A stretch of DNA of 64,000 bases, taken from positions 1,856,745 through 1,920,744 of the forward strand of contig NZ_KI421517.1 in the NCBI RefSeq assembly GCF_000473365.1, read 5' to 3'. The position numbers and the translations under genes were made by a program. The stretch is from Adhaeribacter aquaticus DSM 16391. GTDB taxonomy: Bacteria > Bacteroidota > Bacteroidia > Cytophagales > Hymenobacteraceae. How positions within the stretch are numbered: position 1 is the stretch's first letter; each line of letters opens with the position of its first letter. Of this stretch, positions 1-64,000 are shown in pieces. Under the pieces are notes generated by a model. It made no database searches and was not told the origin of the DNA. It worked only from the letters and a program-made list of their open reading frames with translations.

Positions 1-176
1 AGAAGAAAATAAGCGATTTTTTAATCGATGAGAAAATTCCGGCTAACCTAAAACCTAAAATTAAAGTAATAACCTCCGATAAATCCATTGTCTGGATAAT
101 TGGGTACCGCCCGGATAACCGTTTCAAGGTAACTGACAAAACTAATACGGTTTTGGAAATAGAAATCAAAAAGTAA
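1..176 (+). CDS. tilS: tRNA(Ile)-lysidine synthase, C-terminal end (partial)
   Basis: This is the 3' end of a gene entering from the left edge. The reading frame starts at base 3 and stops with TAA at 174-176, giving 57 residues. The segment (KKISDFLIDEKIP..., then ...WIIGYRPDNRFKVT) matches the small C-terminal domain of TilS, which modifies cytidine 34 of tRNA(Ile2) to lysidine in the cytoplasm. Typical signs are the early 'KISDFLID.KIP' stretch and the late 'G.R.D.RFKVT' stretch. The catalytic PP-loop ATPase domain lies outside the window. Recognition is from memory of the family and from a short stretch, so it is good but not certain. About 145 bases separate it from mdh. Confidence 0.75.
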   Translation, partial: KKISDFLIDEKIPANLKPKIKVITSDKSIVWIIGYRPDNRFKVTDKTNTVLEIEIKK

Positions 177-320
177 TTCTAAAGGATTTCTCTTAATCGT
201 TTAACTGAATTGGAGAGGCTGGAAAATAAAACATTCTTATTTCTAGCTTCGAAATCCTTTTTTTATATTTTTACACAATCTTAATTATTTAACCAACTTA
301 AACTCAATAAACACCACATT

Positions 321-1259
321 ATGAAAGTAACCGTAGTTGGAGCCGGGAACGTGGGCGCCACTTGTGCTGATGTTCTGGCTTATCGCGAAATTGCGAATGA
401 AGTAGTTTTGGTAGATATCAAAGAAGGTTTTGCTGAAGGCAAAGCTCTTGATATCTGGCAAAAATCCCCAATTAATTTATACGATACCCGTACTGTTGGC
501 GTAACTAATGATTACTCCCGTACGGCCAACTCCGATATTGTGGTAATTACTTCTGGTTTACCGCGTAAACCAGGCATGACGCGCGATGATTTAATTTCTA
601 CCAATGCTGGCATAGTTCAATCTGTAACCGAGAGCATTGTTAAACATTCTCCGGAAGCTATTATTATTGTGGTTTCTAATCCACTGGATGTAATGACTTA
701 TGCCGCCCATATTACATCAAAATTACCGCGCACTAAAGTAATGGGTATGGCTGGTATTTTAGATACTGCCCGCTATCGTGCTTTCCTGGCTGAAGCATTA
801 AATGTATCGCCTAAAGACATTCAGGCTGTTTTACTAGGCGGCCACGGCGACACCATGGTACCGCTTCCGCGCTATACCACCGTTGCAGGTATACCGGTTA
901 CGGAGTTAATTGAAGAAGAAACTTTAAATGCCATTATTGAGCGCACCAAAAATGGTGGCGGTGAATTGGTTAAGTTAATGGGTACTTCTGCCTGGTATGC
1001 ACCGGGTTCTGCCGCTGCCCAAATGGTAGAAGCTATTGCCCGCGATCAGAAAAGAATTTTCCCGGTTTGTGTAAAACTGGAAGGCGAATATGGCATTGAG
1101 GGAACTTACTTAGGCGTACCGGTTATTCTGGGTAAAAATGGCGTTGAAAAAATTATTGAACTTCAATTAAACGACGAAGAAATGGAATTACTACGCATTT
1201 CTGACAACCACGTAAGAGAAGTAATGGCTGTTTTGGATAACATGACTGCTAAAGTTTAA
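321..1259 (+). CDS. mdh: malate dehydrogenase (NAD-dependent, LDH-like type)
   Basis: Interconverts malate and oxaloacetate with NAD in the TCA cycle, in the cytoplasm. The 312-residue length is normal for the LDH-like MDH group. The N-terminal Rossmann fold shows GAGNVG at residues 7-12 and the NAD-ribose-binding acidic residue in LVDI. The mobile loop carries the substrate arginines in SGLPRKPGMTR, and NPLD follows. The catalytic histidine is His175 in GGHGDTMVP. The ATG at 321 gives the expected MKVTVVGAGNVG start. The gene stands alone: it follows tilS in the same direction after a 145-base AT-rich gap and is closed by a perfect palindromic terminator at 1281-1318. Confidence 0.95.
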   Translation: MKVTVVGAGNVGATCADVLAYREIANEVVLVDIKEGFAEGKALDIWQKSPINLYDTRTVGVTNDYSRTANSDIVVITSGLPRKPGMTRDDLISTNAGIVQSVTESIVKHSPEAIIIVVSNPLDVMTYAAHITSKLPRTKVMGMAGILDTARYRAFLAEALNVSPKDIQAVLLGGHGDTMVPLPRYTTVAGIPVTELIEEETLNAIIERTKNGGGELVKLMGTSAWYAPGSAAAQMVEAIARDQKRIFPVCVKLEGEYGIEGTYLGVPVILGKNGVEKIIELQLNDEEMELLRISDNHVREVMAVLDNMTAKV

Positions 1260-1280
1260 TTTCCCAACACTTTATCAATA

Positions 1281-1318
1281 AAAGAAGAAAGCACCTACAT
1301 GTAGGTGCTTTCTTCTTT
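1281..1318. terminator. perfect palindromic terminator after mdh
   Basis: A 38-base perfect palindrome with 19-base arms. The outer part is AAAGAAGAAA / TTTCTTCTTT and the GC-richer core is GCACCTAC/GTAGGTGC. It begins 21 bases after the mdh stop. The purine and T flanks make it a plausible intrinsic terminator on both strands. Confidence 0.8.
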
Positions 1319-1363
1319 TACCCTTCTAGCAATCTAAATAGGTAAAACAATCTTAAAATAAAA

Positions 1364-1585
1364 ATGGAACAACAGAATAATCCGCTGCACGGAAAAACCC
1401 TTGAACAAATTTTAAACACCTTAGTGGACAAGTTTGGATGGCAGGAACTTGCACGGCAAATAAAGATAAATTGCTTTATCTCTAACCCTAGTATAAAATC
1501 GAGCCTAACATTTTTGCGCAAAACCCCTTGGGCAAGAAAGAAGGTGGAGGATTTATATTTATCAAGAGTAGTTAAAAACCAGTAG
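1364..1585 (+). CDS. VF530 family (DUF2132) small DNA-binding protein
   Basis: A 73-residue protein matching the VF530/DUF2132 family. These are short helical proteins, one of which (Vibrio fischeri VF530) was assigned a DNA-binding fold. Visible signatures are [12 protein letters not shown] near the N-terminus, a FGWQELA segment, [12 protein letters not shown] in the middle and TPWARKKVE near the C-terminus. Together these cover almost the whole family length of about 70-80 residues. It is encoded alone after the mdh terminator. The cellular role of the family is not established; DNA binding rests on the family structure, not on anything special in this copy. Confidence 0.85.
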
Positions 1586-1644
1586 TATGGTATGATACAA
1601 TACCAAACCTTTCCATAGTATTTGGTTACCTATCTCACTATTCA

Positions 1645-2898
1645 CTACTTACCGAATACTTCGATCAATACTTCCTTTCCCTCTTTTATGGCAACAATAT
1701 AATCCAACTTATCATTTGGGTGCTTGCGGGCATAAATGCGTTGCTTGTCAATACTGGGCGAGAGGTTCCGCTTTCGTGTGTATTCACTCCACTGCTTTAT
1801 ATCCGCTTCCGTTAATGTCCCCTTAGCTTGCTTATCCATCATGCTGATCATAAAGGGCTCCCTCGAATTACTTGTCCATCGGGTAGCATCCTGCCTCACT
1901 TCTATTTTATAGCGACCCTCCACCGGCCCTTGACCTTTCGGCACTAAAAACCTCCCTAATTCCCCAGTGCCAGTATTAACGATATAAACCACTACAGGAG
2001 GCGCTTCCCGGTTATCAACTGGCGTGAGAATGACCATACCTTTTCGCAAGGGAGCACCATCTAATTTTACCACACCTGCTAAAGCAACTTGTGGTTTGTC
2101 TGTAAGAAACCCGCCCACGGCCAGCCAGTTGTGTAATAAAGTTGTCCATTGGCCCAGTACCGGATCACCTAAGGCAAAGCCGGTTCCGTGTACACCGTTC
2201 TGAAAAAAATGTGCTTCAACCGGTACGCCGGCCCGATATAACCGGTTAAGCATTTCCTGCATGCCGGTATTGCTGGCCCGGTCTTCCACGGTGCCATACA
2301 TAAACGTCGGCGGAAATTTAGACACAACAACGGAATCAGCGGTGGCAGGGAGACGCATAGAGCCATAGCCCAGGATCAAAAAATCAGGTTTGGAAGCGAA
2401 GCGTTCAAGCGCATCGGTAGCATTTGTTTGCGCAGCTAACGGGTTAAGCGACATATCAGCTATCAAATTGGCCCCTGCCGAAAAGCCAATAGTGCCTACA
2501 CGATCCGGAGAGATGTTGTATGCTGATGCGTTTGCCCGTATATACTGCATCGCCCGTTGTCCATCCAATACCCAGTCATTGCGGGTATACAAAGGCCGCA
2601 GGCGATAGCGTAAAATAAACGCTGTAATACCCTTTTCTTTTAACCATTGCGCTACCAATACACCTTCATGGTCAACAGCTCGAGTAGTAAAACCACCGCC
2701 TGGCACTACCAATACGGCAGCTCCGTTTCTTTTTGATTCCTCTGGCACAAAAGGAATAAGCGCAGGCTTGTCTTCATCACTAGAACCGGTAGCCCCAGGT
2801 GCCCCATTCGGCCATAAAAGTATAGGATCAGCAAGCTTTTGCGCCCAGGAATCCTGTATAAACATGAGTAAGGCAAAGAGCAGGCAAAATCGTTTCAT
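1645..2898 (-). CDS. secreted alpha/beta hydrolase (BD-FAE-like esterase) with transthyretin-like C-terminal domain
   Basis: A 417-residue predicted secreted esterase. Residues 1-19 form a signal peptide ending at WAQ. Residues about 25-270 are an alpha/beta-hydrolase of the acetyl-xylan or feruloyl esterase (BD-FAE) type, with an oxyanion-hole PGGGF, the nucleophile elbow GFSAG and a late HGTGF that likely holds the catalytic histidine. From about residue 278 a second module begins (VKLDGAPLRKGMVILTPVD..., then EGRYKIEV). It resembles the transthyretin/carboxypeptidase-regulatory-like domains found in secreted proteins of Planctomycetes and Bacteroidota, and a charged tail follows. The substrate is probably an ester on plant polysaccharide, but the exact one cannot be read. 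It is a single-gene unit on the minus strand. Confidence 0.75.
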   Translation of the reverse strand: MKRFCLLFALLMFIQDSWAQKLADPILLWPNGAPGATGSSDEDKPALIPFVPEESKRNGAAVLVVPGGGFTTRAVDHEGVLVAQWLKEKGITAFILRYRLRPLYTRNDWVLDGQRAMQYIRANASAYNISPDRVGTIGFSAGANLIADMSLNPLAAQTNATDALERFASKPDFLILGYGSMRLPATADSVVVSKFPPTFMYGTVEDRASNTGMQEMLNRLYRAGVPVEAHFFQNGVHGTGFALGDPVLGQWTTLLHNWLAVGGFLTDKPQVALAGVVKLDGAPLRKGMVILTPVDNREAPPVVVYIVNTGTGELGRFLVPKGQGPVEGRYKIEVRQDATRWTSNSREPFMISMMDKQAKGTLTEADIKQWSEYTRKRNLSPSIDKQRIYARKHPNDKLDYIVAIKEGKEVLIEVFGK

Positions 2899-3080
2899 GG
2901 TTTAAAGAATTAAGTAAAATAGTCCTGGACAACTGTAATTAATATATAAAGAAGGAATAATAATGAACTTCTTTATATTCTATATTATGAATTGGAACTG
3001 AATTTAATGAATTACAGGAAAACTATAACTTAGTCTTAAAGATCTAAGCATCCAACCCAAGGCCTATTATATAAAAATCT

Positions 3081-3962
3081 TTAATCTTTTTGGCTAGCCC
3101 GAAACAACTTTTGCTTTTCTTCTTTAGATAAACTCTCGTAGCCCGATCTGGAAATTTTATCCAAAATCAAATCAATTTCTATCTGACTAGGTTTACCGTT
3201 TGGCATACTAAACCCGCCGGTAGCCGGATTTTTGTAACTGACCTTCATTAGCGGACGGCGGCTAAATAAACCAGAGATAATTGCCCAGAAGCCATGAATA
3301 GGCCGCCCCAAGTCATTACCCCGCTGTAGTTGCTTTATAAATATAAAGCCGATTAAAGCCCCGCCCAAGTGCGCCACATTACCACCGGCATTATCGCCCA
3401 CCGCTCCGGAAATAGAAAGTAAAACCAAGAAAGCGGCAATGTATTTGATCTTTACAGGCCCGAACAAAAGCAGATTAAAAGTATAATCTGGCAGTAAGGT
3501 AGCCGCAGCCACAATTATAGCCAAGATACTGGCTGAAGCGCCAATCATTTCGGCATTGCCCCGGGCTATAAAAAAGGGCACCAAGTTGTAAAACAACAAA
3601 TAAATTACACCACCTAAAAATCCTCCCAGGATATAAAGACTTACCAGCTTTTTACTGCCCAGATACTCCCTAACCAACATACCAAACCAATACAGGTTAA
3701 GCAGGTTAAAAATAATGTGAAGCCAGTCTTTATGAACAAAAAAGTACGTAAACAACGTCCAGGGACGACGTACCAAAACATTCAAATCAGACGGTAGTGC
3801 CAGAAAACTCATTATGGTCTCAAAGAGATCGGAACGCATGAGCCACAAAATGGTACGCAGCAGAATAATGGAAACAAAAACCAGTATATTAATTAAAATA
3901 AGCTGGTTTAAAGCATTATCGCGTTGCCGGAAAGCAAACCTTATATCGTTTATAATACTCAT
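3081..3962 (-). CDS. rhomboid family intramembrane serine protease
   Basis: A 293-residue polytopic membrane protein of the rhomboid family, which cleaves transmembrane helices inside the bilayer. The catalytic serine sits in MIGASASILAI (GxSx motif in TM4) and the catalytic histidine in AHLGGALIGF (TM6). The conserved FVHKDWLHIIFNLLNLYWFG segment is the TM2 region. A soluble C-terminal tail of about 70 residues follows the last helix. It lies 3 bases downstream of a second rhomboid gene and is probably cotranscribed with it. The substrate is unknown. Confidence 0.88.
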   Translation of the reverse strand: MSIINDIRFAFRQRDNALNQLILINILVFVSIILLRTILWLMRSDLFETIMSFLALPSDLNVLVRRPWTLFTYFFVHKDWLHIIFNLLNLYWFGMLVREYLGSKKLVSLYILGGFLGGVIYLLFYNLVPFFIARGNAEMIGASASILAIIVAAATLLPDYTFNLLLFGPVKIKYIAAFLVLLSISGAVGDNAGGNVAHLGGALIGFIFIKQLQRGNDLGRPIHGFWAIISGLFSRRPLMKVSYKNPATGGFSMPNGKPSQIEIDLILDKISRSGYESLSKEEKQKLFRASQKD

Positions 3963-3965
3963 TTA

Positions 3966-4766
3966 TTAATAAAAGTTTTCTCTATCCTTTTCCCATATTT
4001 TAATTAAAATAAAGGCAAACAACATACCGCCTAAGTGCGCATAATGCGCTACATTATCACCTGGGTTCCTTTGTATCCCGGCATAAAACTCATAGGCTCC
4101 ATAAAGTAGCACAAAATATTTTGCTTTTATTGGAAAAGGGAAGAATAAAAGCATCAATTCTGTATTTGGAAATAATAATCCGAATGCCATTAATATACCA
4201 AATACGGCTCCGGAAGCACCCAGCATAGGTACATTGATTAAGGTCTGATAAATATTTTTAACAGATTGCACGCTGCCCGCAATCATGTTCGGGTCAGTCG
4301 GGTTATTATTAAACTGCTGTACCGCTTCCAGATTATAGCGTCCTTCCAGGTGTTCGTCCAGGTAATTACGGAAATTTATAGGGGAAGGCGCACTAATATA
4401 TTGCTCGGTATCTAGGGTAAGCTGTCGAAATTCATAGGTACGAACGGCCGTAAACAAAATACTGGCTCCTAAGCCGGTTATTAAATAAAATAACAAAAGG
4501 CGTTGTCCTCCCCACCTGTATTCCAGCATAGGACCAAATATAAATAAACTGAACATGTTGCTGAACAAATGTCCCCAGCCTCCATGCATAAACATGTGCG
4601 TCAGGAACTGATACGGCCTGAAATAAGGTGATCTGAAATCGTAAAGGGCAAACATTTCGCCACCTCCAAAATAGGTAAAGGCTATAAAAGCTACCAGGTT
4701 AAGGACCAGAAGATTCCGGACCATTGGTGTTATATTCATCATAGAAAGCAGCAAGGTTTTAATCAT
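3966..4766 (-). CDS. rhomboid family intramembrane serine protease
   Basis: A 266-residue rhomboid homologue, first gene of a tandem pair. It has the TM2 motif FMHGGWGHLFSNMFSLFIFG, the catalytic serine in LGASGAVFGIL and the histidine in YAHLGGMLFAF. A loop of about 60 residues between TM3 and TM4 (EFRQLTLDTEQY... to about VKNIY) is longer than in its neighbour. The start at MIKTLLL may be a few codons early, because MMNITPMVRN is an alternative in-frame start. The two tandem paralogues suggest duplication followed by divergence. Confidence 0.88.
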   Translation of the reverse strand: MIKTLLLSMMNITPMVRNLLVLNLVAFIAFTYFGGGEMFALYDFRSPYFRPYQFLTHMFMHGGWGHLFSNMFSLFIFGPMLEYRWGGQRLLLFYLITGLGASILFTAVRTYEFRQLTLDTEQYISAPSPINFRNYLDEHLEGRYNLEAVQQFNNNPTDPNMIAGSVQSVKNIYQTLINVPMLGASGAVFGILMAFGLLFPNTELMLLFFPFPIKAKYFVLLYGAYEFYAGIQRNPGDNVAHYAHLGGMLFAFILIKIWEKDRENFY

Positions 4767-4887
4767 AATAAGCTACTGGTCATCAAACGTTTTCGACCCA
4801 ACTACCTATTATTGAACCTGAAATATTTTTAAATATATAATAGTGGCAATATTACCTATTTTACCGAATAGTACTCAAACAAAATAA

Positions 4888-6711
4888 TCAGCTTTTTGTA
4901 AACAAGGCATCCAACTGACCCATATCCATCATTACCAGCACTTTCTGTCCGGAGGGAGTATAGTTGGGTACCTGGGTGGCAAATAATCGATCCACCAGCG
5001 CATTTATTTCCAGCTCCGTCATACGCCTTACGAGCCGGGAAGCAACACGTTTAGCCATAGCCCGGGCGATATTTTCTTTTTTATCCAACGCCAGATCAGA
5101 ACGGTTATTCTGGTATTGTTCGATTAATCCTTCAAAAAGTTCTTTCTCCCGATTTGGAGGCACATCGGCAGGTATGCCATTTACCATAATAGTATTTTTA
5201 CCAAAATCACTGAACACAAAACCTAAGGCTCTGAATTCTTCTTTCAGTTCTTGTACTACAATAAAATCAGTAGGCGTAAACTGAACCACTTCCGGGAAAA
5301 GTAACGTTTGGGTAGCGCCTGAGTTCCGATGTAAAGCCGCAATAAACTTCTCGTACAAAATACGCTCCTGGGCAGCTTGCTGATCTACCAGCATCATACC
5401 CGATTTTACCTGCACCAACAAATACTTCTGATGAATTTGGATGGCTTTATTGCCGGAAGACCCTAATTCTTTTTGTTCCGGCAAGTCAAGATCCTCAAAA
5501 ACCAAAGGCGCATTACTTATTCTGGCAGTGTCTCTGGCAGGATTTTCTGGCCAGTTTTGAAAAATATTGGGTTTAAAAGCAGGCACTTGTTTGCGCTCTT
5601 GTGCCGGTGCCATTTCCTGATAAGTTGGAGCAGCCTTAAAAAACTCGGTATCAAAATCTGTTTTGATAGACCGGATAGGGGCAAAATTTACATCACCTTC
5701 AAAATCCAGCGACGGCGCAATATTATGCACCCCTAAAGATTGCCGAACAGCAGCCCGCACAATGGCATACACCGTTTTTTCATCCTCAAACTTTATCTCG
5801 GTTTTGGTAGGATGTACGTTTATATCAATACTGGCCGGATCTATTTCTAAAAAGAGCACATAAAACGGAAAAGTATCTTTAGGCAACAACCCTTCATAAG
5901 CGGTTACTACCGCATGATTCAGGTAAGAATTCCGGATGAAACGGTTATTTACAAAGAAGAACTGGTCGCCACGCGATTTTTTAGCGTACTCGGGTTTGCC
6001 AATGTACCCACTCACTTTTAAAGTAGGTGTATTTTCTTCGCAATTGGCTAATTGTTCTTTGTAATTGTTGCCAAACAAAGCCACTATCCGTTGGCTTAAT
6101 TTGGCCGCCGGTAATTGATAGATTTCTAAATCATTATTAAAAAGAGAAAAACTAATGTGCGGGTGCGACAGCGCCATCCGCTGAAACTCATCCAGAATAT
6201 GGCGCATTTCAACCGGATTAGATTTTAAAAAATTACGACGCGCCGGCACATTAAAAAACAGGTTTTTTACACAAATATTTGTACCATCGGGCATGGCCAC
6301 CGGTTCCTGCGAAACAACCTCCGATCCTTCAACAACCAGTTTAGTCCCTATATCAGAGTTTTGCTTTTTCGTTTTAAGCTCCACCTGGGCCACCGCCGCA
6401 ATAGAAGCCAGAGCTTCGCCCCGGAAACCCATTGTTTGAATCCGGAACAAATCTTCGGTAGACTTAATTTTGGAGGTTGCGTGCCGCTCAAAACTCATCC
6501 GGGCATCGGTCTCCGACATGCCTTTCCCATTATCAACCACCTGCACCAGCGTTTTACCAGCTTCCTTTACGATTAACTGGATTTGTGTACTCTCCGCATC
6601 AACCGCATTCTCCATTAATTCTTTTACAACCGATGCCGGTCTTTGTACTACTTCGCCTGCCGCAATCTGATTTGCCAGGTATTCCGGCAATAATTTTATT
6701 ATATCCGCCAT
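4888..6711 (-). CDS. mutL: DNA mismatch repair protein MutL
   Basis: A 607-residue mismatch-repair ATPase that couples MutS recognition to downstream excision. The N-terminal GHKL ATPase shows catalytic Glu31 and Mg-binding Asn35 in KELMENAVDA, DNGKGM as the ATP-lid motif, RHATSKI and GFRGEALASIA, then the MutL transducer domain with FVNNRFIRN and DINVHPTKTEI. A variable linker of about 90 residues leads to the C-terminal dimerisation domain. There the usual endonuclease motif DQHAxxExxxxE reads DQQAAQERILYE (from Asp443), and the CPHGRP-type motif reads TPSGQK (585-590). The copy may therefore lack the nicking activity of MutL from non-Escherichia lineages. The start MADIIKLLP fits the family exactly. 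Confidence 0.95.
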   Translation of the reverse strand: MADIIKLLPEYLANQIAAGEVVQRPASVVKELMENAVDAESTQIQLIVKEAGKTLVQVVDNGKGMSETDARMSFERHATSKIKSTEDLFRIQTMGFRGEALASIAAVAQVELKTKKQNSDIGTKLVVEGSEVVSQEPVAMPDGTNICVKNLFFNVPARRNFLKSNPVEMRHILDEFQRMALSHPHISFSLFNNDLEIYQLPAAKLSQRIVALFGNNYKEQLANCEENTPTLKVSGYIGKPEYAKKSRGDQFFFVNNRFIRNSYLNHAVVTAYEGLLPKDTFPFYVLFLEIDPASIDINVHPTKTEIKFEDEKTVYAIVRAAVRQSLGVHNIAPSLDFEGDVNFAPIRSIKTDFDTEFFKAAPTYQEMAPAQERKQVPAFKPNIFQNWPENPARDTARISNAPLVFEDLDLPEQKELGSSGNKAIQIHQKYLLVQVKSGMMLVDQQAAQERILYEKFIAALHRNSGATQTLLFPEVVQFTPTDFIVVQELKEEFRALGFVFSDFGKNTIMVNGIPADVPPNREKELFEGLIEQYQNNRSDLALDKKENIARAMAKRVASRLVRRMTELEINALVDRLFATQVPNYTPSGQKVLVMMDMGQLDALFTKS

Positions 6712-7103
6712 TACGTTCTCAGCAGGTTTTAGAAACTTTTAGGCCCACCATAAAGAATTTTGCATTTTTTGGGTGAGGTAAGTAAGTGCCTGAAAAAAAA
6801 TTTATTATTATTATTGCAAACGATTTTAGATAGGCAAGTGTTTTGCTATAGAATACTAGTAGCAAACGAACTGCTTGATTAAGTATGATTAACATTTTAA
6901 ACAGCTGCAATAAAGTTTCAGGAGAAAAAGCCATTGGGCTTCTCAAAGCAAAAAAGTTGTTTATCCATACTTCTGGCAAGTACCCATTTTAAAAAATGTA
7001 AATAGCTTACTTTAGAAAACAACCTGTTTGCCCGGCAAAATCTTTACATGCAAAATTAGATTTTATTCCGAGCTATTCAAATTACATATACCGGTTAGAA
7101 AAG
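6712..7103. other. intergenic region between divergent mutL and GH3 fusion gene
   Basis: 392 bases, strongly AT-rich, with no supportable gene. It must hold the start regions of the divergently transcribed mutL and GH3 genes. I saw no exact TAnnTTTG -7 element. The only local structure is a weak hairpin with a small bulge near 6930-6953. Confidence 0.5.
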
Positions 7104-10070
7104 ATGGTGAAAGGTTTTAACATATTTTTACTTCTAGTTTTACTCACGGCTACAGGCCTGATGACCTCTACTACCTTGCCTAAACGGGTAGTGAGCAACC
7201 AGGAACAATCGTGGGTAGATAGTGTGTATAATGCCTTAACTCCCGAGCAACGCTTAGGCCAGTTATTTATGGTAGCCGCTTACTCTAACCGCGACGCCAG
7301 CCACAGCCGATACATAGAACGCTTGATTAGTCAATATAATATTGGCGGACTAATGTTTATGTATGGTGGACCTAAAAGACAGGCTATACTAACCAACCAA
7401 TACCAAAGCAAAGCCACTGTTCCGCTTTTTATTGCCATGGATGCAGAATGGGGTTTAGATATGCGCCTGGATAGCAGTATGCATTTTGCGAAACAAATGA
7501 CATTGGGCGCACTTGATGATCCTAAGTATGTGTACCTGATGGGAAGAGAAATTGCCCTAAAAATGAAGCGTCTGGGTGTACATATCAGCTTTTCTCCTGT
7601 TTTGGATGTAAACAGCAACCCTAATAATCCGGTTATTGGCAATCGCTCCTTCGGCGAATCAAAAGAGCATGTATCCGACTATGGTATTTCTTACATTAAA
7701 GGCTTGCAGGAAAATGGCATAATTGCCGTAGCCAAACATTTTCCGGGCCACGGTGATACCGATAAAGACTCACATAAATCATTACCAATAATCCGTAGTG
7801 ATATAAAACGGTTACAGGAAGTAGACCTGTACCCCTTTAAGCAATCTTTTGATGCCGGCGTAATGGGGGTAATGGTAGCTCATTTGCACTTACCGGTTTT
7901 TGATACGGTTGCTAATAAAGCCGCTACGCTTTCCCATAATTTGGTTACTGGTTTATTAAAAGAGAAAATGCAATACCAGGGATTAGTTTTTACCGATGCC
8001 CTGAATATGCGCAGTGTAACCAAGTACTACAAGCCTGGAGAAGTAGATGCGCTCGCCTTGTCGGCTGGTAACGATGTTTTACTTTTTTCGGAAGACGTAC
8101 CAACTGCTATTGCTAAAATAAAAGAAGCAGTAGCTTCCGGAAAAATCAAACAGGAAGAAATTGATTATAAGGTTCGGAAAATTCTGCACGCCAAGTATTG
8201 GGCTGGTTTAAATAAGTACAAACCGGTTGAGTTAAAAAACCTGACTACAGAAATAGATCGGCCAAGCAGCAATGTGGTACAACAGCAGCTTTATGAACAT
8301 GCCGTTACTTTAGTAAAAAACAAAGGCGATTTTCTGCCGTTCCGCAATTTAGATACTCTAAATTTTGCCTCCGTTACCATAGGAGCCGGCAAGAATAATG
8401 TGTTTACCCAAACGCTGGAAAAGTATGCGCCATTTACTAAGTACACGCTGGTAAAGCAGGCCGAAGATTCAACTTATAACCGCTTATACAACAAACTACA
8501 GCAGAACAATGTGGTGGTGGTTAGCATTCACCGGTTAAATAATACACCGGCCAATAATTACGGCATTACACAAAGAACCCGGGCCTTTATCCAGCGGTTA
8601 CAGGCTAATCCAAAGCAAAAAGTTGTATTAGCTGTATTAGGCAATGCCTATACCTTACAGTATTTTGAAAAGTCTGATTGGTTGTTGTGTGGTTATGAAG
8701 ATACGGAAGCAGCCCAGACTGTAATACCTCAGATTTTATTTGGTGCTATTGGTGCCAACGGAAAGTTACCCGTTTCGGCCTCTCCAAATCTAACCGCTGG
8801 TTCAGGCTTGAAAACGCAACCGATCAATCGTCTGCGCTTTGCCAATCCGGAAAGTGTTGGCATGGATTCGCAAATTTTAAACCAGATTGATAATGTTGCG
8901 CGGGAAGCCATTGCCTACGGAGCAACTCCAGGCTGCCAGGTAGTAGTAGCCAAGGATGGTGCGGTAATATTTGAAAAAGCTTATGGCTATACCACCTACG
9001 ATGATAAAGCCAAACTAGTAACTAATTCTTCTATTTACGACATTGCATCGGTAACAAAGGTGGCCTCTACCCTGCAGGCTATCATGTTCCTGAAAGACCA
9101 GGGCAAATTAAATTTAGATGCCAAGGCATCGGTTTACCTCCCGGAACTTCAAGGAACTAACAAACAAAATTTGATAATCCGCGACATTCTGGCCCACCAG
9201 GCCGGTTTGCAATCGGGAGTGGCTTTTTGGCAACGCAGTTTTAATGCTCCTCAGAACCGGGGGCTTTATTATGCTACTACCCAAAGCGAGAACTTCCCGA
9301 ATGAAGTAGTACCGGGCATGTATACTGCTAAGAACATGGAAGACGTGATGTGGAAGTGGATTATTGAATCACCGCTTTTACCTAAACCCAAAGGAGCACC
9401 GCATTATGAATTTAAATACAGCGATTTAAGCTTCTATATATTAAGACGGGTAGCAGAAAAACTGCTAAATCAATCAATTGATGAGTTTATGGAGCACAAC
9501 TTTTATGCTTCATTGGGTGCCAATTCATTACTTTATAATCCCTTAAAGCGTTTTCAGAAAGAGCAGATTGTACCTACTGAAAATGATACGCACTTCCGGA
9601 AAACCTTGGTGTGGGGCAATGTGCACGACCAGGGAGCAGCCATGATGGGAGGCGTAGCGGGCCATGCCGGTTTATTCTCAACGGCACTGGATTTAGCCAA
9701 ACTGATGCAAATGAACTTACAAAACGGGGAGTACGGTGGGTTAAGATATTTTCGTGCCAATGTAGTACCTGAATTTGCTACCCGTCACAATAAAGAAACC
9801 CGCCGCGGACTGGGCTGGGATATGCCTGACCCTGCCGGGAAAGGTGCTACCTCAACCATGGCTCCGTTATCTACTTTTGGCCATACCGGCTTTACAGGCA
9901 CCTGCGCTTGGGTTGATCCGGAAAACAAGCTGGTTTACATCTTTTTATCCAACCGCATTAATCCTACTGCCGAAAATAATAAGCTGGTTACTAATAGCAT
10001 CCGAACCCGAATTCACGATATCATTTATAAATCTATCCAGCCTAAGTTCTATTACACCGACCGGCAGTAG
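7104..10070 (+). CDS. glycoside hydrolase family 3 (NagZ-like) fused to a beta-lactamase-like serine hydrolase
   Basis: A 988-residue two-enzyme fusion with an N-terminal signal sequence. Residues about 40-590 are GH3: KHFPGHGDTDKDSH is the hallmark of NagZ-like beta-N-acetylglucosaminidases, with the acid/base histidine in this loop, and the nucleophile Asp lies in VFTDALNMR. The second GH3 domain follows. Residues about 610-980 are a class C beta-lactamase/DD-peptidase-type domain with Ser649-V-T-Lys652 (SxxK), YSDLS (YxN equivalent) and HTGFTG (KTG equivalent). NagZ and AmpC homologues both act on cell-wall fragments, so periplasmic peptidoglycan turnover is the natural inference. This fusion is recurrent in Bacteroidota. 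It is transcribed as a single gene, with bshA 105 bases downstream. Confidence 0.88.
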   Translation: MVKGFNIFLLLVLLTATGLMTSTTLPKRVVSNQEQSWVDSVYNALTPEQRLGQLFMVAAYSNRDASHSRYIERLISQYNIGGLMFMYGGPKRQAILTNQYQSKATVPLFIAMDAEWGLDMRLDSSMHFAKQMTLGALDDPKYVYLMGREIALKMKRLGVHISFSPVLDVNSNPNNPVIGNRSFGESKEHVSDYGISYIKGLQENGIIAVAKHFPGHGDTDKDSHKSLPIIRSDIKRLQEVDLYPFKQSFDAGVMGVMVAHLHLPVFDTVANKAATLSHNLVTGLLKEKMQYQGLVFTDALNMRSVTKYYKPGEVDALALSAGNDVLLFSEDVPTAIAKIKEAVASGKIKQEEIDYKVRKILHAKYWAGLNKYKPVELKNLTTEIDRPSSNVVQQQLYEHAVTLVKNKGDFLPFRNLDTLNFASVTIGAGKNNVFTQTLEKYAPFTKYTLVKQAEDSTYNRLYNKLQQNNVVVVSIHRLNNTPANNYGITQRTRAFIQRLQANPKQKVVLAVLGNAYTLQYFEKSDWLLCGYEDTEAAQTVIPQILFGAIGANGKLPVSASPNLTAGSGLKTQPINRLRFANPESVGMDSQILNQIDNVAREAIAYGATPGCQVVVAKDGAVIFEKAYGYTTYDDKAKLVTNSSIYDIASVTKVASTLQAIMFLKDQGKLNLDAKASVYLPELQGTNKQNLIIRDILAHQAGLQSGVAFWQRSFNAPQNRGLYYATTQSENFPNEVVPGMYTAKNMEDVMWKWIIESPLLPKPKGAPHYEFKYSDLSFYILRRVAEKLLNQSIDEFMEHNFYASLGANSLLYNPLKRFQKEQIVPTENDTHFRKTLVWGNVHDQGAAMMGGVAGHAGLFSTALDLAKLMQMNLQNGEYGGLRYFRANVVPEFATRHNKETRRGLGWDMPDPAGKGATSTMAPLSTFGHTGFTGTCAWVDPENKLVYIFLSNRINPTAENNKLVTNSIRTRIHDIIYKSIQPKFYYTDRQ

Positions 10071-10175
10071 CGTAAGAAGAATAAAATTTAAGGAAAGTAT
10101 AAAAACTATTTCCTTACTTTGAGCTTATAAAGCTTATCAGCTTAACTAAATTTTTACCGCTGATCTTGAATTTAC

Positions 10176-11312
10176 ATGAAAATTGGCATTGTTTGTTATC
10201 CAACCTTTGGAGGAAGTGGCGTAGTAGCAACCGAATTGGGCAAGGCCCTTGCTCAAAAAGGTCATCAAATACATTTTATTACCTATAGCCAACCGGCTCG
10301 GCTCGATTTCTTTAACGAGAATCTTTTTTACCACGAGGTAATGGTACCATCTTACCCGCTGTTTCAATACGATCCGTATGAACTGGCTTTAGCCAGCAAA
10401 ATGGTAGATATTGTTCAGTTTGAGAAGTTGGATGTACTACACGTGCATTATGCTATTCCGCATGCTTCGGCAGCCTTCATGGCCAAACAAATCTTAAAAA
10501 CCAAAGGGATTCATATTCCGGTTATCACTACTTTACATGGTACCGATATTACCCTGGTGGGTAAAGATGCTTCTTTTGAACCGGTGGTTACCTTTAGTAT
10601 TAATCAGTCGGATGGGGTGACGGCAGTTTCTGATGATCTGCGCACCGAAACCTATAACCATTTTAAAATTGAAAAAGAAATTGAAGTCATTCCAAACTTC
10701 ATTAACCTGGAACGCTTTCAAAAACAACGGAAAGATCATTTCCGGACGGCCATTAGTCCTTTTGGAGAAAAACTGCTGGTACATACTTCCAACTTCCGCA
10801 GTGTAAAACGGGTTCAGGACGTAATAAAAATTTTTGTAGAAGTACGAAAACAAATACCTTCTAAATTATTGATGGTGGGTGATGGACCGGAACGGGTAAA
10901 AGCAGAGAAACTGTGCCGGAAGCTTAATGTATGCGGCGATGTACGCTTTTTAGGCAAACTGGATGCCGTAGAAGAGGTTTTATCGGTGTGTGACTTATTC
11001 CTGATGCCTTCCGAGAAAGAAAGTTTTGGACTGGCCGCGCTGGAAGCAATGGCTTGCCAGGTCCCGGTTATTTCGTCTAATGCTGGGGGCATACCCGAAC
11101 TGAATATTCATGGCGTTACTGGGTTTGTAAGCAATGTGGGTGATGTGAATGATATGGTAAAAAATGCCTTGTTTGTCTTACACGATGATAACTTACCTAC
11201 CTTTAAGGCAAATGCACTAGCTAGGGCTAAGGTATTTGAAATAAATAAAATTGTTCCGCTTTATGAAAACTTCTATCAGAAGATAAAAGATGAACAATTA
11301 GCAATGCTGTAG
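10176..11312 (+). CDS. bshA: N-acetyl-alpha-D-glucosaminyl L-malate synthase BshA
   Basis: A 378-residue GT4 glycosyltransferase (GT-B fold) that joins UDP-GlcNAc and L-malate in the first step of bacillithiol synthesis. The N-terminus MKIGIVCYPTFGGSGVVATELG is diagnostic for BshA. Further along are HVHYAIPHA, TTLHGTDITLVG and SDDLR. The C-terminal nucleotide-sugar half has EKESFGLAALEAMACQVPV with the EX7E motif, and SNAGGIPE. The length matches the family (about 375-385). No bshB or bshC lies in this window. A hairpin plus T-run at 11340-11372 ends the transcript. Confidence 0.93.
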   Translation: MKIGIVCYPTFGGSGVVATELGKALAQKGHQIHFITYSQPARLDFFNENLFYHEVMVPSYPLFQYDPYELALASKMVDIVQFEKLDVLHVHYAIPHASAAFMAKQILKTKGIHIPVITTLHGTDITLVGKDASFEPVVTFSINQSDGVTAVSDDLRTETYNHFKIEKEIEVIPNFINLERFQKQRKDHFRTAISPFGEKLLVHTSNFRSVKRVQDVIKIFVEVRKQIPSKLLMVGDGPERVKAEKLCRKLNVCGDVRFLGKLDAVEEVLSVCDLFLMPSEKESFGLAALEAMACQVPVISSNAGGIPELNIHGVTGFVSNVGDVNDMVKNALFVLHDDNLPTFKANALARAKVFEINKIVPLYENFYQKIKDEQLAML

Positions 11313-11339
11313 AAAGTATAGGATTTTTAAACAAATAGC

Positions 11340-11372
11340 ATCCTGCTCCACCTCCTGGGGCAGGATTTTTTA
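11340..11372 (+). terminator. intrinsic terminator after bshA
   Basis: A stem ATCCTGCTCC / TGGGGCAGGAT (one imperfect pair) with a short CC-rich loop, followed immediately by a run of six T. It lies 28 bases after the bshA stop. Confidence 0.8.
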
Positions 11373-11521
11373 CTTTTTAGCTAAATCACTTAACATCTTG
11401 CGCTTATTTCTGAAAAATATTTTATTAAGCTTATATTAACTCCAAACAATTCTTTTAATTCAATTTAAAATTAATGAACTTTGCGCCTTGAAATTTTTTA
11501 GCGCGGAAAGCGCAATGTTCT

Positions 11522-13414
11522 ATGAGTAAAGACAAATATTTTATCATTGATTTCGACAGTACTTTCACGCAAGTAGAAGCTTTAGATGAATTAGGTGAAA
11601 TCTCATTACAAGGCGACGAAAACAAGGAGGAAATCCTGCAGGAAATAGTAAACCTGACCAATAGTGCCATGGACGGCAAAAGCTCGTTCACCGAGGGTTT
11701 ATCGAAACGTCTGGCTTTACTCAAAGCAAACCGCAGGCACTTGCAACCGCTTATTGCTCAATTAGAAACCAAAGTTTCTGAATCTGTTAAGCGCAACCGG
11801 GAATTCTTTAACCAATATGCTGATAATATTTTAATTGTATCCAGTGGGTTTAAAGAGTTTATTGTACCAATTGTAACCCAATACGGTATTAAAGAAGAAA
11901 ATATTTATGCCAATACTTTTGAGTACGACGAGCAGGGTAATATTGTAGGCTTCGATCCGTCTAATGTATTAAGTCTGGATAAAGGCAAAATTAAATTACT
12001 GGAAAACCTGGCTTTGCAAGGAGATGTGTATGTATTAGGTGATGGTTATACCGACTACGAAATTAAAGAAGCCGGCTTAGCCAATAAATTTTACGCCTTT
12101 ACTGAAAACATTGCCCGTGAAGCGGTAGTTGCTAAAGCTGAACATATCGCTCCCAGCTTAGATGAGTTTCTGTACCAGAACAAATTACCGATGGCTATTT
12201 CTTATCCAAAGAATCGTATTAGTGTTCTGTTATTAGAGAATATTCACCCAAAAGCGGTAGAGCTATTTAAGAAAGAGGGCTACCAGGTAGAAACCGCTAT
12301 TGGTGCCATGGAAGAGGATGAGCTTTGTGAGCGAATTAAAAACGTTTCTATATTAGGCATACGTTCTAAAACACAGGTAACCAAAAAGGTTTTAGCCAAT
12401 GCTAATAAATTAATGAGTGTTGGTGCTTTCTGTATTGGCACCAATCAGATTGATTTAACAGAATGTTTAAGATTAGGTATTCCGGCATTTAACGCACCTT
12501 ATAGCAACACCCGCAGCGTGGTAGAACTGGCTATTGGCCAAATCATTATGCTGGCCCGTAACATTTTCCCTAAAAGTGAAAAAATGCATAAAGGCATTTG
12601 GGATAAATCAGCGGCTGGTAGTTTTGAGGTTCGCGGCAAAAAATTAGGTATTGTAGGATACGGCAACATTGGTTCCCAGCTTTCTGTACTGGCCGAAGCG
12701 ATGGGTATGGAAGTTTACTATTACGATGTAGTAGAAAAACTACAGTTGGGTAATGCCAAGAAATGCAGTTCTCTGAAAGAGTTACTGGGCCTGGCTGATT
12801 TTGTAACCCTGCACGTAGATGGCCGGGCCAGCAACAAAAACTTTTTTGGTGCGGCTGAGTTTGAAGCCATGAAAGAAGGCGTAATATTCCTGAACCTGAG
12901 CCGTGGCCATATTGTAGATATTCCGGTTTTAGTTCAGCATATTAAATCAGGCAAGATCAAAGGAGCAGCAATTGATGTATTCCCGTACGAGCCCGTAAAT
13001 AATGCCGAAGAATTTGTAAATGATTTACGTGGGTTACCTAACGTTATTTTAACGCCTCATATTGGAGGTAGTACGGCAGAGGCGCAAGAGAACATTGCTA
13101 ACTTTGTTCCGAACCGGATTATGGAGTACATTAACTCTGGTAATACTTACCAGAGCGTAAACTTCCCTAACATACAGTTACCGGCTCTTACCAATGCGCA
13201 TCGCCTGATCCATATTCACGAGAATGTACCGGGTGTACTGGCAAATATTAACAATGTTTTAGCTAAAAACCACGTAAATATTCTGGGTCAGTATTTAAAA
13301 ACTAATGAACACGTAGGGTATGTAATCACAGACATTGATAAAGCATACGACAAAGAATTAGTTAATGATCTGAGAAGTATTGCCAACACCATTAAGTTTA
13401 GAATACTTTATTAA
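11522..13414 (+). CDS. serA: bifunctional phosphoserine phosphatase-like / D-3-phosphoglycerate dehydrogenase fusion
   Basis: A 630-residue fusion. Residues 1-220 are a HAD-superfamily domain of the SerB type: DFDST with nucleophile Asp10, VSSGF (motif II), a KGKIKLLE lysine segment and GDGYTD, where Thr replaces the usual Asn. Residues about 230-550 are 3-phosphoglycerate dehydrogenase: NAD-binding GIVGYGNIGSQ, NLSRGHIVD and the catalytic histidine in LTPHIGGST. Residues about 555-630 are an ACT domain (HENVPGVLANINNVL), the usual seat of serine feedback control. One chain would thus catalyse the first and third steps of serine synthesis, with the transaminase encoded just downstream. The phosphatase activity is inferred from motifs; the dehydrogenase is clear. 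Confidence 0.88.
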   Translation: MSKDKYFIIDFDSTFTQVEALDELGEISLQGDENKEEILQEIVNLTNSAMDGKSSFTEGLSKRLALLKANRRHLQPLIAQLETKVSESVKRNREFFNQYADNILIVSSGFKEFIVPIVTQYGIKEENIYANTFEYDEQGNIVGFDPSNVLSLDKGKIKLLENLALQGDVYVLGDGYTDYEIKEAGLANKFYAFTENIAREAVVAKAEHIAPSLDEFLYQNKLPMAISYPKNRISVLLLENIHPKAVELFKKEGYQVETAIGAMEEDELCERIKNVSILGIRSKTQVTKKVLANANKLMSVGAFCIGTNQIDLTECLRLGIPAFNAPYSNTRSVVELAIGQIIMLARNIFPKSEKMHKGIWDKSAAGSFEVRGKKLGIVGYGNIGSQLSVLAEAMGMEVYYYDVVEKLQLGNAKKCSSLKELLGLADFVTLHVDGRASNKNFFGAAEFEAMKEGVIFLNLSRGHIVDIPVLVQHIKSGKIKGAAIDVFPYEPVNNAEEFVNDLRGLPNVILTPHIGGSTAEAQENIANFVPNRIMEYINSGNTYQSVNFPNIQLPALTNAHRLIHIHENVPGVLANINNVLAKNHVNILGQYLKTNEHVGYVITDIDKAYDKELVNDLRSIANTIKFRILY

Positions 13415-13433
13415 TAAGTAATTATTATGTACG

Positions 13434-13482
13434 AAGTGCTAAGTCCTATATTAAACCCTTAATATGGACTTAGCACTTTTAA
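13434..13482 (+). terminator. stem-loop terminator between serA and serC
   Basis: A long inverted repeat AAGTGCTAAGTCC...TATTA / TAATA...GGACTTAGCACTTTT with a short CCC-containing loop, ending in a T-run. It lies in the 93-base gap between the two serine genes, so it may attenuate rather than separate their expression. Confidence 0.7.
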
Positions 13483-13507
13483 TTTTTATACCTACCTTTT
13501 CCCAATC

Positions 13508-14596
13508 ATGAACAATAAGATATATTTCACCCCGGGACCTTCTGAATTGTACCCTACGGTGCCTCAGCACATGCAAAGTGCAATGGCCAATAAAATTGGA
13601 AGTATCTCACACCGCAGCCAGCAGTTTAAAGATATTTATGCTCACACCGAAAAAGAGCTGCGCCAGTTGCTGCAATTACCCGATAATTTCGAAATATTAT
13701 TTTTATCCTCGGCCAACGAAATTTGGGAACGGGCTATTCAGAACACAGTAGAATCTGAAAGTTTTCACCTGGTTAACGGTTCTTTCTCCAAACGTTTCTA
13801 TGAAATATCGCTGGAGCTAGGTAGGAAAGCCACCAAGTATGAGGCCCCTTTCGGCGAAGGTTTTCCTATTGATCAGATTGAAGTTCCGGCAACCGCAGAA
13901 TTGGTAGCGGTAGTACAAAATGAAACCAGTTCCGGTGCTGCTACGCCGGTTGAGGCTATTAATCAGCTGCGGTCAAAAATTAATCCGGAAGCTTTATTAT
14001 TTGTAGATGCAGTTTCGTCTATGCCGCACCCGGCTTTTGATTATAGCCAGATAGATTCTGTATATTTTTCGGTACAGAAGTGCTTTGGTTTACCCGCAGG
14101 TTTAGGTGTTTGGGTTTTAAATGACCGTTGCATTGCTAAAGCCGAAGCGTTAAAAGCTAAAGGTTTATCTATTGGTTCATTTCATAGCATTCCTTCTTTA
14201 TTAAGCAAAGCCAAAGGCTATCAGAACCCTGAAACACCAAATGTGCTTAATATTTACTTATTAGGTCAGGTGGCAGAAGAAATGAACAAGAAAGGCATTG
14301 AGGTGATCCGGCAGGAAACGGAAACCAAAGCTAAACTGGTTTATGAGTATGCCGCCAACAGCCAGACATTTGACATTGCCGTTAAGGAACCGGCACATCG
14401 CTCCGCTACTACTATTATCCTTAACACAAAAGTGTCTTCTGCCGAGGTTATTAAAAAACTGGCGCCTTTTGATATGGTAGTGGGCAGTGGTTACGGCAGT
14501 TACAAAGATGCTCAAATAAGAATTGCCAATTTCCCGGCCCATTCGGTAAGCCAAATGCAGGCTTTGGTTTATAAACTACAAGAGCTATTTGGATAA
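13508..14596 (+). CDS. serC: phosphoserine aminotransferase-like class V aminotransferase
   Basis: A 362-residue PLP-dependent class V aminotransferase (fold type I). It starts MNNKIYFTPGPSELYPTV, with the TPGP motif shared by SerC and alanine-glyoxylate transaminases. Next come SISHRS, NETSSGAATP, VDAVSSMPH with the PLP-ring Asp, and the Schiff-base lysine in SVQKCFGLPAG. It lies directly after the SerB-SerA fusion, which supplies 3-phosphohydroxypyruvate, so the SerC role (making phosphoserine with glutamate) is strongly suggested by context. From sequence alone an alanine-glyoxylate-type activity cannot be excluded. A hairpin at 14617-14653 closes the unit. Confidence 0.85.
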   Translation: MNNKIYFTPGPSELYPTVPQHMQSAMANKIGSISHRSQQFKDIYAHTEKELRQLLQLPDNFEILFLSSANEIWERAIQNTVESESFHLVNGSFSKRFYEISLELGRKATKYEAPFGEGFPIDQIEVPATAELVAVVQNETSSGAATPVEAINQLRSKINPEALLFVDAVSSMPHPAFDYSQIDSVYFSVQKCFGLPAGLGVWVLNDRCIAKAEALKAKGLSIGSFHSIPSLLSKAKGYQNPETPNVLNIYLLGQVAEEMNKKGIEVIRQETETKAKLVYEYAANSQTFDIAVKEPAHRSATTIILNTKVSSAEVIKKLAPFDMVVGSGYGSYKDAQIRIANFPAHSVSQMQALVYKLQELFG

Positions 14597-14616
14597 TATT
14601 ATTTTTCCTTACTAAA

Positions 14617-14653
14617 ACAAAAGGGCCTTTCAAATATGGAAAGGCTCTTTTGT
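14617..14653 (+). terminator. intrinsic terminator after serC
   Basis: A stem ACAAAAGGGCCTTTC / GGAAAGGCTCTTTTGT with one mismatch and a six-base loop, ending in CTTTTGTTG. It lies 21 bases after the serC stop. Confidence 0.75.
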
Positions 14654-14695
14654 TGAATAAGTAGTGTAAGTGTAATAATAGTACTATAGAAATTC

Positions 14696-14775
14696 GTCAT
14701 CCTGAGCCTGGCGAAGGATCTAATTCTTACCGCCACTTCGATATAATTTAGATTCCTCGGCAAGCTCGGAATGAC
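14696..14775. repeat. imperfect palindromic intergenic repeat (REP/MITE-like)
   Basis: The left arm 14696-14723 (GTCATCCTGAGCC..., then GCGAAGGATCTAA) and the right arm 14748-14775 (TTAGATTCCTCGG..., then CTCGGAATGAC) are near-perfect reverse complements, about 22 of 28 positions, around a 24-base centre. From memory, GTCATCCTGAGC...GAAGGATCT units are dispersed in many Cytophagales genomes between genes. It separates the serC unit from the convergent metal-related module. Only one copy is present in this window. Confidence 0.6.
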
Positions 14776-14822
14776 CTAAAATGTAATAAGTAAAACTGGT
14801 ATTCTTTAGGTTAAACCTACCC

Positions 14823-15854
14823 CTATTTTAATAAATACTTAGTTTGATTAAAATTGTAGTTTAAGCCTAAAACTAAACGTCCGGCACTGGATGGGTGATT
14901 GGTTGCAGCTTCATACACGGGTAATTGGGCAGCTAAATTAAGGGAGATGTTTTTATAGAATATATCTACTCCTGGTCCTAGCAAAGCATTCTTCATTTGA
15001 TGTTCGCCGGTTAATTCTCCGTTCAACATTTCCCCTTTAGTGTTCTCATAAAAGAACTGAGCTGATGGCACGATCAACCAGTTGGGGTTGGGGTTAAAGC
15101 GGTAAAATAAATTTACAAATTGCGCTGTACTATTGGCAATACCTTCCTGGTAGTAATTTTGCCCGTTCAGTTTATAACTGGCATTAATACTCAGACCTAT
15201 TTTTCGATAGCCAATAATATAATTGATGTAGGTAAAATAATCTACCGCACCGGTTCCGGGCTGTAAAAGCAACGGATACCGTACACCTTCTGCATCTTTT
15301 TTATAATAATGTCCGGTTGGCAGTTTTACCCCACCACCCGCAATTAATCGTTGTTGAGCACCAGCTACTTCTATTTTGCGCAACAAATGGTAACCAGCAA
15401 ATAAATTAATATCCCCTATACCCGTCAGGGAGGTTGTGCTGCCATCGGTGCGGCTGGTATTCATGGTATAGGGCACATAAGCATTTAGTTCAAGGCGTTT
15501 ATGAATAAAATATTTGCCCCGTACTTCAATAACCCGATAGGCTTCATAATCCTGTGCATTATTGCCGTGATCGTGCGCTCCTGTACCCGGTGCATGCGTA
15601 TGGCTATGGCCATTTTCTCCCTGCGCGCCCGGATACAAGACATTCACGCCGTGTGGGAAAAACTGTTTTTTTTGTCCTAAATGGGAATAGCCGTTAAAAA
15701 TCCGGTATCGGTGCATTATGCCGATGGTGCTTTGATTATCGTAAGGCGTAATGCCCATAAAGCAACCACAAATATCACAGGCTTGGCTTGTTTCTGTTAT
15801 TAGGCATAAAACACCTAATATTACTAATTTACTGATGTTGAGAAAATTTCGCAT
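14823..15854 (-). CDS. outer-membrane beta-barrel protein with CDICGC motif and His-rich segment
   Basis: A 343-residue exported protein. A signal peptide ends before CDICGCFMG, so three closely spaced cysteines lie at the mature N-terminus. Residues about 75-105 carry a His-rich stretch (GHSHTHAPGTGAHDHG), suggestive of metal binding. The rest alternates aromatic beta-strands (YFTYINYIIGYRK..., LNLAAQLPVY, then a final GLNYNFNQTKYLLK), typical of an outer-membrane barrel. It overlaps the 3' end of the di-heme peroxidase gene by 26 bases, so translation is probably coupled. I know similar CDICGC proteins as companions of MbnP-family and cytochrome c peroxidase genes in Bacteroidota. No biochemical role is established. 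Confidence 0.65.
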   Translation of the reverse strand: MRNFLNISKLVILGVLCLITETSQACDICGCFMGITPYDNQSTIGIMHRYRIFNGYSHLGQKKQFFPHGVNVLYPGAQGENGHSHTHAPGTGAHDHGNNAQDYEAYRVIEVRGKYFIHKRLELNAYVPYTMNTSRTDGSTTSLTGIGDINLFAGYHLLRKIEVAGAQQRLIAGGGVKLPTGHYYKKDAEGVRYPLLLQPGTGAVDYFTYINYIIGYRKIGLSINASYKLNGQNYYQEGIANSTAQFVNLFYRFNPNPNWLIVPSAQFFYENTKGEMLNGELTGEHQMKNALLGPGVDIFYKNISLNLAAQLPVYEAATNHPSSAGRLVLGLNYNFNQTKYLLK

Positions 15855-16872
15855 TGGTTAAAAATTCCTGATCGGTAAGGGTTTGTAAAAAAGCTATAAT
15901 ATCAGATTGTTCTTCAGGGGTTAAAGCAATTCCTGGAGAGGCATTGGTTTGGAGTAAGGGATCCAGCGTAGCAGATGTTTTTACGCCATTAACATAATGG
16001 TTTAATACCTGCTTCAGGTTTTGAAAGCGTCCATCATGCATATAAGGACTGGTAACAGCCACATTACGCAAACTAGGCACTTTAAATTTACCGGCATCCG
16101 CAGCATTATTAGTAATTAAAAACCGGCCTTCGTCCTTTCTGAAATCAGTGTCTAAACCGTTGTTGCGGTAACTAAAATCTGTAAATAAGTCAGTGGCGTG
16201 GCACGAACCACATTTGTTCTTAAATACTTGTAATCCGTTCAATTCGGCAGTAGTTAAACTCCCGCCTCCATTCTGTACATATTTATCGTACCTGGAGTTA
16301 GCCGAAACCAATAAGCCCATGAATTGGGATAGCGCCCGAAATAGTTGCTGGCTATTTATACTATCTCCTCCAAACACCGCCCGAAACTGTTTTGGATATC
16401 GCTTATGATTATTTAATTTTTTAATAATAGTCGTAAGTTTAGCATCCATTTCAACCGGATTGGTAATTGGTACCAGCGGCACCATTTCCAGGTGGTTCAC
16501 TCCCCCATCCCAAAAAAACTCCGGTTGCCAGGCTAAATTGGCTAATGCGGGTGAGTTGCGGGTTCCTAATTTGTCTTCAATGCCATGGCTAACTTTGTGC
16601 CCTAAATCTGCAAAACCAGAAAACTGCTTATGGCAACCTTCACAGGAAATAGAATTGTCGCGAGAGAGAATTGGATCATAAAACAAGGCGCGACCCAATT
16701 CAAAGCCTGCTTTGGTAACCGGATTATTTTTAAAAACAGGTTTTGGCGGTGGAAAATTAGCCGGCACCTCCAAGGTGTAATCCAAGGAAGGTGCTTCTGG
16801 TTCAGTACCACAAGCCCATACTAGCCAAAGCAATGCCCACATTGCCAGTAGCCTTTTAACTAAGTGCCACAT
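15829..16872 (-). CDS. di-heme cytochrome c peroxidase family lipoprotein (MbnH/CcpA-like)
   Basis: A 347-residue di-heme c-type cytochrome of the CcpA/MauG superfamily. The lipobox LVWACG predicts a lipoprotein facing the periplasm. Two heme-attachment sites are present: CEGCH (N-terminal domain) and CGSCH (C-terminal domain). Also visible are FYDPILSRDNSISC, the LGTRNSPALANLAW segment and PYMHDGRF, standard for bacterial di-heme peroxidases. It lies 15 bases downstream of a MbnP-family gene. In methanobactin operons the homologous pair MbnH/MbnP works together, MbnH oxidising a tryptophan of MbnP, so a MbnH-like role is plausible. Simple H2O2 detoxification is the alternative. Confidence 0.85.
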   Translation of the reverse strand: MWHLVKRLLAMWALLWLVWACGTEPEAPSLDYTLEVPANFPPPKPVFKNNPVTKAGFELGRALFYDPILSRDNSISCEGCHKQFSGFADLGHKVSHGIEDKLGTRNSPALANLAWQPEFFWDGGVNHLEMVPLVPITNPVEMDAKLTTIIKKLNNHKRYPKQFRAVFGGDSINSQQLFRALSQFMGLLVSANSRYDKYVQNGGGSLTTAELNGLQVFKNKCGSCHATDLFTDFSYRNNGLDTDFRKDEGRFLITNNAADAGKFKVPSLRNVAVTSPYMHDGRFQNLKQVLNHYVNGVKTSATLDPLLQTNASPGIALTPEEQSDIIAFLQTLTDQEFLTNAKFSQHQ

Positions 16873-16887
16873 ACTTTAGTATTCCGT

Positions 16888-17661
16888 TTAATAATGGATA
16901 TGATCCACTTTAAACATGGCGGTGTAGTTATCGGCAATGGTTACTGCCTTAGGTCCACCCATTGCCGTATTCAGTTCGCTAAACTTTATGTTAGTAGGTC
17001 CCTGGAACATTTCCAGTAAATCAACTTTCAGGTGGACATCGGGCGTTTTAGACGTTTTAATAGTTATTTTCTCACCATGTAGGGTTGGGCTTACAGTGCG
17101 GATGGTATTGTTAGGTTTCTTAAAGCCCCCAATATGGAAAACCAAATTCCCGTTGGTAGTAGATTGCGGAGAAGTTCCTTCCATTTTCAGAAAAATATAA
17201 CCGGTATTCCAGGACCAAAACATTTCGTTTGCCGGATCTAATGCCCCGGTTTGGGCACCACTCGTATTACGGGCACTATCTACCCCTATGGTAAAAGTTA
17301 TTTTATTATACTCCCCAGTGGGGATATTAGGAATTGTTATGTGGCGGGAAACAGCTTGGCTATGATCAACCAAGTAATAGCTTTCCGGTTGCTTAAATTC
17401 CTGGCCGTTGGTTTTGGTCAGAATAAGATTGCTGATGTAATATCTAAAGGTAGTCACCTGAAAAGCATCCTGGTTCGCGTTCCGGTAGGTTGGACCTTGA
17501 CGGGTCTCTCCCACCAAAACCAAGGGCTCATTACCAACTACGTTTTCAAATTCCAGGCTCAACGACCCAGTTCCGGTAGGTTCTTCCGGATCTTTTTTAC
17601 AACTGGTAAATGAAATAGATATAAATAAAGATACAAGATAAAAGTATTGCGTAAATTTCAT
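16888..17661 (-). CDS. MbnP family lipoprotein
   Basis: A 257-residue lipoprotein (lipobox FTSC after a short signal peptide) with the MbnP-like domain. Recognisable stretches are TTFRYYISNLIL, GEYNKITFTIGVD, the GALDPANEMFWSWNTGYIF segment with two tryptophans, NLVFHIGGF and a C-terminal MFKVDHIHY. MbnP proteins are periplasmic and copper-associated, and their partner di-heme enzyme (MbnH) modifies a tryptophan to build a copper site. The di-heme gene follows immediately here, so the pair is conserved. Copper as the ligand in this organism is an inference from the family. No methanobactin biosynthesis gene is visible nearby. Confidence 0.82.
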   Translation of the reverse strand: MKFTQYFYLVSLFISISFTSCKKDPEEPTGTGSLSLEFENVVGNEPLVLVGETRQGPTYRNANQDAFQVTTFRYYISNLILTKTNGQEFKQPESYYLVDHSQAVSRHITIPNIPTGEYNKITFTIGVDSARNTSGAQTGALDPANEMFWSWNTGYIFLKMEGTSPQSTTNGNLVFHIGGFKKPNNTIRTVSPTLHGEKITIKTSKTPDVHLKVDLLEMFQGPTNIKFSELNTAMGGPKAVTIADNYTAMFKVDHIHY

Positions 17662-17878
17662 AAGATTAAACTGCTAAATAATAATTAGATGCTGGTATAA
17701 ACCTGTAGTAGTCAGCCACTGAAAGAAAAATCATTGCTGGCGCTGGATAGCCGAAACCAAGCTTGAATCTTCCATAAAATGCTTTGCTGTTCTAGTCCAA
17801 AACAGGAACAGACAGCATGATTTGAATGAGGTGATTCGGAATCGAAAAACCCATTTTAAATAAACCAGAAATTACAAG

Positions 17879-18304
17879 TTAACAGTTTAACCGGGGCGGT
17901 TGGAAAATAGCGGCAAAAGCCGAAAATTGGTAAGTGTTGGAGTAGACTTGAATATTTTTCCTTTTCTCCTTAGCTACTGCAAAATCTAAAATAGCTGCTG
18001 GCGACCAAAGCCATACTAATTCAAATTTCTCTTTACTATTGGTAGGGAAAGATTGTTTTTCTGCTTCGTCGGTTTTCTTTAGTTGCTTAACTAAGTAGCA
18101 CTTTCCGTGACATTTTAAAACCGGGGCATCTTTATTCTCGCAAAGCGTGGCGGCTATATAAGCTTTATCTAGTTGGTAATTAATAACCACCAATGCCTTT
18201 CCAAATGATTGGATCAGGATTAAGGTTACCAAAAATAGAACAAAACTTTGCTTCACCGAATTAGAATAATGTCGCAAAAATACACGGCACTTCCGGAAAA
18301 GCAA
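17879..18304 (-). CDS. small membrane-anchored protein with CENK..CxGKC motif
   Basis: A 141-residue protein with one N-terminal hydrophobic segment (FVLFLVTLILIQSFG) and an exported region carrying LCENKDAPVLKCHGKCYLVKQLKK, that is, three cysteines with a conserved CxGKC core. I recall similar short cysteine-motif proteins next to metal or redox genes in Bacteroidota, but I cannot name the family. It sits 217 bases upstream of the MbnP gene and 9 bases downstream of another minus-strand gene, in the same direction. A role in metal binding or thiol chemistry is possible but unproven. Confidence 0.6.
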   Translation of the reverse strand: MLFRKCRVFLRHYSNSVKQSFVLFLVTLILIQSFGKALVVINYQLDKAYIAATLCENKDAPVLKCHGKCYLVKQLKKTDEAEKQSFPTNSKEKFELVWLWSPAAILDFAVAKEKRKNIQVYSNTYQFSAFAAIFQPPRLNC

Positions 18305-18313
18305 AGTTAAAAT

Positions 18314-18838
18314 TTAAAATACCTGATTGATTTCCTTTTTCAGGAAGCTAATGGCCTGACTGGTGGGTTCTGTATCAGTAGTAATTACAGTTTCTAATAT
18401 ACGACGGGCCAGTTCTGGTCCTTTTGCTTCGGCGGGTAATTCCTGGTAAATGCGATTCACTAAGGTTACCATATCTTCTTTGGCCCGCTTTACCATTTGC
18501 CAACCCTGATCGCTCATATACATTTGCTGCGAAAGATTATGGGTATATTCATTCCGGATCTCTGATAACAAAACCCGTTGGTACTCGGCAGCCGTTTGGC
18601 CGCCACTGCTCACCCGTACAAGTAAATTACTCGGCGAAATACGCTCCAGAAAAAGGCAGATACGTTCGTATGCCTGCAGCCTGATTGGCAATACTATTTC
18701 GGTGTTTTTAATGCGTATTTCTAATAACCGCTTCTGGTATTCTTTCTTGAGGAATGAATTGATAACTGAATACATACCAAATAAGACTAAGGCAGCAGGC
18801 AGCAAAATTTTTAAAAGGTCGTATATGTAATTAACCAT
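18314..18838 (-). CDS. conserved hypothetical protein with one N-terminal membrane helix
   Basis: A 174-residue protein. Residues about 5-27 form a hydrophobic helix (LLKILLPAALVLFGMYSVI), followed by a charged, helical cytoplasmic region with QAYERICLFLERISP, SEIRNEYTHNLSQQMY and ARRILETVI. Such proteins are common in Cytophagales without an assigned function. It lies just upstream of the CxGKC protein gene (9-base gap) and may share its transcript. Nothing in the sequence reveals an enzymatic motif. Confidence 0.7.
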   Translation of the reverse strand: MVNYIYDLLKILLPAALVLFGMYSVINSFLKKEYQKRLLEIRIKNTEIVLPIRLQAYERICLFLERISPSNLLVRVSSGGQTAAEYQRVLLSEIRNEYTHNLSQQMYMSDQGWQMVKRAKEDMVTLVNRIYQELPAEAKGPELARRILETVITTDTEPTSQAISFLKKEINQVF

Positions 18839-18953
18839 GGTTCTTTAGATTAGTTTGTCTGTACAAATATCAAAATTTAGGGTGAATCTTTTCTAAAACC
18901 GACCTGTTATACTTGTATAAAAAATGGCTTAAACTTTATTCTGATTTATTAGT

Positions 18954-18961
18954 TACATTTG
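18954..18961 (+). promoter_or_regulatory. candidate Bacteroidota -7 promoter element upstream of iscA-like gene
   Basis: TACATTTG matches the Bacteroidota -7 consensus TAnnTTTG exactly and lies 23 bases before the ATG at 18984. The -33 element is weak: the nearest T-rich candidate is around 18933-18938. Confidence 0.4.
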
Positions 18962-18983
18962 AGCCAATAAAATATCCCAGATC

Positions 18984-19337
18984 ATGGAAACAGCAACGAT
19001 TCAAAAAATTTCTCCTATTAGCCTGACGCCCCGGGCTATTGAAGAAGTGAAAATAATAATGAAGGATAAGAACGTGCCTGATGAATACGGGTTACGTGTG
19101 GGTGTTCAGGGGGGCGGTTGCTCCGGCATGTCTTACCTGCTCGGCTTCGATAAAAAGAAAGACAGTGACGAAGTCTTTGAAATGGAGGGCGTAAAACTTA
19201 TCATGGATAAAAAGCACGGCATGTACGTGATGGGCATGGAAGTTGATTTTCAGGATGGTTTAAATGCCAGGGGCTTTATCTTTAACAACCCCCAAGCTAA
19301 AAGCACCTGCGGTTGCGGCACCTCTTTCTCTTCCTAA
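18984..19337 (+). CDS. HesB/IscA/ErpA-type iron-sulfur cluster assembly protein
   Basis: A 117-residue A-type carrier that delivers Fe-S clusters to apoproteins. The three cluster-binding cysteines are present: one in GGGCSGMSY and two in the C-terminal STCGCGTSFSS. The length and the LTPRAIEEVK start fit the family. It is a single gene, divergent from the 174-residue hypothetical gene, preceded by a TAnnTTTG-type promoter and followed by a 41-base bidirectional terminator. Whether it corresponds functionally to IscA, SufA or ErpA cannot be decided here. Confidence 0.9.
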   Translation: METATIQKISPISLTPRAIEEVKIIMKDKNVPDEYGLRVGVQGGGCSGMSYLLGFDKKKDSDEVFEMEGVKLIMDKKHGMYVMGMEVDFQDGLNARGFIFNNPQAKSTCGCGTSFSS

Positions 19338-19349
19338 GTTCTAAATTAG

Positions 19350-19390
19350 TAAACTAAAAAAGCCAGCTGCTAGCTGGCTTTTTTAGTTTA
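19350..19390. terminator. bidirectional terminator between iscA-like gene and bestrophin
   Basis: A perfect 19-base stem (TAAACTAAAAAAGCCAGCT and its complement) with a three-base loop. The GC core AGCCAGCT is flanked by A and T runs, so it can end transcripts from both convergent genes. Confidence 0.85.
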
Positions 19391-19403
19391 GCACCTGCCT
19401 AAC

Positions 19404-20264
19404 CTAACTTAATAATTCCCCAACGTGCTTGCGGATATTATGGCAAATCTGGTCGATGGGTAAATCGTTGGCATCGGTTCCGAAAGGATTCTCAATTTCT
19501 TCGGCAATCAACTCGAGGCTGGCAAAGGCATATAAAATTAAAACTACTACCGGTATGATAAAATACCCCATGCTAAACACCCACCCAAACGGCAAAGTTA
19601 TTACATATAAAAAGATAAATTTTTTAATGAATACACTATAAGTAAAGGGAATAGGGGTATTTTTAATGCGTTCAGAAGCGCCGCATAAATCTGTTAAGGC
19701 ACTTAAATCTGCATTTAAAGCCAAAAACTCTTCTAACGACAGTTTATTATTTTTTTGTAAAGCGCTAACCCTGGTAAAAAGCGAAGCAGCAATCTGGTTA
19801 GGTAAATGTTTGTTACTTTTAATATCCAGTACCGGGTCCAGTTCATGGAAGTCTTCATTTTCCCGGAGCAATTGTTTTAAAGCAAACACATAATTCGGAA
19901 TCATTAACCGGAAAAATTGGCGGTCGCTGTCCTCCTGCAAAAAAGCCTGGAGCTTAATAGCTAAATTGCGGCAGGTATTGGTAAGACCGCCCCAAACTTT
20001 CCGGCCCTCCCACCACCTGTCGTAAGCGGTATTAGTTCGGAACACCAATAAGAGAGAAATTACAAAGCCCAATACGCTATGCATCATCCCAATATTACTA
20101 AAGAACTTGGTATTACTCGGATGCAGATAATTTAATTCCAGGTAAGCAATAAGTCCGGCGTAAACACCTACTCCTATCATTAAGGGCAAGAGTCTGCGGA
20201 ACGTATCAGCTTTTGAAAACCGAAAAATAAATGTAAACCACTCCTTCGGATTATAATTAATCAT
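19404..20264 (-). CDS. bestrophin family (UPF0187) ion channel
   Basis: A 286-residue membrane protein of the bestrophin family, pentameric anion or cation channels. Recognisable stretches are LGFVISLLLVFRTNTAYDRWWEGRK with the conserved RWWEGR, TNTCRNLAIKLQ, and the C-terminal NPFGTDANDLPID that closes bacterial bestrophins. Four hydrophobic segments are visible at about 25-45, 58-78, 205-225 and 228-248. It is a stand-alone gene on the minus strand. Ion selectivity cannot be read from the sequence. Confidence 0.88.
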   Translation of the reverse strand: MINYNPKEWFTFIFRFSKADTFRRLLPLMIGVGVYAGLIAYLELNYLHPSNTKFFSNIGMMHSVLGFVISLLLVFRTNTAYDRWWEGRKVWGGLTNTCRNLAIKLQAFLQEDSDRQFFRLMIPNYVFALKQLLRENEDFHELDPVLDIKSNKHLPNQIAASLFTRVSALQKNNKLSLEEFLALNADLSALTDLCGASERIKNTPIPFTYSVFIKKFIFLYVITLPFGWVFSMGYFIIPVVVLILYAFASLELIAEEIENPFGTDANDLPIDQICHNIRKHVGELLS

Positions 20265-20328
20265 AGTAATAAATAAAAAAGCGCAAAAAAGCTTCTGCAG
20301 TTCTCTACCGTAAATTAAATGCAGTAAT

Positions 20329-21654
20329 CTAAACTTTATAAAACAGCCACTTGGAGAGCTCCTTATAAGTTATCTTTTTCCCGTACATCAGAATACCCAC
20401 CCGGTAAATGCGGGCAGCAATCCAGGTGGTACAGATAAAGCCCAGCACCAGCAAAGCCATCGATAAAAGAAGTTCTGATACTGGTACCCCAAAAGGTATG
20501 CGCAACATCATGGCAATAGGTGAGGTGAAAGGGATAATAGACATCCAGAAAGCCACCGCTCCGTCGGGGTGACGGGTAATAACAGTTTGGGCCACAATAA
20601 AAGATAAAATAAGCGGTATGGTTATAGGCAGCATAAACTGCTGGGTATCGGTTTCATTATCTACGGCTGCTCCCACGGCCCCAAACAAAGCGCCATACAG
20701 CAAATAGCCACCTAAAAAGTAAAATACAAAGCATCCTAAAATTAAAGGCAGATTCAGATTCTCGGCTGCTTCTAATACCTCGGCAGTAGTATTGGTTTTA
20801 AATGCACCCGGATTAGGAGCTGCTCCAAATTGATTTTGCTGCGCTGCTTGTTGAGCTGCTTGTTGAGTTAATAATTCATCTTTAAGCTGAGCCGTTACGG
20901 CAGAAGTAACAACAGTAGATAAAATTATCCAGAGTACAAACTGTGTAAGCCCAACCGCGGCAATACCCAATATTTTACCCATCATTAACTGAAAAGGCTT
21001 TACCGACGATATCATAACTTCTACAATGCGGTTAGTCTTTTCTTCGATTACGCCCCGCATAATCTGGACACCATAAATAAAAATGAACAAATAAATAAGA
21101 AAGGCTGCAATATAACCGGCGCCAGTAGTTACAAATGCATTATTATCTTTTTCACCGTCCAGGCTTAGGTTGGTGGTGTGTATGTTCACTTCGGTTTTTA
21201 TCTGATCCAGCACCTGTTGGTTAATGCCAGATTGTTTAAATTTAATGGCTTCAATTTCTTTGCGCAGGCTGCTTTCAATGGCAAACTTGTCATCAATGCT
21301 AACGTTGGTTTTAGCATATAGCCGAATACCTGCCGGCTCATCCAAATCTACTTTGGGGATATATAAAAGGGCCGTGTGGTCACCGGTTAAAAAATTAATT
21401 TTCTGATCTTCTAATGGTCCCGGCACCGGCACAAATTTACGGGTTTCGGAATTTTGTAATTTCCCCACAAACAAACCACTTTCGTCCAGTACTTCAATGG
21501 TGTTGTCTTTGGTATCCGAAACAGTAGATAAATAAACCGGAATAACCATAATGGCTGCCAAAAACAAGGGGGCCAGCAAGGTCATAACAATAAAGCTCTT
21601 TTTCCGGACTCTAACTAAGTATTCCCGCTGAAGAATTAACCAGATTTTATGCAT
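20329..21654 (-). CDS. ABC-2 type transporter permease (NatB-like)
   Basis: A 441-residue permease with an N-terminal membrane anchor (SFIVMTLLAPLFLAAIMVIPVYL), an extracytoplasmic region of about 130 residues and five to six C-terminal helices. ERKTNR-type signature IEEKTNRIVEVMISSVKPFQLMMGKILG marks the NatB/YhaP-like ABC-2 group. A Gln/Ala-rich spacer (QQAAQQAAQQNQFG) lies between helices. Such permeases need a NatA-like ATPase, normally encoded just upstream, but no ATPase gene is in this window. The upstream 727 bases hold only a short coding-like relic. The partner may be elsewhere or lost. Confidence 0.85.
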   Translation of the reverse strand: MHKIWLILQREYLVRVRKKSFIVMTLLAPLFLAAIMVIPVYLSTVSDTKDNTIEVLDESGLFVGKLQNSETRKFVPVPGPLEDQKINFLTGDHTALLYIPKVDLDEPAGIRLYAKTNVSIDDKFAIESSLRKEIEAIKFKQSGINQQVLDQIKTEVNIHTTNLSLDGEKDNNAFVTTGAGYIAAFLIYLFIFIYGVQIMRGVIEEKTNRIVEVMISSVKPFQLMMGKILGIAAVGLTQFVLWIILSTVVTSAVTAQLKDELLTQQAAQQAAQQNQFGAAPNPGAFKTNTTAEVLEAAENLNLPLILGCFVFYFLGGYLLYGALFGAVGAAVDNETDTQQFMLPITIPLILSFIVAQTVITRHPDGAVAFWMSIIPFTSPIAMMLRIPFGVPVSELLLSMALLVLGFICTTWIAARIYRVGILMYGKKITYKELSKWLFYKV

Positions 21655-21767
21655 AACTTTTCTGAATGCCTAAATATAGGCAAAAGAAAGCATATGGCTT
21701 CTAAAGCGGGTGACACAACAGAAAAGGAGCATCGACCAGGCAAGCCCAATATTGCCGCTGACAACTG

Positions 21768-21998
21768 TTACCTGACGAGGTATTTCTGGATGAATTCTTC
21801 CAGAAAAGCAACCTGTTTAGGTATATTTTCAACTCTTTCCTTCGCATCGGATAAAAACCGACTTATTTCGGTGTACTGGTATTGCGCCAGTCTTTGCCTA
21901 TAAACACGTAGTCTTCTGGCCTTCCCGTATCTACCTAATAACCAATAAGTAATGACTGTATTTCCCCTTCTTCTTTGATTAATATTCTTAAAATTTAA
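21768..21998 (-). pseudogene. possible 3' relic of an unidentified gene
   Basis: On the minus strand, 76 sense codons run open to a TAA at 21768-21770, bounded upstream by an in-frame TGA at 21999-22001. There is no ATG start in the stretch. The translation (…YGKARRLRVYRQRLAQYQY…, then …IPKQVAFLEEFIQKYLVR) is charged and helical, like a real C-terminus rather than random AT-rich sequence. I do not recognise the family. It could be the tail of a deleted gene, perhaps one once upstream of the ABC permease. Confidence 0.3.
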
Positions 21999-22217
21999 TC
22001 AAACAACCAGAAAATAGCTGGTTATTTATGAAACAAGTTTTTACACTCCGGAATAAAAGATAAACAGACCTTAATAACTTTAACTTAAAATAACTTCCCC
22101 TTAAATTTTACATACTAATAAATTTTGCTCCAGAGTTACCGGACCGTTTTACTGATTTTTGTAAGTTATTGAAGAGTTTTCATTTCATCACTGCTTTTTT
22201 GGGTAAAGGTGAGGCCT

Positions 22218-22225
22218 TATTTTTG
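22218..22225 (+). promoter_or_regulatory. candidate -7 promoter element upstream of response regulator
   Basis: TATTTTTG matches TAnnTTTG exactly, with a TTTG at 22198-22201 as a possible -33 element. The 16-base spacing is slightly short for this promoter class. It would give a leader of about 150 bases before the ATG at 22382. Confidence 0.3.
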
Positions 22226-22381
22226 TAGATAATAAACTATGTAAAAGGCAAAATTGAAAGCAAGTTTCAGGTGTTACTGTAAGCTTAGTCGTTTAAATAA
22301 TTTAAATAATTAAATATTTTCTTTGACTATTACGTATAATCAAACCTGAGTCTGGTTCAGGCATTCAAATAAATATTATTT

Positions 22382-23038
22382 ATGACAAATGTAATTTTAG
22401 TAGAAGACCATAGCATCATTCGGCAAGGCATAAAAATGCTACTAAAATCAGAAACCGAGATTCTGGTAATAGCAGAAGCAGGGAATGGCGAAGAATTAAA
22501 AGATGTATTGGCTCATATTCAACCCCCGGATGTAATTATCATGGATATCTCTATGCCTGTTATGAATGGTATTGAAGCCTGTAGGTACGTTCGTCAGCAT
22601 TACCCTGAAACCAGGATTCTGGCTCTTACCATGCATGAAAAAGAAACAGACATAAAGGAAATATTAAGCGCAGGGGCCACCGGTTATATTAGTAAAGCTG
22701 CTGATAGCAAGCAGTTGGCCCAGGCTATAAAATTGGTTGCTGCCGGAAATTCTTATATCTGTCCGGAAATTTCGCAAAAACTACCGGATACTAAAGCAGG
22801 TAATATTCAGGAGAATAATAACTAATCGAATATTTTTCCGGCAGAAAAATTATCGGAACGCGAAAAAGAAGTCCTGAAATTAATTGCAGAAGGTTTAACC
22901 AATCAGGAAATTGCTGATAAGCTATTCAATAGCAAAAGAACCATAGAAACGCACCGGCAAAATATTCTTACCAAAACCAAATGCAAAAACACGCCGGCAC
23001 TTATTAAATATGCCTTATTTCATAATCTGATTTCCTAA
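22382..23038 (+). pseudogene. NarL/LuxR-type response regulator interrupted by an in-frame stop codon
   Basis: Residues 1-147 are a receiver domain with the acidic pair Glu8/Asp9, phospho-acceptor Asp55 in IIMDISMPVMNG and the conserved lysine in YISKAAD. A TAA at 22823-22825 then ends translation. In exactly the same frame, from 22826 to the TAA at 23036-23038, a complete LuxR/GerE helix-turn-helix follows (EKLSEREKEVLKLIAEG, NQEIADKLF, RTIETHRQNI). That half has no start codon near its beginning. The simplest reading is a single nonsense mutation in a normal 218-codon regulator. Stop readthrough or deliberate production of a lone receiver are alternatives. No histidine kinase is adjacent. 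Confidence 0.8.
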
Positions 23039-23122
23039 GATTTCATTTGTCTGAACCGCTCGCTTTCACCAGATGATTTTCTTCGGGTTATGGCTACAAC
23101 GGGAATATTGAGCTTTTTTGTT

Positions 23123-25390
23123 TTATGGTTGGAATTTAACTTCTGCTTTTTCCACTAATTTAATATCATTCTCTACTTCAACTTGCAAAGCCGGTATATC
23201 TATTGTCTGGTACAGCCGGGCAGCATAAAAAGGTTGGTACTGGCTGCTTATCTGGTTAGCATAAAGTTTCCAGTTTTGGGCGGCTTCCTTCAAGTCAGCG
23301 ATGGCAGCTTCCCAATATTTTTGTTTTTCCGCCTTAGCAGGTACTTTATCGGCTAAGTGTTTATTGGTGGCGCCGAGTATTTTATTAGCATAATGCAGGC
23401 CCAGAAACGACATAGCTTTGATATCACCAATTGTTTGGCGTAGTTCTTTATCATTTGGGCTTGGAAGGCTTTCAGTTATTTTTAAAGCTTGAGATGCTAA
23501 CTCTTGTAACTGTCGGGCTACCTGCACCGGCGTAGTACCGGCAATTGGTTTATTATTTAGAATACCTTCTGCATAAGCCGGAATACTAATCAACCCTTCA
23601 TTCAACATTGGTTCATCGGCTATAAAGCTATTCAAGTCGTTTATAGTGGCGTATTGGGCAAAAGGATAAACTGCTTCCGGGTACCACTGGAAATCCATGG
23701 TGCGGGTACCTTTAGCGCCACCATTATGGAAGCGGCTAACTTTGGGAATAATTTGTGATGCCTTTGCCCAGGCGGAGTGCAGCTTTTTAGCATCAACTTC
23801 TGGAAAACGCTGCCTTAAAACCTGGACAAAGTGTTCATCCGGTATAGTTGGGTCATAGGCCAGCTTACCTACTAACTGAAAAAAATACCATCGCTTCTTT
23901 AAAACTAACTGGTTGGGTGCATCCGGATCTTTGCTGATGTATTCCCGACCCCAGGTAGTGCCATCCGGCCCCATGTAAAAGCCCCGCAAATTTTTTCCGG
24001 CATTGGGCATATTCTGCATATACGCCCGAATAAAAGACGGATCGCTCCCGCCCCGCAGCATGTAATAATCGTCGTCGCGTACTGTCAGGAAAAACCGGGA
24101 ATTGCCAATGTGCTCTACAAATTTGTCTTTATGAATGTAATCAGGCCTTACCGAAGAATGCATGTGAGCCTGCGAATATTTATAACTAAAATTTAATTCG
24201 CATCTGGGATTCAAACCAGCAAACACCGCTTTTATGGCATCTACATTGGCAAAATGGCCGCGGTGAATTAAGGTAAAAGTTCGTTTGGGATCAGTGGCTA
24301 ACGCATCGTTTATGCCTAAGCCGTACGTTTCGTAAAGAAAAGCTTCGTCTTTGGCGGCATCCCGGCTCATGTTTTCGCCGGCTGTAAGCCCAATGCCTTT
24401 TAATAAAGGATACGTTTTAATAAGTGCCGTAGTAGCTTTCCGGATGTAATCTTTAGTTTTGGAATCAGTAATCTTATCGGTAAAACCATAGCCGGAATTC
24501 TCGGTACCGTAAACAAACAAGTTCCAGGTAAATAAATAAGTATCAATGCCCCTGTCCTGCGCATATTGCATTACTTCCTGCCAAAACTTAATTTTATCTG
24601 CCTGTTTTATGGCTTTTAAAGTAACCAGGTTATTCAGCACTTCCGGCGAAAGCATATTTTTACCTAATCCATCTGGCCTGGGCCTCACCGTAGATATCAT
24701 TACATCATCTAAACTGGCATTGGGGTATTCCGGAACCGAAACTAAAGTAGGAAAGGGAGATTCGCTCCAAAGGGAAAGTACATTTAACCGGTCCCGGGCC
24801 ATTTCATCCAAAAACTCGTGCCAGAAGTTAATATCCCACATGTTAGCCATATTTTTCTGACCTGCATCGCCATTATCCGTGTAACTGGGGGTACGGGCAT
24901 CCAGGGGAATATTAAATTTAATACCCCGGTTTTCCAGGTATGGCTTTTTCTCCAGGTTAGTTAAAGCAGCTAGCCCCTGTAATTGAATGGTTTCGGCTAC
25001 ATCCAATCCGCCGTACATCGTTCCTCTTTTATCTGCTCCAATTATATACCAGGTATTAGAATTATCTTTCTGGCGAATAGCATATCCTTGAGCTGAAGCT
25101 GCCGGCAGGTTAAAACCCTTGGCTTCTGGCTTTATTTTTTCTGTTAAAATTATCTTTAACTGGGCATTGCTTTTTTGGAGATTGCTGACGTTTGCAAATT
25201 GGACCTGATAACCCGCTTTTTCCAGACTTTGCTTCATTTGAGCGGCAGTAAAAGCATAGGTTTTGTTACCTTGATCAAATAAAATAACAACAGATTTATT
25301 AGCGGCCAGAGCCCAGACCGGAGCGGCCAACAAGTTTATATATAATAAACAAATTACGAGCAGACGTAATTTCGACCGTTTTGATTTCAT
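23123..25390 (-). CDS. secreted glycoside hydrolase, alpha-glucuronidase (GH67)-like
   Basis: A 755-residue exported protein (signal peptide about residues 1-29, ending WALA). Residues about 30-140 look like the GH67/GH20 N-terminal alpha/beta domain. A TIM-barrel catalytic region follows (ENRGIKFNIPLDAR, YLFTWNLFVYG, KGIGLTAGENM). The C-terminal part is helical and rich in PFAARLYQ-type residues. Family members are usually annotated as alpha-glucuronidase-like hydrolases of plant polysaccharides. The exact substrate and catalytic residues could not be fixed by eye. It is divergent from the nucleoside hydrolase gene, sharing a 139-base gap. Confidence 0.65.
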   Translation of the reverse strand: MKSKRSKLRLLVICLLYINLLAAPVWALAANKSVVILFDQGNKTYAFTAAQMKQSLEKAGYQVQFANVSNLQKSNAQLKIILTEKIKPEAKGFNLPAASAQGYAIRQKDNSNTWYIIGADKRGTMYGGLDVAETIQLQGLAALTNLEKKPYLENRGIKFNIPLDARTPSYTDNGDAGQKNMANMWDINFWHEFLDEMARDRLNVLSLWSESPFPTLVSVPEYPNASLDDVMISTVRPRPDGLGKNMLSPEVLNNLVTLKAIKQADKIKFWQEVMQYAQDRGIDTYLFTWNLFVYGTENSGYGFTDKITDSKTKDYIRKATTALIKTYPLLKGIGLTAGENMSRDAAKDEAFLYETYGLGINDALATDPKRTFTLIHRGHFANVDAIKAVFAGLNPRCELNFSYKYSQAHMHSSVRPDYIHKDKFVEHIGNSRFFLTVRDDDYYMLRGGSDPSFIRAYMQNMPNAGKNLRGFYMGPDGTTWGREYISKDPDAPNQLVLKKRWYFFQLVGKLAYDPTIPDEHFVQVLRQRFPEVDAKKLHSAWAKASQIIPKVSRFHNGGAKGTRTMDFQWYPEAVYPFAQYATINDLNSFIADEPMLNEGLISIPAYAEGILNNKPIAGTTPVQVARQLQELASQALKITESLPSPNDKELRQTIGDIKAMSFLGLHYANKILGATNKHLADKVPAKAEKQKYWEAAIADLKEAAQNWKLYANQISSQYQPFYAARLYQTIDIPALQVEVENDIKLVEKAEVKFQP

Positions 25391-25529
25391 TAGTGGTGGT
25401 GGTTAATTTATTAAAGGTAACGAAACAGCCTTGAAAGAGGGGAATTAACCTGAATTATTTTAACTTACTTAGATTGAAAGTAAGGCGAAATTTATTCGCT
25501 AAGCGGAACCTGATACATCACTTAAAACC

Positions 25530-26468
25530 ATGAATAAAAAAGTATATTTCAACCACGATGCCGGTATTGACGATTTAGTATCTTTATTTCTGCTCCTTTT
25601 AATGGATAATATTGAACTGATTGGGGTGGGCGTTATTCCGGCTGATGGCTATCTGGAACCCGGCACCAATGCCAGCCGCAAAATTATCGATCGGTTTGGC
25701 CAGTACCCGGTAGAAGTGGCCAAGTCTAATTCCCGGGGGATTAATCCTTTTCCGAAAGAGTGGCGTATGCATTCCTTTTTTGTGGATGCTTTGCCCATTT
25801 TAAACGAGTCTGGAAAAATGGAAGCTCCGGTTAGCTCCTTACCCGCCCACCAACACCTCATTCAGAAAGTAAGCGCACAAGAAGAGAAAACTACTTTGAT
25901 TTTTACTGGCCCTTTAACCGACTTAGCCCGGGCTTTGGATGAAGCACCCGATATTGAAGAAAAAATTGAACGACTTTTATGGATGGGAGGCACTTTCCTG
26001 CCCGATGGCAACGTGCATGAACCAGAACATGACGGCACTGCTGAATGGAATGTTTTCTGGGACCCGGAAGTCGCTGCCCGGGTTTGGGCCAGCAAAATAC
26101 CCATAGATTTAGTTGCCTTAGAAAGCACCAACCAAGTACCACTAACCATTGAAATCAGAAACCGATGGGCCTCATTACGCCGCCATATTGGGGTAGATTT
26201 CCTGGGTAACTGCTATGCGGCTTGTTTGCCGTTGGTGCATTTTGCGACCAACAGCACGTATTACTTATGGGATGTGTTAACCACAGCTTTTGTCGGAAAG
26301 CCAGACTTGGTAAAAACTAAAGCAGTAAAATGCATCGTGCATACCCAAGCACCCAGCATGGGCCGAACTGCTCTAACGGATGCGGGCCGACCGGTAAATT
26401 TAGTGTATAACGTAGATTCGCAGGCATTTTTTGATTACATAACTGAGCTTGCCCAAAAAGCTAATTAA
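25530..26468 (+). CDS. inosine-uridine preferring-type nucleoside hydrolase
   Basis: A 312-residue member of the Ca-dependent nucleoside hydrolase family, which splits ribonucleosides into base and ribose. The metal cluster is seen as Asp10, Asp14 and Asp15 in NHDAGIDDL; the usual first Asp (position 8) is Asn. FTGPLTDLARAL and AEWNVFWDPEVAA are typical. In the C-terminal motif, Asp248 is kept but the preceding, usually His, residue is Trp247 (LWDVL), which may change how the base is activated. It lies upstream of xdhABC in the same direction, so supplying purine bases to that pathway is a reasonable inference. Confidence 0.85.
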   Translation: MNKKVYFNHDAGIDDLVSLFLLLLMDNIELIGVGVIPADGYLEPGTNASRKIIDRFGQYPVEVAKSNSRGINPFPKEWRMHSFFVDALPILNESGKMEAPVSSLPAHQHLIQKVSAQEEKTTLIFTGPLTDLARALDEAPDIEEKIERLLWMGGTFLPDGNVHEPEHDGTAEWNVFWDPEVAARVWASKIPIDLVALESTNQVPLTIEIRNRWASLRRHIGVDFLGNCYAACLPLVHFATNSTYYLWDVLTTAFVGKPDLVKTKAVKCIVHTQAPSMGRTALTDAGRPVNLVYNVDSQAFFDYITELAQKAN

Positions 26469-26931
26469 GCTTTCTTCTACCTTTTCTATTTTAATAAACA
26501 TTAATACTTATTTTACTATGAGGTAAAAAACCTTTCTTTTTTAATATATAAAAAGATAGATTTTCACCCTGCCCCACTAAAATATAGTGGTACAGCCAAG
26601 GGTACTAAATCTTTACTCAGGAAGGTGTAGACATTATCAAAATGGAGCGACCTAACCTTGCTTTCAACTTTCTCAAGCAACAATTAAAATAATTTCGTAC
26701 CTTTTATATTATCTAATTACTTTAAGTTACATCCAAATCCACCATTGAAACAATTAATTTAAACACAGGTTTATATCACATGTTTTTTTTGGCTTTTAAA
26801 AAAGATTATACAATAATTTAAATATTGGGCATTAATTTTAAAGGCACCCAACTATATTTTTACATTTTTAAGTAATATATCGTTTACTTTTAACAAGGTA
26901 TTGCTAATTTCAACTAAAATACTTTCTAAGA
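26469..26931. other. intergenic region upstream of xdhA
   Basis: 463 bases, very AT-rich, with no supportable gene. It probably contains the promoter of the xdh operon; near-matches to TAnnTTTG (TACATTTT near 26871, TACTTTTA near 26885) are imperfect. A more GC-rich stretch at about 26570-26690 has a minus-strand open run of some 33 codons that I could not identify and may be a decayed insert. Confidence 0.4.
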
Positions 26932-28344
26932 GTGGTCAATTTTATTCTCAATACTAAAATAGTAGCAACTGATAAACCAGAAACATTTTTGCTTCTGGAC
27001 TTTATCCGGTATCAGAAAAACCTAACCGGAACCAAAATTGGTTGCCGGGAGGGAGACTGTGGTGCTTGTACAGTGTTAGTTGGCGAATTAAAAAATAATG
27101 AACTTCAATATCGGTCCTTTACCTCCTGCCTGACTCCTATTGGCAATGTAGCCGGCAAGCACGTAGTTACGGTTGAAGGGCTGAATATGGATGATTTAAA
27201 TCCGATTCAGCAGGCCATGATAGAGGAATCAGCTACTCAATGTGGTTTCTGCACACCAGGTTTTGTGGTATCACTGGCCGGGTTCTGCCTAAGCACCAAA
27301 GAGCCTACCGAGCAAAATGCCATTGCTGCCATTGATGGCAATATTTGCCGTTGTACCGGTTATAAATCTATTGCGCGTGCAGCTGCCAAGATAAGCCAGC
27401 TTTTACAAAACCGGGGCGCCGAAGAACCCGCTACTTTTTTAGCTAAGCATAAGATATTGCCGGAATATTTTACCTCGATAAAGGAACGATTACAGGAACT
27501 GGCCCTGGGTAAGAAATCAACTATAACCATAAACCCCGAAACCTATCCGTTTTTAGGTGGCGGCACCGACCTGTATGTTCAAAAGCACGATCAGATGCAA
27601 AAAACGGAAGCCAGGCTTTTATATAATCTGCCTGAACTAAACCAGCTTTACCTAGAAGATAACAAATGTATAATCGGGGGTGCCGTAACGGTTACTGATT
27701 TAAAAGATTCCAGCATTATTCAGGAGCACTTCCCTAGTTTTCTAAATTATTTCCGTTTAGTATCGTCTACCCCAATTCGGAACATGGCCACCATTGCCGG
27801 AAATATTATCAATGCCTCCCCTATTGGGGATTTTACGGTAATGCTAATCGCTTTGAGAGCTAAAATAATATTAACAGATGGCATAAACTCCCGGCAAATC
27901 CGGCTGCGCGATTTATACAAAGGCTATAAACAATTAGATAAAAAGCCGGAAGAATACATAGAGAAAATCTGGTTTGAGCTGCCGGATCGGAACTGGAAAT
28001 TTAATTTTGAAAAGGTAAGCAAGCGCACCCATTTAGATATTGCCAGTGTAAACTCGGCAATGGGCATTTCTTTACAAGCCGACATAATTCAGCGCATCCG
28101 GATTTCAGCGGGTGGTGTAAGCCCAATTCCAATGTACCTGGAAAAAACATCAACCTATTTAACCGGCCGATTGGTAACCGACCAGATATTAACAGAAGCG
28201 CTGGAAATAGCACAATCTGAAATTTCACCTATCAGCGATGCCCGCGGTTCCGAAACCTACAAAAGGCTGCTGTTAAACCAACTAATCAAAACCCATTTCC
28301 TGATTCTGGCACCCCAGTTTGAGCTGGAATTAACAGACACATAA
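26932..28344 (+). CDS. xdhA: xanthine dehydrogenase, Fe-S and FAD subunit
   Basis: A 470-residue subunit combining two [2Fe-2S] domains and an FAD domain, as in Rhodobacter XdhA. The plant-ferredoxin-type cluster uses Cys38, Cys43 and Cys46 (GCREGDCGACTVL) plus a later Cys. The second cluster uses QCGFCTPGF and ICRCTGYKS. The FAD domain shows FLGGGTDLY and STPIRNMATIAGNI. It passes electrons from the molybdenum subunit to NAD. The start is GTG at 26932 (MVNFILNTK); no ATG fits the family start. It is the first gene of xdhABC, 64 bases before xdhB. Confidence 0.93.
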   Translation: MVNFILNTKIVATDKPETFLLLDFIRYQKNLTGTKIGCREGDCGACTVLVGELKNNELQYRSFTSCLTPIGNVAGKHVVTVEGLNMDDLNPIQQAMIEESATQCGFCTPGFVVSLAGFCLSTKEPTEQNAIAAIDGNICRCTGYKSIARAAAKISQLLQNRGAEEPATFLAKHKILPEYFTSIKERLQELALGKKSTITINPETYPFLGGGTDLYVQKHDQMQKTEARLLYNLPELNQLYLEDNKCIIGGAVTVTDLKDSSIIQEHFPSFLNYFRLVSSTPIRNMATIAGNIINASPIGDFTVMLIALRAKIILTDGINSRQIRLRDLYKGYKQLDKKPEEYIEKIWFELPDRNWKFNFEKVSKRTHLDIASVNSAMGISLQADIIQRIRISAGGVSPIPMYLEKTSTYLTGRLVTDQILTEALEIAQSEISPISDARGSETYKRLLLNQLIKTHFLILAPQFELELTDT

Positions 28345-28408
28345 TCTTCTTTAAGGCGCTTAATACAAATTAGGTATTTAAGGAAAATAATGTATTAGAT
28401 TTCCGTTT

Positions 28409-30715
28409 ATGAAGAATATAGATTCCAGAACGCATACGAGAGGAGAGTCAGTTTACCTGGATGATATTCCTTTGCTGCAAGGCACCTTATTTGGAGCGGC
28501 CTTTCCATCCCCAATAGCCCATGGCCACATTACCAAACTGGATATTTCGGAGGCCGAACAAATGCCCGGCGTGGTTAAAATATTTACTTACCAGGACATT
28601 CCCGGCGAAAACCAAATTGGCGGCATTATACAAGATGAACCTTTATTAGCCGAACAGGAGGTAGATTTTTGCGGCATGCCCATTGCCTTTGTGGTAGCCG
28701 AATCAAACGAAGAAGCCCGGGCAGCGGTAAAAAAAATTAAAGTTGAAATAGATCCATTACCCGTAATTACCGATCCCCGGATTGCACAGGCGCAGGGCGC
28801 ATTAATTGTACCACCGCGCACCTTTATTTTAGGCGATGTAGATAATATCTGGCAGGCTTGTACCCATATATTTGAAGGCACCGCCGACACCAACGGGCAG
28901 GAACATCTATACATTGAAACCCAGGGCGCTTATGCTATCCCCCAGGAAAATAATGGTCTGAAACTACACTCTTCAACGCAAAGTCCGCGCGCTACCCAAC
29001 AGGCTGCTTGCCGCATTATTGGCGTACCTATGCATTTTATTGAAGTAGATGTTACCCGTTTAGGCGGTGGCTTTGGCGGCAAAGAAGACCAAGCCAATGC
29101 CTGGGGTGCCATGTGCGCACTGGCTGCTTACAGCCTAAAGAAACCCGTAAAATATTCGCTGCACCGCATGGACGACATGGCCATGACCGGCAAGCGACAC
29201 CCTTATTCTTCTGACTTTAAAATTGGATTGGATGAAAATTTAAAGATAATTGCTTACGAGGTTACTTTTTACCAGAACGCCGGGGCCGCAGCCGATTTAT
29301 CGCCGGCTATTCTGGAGCGCACGTTATTTCACTGCACCAACACCTATTTTATTCCCAATGTCCGGGCCAGAGCTTATAGTTGCCGCACGCACTTGCCACC
29401 TAACACAGCCTTCCGGGGGTTTGGTGGCCCCCAGGCTATGTTCGTAATGGAAGCGGCTATTACCAAAGCCGCTGATAGTCTAGGCCTAGATGCAAGTATC
29501 ATTCAAAAAGTTAATCTGAACAAAACCGGTGATGAGTTCCCGTATGGCCAACTAGCAGTAAGCGAAGCGCATGCCTGCTGGAACAAAGCCGAAGAATTAT
29601 ATAATCTGGAAGCCATCCGGGAAAAGGCCACAGCTTTCAACACCAGTAATAAATTCCTGAAAAAAGGCGTATCGGTAATGCCAATTTGCTTTGGCATATC
29701 TTTTACCAATACTTCTATGAACCAGGCCCGGGCCCTGGTACATGTGTATACCGATGGTAGCGTAAACGTAAGTACCGGCGCTATTGAAATGGGTCAGGGA
29801 GTAAATACCAAAATGTTGCAGGTAGCGGCTCAGGTATTTTCTATTGCCCAGGAAAAAATCCGGTTGTTAACTACCAATACCACCCGCATTGCAAACACCT
29901 CCCCTTCTGCCGCCAGCGCCACCGCCGATTTAAACGGGAAAGCTGTTTACCTGGCCTGCACGGCCATTGCGGAGCGCCTGCTAAATTTTGTGGCCGAAGA
30001 ATTACATACTGAAGCAAGCAACGTAGCGTTGAAAAATGAATACGTGTACCTGGATGGCGAAAGAACCGAATGGGATTGGAAACGACTAATTTTGGCGGCT
30101 TTCTTAAGACGCATCAATTTATCAGAACACGCCCATTATGCTACGCCGGAAATCTATTTTGATAAATTAAAAGAAAAAGGCCATCCGTTTGCTTACCACG
30201 TGTACGGCACTGCCATTACGGAAGTAACCGTAGACTGCCTGCGTGGTATTTACGAAGTAGATGCGGTCAAATTGGTCCACGATTTTGGTACCAGTATGAA
30301 CCCAGCCATAGACAAAGGCCAGATAGAAGGCGGCCTGGTACAAGGCATTGGCTGGATGACGATGGAAGAAATTGTTTTTGATAAGGCTGGCCGTTTACGC
30401 TCTAATGCTTTATCAACTTATAAAATACCGGATATTTACTCGGCACCCAAAGAAATTACCATTGAGTTTCTGCAAACGCAAACTGATAACTTAGCTATTT
30501 TTCGGTCTAAAGCCGTAGGTGAACCGCCTTTAATGTATGGCATCGGAACGTATTTTGCTTTGCGTAACGCCATTAAAGCCTTTAATCCGGCAACCCAGAT
30601 TCCGTTTGATGCCCCCATGACACCCGAGAAAGTTTTACTGGCGCTTTATTCCGAAGAAGTAGCTAAACTAAAAGAGAAGCATGAACAGGCAGTTAGAAAT
30701 ATGGCGATTAGTTAG
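28409..30715 (+). CDS. xdhB: xanthine dehydrogenase, molybdopterin-binding subunit
   Basis: A 768-residue molybdenum subunit that hydroxylates hypoxanthine and xanthine to urate. Visible motifs are the N-terminal a/b hammerhead region (RTHTRGESVYLDDI), the Moco-binding GGGFGGKEDQA, FRGFGGPQ with substrate-site Arg, and the catalytic glutamate in KAVGEPPLMYG near the C-terminus. The length is normal for XdhB. Its 3' end overlaps xdhC by 35 bases, which implies coupled translation. The molybdenum cofactor genes are not in this window. Confidence 0.94.
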   Translation: MKNIDSRTHTRGESVYLDDIPLLQGTLFGAAFPSPIAHGHITKLDISEAEQMPGVVKIFTYQDIPGENQIGGIIQDEPLLAEQEVDFCGMPIAFVVAESNEEARAAVKKIKVEIDPLPVITDPRIAQAQGALIVPPRTFILGDVDNIWQACTHIFEGTADTNGQEHLYIETQGAYAIPQENNGLKLHSSTQSPRATQQAACRIIGVPMHFIEVDVTRLGGGFGGKEDQANAWGAMCALAAYSLKKPVKYSLHRMDDMAMTGKRHPYSSDFKIGLDENLKIIAYEVTFYQNAGAAADLSPAILERTLFHCTNTYFIPNVRARAYSCRTHLPPNTAFRGFGGPQAMFVMEAAITKAADSLGLDASIIQKVNLNKTGDEFPYGQLAVSEAHACWNKAEELYNLEAIREKATAFNTSNKFLKKGVSVMPICFGISFTNTSMNQARALVHVYTDGSVNVSTGAIEMGQGVNTKMLQVAAQVFSIAQEKIRLLTTNTTRIANTSPSAASATADLNGKAVYLACTAIAERLLNFVAEELHTEASNVALKNEYVYLDGERTEWDWKRLILAAFLRRINLSEHAHYATPEIYFDKLKEKGHPFAYHVYGTAITEVTVDCLRGIYEVDAVKLVHDFGTSMNPAIDKGQIEGGLVQGIGWMTMEEIVFDKAGRLRSNALSTYKIPDIYSAPKEITIEFLQTQTDNLAIFRSKAVGEPPLMYGIGTYFALRNAIKAFNPATQIPFDAPMTPEKVLLALYSEEVAKLKEKHEQAVRNMAIS

Positions 30716-31688
30716 CAAGAGCCTGGCCAAGGATGTACCGGTAATGCTGCTGTATGTTCTGGAAAGCACAGGTAGCAGTCCGGGCCGGCAAGGTTTCTGT
30801 ATGGCCGTAAATGCGCTGGGCCAAATGCAAGGTTCCATTGGCGGCGGCATTATGGAACATAAGTTCGTAGAAATGGCCAAAGACAAACTAAAGTATGCGA
30901 AAGATGAAATTTTAGTAAGAAAACAAGTTCATAACAAAACAGCTCCAAAAGACCAGAGCGGCATGATTTGCTCCGGCGAACAAACCATTTTGTTGTACCA
31001 GGTAAAACCACAGGACTTAAATACCATTCATCACATAATAAATTGCTTGGAACTGGAAGAGAACGGCCTCTTTCGGTTATCACCTATTGGTTTAAGCTTT
31101 TCCCAAAAGGAGCTTCCGGCAAAAGATTTTACCTACAATTTTACATCTGAAACAGAATGGCTTTACGAAGAAAAACTCGGGTACAAAAACCGCCTCTACC
31201 TTATTGGGAGCGGACATTGTGCTATGGCCTTTACCAAACTTATGAGCAGTATGGATTTTTACATTCACCTGTTTGATGACCGACCGGAATTGAATACTTT
31301 CCAGAAAAATACGTTTGCCCAGAAGAAAATTATAGTAAAAAGCTACGAAGATTTAGCAGATTTAATCTCTTCCGGCGAAAACCATTATGTGGTTATTATG
31401 ACCTTTGGGTACCGCACCGACGATTTAGCATTCCGGGCTTTAATTCATAAACAATTCAAATATTTGGGTCTGTTGGGTAGCCAGAACAAGATCAGAAAAA
31501 TGTTTGCTGATTATCAGGAGGAAGGAATTCCGGCTGAAAAATTAAGCCAAGTTTATGCCCCAATAGGCTTACCTATTAACAGCCAAACGCCGGAAGAAAT
31601 TGCCATCAGCATTGCTGCCCAAATAATTCAGGTAAAAAACCAGCACTTAAAAGAACAACCGATTAACTTAACCGCCAACCATTTTTGA
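30681..31688 (+). CDS. xdhC: xanthine dehydrogenase accessory protein XdhC
   Basis: A 335-residue XdhC/CoxI-family chaperone that binds the molybdenum cofactor, helps its sulfuration and inserts it into XdhB. The N-terminal XdhC/CoxI domain carries [12 protein letters not shown] and GGGIMEH. The C-terminal Rossmann-like domain begins with [13 protein letters not shown] and contains [10 protein letters not shown] and [12 protein letters not shown]. It starts inside xdhB (35-base overlap) and is followed 13 bases later by the relic of a urease gene. Confidence 0.92.
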
Positions 31689-31701
31689 AAGTTTACCCTT
31701 T

Positions 31702-31860
31702 ATGCACCTGCCCCCAGGAGAAACGGAAAAGTTATTATTTCTGGCCGGCGAACTAGGTCAAAAACGCAAAACCCAGGGAGTGAAATTGAACTATCCAGAA
31801 TCAATAGCATTAATCAGCAGCAAATTACAGGAAACCGCCCGTGACGCAAAATCAGTAGCG
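31702..31860 (+). pseudogene. ureA: urease gamma subunit (ureA), 5' half only
   Basis: The ATG at 31702 opens about 53 codons that align with the first half of urease gamma subunit. The start [13 protein letters not shown] and the core [15 protein letters not shown] followed by ARDAKSVA are the UreA signatures (family length about 100 residues). After codon 53 the similarity stops abruptly and the frame runs into the antisense side of puuD, whose stop codon lies at 31872-31874. The rest of ureA and all of ureB, ureC and the accessory genes are absent. The relic begins only 13 bases after xdhC, so urease genes were probably once cotranscribed with xdhABC. Confidence 0.8.
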
Positions 31861-31871
31861 GTAAGACCTTC

Positions 31872-33263
31872 TTATTCACCCTGCTCAATCCAACACCGGA
31901 TTAAATCACGTTCTTCCTGGGTCATGTTGGTCTTATTGTTCTGGGGCATAGTTTTGGTAATCACTACCCGCTGCATAATTTTATCTTTCAGGTTGGCAAT
32001 ATTTTCCGGCGTGTCAAGCATCACACCATTGGGTGCCACTTTAAACACATCATCCGTTGGTTTAGGAGAATGACAACTAAAACACCGGGCCTGAACAACC
32101 TGGTTTACCTGCTGCATGCTTACTTCGGTTTGGCAGGTACCGGTTTGGGTTTTCTGCGGCGCGGTTACAAAAGCCACGGCTAATAAAACAAGCACCGCAA
32201 TGGGCAATACCCAGGTAGTAGCAACATGCTTCTCCCGCAGGTTAAGCCAATGCTTAATACCCGCCGTACCCAGCGAAATAGCAACTAAGACAGCCCACGG
32301 GTAATCGTTACTAAAGGTAGTTGGGAAGTGATTACTCACCATTACAAACAAAACCGGCAAAGTAAAATAGTTGTTGTGTAACGACCGCAAACCAGCGTGT
32401 TTACCTAGAGCGGCATTTACTGGCACTCCTTGTTTAGCGGCTTTTACCATGGCTTTTTGGGCAGGGATAATAATGAAGAATACGTTGCCCACCATAAGGG
32501 AACCCAGCATGGCTCCAAAATGAATATAAGCCGCACGCCCGGTAAAAACCTGTGTATAAAACCAGGCAAAAGCGGTACAAAAAATTACGCCCAGCAATGC
32601 AAACCAAATACCTTTCTGAATAATTGAGGTCCGGCACAGAAAATGGTAAATAACCCAGGCCACTACAAAAGAACCTACTCCAATCAATATACCCGTCAGC
32701 GGACTAATATCCAGTAAATTTTTATTTATGAGTAGCGCATTTGCATTAAAATAATACACCACAAACAGCAAACTGAAACCAGTAAGCCAGGTAAAATAAG
32801 CTTCGTATTTAAACCAGTGCAATTGTCTGGGAATTTCTTTAGGCGCTACTTTATATTTCTCGAGGTAGTAGAAGCCGCCGCCGTGCACGGCCCATAAATT
32901 TCCGGCCAGTTCATCACGTATATTGTCGGTGCGGTTCAGAGCATTTTCCAGGAAAACAAAATAAAACGACGCGCCAATCCAAGCAATGCCAAACGTGATG
33001 TGCATGAGTCGTACCACAATATTAAGCCATTCCATGAGGTGGCTTTCCCAGGGCGTACCGGCAATAAAAAAATAAGACGTAGTTAGAATATAAATAACTG
33101 TTAAAACCATGAAGGTATACACCACGCCTTGCAGTACACTTACCTTTTCTTCGTTAGCTTCTACAGGAGGAAGGCTATTAATAAATCTCTGCAAAAAATA
33201 AGTTACTCCAGTTATTAGTATTAATACCAGCAGTAAAACAAAATAAGTCAGCAGCGCAGGCAT
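31872..33263 (-). CDS. puuD: membrane urate hydroxylase PuuD with C-terminal cytochrome c domain
   Basis: A 463-residue integral membrane protein of the PuuD family, which oxidises urate to 5-hydroxyisourate and sends electrons to a fused cytochrome c instead of oxygen. About eight to nine hydrophobic helices cover residues 1-370; [25 protein letters not shown] is typical. The last 90 residues are exported and carry a single heme site, CFSCH, with the downstream methionine region TKTMPQNN. It lies on the minus strand inside an otherwise plus-strand purine cluster, divergent from allB by 100 bases. The product, hydroxyisourate, is the substrate of uraH in the same cluster. Confidence 0.9.
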
Positions 33264-33363
33264 AAATTTTTTAAAAAATCAAAAAAAATTAAGGTTTCTT
33301 TAAGTTAAATAAATAATTCTTCTATTTTTACTAATGAAGCATATTTTTTATTAACAAAAATTC

Positions 33364-34701
33364 ATGTTTGATTTAGCACTGCGAAGTAAACACACCCTTA
33401 CACCTGAAGGCCTGAAAGAAGCATTAGTTCTGATAAAGGACAGAACTATTGCGGATTTAGCGCCTCTTCACACAGAAGTTACTTGTGCTGTGATAGATAC
33501 AGGAAATAAGGTATTACTTCCCGGCCTAATAGATCCGCATGTACATATAAATGAGCCGGGCCGCACCGATTGGGAAGGTTTTGACACAGCAACCAAAGCA
33601 GCCATTGCAGGAGGTTTAACTACTTTGGTAGATATGCCCCTGAACTCAACTCCGGTAACTACCACAGTAAAAGCTTTTGAAGAAAAGCTAACTGCCACTC
33701 AGCATCAACTACACACTAACTGCGGCTTCTGGGGAGGCATTATACCAGGCAACGAAAAGGATATTGAAGGTCTAATTAATAAAGGCGTTTTAGGATTCAA
33801 AGCTTTTTTAACCCATTCGGGGATTGATGATTTTCCAAATGCGACGGAGGCTGACTTACGAAAAGCCATGCCTATTTTGGCCAAACATAATTTACCGCTT
33901 CTGGTGCATTGCGAATTAAGCAAGGAAAACGATTCCTGGAAACAAAAAGAGAAGCAATCGTACCAGAATTACCTGGCTTCCCGCCCCAAAGAATGGGAAG
34001 ACAATGCCATTGCCTTAATGATCCGGTTGTGCGAAGAATTTAATTGTCGCACGCACATCGTTCATTTATCTTCCGCCAACTCCATAGAGCCTATTGCCCA
34101 AGCCAAAGCCAAAGGGCTGCCTTTAACCGTAGAAACCGCCCAACATTACTTATATTTTAATGCCGAGATAATTCCGGATGGCCAAACCCAATACAAATGT
34201 GCGCCACCTATCAGGGAAAAAGCCAATAACGATTTGCTTTGGCAAGCACTACAAGATGGAATTATTGATTTTGTAGTGACGGATCATTCCCCTGCTCCTC
34301 CGGACTTAAAAAAATTGGATTCGGGAGACTTAACCACTGCCTGGGGCGGCATTGCTTCTTTGCAGCTGGCTTTACCTGTTTTGTGGACAGCAGCCAGAAA
34401 AAAGAATATTGGTTTAGAGAAGATAGTAACATGGCTTTCGGAGAACCCCGCTAAATTAATTGGGCAGGAGAACAGGAAAGGAAAAATTGCCAAAGGCTAT
34501 GTGGCAGATTTAATTGTTCTGGACCCCGAAAAAAAATTTATACCTACTGCAGATACTATCTACCATAAACATAAGGTTTCTCCTTATACAGGCGAAGAAT
34601 TATTTGGGGTAATTGAGCAGACTTACTTAAACGGTGAGCTGGTTTTTGATAACGGAGCTTTTAAAAAGCTAAATAACGGTAAAGTAATTGTAGGGAGGTA
34701 A
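33364..34701 (+). CDS. allB: allantoinase
   Basis: A 445-residue amidohydrolase that opens allantoin to allantoate. Metal ligands are visible as HVH in DPHVHINEPGRTDWEG, the carboxylated lysine in GFKAFLTHSG, His in LLVHCE, His in TAQHYLYF and the final Asp in VTDHSPAPP. These, with the NEPGRTDWEGF stretch, distinguish allantoinase from dihydropyrimidinase. It starts the all/ura operon; the next gene (allC) begins one base after its stop codon. Confidence 0.94.
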   Translation: MFDLALRSKHTLTPEGLKEALVLIKDRTIADLAPLHTEVTCAVIDTGNKVLLPGLIDPHVHINEPGRTDWEGFDTATKAAIAGGLTTLVDMPLNSTPVTTTVKAFEEKLTATQHQLHTNCGFWGGIIPGNEKDIEGLINKGVLGFKAFLTHSGIDDFPNATEADLRKAMPILAKHNLPLLVHCELSKENDSWKQKEKQSYQNYLASRPKEWEDNAIALMIRLCEEFNCRTHIVHLSSANSIEPIAQAKAKGLPLTVETAQHYLYFNAEIIPDGQTQYKCAPPIREKANNDLLWQALQDGIIDFVVTDHSPAPPDLKKLDSGDLTTAWGGIASLQLALPVLWTAARKKNIGLEKIVTWLSENPAKLIGQENRKGKIAKGYVADLIVLDPEKKFIPTADTIYHKHKVSPYTGEELFGVIEQTYLNGELVFDNGAFKKLNNGKVIVGR

Positions 34702-34702
34702 G

Positions 34703-35941
34703 ATGCGGCAGTACTTAAAAAGAGCAGAAAAACTATTAAAGCAAATAAACGAATTAGCAACAATAAGTGAGCAAAGCGGAGCTATAACCCGCACCTATGG
34801 GTCCGAAGCGTTTATAAAAGCCAGTCAGCAAATCAAAAATTGGATGGAAGCGGCAGGCCTGGACACCTACATCGACAATATTGGCAATGTACGCGGCAAA
34901 TTAACCTGTTCTAATCCGGAAGCCAAAACCTTTGTAATTGGCTCCCATTTAGATTCGGTTGCCAATGCCGGAAAATTTGATGGCCCTTTAGGTATTGTAA
35001 TGGGTCTGGAAATGGTTAGCCAGATCGATAAAAACAAACTGCCATTCAACATTGAACTAATTGCCTTCTGCGATGAAGAAGGTGTTCGTTTTCATTCTAC
35101 CTACTTAGGCAGTAAGGTAGTAGCCGGATCTTTTGATAAAAATAACTTAAAAACAAAAGATGCGAGTGGAATCTCCTTGCAAGAAGTAATAATTTCCATG
35201 GGCGGCAACCCGGACAAATTATGTGAGGATGCTATCAAACCCGATGATTGGCTGGGTTATTTTGAGATACACATAGAGCAAGGTCCGGTTTTATACGAAC
35301 GCAATATACCGGTAGCTTTGGTTACGGCTATTGCCGGGCAAAACCGGATAGAGGTTATGTTTAAAGGAGTTGCCGGTCATGCTGGTACGGTACCCATGGA
35401 TATGCGCCAGGATGCCTTGTGTTGCGCAGCAGAATTTATTATAAGTGTAGAAAAATATGCCAATAAACATAAAAAAGAGATAGTTGCCACCGTTGGTAAA
35501 CTACATATTCCGAATTCGGCTAGTAATGTAATTCCCGGCTTAGTTACCTGCACCCTCGATTTACGGAGTGCCGACGAAGCTATGTTGTTCTCAGCTAATA
35601 TTGCCATTAAAAATATGTGCCGGGATATTTGCCAGAAGCGCAATGTACTAATGGATTGGCACCAGGTACAAAATACAAATCCGGTTACTTGTGATGTTTC
35701 GTTAAACAACCTATTGAATGCTTCCATTGAACGAGCCGGTTATACTGTAATCCAACTGGTGAGTGGTGCCGGGCACGATGCTGTTCCAATTTCCAAAATC
35801 TCGCCAGCCACCATGTTGTTTGTGCGTTGCTTTAAAGGCATTAGCCATAATCCTTTAGAAGATGTAGAATTAAAAGACATAGCGGCCAGCATTCATGTTG
35901 CCGACATTTTTTTGCAGCAACTTATTCAGCAACAAAAGTAG
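34703..35941 (+). CDS. allC: allantoate amidohydrolase
   Basis: A 412-residue M20-family amidohydrolase that converts allantoate to ureidoglycine, releasing ammonia and CO2 without forming urea. Binuclear-metal ligands lie in GSHLDSVANAGKFDGPLG, CDEEGVRF and the IHIEQGPVL histidine. Also present are GHAGTVPMDMRQDAL (dimer/substrate region) and SGAGHDAVPIS near the C-terminus. It overlaps functionally and positionally with allB (1-base spacing) and allE (46 bases). N-carbamoyl-L-amino acid hydrolases are close relatives, but the genomic context makes the allantoate role much more likely. Confidence 0.9.
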   Translation: MRQYLKRAEKLLKQINELATISEQSGAITRTYGSEAFIKASQQIKNWMEAAGLDTYIDNIGNVRGKLTCSNPEAKTFVIGSHLDSVANAGKFDGPLGIVMGLEMVSQIDKNKLPFNIELIAFCDEEGVRFHSTYLGSKVVAGSFDKNNLKTKDASGISLQEVIISMGGNPDKLCEDAIKPDDWLGYFEIHIEQGPVLYERNIPVALVTAIAGQNRIEVMFKGVAGHAGTVPMDMRQDALCCAAEFIISVEKYANKHKKEIVATVGKLHIPNSASNVIPGLVTCTLDLRSADEAMLFSANIAIKNMCRDICQKRNVLMDWHQVQNTNPVTCDVSLNNLLNASIERAGYTVIQLVSGAGHDAVPISKISPATMLFVRCFKGISHNPLEDVELKDIAASIHVADIFLQQLIQQQK

Positions 35942-35987
35942 AGGCACCTTAAAACAATTTTACAAGTTCTAAAAGCCCAAAAAACTA

Positions 35988-36734
35988 ATGGAAATATCAG
36001 CCTTAACCCGCTCAGTAGTAAAAAGTAATTATGCGGTTATTAGTCCGGATGGCTATATTAACAGCAATGTACCTGGCTGGACAAATTGTACCGTCAATGT
36101 TATCATTAATGAGCAAATGGGCGCTAACCTTTGCCAAACCCTGATTACGGCTAAAGAAGGTTGTACCCTTACCGGCAGCACCAAAGCCTCCCAAATATTT
36201 TTTTATGTGGTAACAGGTAAAAGCAAGGCAACCATAAGCAGCACTACCCAAGAGCTAAAAACCGGACAGTTTGTTTACGTTCCTATTGGTAAAGATTATG
36301 TGTTTGAGGGTATAGAAGAAGGCACGCAAATTCTCACTTTTCATAAAGTTTATGAAAAACTGAAAGGCTATGATGTACCGGAAACTTTATTTGGAGATGC
36401 TACCGATGTTCCGGGACCAGAATATTTAGGAGATCCGGCTTTGCGTCTACAGGTTTTATTGCCCGATACTTTATCTTTCGATATGGCCGTGAACATTTTT
36501 ACTTACGACTCGGGCGGCCATTTACCCATGGTAGAAACGCATATCATGGAACATGGCTTGCTTTATTTACAAGGCCAGGGCATTTACATGTTAGACCACC
36601 ATTGGTACCCGATAAAAAAAGGAGATTCAATCTGGATGGCACCTTACTGCCAGCAATGGTTTACGGCTATGGGCAAAGAACCGGCAGTTTATATCTACTA
36701 CAAAAACATAAATCGTTTTCCAACCAAAATATAA
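35988..36734 (+). CDS. allE: (S)-ureidoglycine aminohydrolase
   Basis: A 248-residue bicupin (AllE/YlbA type) that releases ammonia from (S)-ureidoglycine to give (S)-ureidoglycolate. The N-terminus (TRSVVKSNYAVISPDGYINS) and the C-terminal cupin with HLPMVETHIMEHGLLYLQGQG fit the family, the latter holding the Mn ligands His, Glu and His. YWMAPYCQQWF-type ending (IWMAPYCQQWFTAMG) is also characteristic. Five bases separate it from uraD. Confidence 0.92.
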   Translation: MEISALTRSVVKSNYAVISPDGYINSNVPGWTNCTVNVIINEQMGANLCQTLITAKEGCTLTGSTKASQIFFYVVTGKSKATISSTTQELKTGQFVYVPIGKDYVFEGIEEGTQILTFHKVYEKLKGYDVPETLFGDATDVPGPEYLGDPALRLQVLLPDTLSFDMAVNIFTYDSGGHLPMVETHIMEHGLLYLQGQGIYMLDHHWYPIKKGDSIWMAPYCQQWFTAMGKEPAVYIYYKNINRFPTKI

Positions 36735-36739
36735 GCCCT

Positions 36740-37246
36740 ATGACCTTAGCCCAATTAAACAATCTGGACAAAGCTACCTTAAAGGAAGTTCTTAGCAAAT
36801 GCTGTGGGGCAACCGCATGGGTAGAACAAATGAGTGCCGCTTTTCCTATAAATTATAAAGAACAATTGTTCCTAAATGCTGAAGTAATCTGGAATAACCT
36901 GTCGGAAAAAGATTGGCTGGAAGCTTTTCAGTACCACCCCAAAATAGGAGATCTAAATGCTATAAAGGAAAAATTTGCCAGTACAAGCCAGTGGGCAGCC
37001 GGCGAACAAGCCTCGGTAAACCACACTTCCGAAACAATATTGCAGGAGATAGCAAAAGGCAACCAGGCTTACGAAGAAAAATTCGGCTTTATTTTTATTG
37101 TTTGTGCTACCGGAAAATCAGCAGAAGAAATGCTTGCGATTTTAAGATCCAGGTTGCCTAATTCTCCGGCCGAAGAAATAAAAATTGCTATGGGAGAACA
37201 AGGTAAAATAACCCAACTAAGACTAGAGAAACTTTTAGCCGGATGA
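36740..37246 (+). CDS. uraD: OHCU decarboxylase
   Basis: A 168-residue 2-oxo-4-hydroxy-4-carboxy-5-ureidoimidazoline decarboxylase, giving (S)-allantoin. The catalytic histidine is His66 in YHPKIGD, followed by the helical C-terminus with FGFIFIVCATGKSAEEML and LRLEKLL. I chose ATG 36740 (MTLAQLNNLDK): it gives the family length and leaves 5 bases after allE. The same frame is open back to 36602 but that would overlap allE. The stop overlaps the uraH start as ATGA, implying coupled translation. Confidence 0.92.
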   Translation: MTLAQLNNLDKATLKEVLSKCCGATAWVEQMSAAFPINYKEQLFLNAEVIWNNLSEKDWLEAFQYHPKIGDLNAIKEKFASTSQWAAGEQASVNHTSETILQEIAKGNQAYEEKFGFIFIVCATGKSAEEMLAILRSRLPNSPAEEIKIAMGEQGKITQLRLEKLLAG

Positions 37247-37581
37247 GCCAGATAACCACACATATTTTAGATACTACCAAAGGCAAACCCGCTCCAGGAG
37301 TAACCATTATTTTAGCCAAGCAGGCAAATACAGCCTGGATTGAATTAACGCGCGGTGTTACTAATTTAGATGGTCGTATTCCTGATCTTTTGAACAAAGA
37401 AACTACGTTAGATTTAGGTATTTATAAAATGACCTTTTTAACAAAGGAATATTTTGATCAGGAGGCCATTGCTACTTTCTATCCGTTAGTAGAAATTATT
37501 TTTGAAGTTAATTCTACCGAACATTACCATATCCCTCTACTCCTAAATCCTTTTGGTTACTCTACCTACAGAGGCTCTTAA
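37243..37581 (+). CDS. uraH: 5-hydroxyisourate hydrolase (transthyretin-like)
   Basis: A 112-residue transthyretin-related enzyme that hydrolyses 5-hydroxyisourate to OHCU. Active-site residues are His7 (TTHILD), the arginine in TRGVTNLDGR and the histidine in YHIPLLLNP. The diagnostic C-terminal tetrapeptide YRGS is present and distinguishes it from true transthyretin. It overlaps uraD by four bases. Together with puuD and uraD it completes the path from urate to (S)-allantoin. Confidence 0.95.
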   Translation: MSQITTHILDTTKGKPAPGVTIILAKQANTAWIELTRGVTNLDGRIPDLLNKETTLDLGIYKMTFLTKEYFDQEAIATFYPLVEIIFEVNSTEHYHIPLLLNPFGYSTYRGS

Positions 37582-37694
37582 AAATATTTCACCCTCCGCC
37601 ATGATTTCATTTAGCAATTCCGTACTTCAACAAGAGCTTGAAACTCCTTCCTAAAACTATTTAGAAGCAGGTACCTGAACATTAAAAATACCTT

Positions 37695-38226
37695 ATGAAG
37701 CTTAGTATACAAGAATTAGAGAAAGAAAATTTGCTTTCTATCCTCGGGGAAGCAAATTTAAAATTCCAACAAAATATCCCGGCGATAAACCAGAGCGCCA
37801 GCCAGTTCATCCGGTTTACGGAGGAGCTAATTTATTTAAATCCGACACATGTGTAAAAATGGGTGAGGCTGTCTTACATAGATTAAAAACCTACGCCCCC
37901 AATTTTGTAGAGCTTGCTCAGGTACTACAGCTAGAAGGATACCAGTACCTCCCCCACCTGGAAAAAGATATACTGGCGCTTACAGAAAAGCTGGCTGGCA
38001 TGCCGGAGGAAGAGCGCAGGAAAGAAGTAACTGGTTATCTTATGCGGTTTATAACAAAATTTTTGACGATGCCGCTACCGGACAAGGTTTATTAAACTTT
38101 TTCTTAAAAGCTATGAACTGCGGCGCCATTACAGAAAAAGAAGCTTTAGCTACCGGTTTAACCTTAGAAGAAATCCGAAGCCGTTCTTTCTATCGCATTT
38201 TGGAAGGGTGTCGTAAAATCAAGTAA
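37695..38226 (+). pseudogene. broken DUF6986 (aldolase-like) gene
   Basis: Three frames must be joined. ATG 37695 begins MKLSIQELEKENLLSILGEA, then about one base is missing near 37770 and the second frame continues KYPGDKPERQPVHPVYGGAN... to about ...RRKEVTGYLMR. Near 38045 a second one-base loss moves to the frame that reads YNKIFDDA and ends ...LEEIRSRSFYRILEGCRKIK at 38226. The RQPVHPVYGGANLF stretch is what I know from DUF6986 proteins (HpcH/HpaI-like aldolase fold, about 400-450 residues). Only about 175 codons remain, and the acidic central region expected after YNKI is missing, so there is also a large internal deletion. It follows uraH in the same direction. Confidence 0.6.
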
Positions 38227-38353
38227 ACAAGCCAAAGTAATATAGTTTTTAAGTTATTCTTAAAAAGGGCTGGCATTAACCAGATAAATTAAGCCTTTAT
38301 AAAAAGACTTCAGGATAAGAAACAGCAACTTTATAAGTAAAAACAGGTTCCTG

Positions 38354-38361
38354 AAAGGAGG
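38354..38361 (+). promoter_or_regulatory. strong Shine-Dalgarno site before guaD
   Basis: AAAGGAGG lies 10 bases before the guaD ATG at 38372. Such a complete Shine-Dalgarno sequence is unusual in Bacteroidota, where most genes, including those in this window, lack one. Confidence 0.6.
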
Positions 38362-38371
38362 AATAAATAAA

Positions 38372-38845
38372 ATGGAAGAAAAGGAATATTATATGCGGGA
38401 AGCAATAAAGCTTTCCATTGAAAAAATGCAGGCGGGATTTGGCGGCCCATTTGGAGCCGTGGTCGTACGAAACGGTGAAATCATTGCCCGGGGCTTTAAT
38501 AACGTTACTTCCTCTAATGATCCGACTGCGCACGCCGAAGTGGATGCTATCCGAAAGGCCTGTGCTTCGCTGCAAACTTTTCAGTTAGATGATTGCGAGC
38601 TCTTCACCAGCTGTGAACCCTGCCCCATGTGCTTAGGTGCTATTTATTGGGCCCGGTTTAAAAAGGTTTATTATGGTAATACCAAAAAGGATGCGGCCGT
38701 AGTTGGTTTCGACGACCAATTTATTTATGATGAAATAGACAAGCCTTTAACAGAACGAACTATTAACATGGAACAACTTCTTCCTGAAGAAGCAATTGTG
38801 GCTTTTCAAAAATGGAGTTCCAATACAGAAAAAATGGCTTATTAA
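38372..38845 (+). CDS. guaD: guanine deaminase (cytidine-deaminase fold)
   Basis: A 157-residue zinc deaminase that converts guanine to xanthine. Zinc and catalytic residues are His54 and Glu56 in THAEV-type NDPTAHAEVDAIR, and Cys84/Cys87 in CEPCPMC. The close match over AGFGGPFGAVVV, NNVTSSNDPTAHAEV, CLGAIYWARFKKV and GFDDQFIYDEIDKP is to Bacillus-type GuaD rather than TadA. It ends the purine cluster and would feed xanthine to XdhABC. A full Shine-Dalgarno precedes it, and a bidirectional hairpin at 38961-39000 follows. Confidence 0.92.
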   Translation: MEEKEYYMREAIKLSIEKMQAGFGGPFGAVVVRNGEIIARGFNNVTSSNDPTAHAEVDAIRKACASLQTFQLDDCELFTSCEPCPMCLGAIYWARFKKVYYGNTKKDAAVVGFDDQFIYDEIDKPLTERTINMEQLLPEEAIVAFQKWSSNTEKMAY

Positions 38846-38960
38846 GCCTTTTATGTAATTATGCAGTAACTATTGCCTATGCTTAAGGTTATCCTGAATA
38901 AATTGAAATAAAATTAATTGTCCAGGCTCAGGGCCAAGCATTCCTTTTATAGAACTACAA

Positions 38961-39000
38961 AACAAAAAGGCAGACTTTCTTAAAAGTCTGCCTTTTTGTT
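38961..39000. terminator. bidirectional terminator between guaD and LOG gene
   Basis: A perfect 18-base stem (AACAAAAAGGCAGACTTT and its complement) with a four-base loop. A and T runs on each side allow termination of both convergent transcripts. Confidence 0.85.
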
Positions 39001-39014
39001 TTTGAACTGTGTAA

Positions 39015-39884
39015 TTAAAAGTTAGGCGACAACAAATATTTACTGTAAAAATCATCAATAATTTTTACAGCTTCGGTAGCATCATCTACAATATGAATTA
39101 ACTTCATATCGATGGCATTAATGTTATGCTCTACATTAAGCATGACCTCTTCTATCCATTTAAATAAACCTTCCCAATAGGAACGTCCTACTACAACTAT
39201 CGGAAAAGCGCCAATCTTCTTCGTTTGAATAAGAGTAAGTGCTTCAAATAATTCATCTAGCGTACCAAAGCCTCCGGGCATCACCACAAACCCCTGGGCA
39301 TATTTTACCAGCATTACCTTCCGGATAAAGAAGTAATCAAAACTTATAAGTTTATCCGGATCTACATAAATGTTGTGAAACTTCTCAAAAGGCAGGCGGA
39401 TATTTAACCCAACTGACCTTCCTCCTTCGGAGTGCGCGCCTTTATTACCGGCTTCCATGATACCCGGCCCACCACCAGTAATTACGCCGTAGCCATGCCG
39501 TACTAATTTAGCCGCAATTTCCTCAGCTGTTTTATAATAAGGACTATCGGGTTTGGTACGAGCCGAACCAAAAATAGAAACACAAGGGCCAACTTTAGCT
39601 AACTTTTCAAACCCTTCCACAAACTCCGACATTACTTTAAATATCTGCCAAGAGTCCGCAATTTTTATTTCATTCCAGTCTTTATCTACAAAAGCCTTTC
39701 TAATTTTAATTTCTTCTTCGGATGCCGGCGGTGCTACCGATTGTCCGTTTGCCCGCAAATCAGTAATGGAAGTAGCTTTATTTTCGTTTACATCTGGCTT
39801 GTAAATAGTTTGGCCACTACCTATGTTCAGCGTTTCATCGTGTAATTTGGTCTTACTTTCTTTGCTTATTTTTCCCATCTTCAA
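39015..39884 (-). CDS. LOG family protein (TIGR00730 type)
   Basis: A 289-residue Rossmann-fold protein of the LOG family; plant-type members release cytokinin bases from riboside 5'-monophosphates, while many bacterial ones act as nucleotide 5'-monophosphate nucleosidases. The two hallmarks are GGGPGIMEAGNKGA and PGGFGTLDELFE. An N-terminal extension of about 75 polar residues precedes the core (GPCVSIFGSART). It is convergent with guaD. Acting on purine nucleotides would fit the neighbourhood, but no sequence feature proves this. Confidence 0.88.
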   Translation of the reverse strand: MKMGKISKESKTKLHDETLNIGSGQTIYKPDVNENKATSITDLRANGQSVAPPASEEEIKIRKAFVDKDWNEIKIADSWQIFKVMSEFVEGFEKLAKVGPCVSIFGSARTKPDSPYYKTAEEIAAKLVRHGYGVITGGGPGIMEAGNKGAHSEGGRSVGLNIRLPFEKFHNIYVDPDKLISFDYFFIRKVMLVKYAQGFVVMPGGFGTLDELFEALTLIQTKKIGAFPIVVVGRSYWEGLFKWIEEVMLNVEHNINAIDMKLIHIVDDATEAVKIIDDFYSKYLLSPNF

Positions 39885-40329
39885 AATCTTTTCATATAAA
39901 AAGGGAGCAGCTACCTTCTCCCTTTTTGGTAAATGTATTTATGTCCTAGTTTAAATAAAAATATACCGAATACCTAATAGATACCCTCCAAACATCATCT
40001 AATGCAGCAGAGAGTTAGTTAGCGCCGAACCTAAGGTAGCCATTCTTGATTGTGGTACTGCCGAGATATTGGGAGAAACTAACGGCAAGAAGTTCACTCC
40101 GCGATACCTACCCCCCTGCTTACTGAATATAAACACAGATTCGTAAATGATGGATTACCCGCAAAAGATAGCAAAGCCTACCCCTATTCTTTATGCAAAA
40201 TAACCAAGAGGAATAGAAAAGATAAAGCGGGTAGTTCTGGATTTTATGGAATCCAGAACTACCCGCTTTATCTTATTTGCCAGAAAATTGAAAAATGAAA
40301 TAAGAGACCTATTCAATCCCGCTCCTATT
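39885..40329. other. intergenic region between LOG and MFS genes
   Basis: 445 bases without a supportable gene. Two hairpins are present: AAAAAGGGAG/CTCCCTTTTT at 39898-39927, just upstream of the LOG start, and the MFS terminator at 40221-40272. Between them a plus-strand run of about 45 codons (ending TAA near 40150) has no ATG and no recognisable similarity. Confidence 0.45.
40221..40272 (-). terminator. intrinsic terminator after the MFS gene
   Basis: A perfect 23-base stem (GATAAAGCGGGTAGTTCTGG... and its complement) with a six-base loop. Read on the minus strand it is followed by TTTTCTATT, 58 bases after the MFS stop codon. Confidence 0.8.
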
Positions 40330-41682
40330 TTATTCCATTTCTGGAACCAATTTAGTGGGAGTTATTTCGGCCAATTTTTCTTCATTACTTACCGGCACCT
40401 GGTCTATTTTACCAACCAGGAAAGCATAAGAAAGCGCACCAATAAATCCGATGGCTCCAATAAATAAAAGAGCAGGCTCAAAGTCGCCGTCTTTGGCGAG
40501 ATAACCAATAACTATTGGCACCACAATACCCGCCAAACTACCGGCAAAGTTAAATACGCCTCCCGTTAAACCAATTAAATGTTTGGGCGATAAAATAGAA
40601 ACAAACACCCAGGAAATTAAAGCCATACCCGCTCCAAAAAAAGCTAAAGCCATGAAGAATATAATGGCCGCAGGGGTATTACTATAATTAGCTCCCACAA
40701 TACTTACTGATATAAGCAAGCCCAAAATAATAGGTGTTTTACGGGCCATTCCTACTGATTTTCCTTTTTTAACTAAATTATCCGAAATAAAACCGGATAG
40801 CAATAAACCTGCACAAGCCGCCAGAAAAGGAATAGAAGCCAGATATCCTGTTTTTATAAAATCCATGTGCCGGTATTGTACTAAATAAGTAGGAAACCAG
40901 GTCAGGAAAAAATACAGGGTAGCATTTACGGCAAACTGACCTATGTAAATTCCCCAAAGATTACGTTTGGTTAAAACTTGTTTTAGATTAATCCAGCTCC
41001 AGGAAGCTTTTTTATCAGCGCTTGTTTTTTCCCCACTTATTAAGCCGCCACCTTCTTCAATATATTTAAGCTCATCCTGGTTTACATTTTTATGGTCTAA
41101 CGGATCCCGATATAAAAAATACCACACTACCCCCCACACTAAACCAACTAATCCTGTAATCAAGAACAACCCTTTCCAGCCAAAACTTACCTGAATCATT
41201 ACCAGAATTGGTGTAAAAAAAGCTAACCCAATAAACTGACCAGACACATACATGGCAATGGCCGATGCTCTTTCGTGGTTAGGGAACCAACTCGTCACCA
41301 CCCGGTTATTTATTGGGTAAGAAGGTGCTTCGAAAACTCCCGTAGCCATCCGCAAGGCAAAAAGACTGGCAAATCCCCGGGCTGCGCCCTGAAAAACAGT
41401 AGACAAAGACCAGGTTATTAAACAAAAGGCATACAATACCCGGGGAGCAATTTTATCCGCAAGTAGTCCACCTGGTACTTGCAAAAAGGCATATGACCAA
41501 CCAAACGCTGAAAATATTAATCCCATTTGCACCGGAGACAAATCTAAATCCTTACTTAAACTGGCTGCAGCCACCGAAAGATTGGTTCGGTCCAGGTAAT
41601 TGATCATTACATTTATAAACAAGAGAGCTAGTACCCCGAAACGTGCCCGGGTTTTCTTGTTTTTAACACTAATTTGTTCCAT
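40330..41682 (-). CDS. MFS transporter, anion:cation symporter (ACS) family
   Basis: A 450-residue, 12-helix major facilitator of the ACS group, which imports organic anions such as hexuronates, glucarate and galactonate. The first helices carry INYLDRTNLSVAA, then GWSYAFLQVPGGLLADKIAPR and RMATGVFEAPSYPINNRVVTSWFP, all typical of sugar-acid transporters. It is the last gene of the operon PVC-type cytochrome, TIM-barrel protein, SDR, MFS. The dehydratase encoded upstream acts on aldonates in known relatives, so a sugar-acid substrate is likely, though which one is unknown. Confidence 0.88.
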   Translation of the reverse strand: MEQISVKNKKTRARFGVLALLFINVMINYLDRTNLSVAAASLSKDLDLSPVQMGLIFSAFGWSYAFLQVPGGLLADKIAPRVLYAFCLITWSLSTVFQGAARGFASLFALRMATGVFEAPSYPINNRVVTSWFPNHERASAIAMYVSGQFIGLAFFTPILVMIQVSFGWKGLFLITGLVGLVWGVVWYFLYRDPLDHKNVNQDELKYIEEGGGLISGEKTSADKKASWSWINLKQVLTKRNLWGIYIGQFAVNATLYFFLTWFPTYLVQYRHMDFIKTGYLASIPFLAACAGLLLSGFISDNLVKKGKSVGMARKTPIILGLLISVSIVGANYSNTPAAIIFFMALAFFGAGMALISWVFVSILSPKHLIGLTGGVFNFAGSLAGIVVPIVIGYLAKDGDFEPALLFIGAIGFIGALSYAFLVGKIDQVPVSNEEKLAEITPTKLVPEME

Positions 41683-41772
41683 GTTAAAAATTTGGTTTGG
41701 GTAATGATGCTAGAAAATAAAAGCAAAAACAGTACGAGTATAGCTTAAGCAGATACTCTTTAGAAAATCAGT

Positions 41773-42558
41773 TTACCTCGCCGTCCAGCCGCCGTCTACG
41801 GTTAGCATGGAGCCAACCATATAAGAAGCTGCCTCGCTCGCCAGAAAAATAGCAGCTCCTTGTATTTCCCGTATTTCACCCCAGCGACCCAAAGCGGTAG
41901 CACCTACAATAAACTTTTTACCTTCTTCGGTATCTGCAATGGGCATGTTCATTTCAGTTAAAAATGGCCCTGGGCAAATAGCATTTACGGTAATATTAAA
42001 AGGTGCTAACTCTAAACCCAAAGCCCGGGTCATTTGTACAACAGCGCCTTTACTAGAGGTATAAGGTGTGCGGTTAGCCAACCCTACCAACCCCAAGGTA
42101 CTGGCCAGGTTAATGATACTACCCCGGCCATTTTGTTTCATGTAAGGCGTTACTGCTTTGCAGCAAAGCCAGGTACCGGTAACATTTACCTCCATTACTT
42201 TATTGAAGTCTTCTAAAGAAACTTCTTCAATAGATCCCCGGATGTTGATACCGGCACTGTTAATTAAAATATCAATTTTACCGAAAGCTTCCATAGCTGC
42301 CTGGGCCATGGCTTCAGCTTGCTCCGGATTAGCAATATCTGCCGCAAAAGAAACAGCTTTAACACCATAGCTCTGGCTAATTTCGGCTGCAGCATCCGCG
42401 CCTTCTTCGGCATTTCGGTTTACCAACATTATATTGGCGCCCGCCGAGGCTAAACCAGCGGCCATTGCTAAACCTAGACCTTTGGAGCCGCCCGTAATAA
42501 TGGCTGCTTTTCCTGTTAAATCGAATTGTTTAATTCCGGGTAGTACTTCTTTACTCAT
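41773..42558 (-). CDS. SDR family NAD(P)-dependent oxidoreductase
   Basis: A 261-residue classical short-chain dehydrogenase. The cofactor motif is GGSKGLGLAMA (TGxxxGxG type), NSAGIN follows, and the catalytic tetrad has Ser in LASTLG and Tyr/Lys in PYTSSKGAV. The C-terminus SEAASYMVGSMLTVDGGW is standard. It resembles gluconate 5-dehydrogenase and 2-keto-3-deoxy-sugar-acid dehydrogenases. Encoded between a sugar-acid transporter and a TIM-barrel protein, it probably oxidises or reduces a sugar acid. The substrate is undetermined. Confidence 0.88.
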   Translation of the reverse strand: MSKEVLPGIKQFDLTGKAAIITGGSKGLGLAMAAGLASAGANIMLVNRNAEEGADAAAEISQSYGVKAVSFAADIANPEQAEAMAQAAMEAFGKIDILINSAGINIRGSIEEVSLEDFNKVMEVNVTGTWLCCKAVTPYMKQNGRGSIINLASTLGLVGLANRTPYTSSKGAVVQMTRALGLELAPFNITVNAICPGPFLTEMNMPIADTEEGKKFIVGATALGRWGEIREIQGAAIFLASEAASYMVGSMLTVDGGWTAR

Positions 42559-42585
42559 AATGGGTTAGGGCTAATCGAATTTGTT

Positions 42586-43647
42586 TTATGTAAGTCTTAA
42601 ATTGCTTTTACTGTAGTTCAGGCTGGCTAATATATTATTTTCTTCGGCTTCCAGTTTACCTTCCGGACTTAATTGAGCTACCCGGGGCAAAGTAGTTTTA
42701 TGTTGCCGCACCATGCGCAGGGTGCGAGCCAGATCTTTTGCTTTCATTTCGTCAAAAGTTTCCCAATATTCTTCTTTTAAACAAGGAATTTTTAAGGGAT
42801 CGCGGGTAATCATTTCCAGGTTAAAGGTTATGGCTGGATTGTGCTTTTTACATACTTCTACCATTTTACCTAAATCCAGAATACCTTTACCAAGTGGTAC
42901 TTCTGATAGCAGGAAACCATCCTCGTATTCTTCCACTGCCATGTCTTTAATGTGGGTACTAAAAGCATAAGGAGCTAAGGTTTGCACCACCTCAAAAGGG
43001 TCTTCCAATAAAGAGATACTGTTGCCAAAATCAATGGTAGCACCAATCCATTCGCTGCCGATTTGCTTTAGCATAGCGGCTTGTTCATCTGCCCGCCAGT
43101 CTTTATGGTTTTCCAGACCAAATTTCATCTTATATTTACTCAGGATTGGTTCCGCTAATTGCATAGAAGCCAGGGCATTTTTCTTTAAATCCTGAAAAGC
43201 CTGTACAGAATGGTAGGTTTCATAACGTCGGCCGCTTGATACTACCGAACGCAAAACCTGCATACCTGCTTCCTTAGCACTTTTAACATCCTGTTCAAAA
43301 CGGGCCAAATCACTTTCATTTTTAGGCGCACCCACAGATCCCTCCACATACATACCTAGTTTATCTTTTCGCGTCCTTACCTTTTTGGCGAAATCAGGCG
43401 TCCATTTATTTACAACAACCTGTATGCCGCCTGCTCCAATTTTATTGCAATGGTCCAGCATATCCAGGGCATTGGCAAAACCCTGGTAGGTCTTGCTATC
43501 TACTTTAGAATTCCAGCGGAAGCCGTAAGAATGCACAACAATACCCATTGCTGATTCTTTTGAAAAGCCGGATATTGCAGATATAGAAGGAAAAGAGAGC
43601 GCCAGCGCCCCCAATGAAGCTCTTTGAATAAAATCTCGTCTGTCCAT
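42586..43647 (-). CDS. exported TIM-barrel (xylose isomerase-like) protein
   Basis: A 353-residue sugar phosphate isomerase/epimerase-family protein (AP endonuclease 2-like TIM barrel). The N-terminus MDRRDFIQRASLGALALSFPS has a Tat-like RRDF signal, so it is probably exported. Metal-site segments include KFGLENHKDW, GATIDFGNSISLLEDPF, STHIKDMAVEE and FNLEMITRDP, with Glu, Asp and His ligands. It lies 27 bases upstream of the SDR gene and 60 bases after a PVC-type cytochrome. A periplasmic isomerase acting with that cytochrome is inferred. Confidence 0.78.
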   Translation of the reverse strand: MDRRDFIQRASLGALALSFPSISAISGFSKESAMGIVVHSYGFRWNSKVDSKTYQGFANALDMLDHCNKIGAGGIQVVVNKWTPDFAKKVRTRKDKLGMYVEGSVGAPKNESDLARFEQDVKSAKEAGMQVLRSVVSSGRRYETYHSVQAFQDLKKNALASMQLAEPILSKYKMKFGLENHKDWRADEQAAMLKQIGSEWIGATIDFGNSISLLEDPFEVVQTLAPYAFSTHIKDMAVEEYEDGFLLSEVPLGKGILDLGKMVEVCKKHNPAITFNLEMITRDPLKIPCLKEEYWETFDEMKAKDLARTLRMVRQHKTTLPRVAQLSPEGKLEAEENNILASLNYSKSNLRLT

Positions 43648-43707
43648 TAGGTTATTTAATTATGGTGGTGGTGAATTCAGAAATGTAAAAGTTGTGGTAG
43701 TTTAAGG

Positions 43708-46248
43708 CTATTTAGCTGTATTGGCTTGAGCTTTTAGGATATATTCATTTAATTCTTGGGCCTTCCAGGGCATAACACGTCCTTGGTTACTTACCCTCGT
43801 AGAACCAACAGTTCGCCGGTTCATGGCTCCGGCATTGTTACCCCACTCGTTGCGGATATAGGTTAATATGGCCGTAAGTGAACCATCATCCATGGTAGAA
43901 TGCGCTGGCATTACCGGTAATATTTCGGGTGCATTATACAATTTACCACTTACTTCAATCGGGCCTTCCAAACCATGTAATACAATTAAAGCGAGGCGCT
44001 TTTCATCCCCGTTAACCCAATCAGAACCGGCTAATGGCGGCGCAAACCGATTTAATCCTCCCCCATCCGTGCCGTGGCAACCAGAACAGGTAGTAAGGTA
44101 TAATTGCCGGCCGGAAGCAAATAATTTCTGGTCTTCGTCGCTCAAAACACTTTTCTTAACCGTACTGGTAGCTACCGCGGCATGACCTGGCCATTCAAAC
44201 ATTGCATTTAAGGTACTTAACCGGTTAGTATCCATTTTGCCATCAGCCTGAGTTAAAATAGCAGGAGCCGCGGCCAACTTAATGGGTTTCATTTTAGCGT
44301 TATTTCCCTGTATTGCTATTCCGGTTAATACGGTCTTTTCGCGCCAGCCTAATGCCCCTTTGTTCGAGTCCAGCATGGCCAATAAAGAACTTAACTCATT
44401 GGCATCTCTTTTCCGGACAATAGAGGTAGTAAGCATTTCCAGGAATATTTCTTTAGCCGGTTGTTGAACTTGCCAGTTCGGAGACTTCCATAACGTTTGT
44501 AAGAAAGCAAACTCCCGGCCTTGTAAGCTACTCATTACCGCATCCCGCATTAAAGGCTTATCGGCATATTTCTCGGCTATACCAGCTAATAACTGGTGCG
44601 ATATATTAGGATTTAGAATATTGGCGGTAAAAGCAATTTGCATAGCTTGCTCAATCGGGGCATTGGCCCATTCTTTCAGCAGCTTTTGTTCTAATTTACT
44701 TCTAACCTGGGCATCCTTCTTAGCAATGGGCTCCAAAATGCGTAAAGCAGTAGTTTTTACTAATGGATTCGGATCTGACACTAAGCCTAGCAGCAAATTA
44801 GCGTCACTGACTTTTAATCCATCCATAGTCCAAAGTGCCTGAAAACGGCCGTATTGGTTTTTACCTTTTAAAGCTACCCCCGCCAGGTCTTTACTTACGG
44901 TTTTGTCGTTGCGCTCTACTAATAACCGTTGTGCCATATCCCGGTACCAACCATCGGGGCTAGATAAATAGCCTACTAATTCCTTTGCAGAAGCATTACT
45001 TAACTTTTTAGGTTTAGTTGGTTTCCAGTTTTGCGGTACAATGCGCCAGATCCGGCCCCGGTTTACTGGTAATACTAAGTTTCGTTTAAGGGTTTGTTCT
45101 TTTAAATAAGGGGTTACATAAGCGCCGTGCTGAATTAATCCGCGGTACATATCGGCTAAATACAAGGTTCCGTCCGGACCAGTGGCGAAAGAAACCGGCC
45201 GGAATCGCTCGTCGGTAGAAGCCAGGAACTCTTTGCCCGGGTGCGGATCATGAGCTGTTAAGATTAAGCCCTTATCCTCTACCACGTTCCGTTTCACCAA
45301 ATTACCGGAAGGCTCGCATACAAAAGCATTGCCGTAAAATTCTTTTGGCAAGGCAGTGCCCCGGTAAACAAACGGAGAACAAGCCGCAGTGAATTCTAAT
45401 AATTTTCCATCCTTATCCAAAGTACCGGGTATGTAGCCTCGATTTACAGCCGGGTTTGAACGGATAGGGTAAATTCTTCTATCAATGGTTAAGCCATGAT
45501 CAATACCAGTGGTGGGAGTATGATTTTTATTGCGGGAAAGGTAGTTGGCCGGCACTAAATCGGCGTGCAACTGCGACCAGTTGTAATTATAAAATAAGCG
45601 CCCTTCATCATCGTGGCTAATGCCCCATTGACCCCGAAATTCGGTGCTGTCCCGTTCCCATTTGCTATCATTCAGCCGGTACCGCAGCTTCGATTTGGCA
45701 TTGTAATACCAGTTGTCCATGCCCCGCCACAAACCGTTTCCAGAATGTTCGGGCAAAGCACTACCAGCGTAATCTTTGTCAATCAGTATTTTAGAATCGG
45801 CTTTTAAATCGTTATTAGAATCTTGCGTTAACCACAAAGCCTGGTTTTCTACTACCAGAGCTCCACCCGGAATTAGTGCCAATGCCCGGGGCATTACCAG
45901 CCCACCCAGGTAAACAGTACTCGCGTCCATTGTGCCATCGCCGTTTTTATCTTCCAGCACCGAAATCCGACCTACCGGTTCTTTTTCGCCTTTTCCTTCA
46001 ATATCCGGCATGAACCCTCGCATCTCCACCACCCAAAGTCTTCCATCAGCATCAAAATTCATAACTACCGGGTCCTGCACCATAGGCTCCGAAGCCACCA
46101 ACTGGATTTTTAAACCGGGTTCTAACTGAAAGGTGGCTAATTCTTCGGCCGGCGATTTTTCGGGGGAAGGGTCTTCAAAGTTCACAAAGGCCAAAAGACT
46201 TAATAAACTTCCTCCAATCAGACCAATTTGATAAACGCGTTTTAGCAT
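43708..46248 (-). CDS. PVC-type heme-binding CxxCH protein (propeller dehydrogenase-like)
   Basis: An 846-residue exported protein. After an N-terminal signal segment, residues about 40-400 form a six-bladed propeller of the sorbosone dehydrogenase-like type (FDADGRLWVVEM, NRGYIPGTLDKDG, FLASTDERFRPV, GTLYLADMYRG). Residues about 420-690 are helical, HEAT-like repeats. A cytochrome c domain follows, with CSGCHGTDGGG as heme site and a downstream Met in PVMPAHSTM. It probably oxidises a sugar in the periplasm and passes electrons to heme. It is first in an operon with the TIM-barrel, SDR and MFS genes. Confidence 0.8.
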   Translation of the reverse strand: MLKRVYQIGLIGGSLLSLLAFVNFEDPSPEKSPAEELATFQLEPGLKIQLVASEPMVQDPVVMNFDADGRLWVVEMRGFMPDIEGKGEKEPVGRISVLEDKNGDGTMDASTVYLGGLVMPRALALIPGGALVVENQALWLTQDSNNDLKADSKILIDKDYAGSALPEHSGNGLWRGMDNWYYNAKSKLRYRLNDSKWERDSTEFRGQWGISHDDEGRLFYNYNWSQLHADLVPANYLSRNKNHTPTTGIDHGLTIDRRIYPIRSNPAVNRGYIPGTLDKDGKLLEFTAACSPFVYRGTALPKEFYGNAFVCEPSGNLVKRNVVEDKGLILTAHDPHPGKEFLASTDERFRPVSFATGPDGTLYLADMYRGLIQHGAYVTPYLKEQTLKRNLVLPVNRGRIWRIVPQNWKPTKPKKLSNASAKELVGYLSSPDGWYRDMAQRLLVERNDKTVSKDLAGVALKGKNQYGRFQALWTMDGLKVSDANLLLGLVSDPNPLVKTTALRILEPIAKKDAQVRSKLEQKLLKEWANAPIEQAMQIAFTANILNPNISHQLLAGIAEKYADKPLMRDAVMSSLQGREFAFLQTLWKSPNWQVQQPAKEIFLEMLTTSIVRKRDANELSSLLAMLDSNKGALGWREKTVLTGIAIQGNNAKMKPIKLAAAPAILTQADGKMDTNRLSTLNAMFEWPGHAAVATSTVKKSVLSDEDQKLFASGRQLYLTTCSGCHGTDGGGLNRFAPPLAGSDWVNGDEKRLALIVLHGLEGPIEVSGKLYNAPEILPVMPAHSTMDDGSLTAILTYIRNEWGNNAGAMNRRTVGSTRVSNQGRVMPWKAQELNEYILKAQANTAK

Positions 46249-46374
46249 TGTTTACACGATTAAGCTAATAATTTACTATTATATCAGGTACTCAAAATCT
46301 TGTTTATTTTTAAAGGGTAAGCGGGAATCTAAATAGAGGCAGAGGGTGCTGTTACAAACAAGCTGCCTAAGAAT

Positions 46375-46417
46375 AAAAAAGGTCTGAATAAGCTTTTAAA
46401 AAAAACCTATTCAGACC
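46375..46417 (-). terminator. intrinsic terminator after the IlvD/Edd gene
   Basis: The arms GGTCTGAATA (46381-46390) and TATTCAGACC (46408-46417) enclose a T/A-rich 17-base loop. Read on the minus strand, TTTTTTATTC follows. It lies 10 bases after the dehydratase stop, separating it from the cytochrome operon. Confidence 0.75.
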
Positions 46418-46427
46418 ACTGTATTAA

Positions 46428-48155
46428 TTAATGCGAATCGCGGGTTACTTCACTTCCAGAGCCACCTACTAAAAAGTCTAGATCGGCTCCCAAATGCGGC
46501 TGCTGTACGTGTTTCTGAAACATATGTACATAGCCTCTTGGCACTTCGGTAAAATTAGGCGGCAGGGTTTTCCGTTGTTCTTTACGGGCTGCTATTTCCT
46601 CATCCGACAAGTGCAAATGCAGTACCCGGTTAGGAACATCAAGGGTAATGGTATCACCGTTTTCAATAACGCCTAATGTACCACCCACTGCGGCTTCCGG
46701 AGAAACGTGCAGCACAACGGTGCCAAAACCGGTACCACTCATACGGCCGTCCGAAATACGAATCATATCTGTAACTCCTTTGGCCAATAATTTAGCCGGG
46801 ATACCCATATTGCCTACTTCCGGCATTCCGGGATAACCTTTTAAGCCAACATTCTTTAATACCAGAATGCTGGTTTCATCTACCTCCAGGTCCGGATCAT
46901 CTATTTTATGTTTGTAATCATCAATATCTTCAAACACCACTGCTCTTCCGGTATGCTGCAACAAACCTGGCGTGGCGGCCGATGGTTTTAAGATCGCACC
47001 GTTCTCACAGATATTACCTTTTAATACTACAATACCGGACAACTCATTAAATGGAGTATCCAGCGGCGAAACTATTTCCCGGTTATAACAAAGAGCATCC
47101 TCATAGTTCTCGCGCATGGTTTTGCCATTTACTGAAACACAATCCTGGTGCAGGTGGGGCAACAATTCCCGGATTACAGCTGGCAAACCACCCGCGTAAT
47201 AAAGGTCTTCCATGAAATATTTACCAGAAGGTTGCAGGTTGGTTAGCAATGGAATACCCTCTGAATACTTATCGAAATCTGAAATATCCAGCTCCACGCC
47301 AATACGTCCGGCAATAGCTAACAAATGAATTACAAAATTGGTGGAACCGCCCACTGCTGCATTTACCCGGATAGCATTTTCAAAAGCTTCGCGGGTAAGT
47401 ACCTGAGAAAGTTTACGGTCCTCCTTCACCATTTTCACAATCTCAATTCCCGACATTTGTGCTATGATTTTACGGGCAGCATCCGGGGCCGGAATGGCAG
47501 CATTCTGTGGCAGGGAAATACCTAATGATTCTACCATACAAGCCATAGTAGAAGCTGTACCCATTACCGCACAATGGCCATCGCTCCGACACATACCGGC
47601 TTCGGCAATAGTCATTTCCATATCATCCATAGTTCCGGTCCGGTATTCATCACTAAACCGCCAGATATCGCTGGTACTAATGCTGCGGCCCCGGTACCTA
47701 CCTGTTAGCATAGGTCCGCCGGAAACCACAATGGTAGGTATATCTACACTACAGGCACCCATTACCAGAGAAGGAGTTGTTTTATCACAACCACATAACA
47801 ATACCACCCCATCAAGCGGATTAGCCCGGATGGACTCTTCCACATCCATACTGGCCAGGTTGCGGTAAAGCATAGCCGTAGGTTTAATAAGCGTTTCGCC
47901 TAAAGACATTACCGGGAACTCTACCGGTAAACCTCCGGCCTCAATAATGCCACGTTTTACAAATTCTGCCAACTCCCGGAAATGGGAATTACAAGGGGTT
48001 AATTCTGACCAGGTATTACAAATACCTATTACAGGTTTATCGGTTAAATCTCTTGCTGGAATTCCTTGTTTCTTCATCCACGACCGGTAAAGAAAACCAT
48101 CTTTGCCAGTACGCCCAAACCATTGTTTACTTCTTAATTTGTCTTTTTCGTCCAT
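46428..48155 (-). CDS. IlvD/Edd family dehydratase, pentonate/aldonate type
   Basis: A 575-residue [2Fe-2S] dehydratase that removes water from a sugar acid to give a 2-keto-3-deoxy acid. Cluster and Mg ligands lie in ICNTWSELTPCNSHF and LLCGCDKTTPS; ASTMACMVESLG is also typical. The N-terminus (RSKQWFGRTGKDGFLYRSWM) and VMSLGETLIKPTAM match L-arabonate/xylonate-type enzymes better than branched-chain IlvD. It has its own terminator and so is a separate unit from the cytochrome operon. The gene stands next to a sugar-acid transporter and an SDR. The exact sugar acid is unknown. Confidence 0.85.
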   Translation of the reverse strand: MDEKDKLRSKQWFGRTGKDGFLYRSWMKKQGIPARDLTDKPVIGICNTWSELTPCNSHFRELAEFVKRGIIEAGGLPVEFPVMSLGETLIKPTAMLYRNLASMDVEESIRANPLDGVVLLCGCDKTTPSLVMGACSVDIPTIVVSGGPMLTGRYRGRSISTSDIWRFSDEYRTGTMDDMEMTIAEAGMCRSDGHCAVMGTASTMACMVESLGISLPQNAAIPAPDAARKIIAQMSGIEIVKMVKEDRKLSQVLTREAFENAIRVNAAVGGSTNFVIHLLAIAGRIGVELDISDFDKYSEGIPLLTNLQPSGKYFMEDLYYAGGLPAVIRELLPHLHQDCVSVNGKTMRENYEDALCYNREIVSPLDTPFNELSGIVVLKGNICENGAILKPSAATPGLLQHTGRAVVFEDIDDYKHKIDDPDLEVDETSILVLKNVGLKGYPGMPEVGNMGIPAKLLAKGVTDMIRISDGRMSGTGFGTVVLHVSPEAAVGGTLGVIENGDTITLDVPNRVLHLHLSDEEIAARKEQRKTLPPNFTEVPRGYVHMFQKHVQQPHLGADLDFLVGGSGSEVTRDSH

Positions 48156-48509
48156 TGGTTAAACTTGTAATTTCATAGTTATTATCAATCCATCGTCTTT
48201 CTCTACATACCTTCCAGGCACAGTATGCATAACTAACCCAAGAATACAGGTAATTGTACTTTACCACGCTTTCCTCATTCTTAAATGCTCATTTACAATA
48301 ATGCCTTTAACCTGTAAGATAAAGCTAATATTATGAATATGAAATAATTTTTGCAATATTTCACCTACTATAGATGCTAATTAAAAAGAAAAACACACGC
48401 CCTTATAGTTGTACATTTTCAATAAATTGTATATTTTATTTGAAATTTATCAACCATTTTAATTCTTACTTTAATAAATATCTACAAACAAGAATATTAA
48501 ATAGAATAT
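48156..48509. other. divergent intergenic region
   Basis: 354 AT-rich bases between the minus-strand dehydratase and the plus-strand TIM-barrel gene. It must contain both promoters. I saw no exact TAnnTTTG element, no regulator-like palindrome and no gene. Confidence 0.45.
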
Positions 48510-49334
48510 ATGAAAATTAGCTGCTTATCTGTTTCGCTATTCCCCGCTATAAGCAATGGAGAGGTAACGATAAAGGAATATGCTACTCTTTGCCGGGATT
48601 TAGGCTTAGACGGTTTTGACCTGGGCATTATTTTATTAAAAAATCACACGCCAACGTATATTAACCAGGTAAAAAAAGATATAGCGGAAGTGGGTTTAAA
48701 GTTAATTATGCTGACCACTTATCCTGACTTTACCCATCCGGATTTTTTACAACGGGAACGGGAATTTGATTACCTGGTCCGGGACATTGCACTAGCCTCT
48801 GCCCTGGATGCTAAATTTCTTCGGATTACCGCCGGACAAGCCCATCCCGAAACAGGTGAAACGGATGGTATTAATTGGGCAGTAAGCTATTTAAAAAAAG
48901 CCGCAACTATTGCTGATAAATATGATATTACCCTCCTTTTTGAAGATCACGCAAAACCAGGTGCCTGGCATTACATGGATTTTGCCAACCCTCCGCATAT
49001 TTTCCTGGAAATAGCCAGGCAACTAAAAGAAACCTCTATTGGCATAAACTTCGACACAGCTAATATTCTGGTATCCGGACACAATTCTACCTTAGAGATT
49101 TTAGACCAGGTAATCGATCAGGTCAAAACCATTCATGTTGCTGAAACCGGAAGCATGGGTAAAATGGACCCTAAACCCATTGGATCAGGCATTGTTCCTT
49201 TTACCGAAATTTTCCGGTACTTAAAGTCTAAAAATTACGATGGCTGGCTATGTTTAGAAGAATGGGGAAACAACGGACCTGGGGGCGTAAAAGAGGCGGT
49301 AGCTTTTGTAAAAGAAACTTGGGAAAAAGCTTAA
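48510..49334 (+). CDS. sugar phosphate isomerase/epimerase (TIM-barrel)
   Basis: A 274-residue cytoplasmic TIM-barrel protein of the AP endonuclease 2-like family; no signal peptide. Expected metal-site segments are LLFEDHAKPG, GINFDTANILVSG, TIHVAETGSMG and WLCLEEWG, providing Glu, Asp, His and Glu ligands. It is divergent from the dehydratase gene and 58 bases upstream of a sensor kinase. Isomerisation or epimerisation of a sugar or sugar acid is likely from the family; the substrate is unknown. Confidence 0.82.
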   Translation: MKISCLSVSLFPAISNGEVTIKEYATLCRDLGLDGFDLGIILLKNHTPTYINQVKKDIAEVGLKLIMLTTYPDFTHPDFLQREREFDYLVRDIALASALDAKFLRITAGQAHPETGETDGINWAVSYLKKAATIADKYDITLLFEDHAKPGAWHYMDFANPPHIFLEIARQLKETSIGINFDTANILVSGHNSTLEILDQVIDQVKTIHVAETGSMGKMDPKPIGSGIVPFTEIFRYLKSKNYDGWLCLEEWGNNGPGGVKEAVAFVKETWEKA

Positions 49335-49392
49335 ATAAAGCTAGAACTTATATTTCCTATAAAGTATATTTAAGCTTTATAAATGCCTTTTA

Positions 49393-50802
49393 ATGAATTT
49401 AACTCAATTGGTCAAGAGTAAACTGTATACTTCAGACCTGGACCGCCAAATAATACAGGAGGAAGTTGCTCAATATAATTACAAAGCTGTTCAGTACATT
49501 ATTTTTGGTGCCCTTCCTATTCACCTCTTTATAATTTTTAGTTTCTACAGTAGTTTAACTGAGAGCGGTCCTATTGAAATACAATGGAGAAAAAGTATTA
49601 TTGGGCTACACACTACTTTACTTGTCATCCATACCACGCTGGCATTTCTGGCGCTTTATATAAAATACCGGAAAAAGCAGAAAGATAATTTAAAGAAATA
49701 TTTATTTAATACTGTTTGTTTGGTATTACCTCTCTGGGGAGTAGCCGCCGTTTCTTTCGATCAGTTAGTTACTCCTTCCATTGTAGCTTACTTTTTAAAC
49801 TGTGCTGCCTGTTCATTGGCCCTAATGATTAAGCCACGGATTTCTATATTCTACTTTCTGTTCACTTTTCTGGCATTCTTTTTTGGTATCTCTTACTTTC
49901 AAACTAACCCGGATTTTTTACTTACCAACAAAGTAAATGGGTTTGGTGGAACGGCTACTTTTCTGGGCATTTCGTTATTAATCTGGCGAAACAACCTGAT
50001 AAGATTCCGGCAAAGCCGTTTGATTTTACATCAAACAAAAGAACTGGAGAAAAACTATGAAGAGCTAAAAAAAACATCGGCCGAGTTAGAGAAATTGAAC
50101 GCTACTAAAGACAAGTTCTTCTCTATTATTGCCCATGATTTACGCGGCCCTTTATCTTCTACCTTAGGTGTGTCGGAATTATTTTTAAATGAGCAATTAT
50201 TTACCTCGGAAGAAGAAAGAAAACCCATTTTAAAAGAAATACACAACAGGCTTAGCAATATCTTTAAATTATTAGATAACCTACTGCTTTGGGCCCAGAA
50301 CCAAACAGAAGGCGTTTCTTTTGTCCCAACAAAACTAGATTTGCATAACCTGGTGCAGACAAACATTGACATGTTGCATTTCCTGGCCGCTGAAAAAAAA
50401 TTATCGATTCAGAACCAGGTACCGACCAGTATTTATGTGCAAGCTGATAAAGATATGCTGAATACTGTTTTGCGTAATTTACTTTCCAATGCCATTAAGT
50501 TTACCTTCCCGTCCGGAAAAATAGAAATACAAACAGAATTAACGACAACAGCAGAAAACCCTAAAATTAACGTTAGTATAAAGGATAGTGGCAAAGGCAT
50601 GAACCATAAGATGCTGAATGATTTGTTTAAACTTGATAAACGGATAACAATGCCTGGTACTGAATCGGAAACAGGAACCGGCCTAGGCCTGATTCTCTGC
50701 AAAGAATTTATTCAAATAAATAATGGCCAGATTTGGGCTACCAGCAAAGAAGGCCAGGGTAGTTGCTTTTCATTTTCTATTCCGCTTTTTAGCGACAATT
50801 AA
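49393..50802 (+). CDS. membrane sensor histidine kinase
   Basis: A 469-residue kinase. About six hydrophobic helices fill residues 30-205, with no obvious large periplasmic sensor. A short coiled coil follows (HQTKELEKNYEELKKTSAELEKL). The HisKA domain has phospho-acceptor His248 in IIAHDLRGPLSS. The HATPase_c domain shows the N box NLLSNAIKF, DSGKGM and GTGLGLILCKEF. No response regulator lies next to it; the nearest, at 22.4 kb, is broken. It sits among sugar-oxidation genes and could sense their substrate or redox state. Confidence 0.88.
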   Translation: MNLTQLVKSKLYTSDLDRQIIQEEVAQYNYKAVQYIIFGALPIHLFIIFSFYSSLTESGPIEIQWRKSIIGLHTTLLVIHTTLAFLALYIKYRKKQKDNLKKYLFNTVCLVLPLWGVAAVSFDQLVTPSIVAYFLNCAACSLALMIKPRISIFYFLFTFLAFFFGISYFQTNPDFLLTNKVNGFGGTATFLGISLLIWRNNLIRFRQSRLILHQTKELEKNYEELKKTSAELEKLNATKDKFFSIIAHDLRGPLSSTLGVSELFLNEQLFTSEEERKPILKEIHNRLSNIFKLLDNLLLWAQNQTEGVSFVPTKLDLHNLVQTNIDMLHFLAAEKKLSIQNQVPTSIYVQADKDMLNTVLRNLLSNAIKFTFPSGKIEIQTELTTTAENPKINVSIKDSGKGMNHKMLNDLFKLDKRITMPGTESETGTGLGLILCKEFIQINNGQIWATSKEGQGSCFSFSIPLFSDN

Positions 50803-50857
50803 TTTATATCTAATTATTTAACGCATTTGGCACGCAGCTAGAGCCGGTAAGTTTAGT

Positions 50858-53170
50858 ATGTTCATGAGAAAACTTCTGTATTACTCTTTTTTTCTGGTCT
50901 TAACAGGCTTTCTTTTTTATTGCCAAACCAATAAACCTAAAAACTTACCGGCCACAGAAAACCAAAGCACGCAAGCTGCTACCGGTAAAACAGATGCAGC
51001 TTCTTCCCCAGTAATTTCGCCAACCGAAGCCATCCAAAAAATGCAGGTAGAGGAAGGATTTGAAGTAAAACTAGTGGCCGCCGAACCCTTAGTAATTGCT
51101 CCGGTAGCCATGACCTTTGATGCAACTGGTCGCATGTGGGTGGTAGAAATGGAAGGCTATATGCCCGACACCCTGGGAACAGGTGAAGAAATTCCCAATG
51201 GCAAAATTGTTATTCTGGAAGATAAAAATAACGACGGCATAGCCGATACCCGCAAAGTATTTCTGGATTCATTGGTATTACCGCGGGCTATTTCTTTGAT
51301 TGAAAATGGAATTTTAGTAGCCGAACCGCCCCGTTTGTGGTTCTATGAAATTAACGGCGATAAACCGGGTAAAAAAGTATTAGTAGATGACAAGTATGCC
51401 GAAGGTGGTAACGTAGAACACCAGCCGAATGGTTTGTTAAGATCTTTAGACAACTGGATCTACAATGCTAAGTCCAGCACCCGGTACCGGAAAAAAGGGG
51501 ACAAATTGTTGATTGAACGTACCCATTTTCGGGGCCAGTGGGGCATTTCCCAGGACAATTACGGCCGGCTTTACTACAATACCAATTCCGAAAACTTACT
51601 GGGCGACTATTTTGCACCAGGCTTTGGGGCTACCAATAAGAACCAACGAAACGTAGCGGGTTACAATGAGAAAACCGTAGTTAATAACCGGGTTTACCCC
51701 ATCCGCCCTACCCCGGGAGTTAACCGGGGCTACATGGAAGGGGTGCTGGACAGCACCCAACGGTTAGTCAATTTCACGGCTGCCTGCAGCCCGCTGGTTT
51801 ACCGGGGCGGTTTATTTGGTCCGGCTTATGCCGCTAACGTATTTGTTGCCGAACCTTCCGCCAACCTGATTAAACGAAATATAGTGCAGGAGAACGGCTA
51901 CGTAATAAAAGGGCAACAAGCCTATAAAAACAAAGAATTTCTGGCCAGCACCGATGAGCGTTTCCGGCCTGTAAGTTTATACGATGCCCCGGATGGTGCC
52001 CTTTATGTGGTAGATATGTACCGTGGTATTATTCAGCACAAAACCTATTTAACCCCATACCTTAAAAACGAAATAGGTAAACGTGACTTAACACAACCTT
52101 TAGGAAGAGGCCGCATTTATAAAATTGTTCCCAAAAACAAAGAAGCTAAACTGGTAAAACTGCCGGATAACCCAACAGAGTTGGTTAAATTATTAGGTCA
52201 TGAAAACGGCTGGGTCCGCGACAAAGTCCAGCAAATGCTGATAGACGGAAAATACACCCAGGTAGTACCGGCTTTACGGCAAGCAGTACAGGAGGCTAAT
52301 AATTCTATATTAGCCATTCATGCCCTCTGGACCTTAGAAGGCTTAGGAGCATTAAAAGCCGACGACGTGCTAGCTACATTAAAACACTCTGAATGGCCTA
52401 TCCGGATGCAGGGGTTAAGTGTATTGCCAGCTGTTTTAAACAAAAGTACTCACAAGCAATTAATCCCGGTGCTGCAACAGATGCTAACCCAAAACGATTC
52501 GCTGGCGGCTCCTTACCTTGCCTATAATGCTTATTATATAAAAAATTTTGATAAACCTGCTGCAAATAAATTACTGCAAAGCTTAGCAAAAAGATACCCC
52601 AATAACCGGTATGTAGCCGATGCCATTATCAGTAATTACCAGGATCAGGAAGAAACCCTTCAGAAAGAACTTATGGCCTGGTCACCCAATAAGGAATTAA
52701 CCATTAACCAACAACTGCAACGGGTACTTACCAATATTCAAAACGTTAAAGCCAGCCGCGACCCGCAAGCATTAGCCAAGCTATACCCCAAAGGCGCTGC
52801 CATGTTCACCTCCACCTGCCAAACCTGCCACGGGGCCGATGGCAACGGCGTAAAGTCATTGGCGCCGCCTCTAAACCAATCAGAATGGGTAACCGGCGAT
52901 AAAAACAAACTGATTTCAATTGTTCTTTTTGGCTTAACGGGCCCCGTAAAAGTTAACGGCCATTTGTACCAGGCTCCCGAAATCAACGGCGATATGCCCG
53001 GCATCGGCTACAATAAAGATTTACCCAACGAAGATATTGCCCAATTACTTAGTTTCATCCGTAAATCGTGGCGCAACAATGCTGACCCGATAAGCACCGA
53101 AGAAGTTACGAAAGTAAGGCAAAAACTAAAGGATCGGCAAAAGGCTTTTACCGCGGCTGAGTTAAATTAA
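50858..53170 (+). CDS. PVC-type heme-binding CxxCH lipoprotein (propeller dehydrogenase-like)
   Basis: A 770-residue exported protein, probably a lipoprotein (LTGFLFYCQT). A low-complexity linker precedes the propeller (residues about 65-430) with FDATGRMWVVEMEGYMPD, NRGYMEGVLDSTQ, FLASTDERFRPV and GALYVVDMYRG. Helical repeats follow to about residue 640, then a cytochrome c with CQTCHGADGNG and a Met in GDMPGIGYN. It is a clear paralogue of the 846-residue protein at 43.7-46.2 kb and shares its architecture. A TIM-barrel gene follows at 37 bases. The first ATG (50858) or the one six bases later may be used. Confidence 0.8.
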   Translation: MFMRKLLYYSFFLVLTGFLFYCQTNKPKNLPATENQSTQAATGKTDAASSPVISPTEAIQKMQVEEGFEVKLVAAEPLVIAPVAMTFDATGRMWVVEMEGYMPDTLGTGEEIPNGKIVILEDKNNDGIADTRKVFLDSLVLPRAISLIENGILVAEPPRLWFYEINGDKPGKKVLVDDKYAEGGNVEHQPNGLLRSLDNWIYNAKSSTRYRKKGDKLLIERTHFRGQWGISQDNYGRLYYNTNSENLLGDYFAPGFGATNKNQRNVAGYNEKTVVNNRVYPIRPTPGVNRGYMEGVLDSTQRLVNFTAACSPLVYRGGLFGPAYAANVFVAEPSANLIKRNIVQENGYVIKGQQAYKNKEFLASTDERFRPVSLYDAPDGALYVVDMYRGIIQHKTYLTPYLKNEIGKRDLTQPLGRGRIYKIVPKNKEAKLVKLPDNPTELVKLLGHENGWVRDKVQQMLIDGKYTQVVPALRQAVQEANNSILAIHALWTLEGLGALKADDVLATLKHSEWPIRMQGLSVLPAVLNKSTHKQLIPVLQQMLTQNDSLAAPYLAYNAYYIKNFDKPAANKLLQSLAKRYPNNRYVADAIISNYQDQEETLQKELMAWSPNKELTINQQLQRVLTNIQNVKASRDPQALAKLYPKGAAMFTSTCQTCHGADGNGVKSLAPPLNQSEWVTGDKNKLISIVLFGLTGPVKVNGHLYQAPEINGDMPGIGYNKDLPNEDIAQLLSFIRKSWRNNADPISTEEVTKVRQKLKDRQKAFTAAELN

Positions 53171-53207
53171 ATTTCTATATTGCCTTTTCTCACCACTAGT
53201 TAGCAAT

Positions 53208-54062
53208 ATGAAAAAACGCTTATCCTGGCTTCTACTCCTTTTTATTTGGCTGATTAGCTTAAACGTTTATGCACAGCGCTTGCCTAAATTAGGGATGGTA
53301 AGTTCTATTGATCAGGATAGTTTACTTTATGCTTCCGGTTTTCGGTTAATTGGGGAATCCGTCAGCAAAATGCTTTCCCCTAACCTGTCCGAAGCCCAAT
53401 TTCAGGAAAATCTAAAACAGCTAAAACAAACCAAATGTAAAGTGTATGTGTGCAACATTTTGTTTCCGGGCAGCATGAAAATTACCGGACCTGATGTAAA
53501 CGAACAACGCATTTTACCTTATGTAGATTCGGTCTTTTCCCGGGCACATCAGGCCGACATTCCGGTTATTGTTTTGGGTAGCAGTGGCTCCAGAAGAATT
53601 CCGAAAGGCTACGACAACGAGAAAGCCAAAGCTGATTTTGTGAACTTGTGTCGTAAAATGGCTGAGGTAGCTAAAAAACATAAAATCACCATTGCTATCG
53701 AGAACTTAAACAAAGGCGAAACCAATTTCCTGAACACCCTAGCCGAAGTAACGGAGGTTGTTACTAAAGTAAACCATCCCAACTTTAGGGTGAATGCAGA
53801 TATTTACCACATGCTGAAAGAGAATGAGTCGCCGCTACAAATCCAGGATGCCGGCAAACTAATAGTTCATGTAGAAATAGCAGAAAGAGAAATCCGATCC
53901 ATGCCCGGTGTGATGGGTGATGATTTCCGTCCGTATTTAAAAGCCCTGAAAACAATTAAGTATAAAGGCCCCATTATTATTGAAGCCAAAGTAACAGATC
54001 CGGTTAAAGAAATACCGCTTTCTTACCAATACTTAATAAATCAATTACAGGAGGTTTTTTAA
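53208..54062 (+). CDS. exported TIM-barrel (xylose isomerase-like) protein
   Basis: A 284-residue protein with a signal peptide (LLFIWLISLNVYAQR) and an AP endonuclease 2-like TIM barrel. Ligand-bearing segments include TIAIENLNKGE, FRVNADIYHML, IVHVEIAERE and PIIIEAKV. It lies 37 bases after a PVC-type cytochrome gene and is likely cotranscribed. The same pairing of a propeller cytochrome and an exported TIM-barrel occurs at 42.6-46.2 kb, which supports joint action in the periplasm. Confidence 0.78.
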   Translation: MKKRLSWLLLLFIWLISLNVYAQRLPKLGMVSSIDQDSLLYASGFRLIGESVSKMLSPNLSEAQFQENLKQLKQTKCKVYVCNILFPGSMKITGPDVNEQRILPYVDSVFSRAHQADIPVIVLGSSGSRRIPKGYDNEKAKADFVNLCRKMAEVAKKHKITIAIENLNKGETNFLNTLAEVTEVVTKVNHPNFRVNADIYHMLKENESPLQIQDAGKLIVHVEIAEREIRSMPGVMGDDFRPYLKALKTIKYKGPIIIEAKVTDPVKEIPLSYQYLINQLQEVF

Positions 54063-54252
54063 ATCCTCAAATTTATTTAAGGTCTAAATATAGTTGAACC
54101 AACTGTCCTTTTTCTTTTTGAGATATCTTTACTTAAACGCTTTTGCCTATATTTAAGCAAGTAATTTCTTACCCTTTTAATGGATCACAAAATGTACTTA
54201 AATTACTTGGTAAAAAATTATTGATTAACTATCCACCACTTACTACTAATTA

Positions 54253-57200
54253 ATGAATTCTTTTTTTTCTAAACTTATTAAAAACAAAAAATTAGTTTGG
54301 GTATCAGCTTCGTCGCTGGTGCTGCTATTTGCTGGGTTCAAAGACGACGACCCGATTAGCAAGCGTATCAAGCGCATGGTTCCGGCAGAAGCCGCCAGGT
54401 TAGCCAAAACCATTGAGGCTACCGTTACGCCCGAATTAGCCGAAGGCTTATCACTCAATTTATGGGGAGTTGACTCGCTGGTAGCCGACCCTATTTCCAT
54501 TGATATTGACGATGCCGGACGCATTTATTATAACCGCACCAACCGCCAGAAAAATTCTGAATTCGATATTCGGGGCCACCAGGATTGGGAAATTGAGTCT
54601 ATCCGGTTACAAACCATTGATGATAAACGGGAATTTCTGCGCCGGGTATTATCGCCGGAAAACAGCGCCAAAAATACTTGGTTAAAAGACCTGAACGGCG
54701 ATGGCTCGCACGACTGGCGCGACATGACCATGGAGAAAGAACAGGTGATGCGCATTGAAGATACGGACGGCGATGGCGTTGCGGATCTTTCGCAGGTAGT
54801 AGTGGAAGATTTTCACGACGAAGTTACAGATGTAGGCGGTGGCGTTTTTAGCTATGGCAAAGATTTATATGTAGGGGTGGCTCCAGATCTATGGCGGATG
54901 CGTGATAAAGATGGCGATGGTATTCCCGATGAGAAAACTTCTCTCTCCCATGGTTACGGCGTTCATATTGGATTTGGCGGACATGGTATGTCGGGTATTG
55001 AAATGGGACCGGATGGTAAAATTTACTGGCAAATCGGTGACATCGGCTTTAACGGCAAAGGACCAAACGGCCAGAAATATGAATACCCCAACAGTGGAGT
55101 TATTGTGCGGGCAAACCCTGATGGCTCCGATTTTGAAGTATTTGCTTACGGAAACCGGAACACCCACAAATTTGTGTTTGATGAATACGGCAACCTGATT
55201 AGTGAAGACAACGACGGCGACCACCCCGGGGAAAAAGAGCGACTGGTGTATATCACCAATGGCTCTGATACCGGCTGGAGAAGCAACTGGCAATACGGTA
55301 AATACCGCGACCCGGACAACAATATCTACAAAGTATGGATGGACGAAAACATGTATAAACCGCGGTTCGAAGGGCAAGCGGCTTATATTACGCCAACCAT
55401 TGCCAACTTTGTGAGTGGACCAACCGGTATGTTGTATAACCCGGGCACGGCCTTAAGCCCTAAATACAAAAATACCTTTTTCATTGGCGAATTCGTGGGT
55501 AACCCAGCCCGGTCAGGTATTCACACTTTCAAATTAAAGCCCAAAGGTGCTTCTTTTGAATTAACCGAAAGCAAGAAGATATTAGCTGGTGTACTGGCTA
55601 CCGGAATTGATTTTGGTCCGGACGGAGCCATGTACGTGGCCGATTGGATTAACGGCTGGGACACGAAAGATTATGGTCGTATCTGGAAACTGGACGACAA
55701 AGAAGGTGCTAACTGGGAAGATCGCAAACGCACTAAAGCTTTCTTAACCGAAAACTTCAGCAAACGTTCCGAAAAGGAGTTAGGCGACATCCTGAAAAAC
55801 CCGGACATGCGCGTGCGGCAAAAAGCCCAGTTTGAATTGGTAAAACGCGGAACCAAAGGTGCCGATATCTTTAAAAAAGCAATTAAGCAAACCGATAACC
55901 AATTAGCCCGGGTACACGCCATTTGGGGTATTTCCCAGTTGACCCGCGAGGATAAAAAATATGGCCAATTGTTAATGCCGCTGCTAAAAGATAAAGATCC
56001 CGAAATTCGGGCACAGGCCGCTAAATGGTTAGGTGATGTACGATATACTGAAGCCGGCAAAGCATTGATACCCTTGTTAAAAGACAACAACAGCCGGGCC
56101 CGTTTCTTTGCTGCCGAAGCTTTAGGCCGAATTGCTTATGAACCTGCCGTGCAACCCATTATTCAATTACTGGAAGCCAATAACGACGAAGATGCTTATA
56201 TCCGTCATGCTGGTAGTTTAGCCCTAGCGCGCATTGGCAAAGCAGAACCCGTTTTAGCCTTAGCCAAACACCCTTCCCGGGGAGTACGCATTGCAGCTGT
56301 AGTAGCCCTGCGCCGCCTGAGCAACCCGGGTATTGCCAACTTTTTAGCCGATCAGGATGAATTTATTGTAACTGAAACGGCCCGGGCCATTAATGACGAT
56401 CTTTCCATTCCGGACGCTTTACCAGCTTTAGGAAACTTGTTAGCCACTACCAAGTTTACAAATGAACCTTTAATCCGGAGAGCCATTAATGCCAATTTAC
56501 GGGTAGGCACTTCGGAAGCCATGCAAAACCTGATTAACTATGCGGCGAAAGAAGGCAATCCGGTAGCCATGCGTGCTGAAGCTATGGATGCTCTGAGCAC
56601 CTGGGCCAAGCCTTCGGTTCTGGACCGGGTAGATGGGCGTTACCGCGGGGTAATTAACCGTGACGTGAACCTGGTAAAAAGCAAAGCGGGTAATACGTAT
56701 ACTACGTTATTAGCTCACCAGGAATTACCCGTATGCATGAGCGCAGTAAAAGCTATTAGCCGACTTAAATTAGCCGAAGCTTCGCCACAGTTATTTGATC
56801 GGTTGAAAAACGATAAACAGCCTGCCATGCGCATTGAAGCCTTACGCACCCTGGCTTCCTTGGAAAGCAAACAAATCAGCAAGGCCATTGAACAAGCTCT
56901 TTCGGATTCGGAAAAAACCGTGCGGGTAGCGGCCATCGATTTATTAGGCAAAACTAATATGCAGCCGAACCTGATGGTAAGCATGCTTTCCGAAGTAATT
57001 GACACCCGAACCGCCGAAGAGAAACAAGCTGCATTATTAACATTAGGAAAGCTACCCGTACAGCATACCCAAAAAGTGTTTGACCAATTATTGAATAAAT
57101 TAGCAGCGGGTAAACTGCCTACTGAAATTAGCTTGGAACTAGAAGAAGCTATTGAAAGCACCCGTTCTACTGCTTTAATAAACCGATACAAGGGCATAAC

Positions 57201-57675
57201 AGCCAAACTATCGCCGGATGCCTTGGCGGCTTCTTTCAAAGGCAGCTTATTTGGCGGGGATACCGAAGCAGGCAGAAAGGTTTTCTTCCGCCACCAAACT
57301 GCCCAGTGTATTCGTTGCCACAGCTATGATGATTTAGGTGGTGATGCTGGTCCGCGCTTAAACGGGGTAGCTAACCGCTTAACCCGGGAACAATTACTGG
57401 AAGCTTTAATTGCCCCAAGCGCTCGTTTGGCACCAGGGTACGGCACCGTATCGTTACAGCTAAAAAATGGTAAGAGCATCAACGGTGTATTGCAGGACGA
57501 AACGGCTACCGAAATAACGGTTAAATCCGGCGATCAGTCAACTACTATCAAAAAAGACCAGATCGCTAAGCGTTCCAATTTACCTTCGGGTATGCCGCAA
57601 ATGAATTACCTGCTAACCAAACGGGAAATCCGGGATGTAGTCAGCTTCCTTTCTACTTTAAAGGATAATGACTAA
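54253..57675 (+). CDS. large PVC-type heme-binding protein with HEAT repeats
   Basis: An 1140-residue exported protein. After an N-terminal hydrophobic segment, a propeller covers about residues 70-470 and contains three Ca-binding-like loops (DLNGDGSHD, DTDGDGVAD, DKDGDGIPD) plus DADYEYG-type EDNDGDHPGE. Residues about 500-1000 are HEAT repeats (RVHAIWGISQL, ARFFAAEALGRIA, RVAAIDLLGK). A C-terminal cytochrome c has CIRCHSYDDLGGDAGP and a Met in SGMPQMNYLL. It is more divergent from the other two PVC-type proteins of the region. A periplasmic sugar oxidase role is inferred. A hairpin terminator lies 23 bases after the stop. Confidence 0.8.
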   Translation: MNSFFSKLIKNKKLVWVSASSLVLLFAGFKDDDPISKRIKRMVPAEAARLAKTIEATVTPELAEGLSLNLWGVDSLVADPISIDIDDAGRIYYNRTNRQKNSEFDIRGHQDWEIESIRLQTIDDKREFLRRVLSPENSAKNTWLKDLNGDGSHDWRDMTMEKEQVMRIEDTDGDGVADLSQVVVEDFHDEVTDVGGGVFSYGKDLYVGVAPDLWRMRDKDGDGIPDEKTSLSHGYGVHIGFGGHGMSGIEMGPDGKIYWQIGDIGFNGKGPNGQKYEYPNSGVIVRANPDGSDFEVFAYGNRNTHKFVFDEYGNLISEDNDGDHPGEKERLVYITNGSDTGWRSNWQYGKYRDPDNNIYKVWMDENMYKPRFEGQAAYITPTIANFVSGPTGMLYNPGTALSPKYKNTFFIGEFVGNPARSGIHTFKLKPKGASFELTESKKILAGVLATGIDFGPDGAMYVADWINGWDTKDYGRIWKLDDKEGANWEDRKRTKAFLTENFSKRSEKELGDILKNPDMRVRQKAQFELVKRGTKGADIFKKAIKQTDNQLARVHAIWGISQLTREDKKYGQLLMPLLKDKDPEIRAQAAKWLGDVRYTEAGKALIPLLKDNNSRARFFAAEALGRIAYEPAVQPIIQLLEANNDEDAYIRHAGSLALARIGKAEPVLALAKHPSRGVRIAAVVALRRLSNPGIANFLADQDEFIVTETARAINDDLSIPDALPALGNLLATTKFTNEPLIRRAINANLRVGTSEAMQNLINYAAKEGNPVAMRAEAMDALSTWAKPSVLDRVDGRYRGVINRDVNLVKSKAGNTYTTLLAHQELPVCMSAVKAISRLKLAEASPQLFDRLKNDKQPAMRIEALRTLASLESKQISKAIEQALSDSEKTVRVAAIDLLGKTNMQPNLMVSMLSEVIDTRTAEEKQAALLTLGKLPVQHTQKVFDQLLNKLAAGKLPTEISLELEEAIESTRSTALINRYKGITAKLSPDALAASFKGSLFGGDTEAGRKVFFRHQTAQCIRCHSYDDLGGDAGPRLNGVANRLTREQLLEALIAPSARLAPGYGTVSLQLKNGKSINGVLQDETATEITVKSGDQSTTIKKDQIAKRSNLPSGMPQMNYLLTKREIRDVVSFLSTLKDND

Positions 57676-57698
57676 ACAATAAATAAATGATTTAGAGG

Positions 57699-57730
57699 TA
57701 AAGGCTATGATTAAATCATAGCCTTTATTA
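57699..57730 (+). terminator. intrinsic terminator after the 1140-residue cytochrome gene
   Basis: A near-perfect palindrome TAAAGGCTATGATT / AATCATAGCCTTTA with a minimal loop, followed by TTATTTCTT. Confidence 0.75.
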
Positions 57731-57791
57731 TTTCTTAAATTTTGTAAATTAGGGATTTCATATATTACCTTGAGAATAATCATTTTGTAAT

Positions 57792-58616
57792 ATGGTACCT
57801 GAGGTAGCCTCACTATTTCCCAAACTGGAAGATAAGTTAATTGACCTTCTTCAATCCTTAACACCGGAAGAATGGGAAGCCCAAACGGTAGCCAAACTTT
57901 GGAAAGTAAAAGATGTTGTAGCACATTTACTCGATGGCAATATTCGAACCCTTTCAATTCAGCGGGACAAATACTTTGGCGAAACGCCACCGGCTATCAA
58001 CTCCTACCAGGATTTAGTAAATTGGCTGAACGGGCTCAATGCGGATTGGGTAAAAGCCAGTAAGCGGATCAGTCCAGCTGTTTTAGTCTTGCTGCACCAG
58101 GCCACCGGTAAATTAGTTTGCGACTATTATGCTTCCCTTGACCCCATGGAACCGGCTATATTTCCGGTGGCCTGGGCCGGCGAAGAAGAAAGTAAAAACT
58201 GGCTGCACGTGGCCCGCGAATACACCGAAAAATGGCTGCATCAACAACAAATCCGGGATGCGGTAAACAAACCTGGCCTCATGACCCGTGAGTTCTTTTA
58301 CCCTTTTATCGGCACCTTTATGCTGGCTTTGCCGCACACCTACCGTAATATATCTGCGAAACCCAGGACTTGTATTAAACTTACCGTGGAAACCGAAATA
58401 GGCGGAACTTGGTTTTTAGTAAAGGATACTGAAGCCTGGAATTTGACAGAAGGAACTTCTACCCCTGTTACCACTGAGATTAATCTGAATCCCGACACCG
58501 CCTGGAAATTATTTTCGAAAAGCTGGCGACCAGAAAACGTTATGGATAAAGTCAAAATTACCGGCGATCAGCAATTAGGAGAAGTGGCATTATCGATGGT
58601 TTCCGTTATGGCTTAA
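57792..58616 (+). CDS. DinB/MDMPI-fold thiol-dependent enzyme-like protein
   Basis: A 274-residue protein with the maleylpyruvate isomerase N-terminal (MDMPI/DinB-like) four-helix fold, followed by an MDMPI C-terminal-type domain (residues about 180-274). The metal triad is suggested by His in DVVAHLLDG and Glu plus His in REYTEKWLHQQQ. Relatives use mycothiol or bacillithiol as cofactor; bshA in this window suggests that bacillithiol is available. The substrate and reaction are unknown. It is encoded alone after a terminator. Confidence 0.75.
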   Translation: MVPEVASLFPKLEDKLIDLLQSLTPEEWEAQTVAKLWKVKDVVAHLLDGNIRTLSIQRDKYFGETPPAINSYQDLVNWLNGLNADWVKASKRISPAVLVLLHQATGKLVCDYYASLDPMEPAIFPVAWAGEEESKNWLHVAREYTEKWLHQQQIRDAVNKPGLMTREFFYPFIGTFMLALPHTYRNISAKPRTCIKLTVETEIGGTWFLVKDTEAWNLTEGTSTPVTTEINLNPDTAWKLFSKSWRPENVMDKVKITGDQQLGEVALSMVSVMA

Positions 58617-58913
58617 TTTCAATTTCTAATTAAAAATAATCCCATACCTGATGTACAAAATCACTTTAGATAATAAAATTAATAACTTATAAAGGGGTTA
58701 AAAATAAAACCTGCATTTAATGAAAACCTTCTACTATTTATATTGGTCGTTTTAGCATTAATTCTTCTATGTTGTGGCTTTCACAAGTGTGTAATTGCTA
58801 ATAAACACCTATATAATACTTTTTCTATAATCTTACAGCCAGAAATATTTAAACAATTAATTTAAAGATTATTCTAATCTAGAACTTACCTTTTTATGTT
58901 CAAGATTCTAATC

Positions 58914-58921
58914 TATTTTTG
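58914..58921 (+). promoter_or_regulatory. candidate -7 promoter element
   Basis: TATTTTTG matches TAnnTTTG exactly, 23 bases before the ATG at 58945. No convincing -33 TTG lies at the usual distance. Confidence 0.4.
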
Positions 58922-58931
58922 TTTCTGTACC

Positions 58932-58943
58932 GAACACGTGTTC
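58932..58943. promoter_or_regulatory. 12-base palindrome, possible operator
   Basis: GAACACGTGTTC is a perfect palindrome that ends one base before the ATG at 58945 and lies about where transcription would start from the -7 element. It could be an operator or a leader hairpin; chance is possible. Confidence 0.3.
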
Positions 58944-58944
58944 A

Positions 58945-60573
58945 ATGAAGTTTCCCGCCTTTAAATTATTCATACCTTCTTACATCTGGCTTTTATTTAT
59001 TTGTCTTTTTAGCTTATTCTATTTTTTTGCCGAGCATGAAGGATTATACTTTTATGATGATTATACCTACAGTTCTTATGCTCATAAGCTTACAATAAAA
59101 AATTTTGCATTTGACGGGTCACCTTTTTGTCATAGGTTTTTAGTTTTTTTTCCAACAGCAGTTTTTTATATTCTATTTGGAGTCAATGCTTATACTACAA
59201 CGCTTTGGCCGCTCTTATGTACCTTAGGATTTTATTTAGCTATATGGTTAACTTTTCATAAGAATTATCCATCAGCGACCTCCTGGATGCTTGTATTATC
59301 CGGGCTCTATTACTTTGTATTGAATACTATTAATTATTTATATCCTGATAATATTGCACTTTTCTTTACTACTGTTTCTTTATTATTGCTTTATGAAACA
59401 CGACAGCAATTACCTGTAAGGAAAGCGATTTTATTAGGCGCTTTTTTCGCACTTTTAAATCTACTTAATTTTCTAACCAAGGAAACAATATTATATTTAA
59501 TACCCCTATATATAACTGTCTTTTTATACGACTGCTATAACCGAAACAAATTAGTATTTTGGATTACTGCAGGGACAAGTGGTATACTTTTACTAATCTG
59601 TTATTTATTATTCTACAAGTATTACACCGGCCATTCCTTCTTACGCATTCATGATATTGAGGCTTATAGCGAGAGGCTTAAATTAGAATATTTAGCAAAT
59701 TTTAAATACTCTATTATTCCACGCCTTACTTATCAACCCCTATTATTTTTCGTTGCCTCAGGTCTTGCTGTTCCATTCACTTTTGCTGCCACAATAATAT
59801 TTACAGAATATAAGATAAGCCTCAGTAATTTACAAAATCCGGTTAGCTTTTGGTTTTTAGCTTTAATAACTATGCTGTTATCTATTTGGTTTGGCAGCGT
59901 TAGCTTTGACCATTATAAGCCAATGTCGTTGTTACCACGGATGTTTCATCCGCTTTTACCTACATTTTGTATTGTAGCCGGCTTAGCTATAGTTAAATCC
60001 TGGCACCGCCCAATTACCCACCTGTTTCTTGCTGGAGTATTTGCTACTTGTACTGTCGTGGCACCTGATACAATGAAAATAATGTATGGCCCCCTCACTT
60101 TATTTTTTGGAATTAACTATTTTTCTACTTTTAAACTATCAATTAGTGCTGGGATACTCTTTTGTACAATTATTCTTTCCATCCGACCGATGTATTTTAT
60201 CTGGAAGCCAACTGTATCAAATTATTTTGAACAAGAGCGTATTATTCAGAAACATTTGAATCACAAGACCGGAACCTATTTGGTTATAACAGACTGGGTT
60301 TTAACTTTAGCAAATCCCTTTTTTTACGGCTTTAACCCTCCCAGTAACTACTCCTTCGTTAGATTTGATGAAAATCTAAATTTAAAGAATAGACAAGCCG
60401 ATACTATTTTCTTATTAATTAATAATGGTACCTTAACAAACCCTGAACATGGTATATCCATAAGGGAAAAGGACATTCTAATGAGATATCCAACTGCACA
60501 ATTGTTAATGAAAGAAGGTAAGGTTAAATTATTTATAGTATTCAAAAGCAAATCTCAAAGCTTATTAAAATAA
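58945..60573 (+). CDS. polytopic membrane protein, GT-C glycosyltransferase-like
   Basis: A 542-residue protein with an estimated 11 to 12 hydrophobic helices. An acidic pair in the first loop (YFYDDYTYSSYAHKL) recalls the catalytic Asp motif of GT-C/GT39-type transferases that use polyprenyl-phosphate sugars. The final 110 residues form a soluble domain. I could not assign a specific family. Codon use is notably more AT-rich (Phe TTT, Leu TTA, Ile ATT) than in flanking genes, which suggests acquisition by transfer or weak selection. It is monocistronic. Confidence 0.55.
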   Translation: MKFPAFKLFIPSYIWLLFICLFSLFYFFAEHEGLYFYDDYTYSSYAHKLTIKNFAFDGSPFCHRFLVFFPTAVFYILFGVNAYTTTLWPLLCTLGFYLAIWLTFHKNYPSATSWMLVLSGLYYFVLNTINYLYPDNIALFFTTVSLLLLYETRQQLPVRKAILLGAFFALLNLLNFLTKETILYLIPLYITVFLYDCYNRNKLVFWITAGTSGILLLICYLLFYKYYTGHSFLRIHDIEAYSERLKLEYLANFKYSIIPRLTYQPLLFFVASGLAVPFTFAATIIFTEYKISLSNLQNPVSFWFLALITMLLSIWFGSVSFDHYKPMSLLPRMFHPLLPTFCIVAGLAIVKSWHRPITHLFLAGVFATCTVVAPDTMKIMYGPLTLFFGINYFSTFKLSISAGILFCTIILSIRPMYFIWKPTVSNYFEQERIIQKHLNHKTGTYLVITDWVLTLANPFFYGFNPPSNYSFVRFDENLNLKNRQADTIFLLINNGTLTNPEHGISIREKDILMRYPTAQLLMKEGKVKLFIVFKSKSQSLLK

Positions 60574-60607
60574 ATTAATATAAGCAACCCAAATAAAAGC
60601 CCTACTC

Positions 60608-60656
60608 AGACAATCGAATTACTAAAGAATATTAAAGTGAGCTTTAGTAATTGTCT
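60608..60656 (+). terminator. possible stem-loop after the membrane protein gene
   Basis: AGACAAT-CGA-ATTACTAAAG pairs with CTTTAGTAATTGTCT, leaving a short bulge and a 14-base loop. It has no clear T-run, so a terminator role is uncertain. Confidence 0.35.
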
Positions 60657-60806
60657 GTGTAGACCTTAAAACTAACTTTAAGTACCATAACTTTTAATCG
60701 TTCCCTTTCTAGGAATAAATCTTAAAATGGAAAATCAAAATATTACCACTAATATTATAAAGTTTGGATACAGATTAGAAAGTACAATAAACAGCTTTAA
60801 CCATAA

Positions 60807-62657
60807 TTACTTATTTTCCTGTGGCCCAACATATACCAGCTTTAAGCCCCAGTCTAATCCCTGAGGTAATTCAGGAAGCCGGATAACCCCTATTTTACTG
60901 GAAGTTAATTTACCCTCTCCCACATTGGTCCAGGTACCATTACGCGGATCGAACCATTGGGCCTGGTACACACTGTTTAGCTTGGCACCCCGAATTTCGG
61001 CTTTCGGACATCCGGGTTCAAAATAGGCAAGAAATATGTTCTTATCTGGGGTACGGGCGCAATACGCCCAACCCACATAGCTTAAAATATCGTAATTTTT
61101 ATTAGGCGATACCAGATCGGCTAAAGGTACCAACTCCTGGTAACGGTTGCCGATAGATAAAGCAAAAGTCCGCAGGTGTTGCATTTGGGCACCGGAACCC
61201 CATTTAAAAGCATCCCACATTTTCGTGGGCGCAGCAGGTTCTATATCGCTGCCCCAAATGCCTTCGGCTCCGTACACATGGCCACCCAGCCCGCCGGATA
61301 AAAAGCAACCATACATACTGGAACGTACAATGGCATTATCTTTTTCGGTTCCGCCTTCTGCTCCCAGTTTATAGTTTACACCTTCTGCTCCCCGGTTATC
61401 TTTATAACCGGCATAATAAGGTTCGCCATTTAAAGCTGGCTTCGGATTTTTCGAATTGTAAATTTCAGTCAGGTACCAATAGTTATTATGCTCCCGCATG
61501 TTGCCGGTCTGGTGCAAGGTAACCCAGGAATCTTCGCCCCAGTTTACATAGGTAGACGGGTTTGAATTAGAGGACATTAAATTCCCAAACGGCAAGGGAC
61601 CATACTTTTTCTTTACATCTTCAATGGCCAGCACATAGTCATCCGGGCTTACGGTTTTATCAATAATATCAAGGTGAACCGGGCTTAGTATGGTGTTATA
61701 AGCCTGGTAACGGGCAAAGAAATATTGTAAATACCGCGAGTAGGACTCAGGCCAGGCATGAAATTTATGCCAGAGCATGCTGGCATCCCGCCGGGAAGCT
61801 TCAATAAAAGGAACAAACCCATTGGCATTCAAGTAAGCAATTTTCCGATCCAGGTATTTAAAATATTCCGGATTCAGGCGATCCATATCGGGGTAATAAT
61901 TCTCGTATCCGGGTACTTTCCCGGGAAAGAAAAAAGGCCGGCCTCCTTCATTGTCCATGTTCTTGGCGCTGGCGGCCCCATATTCCAGCCAGGCCGATCG
62001 CAACGTAGTTTTGGCCTCATCGTTCAGCACCATGTGGTGAGATTTGTCATCTGTTTTCCAGTTCGGGAAGGCAGCAATTACATTTATCCAATTATATCCC
62101 TGCGCTTTGCGGTAGCGAACATAATCCTTAAAACCTGCTTTGGGACCAATAGGTCGTTCTTTTTCATCGTTATACCATTTAAACCGGTTGGCTCCCATGG
62201 GGTACCAGGTATCGCCAATAGCAAAAAATGGCGTACCGTCGGCATGATTTAAAGCGTGCTGGTTATCGGATGCCTTTATAAAGCCCCGTCTTAATGGATT
62301 TTCATTTTTCTCTTTTTCGGTCCATTCAATGGCGGTAAAGGTACCGGTTTTACCAGTCAAGCCCGTATCATTGGTGCTCGATCCGCTCTTCCAACTCCAT
62401 TCGCCAGGTTGATTGGCTACTACCCGTACCCGAAACGTCTGGCCGCCATCCCAAAACCCATAAACCCGTTTATTAAATCCAGGACCAGCTAATTCTACCC
62501 AAACATCAACATCGGTATAAGCGTTTTTGTAGGAGTTTTTAGCCGTAAAAGTTAGCTCTTTCATCTCCCAGACATGAACCGTTGGAGCAGCTACTGAAGT
62601 CACAGAATAAAATATGAAGATTATCCATACTAAAAATAGCATTTTGAGCGATCTCAT
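60807..62657 (-). CDS. DUF5060/DUF4038 apiosidase-like glycoside hydrolase
   Basis: A 616-residue secreted protein (signal peptide about 1-23). Residues about 25-115 form the DUF5060 beta-sandwich (VHVWEMKELTF, FWDGGQTFRVRV). Residues about 125-500 are the DUF4038/GH140-like TIM barrel (FIKASDNQHALNHADGTPFFAIGDTWYPMG, then WINVIAAFPNW, NGEPYYAGY). A C-terminal beta domain follows. GH140 enzymes release apiose from rhamnogalacturonan II, but DUF4038 proteins vary in specificity. A GH78 gene lies upstream in the same direction, consistent with pectin side-chain degradation. Confidence 0.7.
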   Translation of the reverse strand: MRSLKMLFLVWIIFIFYSVTSVAAPTVHVWEMKELTFTAKNSYKNAYTDVDVWVELAGPGFNKRVYGFWDGGQTFRVRVVANQPGEWSWKSGSSTNDTGLTGKTGTFTAIEWTEKEKNENPLRRGFIKASDNQHALNHADGTPFFAIGDTWYPMGANRFKWYNDEKERPIGPKAGFKDYVRYRKAQGYNWINVIAAFPNWKTDDKSHHMVLNDEAKTTLRSAWLEYGAASAKNMDNEGGRPFFFPGKVPGYENYYPDMDRLNPEYFKYLDRKIAYLNANGFVPFIEASRRDASMLWHKFHAWPESYSRYLQYFFARYQAYNTILSPVHLDIIDKTVSPDDYVLAIEDVKKKYGPLPFGNLMSSNSNPSTYVNWGEDSWVTLHQTGNMREHNNYWYLTEIYNSKNPKPALNGEPYYAGYKDNRGAEGVNYKLGAEGGTEKDNAIVRSSMYGCFLSGGLGGHVYGAEGIWGSDIEPAAPTKMWDAFKWGSGAQMQHLRTFALSIGNRYQELVPLADLVSPNKNYDILSYVGWAYCARTPDKNIFLAYFEPGCPKAEIRGAKLNSVYQAQWFDPRNGTWTNVGEGKLTSSKIGVIRLPELPQGLDWGLKLVYVGPQENK

Positions 62658-63156
62658 GAGCAGATATGGTGAGTTAACAAAGTTTATAAAATTTCAAATT
62701 AGGATATTTACAGGTTCCCGACTTTTATTTTGATCTTGCATTGACCTCCAATCAGGTGATTACTGTCATTACCATTTTAAATATATAAAAAATAAAATCG
62801 CCCTGCCAGAAATTATGTTAATATGTTTTGTCAAACTTCGTTCCCCCTTCCATAAATGTAAAAGGACAAAAGAGGAAAATAACAATAACTGAAAAATAAT
62901 ACCGGGCTGGCAGAAACCGGCTGGTGAATGTAAAATTACTATATACCGGACCGGGGATTACCTAACCGGCTGTAACCTGCCTCCAAACAAACCTGGCTTG
63001 GCATGGTTTTAAATTATTGCCCTTGACCAATAAACACGTTCCCGCGGCTTATTACTGGTTAAAGCACTTTGCGCAACACAGAATCCTAAAGCCCCGGTTT
63101 AGCTACTTAGCGTTACTTCTAAAAAGAATTATGGATAAAGGTGCTGAAAAAACCTT
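62658..63156. other. intergenic region between GH78 and apiosidase-like genes
   Basis: 499 bases with no gene, RNA or repeat that I could support. It presumably carries the promoter of the minus-strand apiosidase-like gene. The size argues against a simple two-gene operon. Confidence 0.45.
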
Positions 63157-64000
63157 CTATTTTATTTCAAACTGGTAGCTACCGGCAACCAAATCAATGG
63201 TCTGCATCAGTTCACGCCCAGACTCCTGTTTATTTTTAGCCGAAGTACCGTTCATTAGTTTTCCATTTTCATAAACTTTTTTACCTGTTTCTGCTGGCAA
63301 ATACAAAGTAGCCGAGGAATTAGCCGGAACCTTAACGGTATAAATAAGCTTATTCCCAGATTTTTTCCAGGAGGACACAATTGTACCATAGGGACTTTGG
63401 TGAGAAGCTTCGAACTGATTGAGACCAGCTACGAAATGCGGCTTCAGGATTACATGCTTAAAACCAGGTTCTGCCGGGTCGGGTTTAATGCCTCCCAGTC
63501 CTTTGTAAATCCAGGCCCCAATTTCCCCAAACATAATATGGTTAAGTGATATATCTTTTTCGGCCTGAATGTTCCAGTTTTCATAAAGCGTAGTGGCCCC
63601 ATTTTTAATCCACCAGCCCCAGGAAGGGTAGGTTTCCTGGGCAGCCACTTTATAGGCAATATCGGCATATCCGTTTTCACTTAAGGCATTCAATAAGGTC
63701 TTGGCCCCTAATAAACCAACATCTAAATGGAAATTATCGGCAGCCACTCTTCTGGCTAAATTAGCTGCGACTTTACTTTTAAGTTCATCCGGCACAATGT
63801 TCCAGTAAAGTGGAAAACTTAGCTCGGTTTGTATGCCTTTGCCATAGATACCTGTTTCTTTATTCAGGTATTTAGCATTGATAGCATTCCGGATTTTGTT
63901 GGCCAGAGCAGCATATTGTTCATAATCGGTCTGCTTGCCCAAAACTTTAGCGGCACTAGCCAAAATGGAAGCATCAACAAAATAATAACCAGAAGAAGTA
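63157..64000 (-). CDS. alpha-L-rhamnosidase (GH78), C-terminal part (partial)
   Basis: The 3' end of a gene that runs off the right edge; the frame is open to base 64000 (TSSGYYFVDASILASAAKVLG... at the edge), so at least 280 residues are coded here. The (alpha/alpha)6 barrel shows YPSWGWWIKNGATTLYENW and HIMFGEIGAWIYKGLGGI, which are standard for GH78. A C-terminal beta-sandwich begins at about KPHFVAGLNQFEAS and includes VPANSSATLYLP. It removes L-rhamnose from plant polysaccharides or glycosides outside the cell or in the periplasm. The N-terminal domains and signal peptide lie outside the window. Confidence 0.85.
   Translation of the reverse strand, partial: TSSGYYFVDASILASAAKVLGKQTDYEQYAALANKIRNAINAKYLNKETGIYGKGIQTELSFPLYWNIVPDELKSKVAANLARRVAADNFHLDVGLLGAKTLLNALSENGYADIAYKVAAQETYPSWGWWIKNGATTLYENWNIQAEKDISLNHIMFGEIGAWIYKGLGGIKPDPAEPGFKHVILKPHFVAGLNQFEASHQSPYGTIVSSWKKSGNKLIYTVKVPANSSATLYLPAETGKKVYENGKLMNGTSAKNKQESGRELMQTIDLVAGSYQFEIK

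Follow-up and report, generated by a model that had tools for sequence, protein, structure and literature searches.

Introduction

In MbnPH pairs, a di-heme enzyme oxidises a tryptophan of MbnP and thereby builds a copper site. The presence of such pairs far beyond methanobactin producers has already been published (PMC3621798), and MbnPH-like genes have been reported in the copper operons of CruR (PMC9426467). In Bordetella pertussis, CruR is an upstream ORF of the DUF2946 type (PF11162) that heads copper operons with TBDT, PepSY_TM, Sco, PCuAC and MbnPH genes, and that source presents it as an exported-looking small protein with a cysteine pair and a di-proline before its stop codon, followed by a long gap. 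CutF of Rhodobacter capsulatus, as described in PMC9973294, combines a CxxxC motif, a C-terminal proline-rich motif and Sec export with an RNA stem over the downstream ribosome-binding site; Bacteroidota account for 19% of the CutF-like proteins in list D of that report, or 40% when normalised. In SecM/secA and related arrest peptides, a ribosome stalled at a C-terminal proline motif opens a stem at the next gene (PMC9973294). For Bacteroidota, the literature searched had little to say about how copper is acquired and how this is controlled, and nothing direct on copper limitation, PMC9723704 and PMC9478572 included.

Here we analyse a stretch of 64,000 nucleotides from Adhaeribacter aquaticus DSM 16391 (the window), in which an MbnP gene is preceded by a small ORF. 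From its sequence, the architecture of this ORF looks like that of the copper-sensing leaders of the CruR/CutF type, that is, more a sensor than a working protein.

Results and Discussion

An MbnP/MbnH-type pair with a barrel partner

The original prediction treated four minus-strand genes as a set, and the four ORFs were verified at its coordinates, forming one unit in the order CxGKC ORF, MbnP, MbnH-like di-heme enzyme and 12-stranded barrel. The three larger genes are:

16888..17661, minus strand: MbnP-family lipoprotein (PF20243, 208.4 bits)
15829..16872, minus strand: MbnH-like di-heme lipoprotein of the MauG/CcP superfamily (PF03150, 181.8 bits)
14823..15854, minus strand: predicted outer-membrane beta-barrel of the COG4313/FapF fold class with a mature N-terminal CDxCGC (AlphaFold2 and structure comparison)

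A gap of 217 bp separates the CxGKC ORF (17879-18304 from its first TTG) from MbnP; MbnP and the di-heme gene are 15 bp apart, and the latter overlaps the barrel gene by 26 bp. The predicted absence of methanobactin genes agrees with a search of the genome (99.34% complete) for PF05114 (MbnB), which gave zero matches. An Rfam scan of the window returned nothing at the gathering threshold, and predictions of sigma-70-type promoters and intrinsic terminators were not above shuffles.

The PF20243 score of MbnP lies well over the Pfam gathering cut-off of 27 and places the protein in the family, while with the equivalog model TIGR04052 it reaches 59.4 bits, under the curated cut-off of 140. Alignment of the MbnP tryptophans had been named as a check; W149 and W151 of the WxW motif were kept in 60/60 sequences, and H176 was also invariant. 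The di-heme enzyme carries the motifs CEGCH and CGSCH, and two CxxCH are invariant in 63 sequences; its best NCBIfam model is the MbnH family TIGR04039 (229.5 bits, under the curated cut-off of 362.85), and its best PDB match is the di-heme enzyme 6e1c (E 3e-42). Conserved co-occurrence, whose absence had been set beforehand as a reason to give up the proposal, was found for this pair: the di-heme partner was next to MbnP in 52/53 loci and nearby in 31/31 (the MbnP-without-leader set, 31 of 72 places). Since this pairing is near-universal in the loci checked and the WxW tryptophans are invariant, a copper role of MbnP, di-heme enzyme and barrel is supported at the sequence level, and the operon is probably a copper-handling one. 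By analogy with MbnPH, the enzyme may oxidise a tryptophan of MbnP, and the three proteins would make up a periplasmic and outer-membrane copper-handling set. The WxW surroundings have pLDDT values below 50 in the MbnP model, which was therefore not used to derive the geometry of a metal site. The pair resembles that of methanobactin producers (PMC3621798) in joining a WxW-containing MbnP to an adjoining MauG-like di-heme enzyme, but differs in the lack of an MbnB-family gene in the genome, in the missed NCBIfam cut-offs and in the additional barrel and leader ORF.

The window's barrel protein had no match in a Pfam scan. Its AlphaFold2 model (mean pLDDT 74.1, with residues 16-33, including the cysteine motif, below 50) matched 4rl8 in Foldseek (E 3.6e-10) and gave Z 25.4 and rmsd 2.2 over 248 residues with VIA-align, which suggests the 12-stranded fold of the COG4313 channel and FapF barrels; unlike these, it has a mature N-terminal CDxCGC, no Pfam match and a different operon context. 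The barrel had been described as a partner rich in cysteine and histidine. A CDICGC does follow its signal peptide, and of 53 aligned barrels 91% retain the first two cysteines and 77% the third. The His-rich loop is present in the window's protein but is no family feature, and was rejected as a conserved metal site, as each of the histidines 83-96 is kept in at most 19% of the 53 sequences.

A family of small ORFs with a cysteine cluster and a C-terminal di-proline

The small ORF is listed here from a start chosen by comparison with relatives:

17879..18256 (from GTG), minus strand: leader ORF, proposed metal-sensing arrest peptide

It has an N-terminal hydrophobic segment, a C39-x9-C49-x3-C53 cluster and a C-terminal IFQPPRLNC. 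The third, upstream cysteine and the C-terminal F-x-P-P are telling features that went unmentioned in the original prediction. The family is carried by 143/395 sampled Bacteroidota genomes (about a third) and by 116/150 genomes of one genus, and has no significant Pfam match. Its loci were fetched with a full profile, PP included, and drawn from the 150 leader matches listed (at least 150 exist), with 4 of the 150 places left out; a profile lacking the C-terminus, with which the same loci were re-read, recovered the same 163 ORFs. Starts were set by rule (ATG 76, GTG 45, TTG 40).

A PP within the last 16 residues was present in 161/162 members with C-x3-C, against 16/920 among other ORFs with a length of 200 aa or more. 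Two of the 163 are not part of this count: in L195 the Cys motif lies 50 residues from the C-terminus, and in L166 the PP is more than 16 residues away from it. PP also occurred in 16/17 matches in loci fetched by MbnP and not by the leader (8 of these 17 had seeded the profile) and in 45/45 new members of a later genus set. The motif stands just ahead of the stop codon, mostly as F-[HRQK]-P-P, at 61-73 residues from the cysteines (median 66, sd 2.2). Three cysteines and one glycine are invariant (161/161), with x9 between the first two cysteines in 150, whereas information content is low at most positions between 62 and 117. Homology to DUF2946 (PF11162) was considered and rejected: the window protein and 8 relatives gave no match at E up to 1, and profile comparison, against only 4 Bacteroidota DUF2946-type proteins, gave a probability of 0.3%.

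The small ORF stands first, ahead of varied copper-linked genes

An exact promoter-motif match lies close to the leader:

18302..18309, minus strand: -7 promoter motif TAACTTTG, exact TAnnTTTG match, 45 nt before the leader GTG

We take TAnnTTTG to be the Bacteroidota -7 promoter motif, of which the -7 element alone was matched here. Exact matches were found within 150 bp upstream of the leader in 91/161 loci and in 8/151 gaps after the ORF, which corresponds to 4.0 and 0.37 per kb, respectively (0.65 and 0.73 in single-base shuffles). A same-strand gene ends at most 150 bp upstream of the leader in 79/163 loci, in 30 of these at most 50 bp, so read-through into the leader is possible there.

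Copper-linked families (TBDT, MbnP, MbnH, barrel, PepSY_TM, YtkA, SCO1, Fe/Mn-SOD and PCuAC) were present among the next five same-strand genes of 152/161 leaders. Gene clusters were named from one Pfam-scanned representative each, and those of MbnP, MbnH and the barrel by containing the window's genes. The other nine leaders had no copper-linked cluster in that range, six of them being without an accepted same-strand gene, among these L003, L081 and L088, which do carry MbnP; a call on the opposite strand came first in 4/163 loci, with MbnP there in the same three. This list of targets largely repeats the CruR operon partners given in PMC9426467. Among the ten TBDTs scanned, TIGR01778 (TonB-copper) was the best NCBIfam match in five, all under its cut-off; five of the ten most resemble siderophore receptors. 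Fe/Mn-SOD and siderophore-like TBDTs are not copper-specific targets.

Predicted pairing of the leader's stop region with the next initiation region

Folding and helix search in the gap after the window's leader identified a stem with two arms:

17879..17892, minus strand: 5' arm GGTTAAACTGTTAA, formed by the last codons after PP and the stop codon
17664..17677, minus strand: 3' arm TTAGCAGTTTAATC, lying 3-16 nt ahead of the MbnP ATG, in a translation-initiation region that the stem is proposed to mask

The helix has 14 pairs, two G-U included, and folding of this gap alone gave z = -3.5, with 1/200 shuffles as good. Across the family, the pairing was analysed for gaps of 60-420 nt in 126 loci, obtained from 161 after removal of duplicates. 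Uninterrupted helices of at least 10 pairs between stop and initiation regions occurred in 35/126 loci, against a mean of 3.8 and a maximum of 11 in 200 permutations with mismatched loci, and of at least 12 pairs in 23/126 (mean 0.95, maximum 4), and the signal is sharply placed, with an exact 8-mer complement in 15/126 against 0.7 expected. The genus set gave 15/42 at 10 pairs or more (mean 3.2, maximum 8); its count at 8 pairs, 22/42, equals the permutation maximum of 22 and is not significant. A helix of at least 8 pairs was not found in 65/126 loci. A clear helix is present in only about half of the loci, though pairing is far above chance.

The stem was weaker in the 33 loci that have something other than TBDT or MbnP as first gene (-1.08 +/- 0.62), and was absent in three SCO1 loci. 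Which stop codon a leader has barely predicts whether the partner region holds its complement (TAA p 0.036, TAG p 0.056, TGA p 0.46). The 139 control gene pairs likewise gave a signal of pairing immediately past the stop (-1.58 +/- 0.38 and -0.77 +/- 0.23), with starts taken as the first ATG in controls and by a signal-peptide rule in the leader set. A small extra excess of 6-mers was seen at -30 (6 vs 1.4).

A candidate copper-sensing arrest peptide and its alternatives

We consider it likely that the locus is a copper-starvation operon with a translation-borne sensor of its own. Transcription would begin just ahead of the small ORF, and the ribosome would synthesise a short chain whose hydrophobic N-terminus points to export. 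It would slow or stall on reaching F-x-P-P, a few codons short of the stop; the C-x9-C-x3-C cluster, some 66 residues back, would by then be expected close to the outer face of the Sec channel. A ribosome stalled there would cover the 5' arm and leave the MbnP initiation region free, so that MbnP, di-heme enzyme and barrel could be made. With plentiful copper, binding of the metal to the cysteines of the nascent chain would end stalling, the stem would close and translation of the operon would stop. A literature search for the leader family returned no expression, stalling or metal data.

The leader differs from CruR (PMC9426467) in several respects. A sequence relation was not detected; the cysteines are arranged as C-x9-C-x3-C and not as CXXC, the terminal motif is mostly F-[HRQK]-PP and not RAPP, the distance from cysteines to PP is about 66 residues versus around 45, and a stem lies at the downstream start, whereas CruR is described as Rho-dependent. 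FxPP without Arg-Ala also sets it apart from the proven RAPP arrest peptides. CutF, according to PMC9973294, turns a multicopper oxidase on with copper, while the targets here resemble genes for acquisition and delivery, for which a switch of opposite sign would be expected; moreover, the 5' arm lies here within the leader's own last codons. In comparison with SecM/secA, the signal would presumably be a metal and not export status. On balance we lean, with some reserve, towards a separate and undescribed class of metal-sensing arrest peptides in Bacteroidota, unrelated in sequence to CruR and CutF, in which a three-cysteine cluster about 66 residues from FxPP would read periplasmic copper, unmask the next gene's ribosome-binding region and control a regulon for copper starvation (uptake receptors, PepSY_TM, SCO1, PCuAC, MbnPH with the barrel, and a copper-free SOD) in about one third of the phylum.

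The same leader might instead work as CruR does, the stalled ribosome blocking Rho and its release allowing Rho to end transcription within the gap that precedes MbnP. The long gap after the leader (217 bp in the window, family median 111) recalls the 162-bp gap of CruR (PMC9426467), and gaps are richer in C than in G in 104/151 cases (means 0.187 and 0.145, against 0.171 and 0.172 in upstream regions). However, a quarter of the gaps are shorter than 70 nt, and such a model does not need the positioned pairing of stop and initiation regions, which makes us regard it as improbable. The signal could also be something other than copper, namely zinc, heme, or periplasmic redox or export state, acting on a nascent-chain switch of the same design. 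Redox state or a different metal might be what the three cysteines respond to: C-x9-C-x3-C could make a disulfide or coordinate other soft metals. PMC10987492 describes leader ORFs with RAPP-like motifs ahead of sec and yidC genes, and half of the TBDTs scanned are closest to siderophore receptors. This seems unlikely to us given that SCO1, PCuAC, MbnPH and TonB-copper-like receptors recur as targets, as they do in copper-responsive CruR operons.

The original prediction saw in the CxGKC protein a fourth metal-handling partner, and it could be a functional membrane-anchored copper binder from which MbnP or the barrel receives metal. Its cysteines are invariant, its N-terminus carries a hydrophobic segment and its neighbours are steadily copper-linked, which speaks for such a role. 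Yet positions 62 to 117 are mostly free to vary at near-fixed length, conservation resumes at FxPP by the stop, the ORF comes first ahead of varied copper-linked genes, and its stop region pairs with the next initiation region. None of these four features is expected of a chaperone, so we disfavour this role and hold it to be very unlikely; the free spacer, the near-fixed distance from cysteines to PP, the promoter motif, the varied copper-linked targets and the pairing fit a cis-acting leader ORF. What stands of the copper system proposed originally is thus the MbnP/MbnH-type pair outside methanobactin loci, with its conserved WxW and copper-related setting, together with a barrel partner conserved in a subset.

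If the preferred reading of a copper-sensing arrest peptide is right, the leader family would allow likely copper-starvation genes to be recognised from sequence alone in around a third of the sampled genomes, provide a new example of metal sensing by nascent chains that arose convergently, and offer a regulatory handle on uncharacterised MbnPH operons. The elements that can be tested are well defined: the three cysteines, the two prolines and the 14-pair stem. The bfpR receptor of Flavobacterium psychrophilum was not linked to the leader family, the asd gene not having been found in the fetched loci; its mRNA has been reported to start upstream of a small hypothetical gene (PMC9331221).

The MbnP operon and its distribution

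The original prediction placed four ORFs on the minus strand of the window, and these are present as described:

14823-18304, minus strand, four-ORF unit: leader, MbnP, di-heme gene, barrel

A Pfam scan assigns MbnP clearly to PF20243 (208 bits). The adjoining gene encodes a di-heme protein of the CCP/MauG type; among NCBIfam families it scores highest against MbnH (TIGR04039; 229.5 bits, short of the curated cut-off of 362.85), and among PDB entries against 6e1c (E 3e-42). The barrel had no family match in Pfam or NCBIfam scans; its model is predicted to be 12-stranded (mean pLDDT 74), with the COG4313 channel 4rl8 as closest structure (Z 25.4, rmsd 2.2, 248 residues) and FapF also among the closest. 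No significant match in Pfam or NCBIfam was obtained for the 125-aa upstream ORF, the leader, which gave one significant match in this genome. The original prediction saw no methanobactin genes; a search of the genome gave no MbnB-family protein.

MbnP was present in 97 of 395 Bacteroidota genomes (PF20243 search), and, among the leader matches listed, at least 49 of 121 MbnP matches had a leader no more than 6 kb upstream in the same orientation. When MbnP was the first gene after the leader (53 loci), the di-heme gene came next in 52 and both di-heme gene and barrel followed in 38, in line with the predicted four-gene neighbourhood. Conservation of the MbnP tryptophans was also borne out: W149 and W151, together with H176, were invariant across 60 aligned sequences, and both CxxCH motifs were invariant in 63 di-heme proteins. 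Of 72 MbnP places without a listed leader match, 31 were fetched for inspection; all had a di-heme gene nearby, and the profile then detected a leader in five. The barrel was found in just two of the 26 still without a leader, one lying on a short contig and the other having an unscored small ORF ending in FHPPEVLPV directly upstream. Because the barrel is so rare without a leader, the two tend to travel together, marking one variety of MbnPH operon.

The leader family

A profile built from nine leaders had hits in 143 of 395 genomes (68 of 171 genera), giving 163 distinct ORFs from 172 loci, window included. C-x3-C sits 60-95 residues from the C-terminal end in 162 of the 163, and 161 of these 162 have PP within the last 16 residues, compared with 16 of 920 control ORFs of at least 200 aa in the same loci. 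The residue ahead of PP is His, Arg, Gln or Lys in 135/161, preceded by Phe in 125/161, and 2-4 residues follow PP in 147/161. The last Cys and PP are 61-73 residues apart (median 66, sd 2.2). A profile ending before the PP region recovered the same 163 ORFs when the same loci were re-read; PP was present in 16 of 17 leaders from loci fetched through MbnP (eight of the 17 being profile seeds) and in 45/45 new members of a later genus-wide set, fetched with the full profile.

Three Cys and one Gly are present in 161/161 leaders; nine residues separate the first two Cys in 150 of them, while the other 11 have six, seven or ten there. Alignment information is high at the Cys cluster and at FxPP and low across most of residues 62-117 between them, with Phe 91 and an acidic residue at 80 as exceptions. 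This is the pattern expected of an arrest peptide rather than of a folded chaperone, which argues against the earlier view of the CxGKC protein as a metal-handling partner.

The first gene after the leader (161 loci) was a TBDT receptor gene in 55, MbnP in 53, YtkA-like in 16, barrel in 10 and SCO1 in eight; in 152/161, TBDT, MbnP, MbnH, barrel, PepSY_TM, YtkA, SCO1, PCuAC or Fe/Mn-SOD was among the next five genes. An NCBIfam scan covered ten of the 55 first-gene TBDTs: five were closest to the TonB-dependent copper receptor TIGR01778 (200-276 bits, cut-off 472) and five to TonB-siderophore. Tandem arrays such as leader-YtkA-TBDT-leader-MbnP and leader-SCO1-SOD-leader-MbnP were seen.

In two fetched loci, L091 (about 5995-6999, minus strand) and L137 (about 5989-6912, minus strand), two leader ORFs stand directly in succession, so one operon may be under two sensors acting in series. 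Leader-headed operons in 13 loci, several with SCO1 (e.g. SCO1-SOD in L063, L064 and L070), contain an Fe/Mn superoxide dismutase gene, as expected if copper-free SOD is made during copper starvation.

Promoter position and RNA stem

The Bacteroidota -7 promoter motif TAnnTTTG occurs within 150 bp upstream of the leader in 91/161 loci, a median of 24 nt ahead of the start, at 4.0 per kb (single-base shuffles, 0.65). Its density in the gap 3' of the leader is 0.37 per kb (8/151 gaps; shuffles, 0.73). The copy in the window, TAACTTTG, is 45 nt upstream of the leader GTG. Genes upstream of the leader are diverse (116 same-strand ORFs, largest similarity cluster 8). Read-through from an upstream gene is possible, a same-strand gene ending within 150 bp of the leader in 79/163 loci. 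Judged by its sequence context, the small ORF is a leader.

Folding of the gap in the window gave -64.2 kcal/mol (z -3.5). In its outer stem (14 pairs, two of them G-U), the post-PP codons and stop (17892-17879) pair with 17677-17664, 3-16 nt before the MbnP ATG. A two-dimensional pairing scan across loci, with 24-nt windows, yielded a single peak, where the leader end meets the 24 nt ahead of the next start, with an excess of -2.76 +/- 0.33 kcal/mol (126 loci); away from its neighbourhood the excess stayed within about -0.9 kcal/mol. The peak was -3.60 +/- 0.48 in 45 MbnP loci, -3.16 +/- 0.52 in 48 TBDT loci and -1.08 +/- 0.62 kcal/mol in the other 33. As a control, 139 other adjacent gene pairs gave -0.23 and -0.45 at the nearest tested places and -1.58 +/- 0.38 directly after the stop.

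Of the 126 loci, 61 had a helix of 8 or more pairs, 35 of 10 or more and 23 of 12 or more, vs means of 19.4, 3.8 and 0.95 (maxima 32, 11 and 4) when partners were permuted among loci. The stop-spanning 8-mer had an exact complement in its own initiation region in 15/126 loci vs 0.7 expected; 6-mer complements peaked at -9 to -3, were at or below expectation at -18, -24 and from +6 onward, and showed a small excess at -30. The later genus set agreed at 10 or more pairs (15/42; permutation mean 3.2, maximum 8), but not at 8 pairs (22/42; mean 15.3, maximum 22).

Proposed mechanism and known systems

A ribosome that pauses when PP occupies its P and A sites would most likely cover or enter the 5' arm of the stem, which starts directly after the PP codons, and so free the MbnP initiation region. 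The leader cysteines, some 66 residues before PP, would by then be outside the ribosome tunnel, in or beyond the Sec channel, and could encounter metal in the periplasm. Since the targets resemble genes for acquisition and delivery, copper would be expected to end the pause and shut the operon down; stalling, metal identity and the sign of the switch are what we infer in this model.

Copper-sensing leader ORFs as such are already known. CruR is copper-repressed through Rho and has much the same accompanying genes as this family (PMC9426467). The Bordetella receptor under CruR is reported to transport copper, and in most loci PepSY_TM genes come after it (PMC12914433), a pairing also found in part of the leader TBDT operons. 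CutF combines CxxxC with a proline motif at the C-terminus and an RNA stem, and is copper-induced (PMC9973294); the same source lists by rule many Bacteroidota CutF-like proteins, possibly including this family. By profile and motif the leader family is separable from DUF2946. Searches of open-access full texts turned up no paper on the family, on its stem or on its MbnPH operons.

In four fetched Bacteroidota loci (L203, L204, L206 and L209) there are DUF2946-like proteins whose CxxC is followed 43-47 residues on by a C-terminal RGPP or RAPP, L203 and L204 being the only ones to pass the Pfam cut-off. Bacteroidota thus seem to hold at least two types of such leader ORFs, whereas a 2025 survey reported copper-related RAPP/RGPP leader ORFs missing in groups such as Bacteroidota.

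In Flavobacterium psychrophilum, bfpR mRNA rises with haemoglobin while that of an upstream small hypothetical gene does not, with no start site detected between them, a case that has been left unexplained (PMC9331221). This behaviour fits leader control, the small gene being only a candidate family member.

Other genes in the window

A DUF7935 protein gene (18314-18838, minus strand) ends 57 bp ahead of the leader start codon, the leader promoter motif lying directly 3' of its stop. A Pfam scan also gave:

11522-14596, plus strand, 630-aa protein, then class V aminotransferase

The 630-aa protein, a fusion of a HAD phosphatase-like domain and a 2-hydroxyacid dehydrogenase with an ACT domain, looks like SerB-SerA in one chain; with the aminotransferase, which resembles SerC, it would make up a compact serine pathway.
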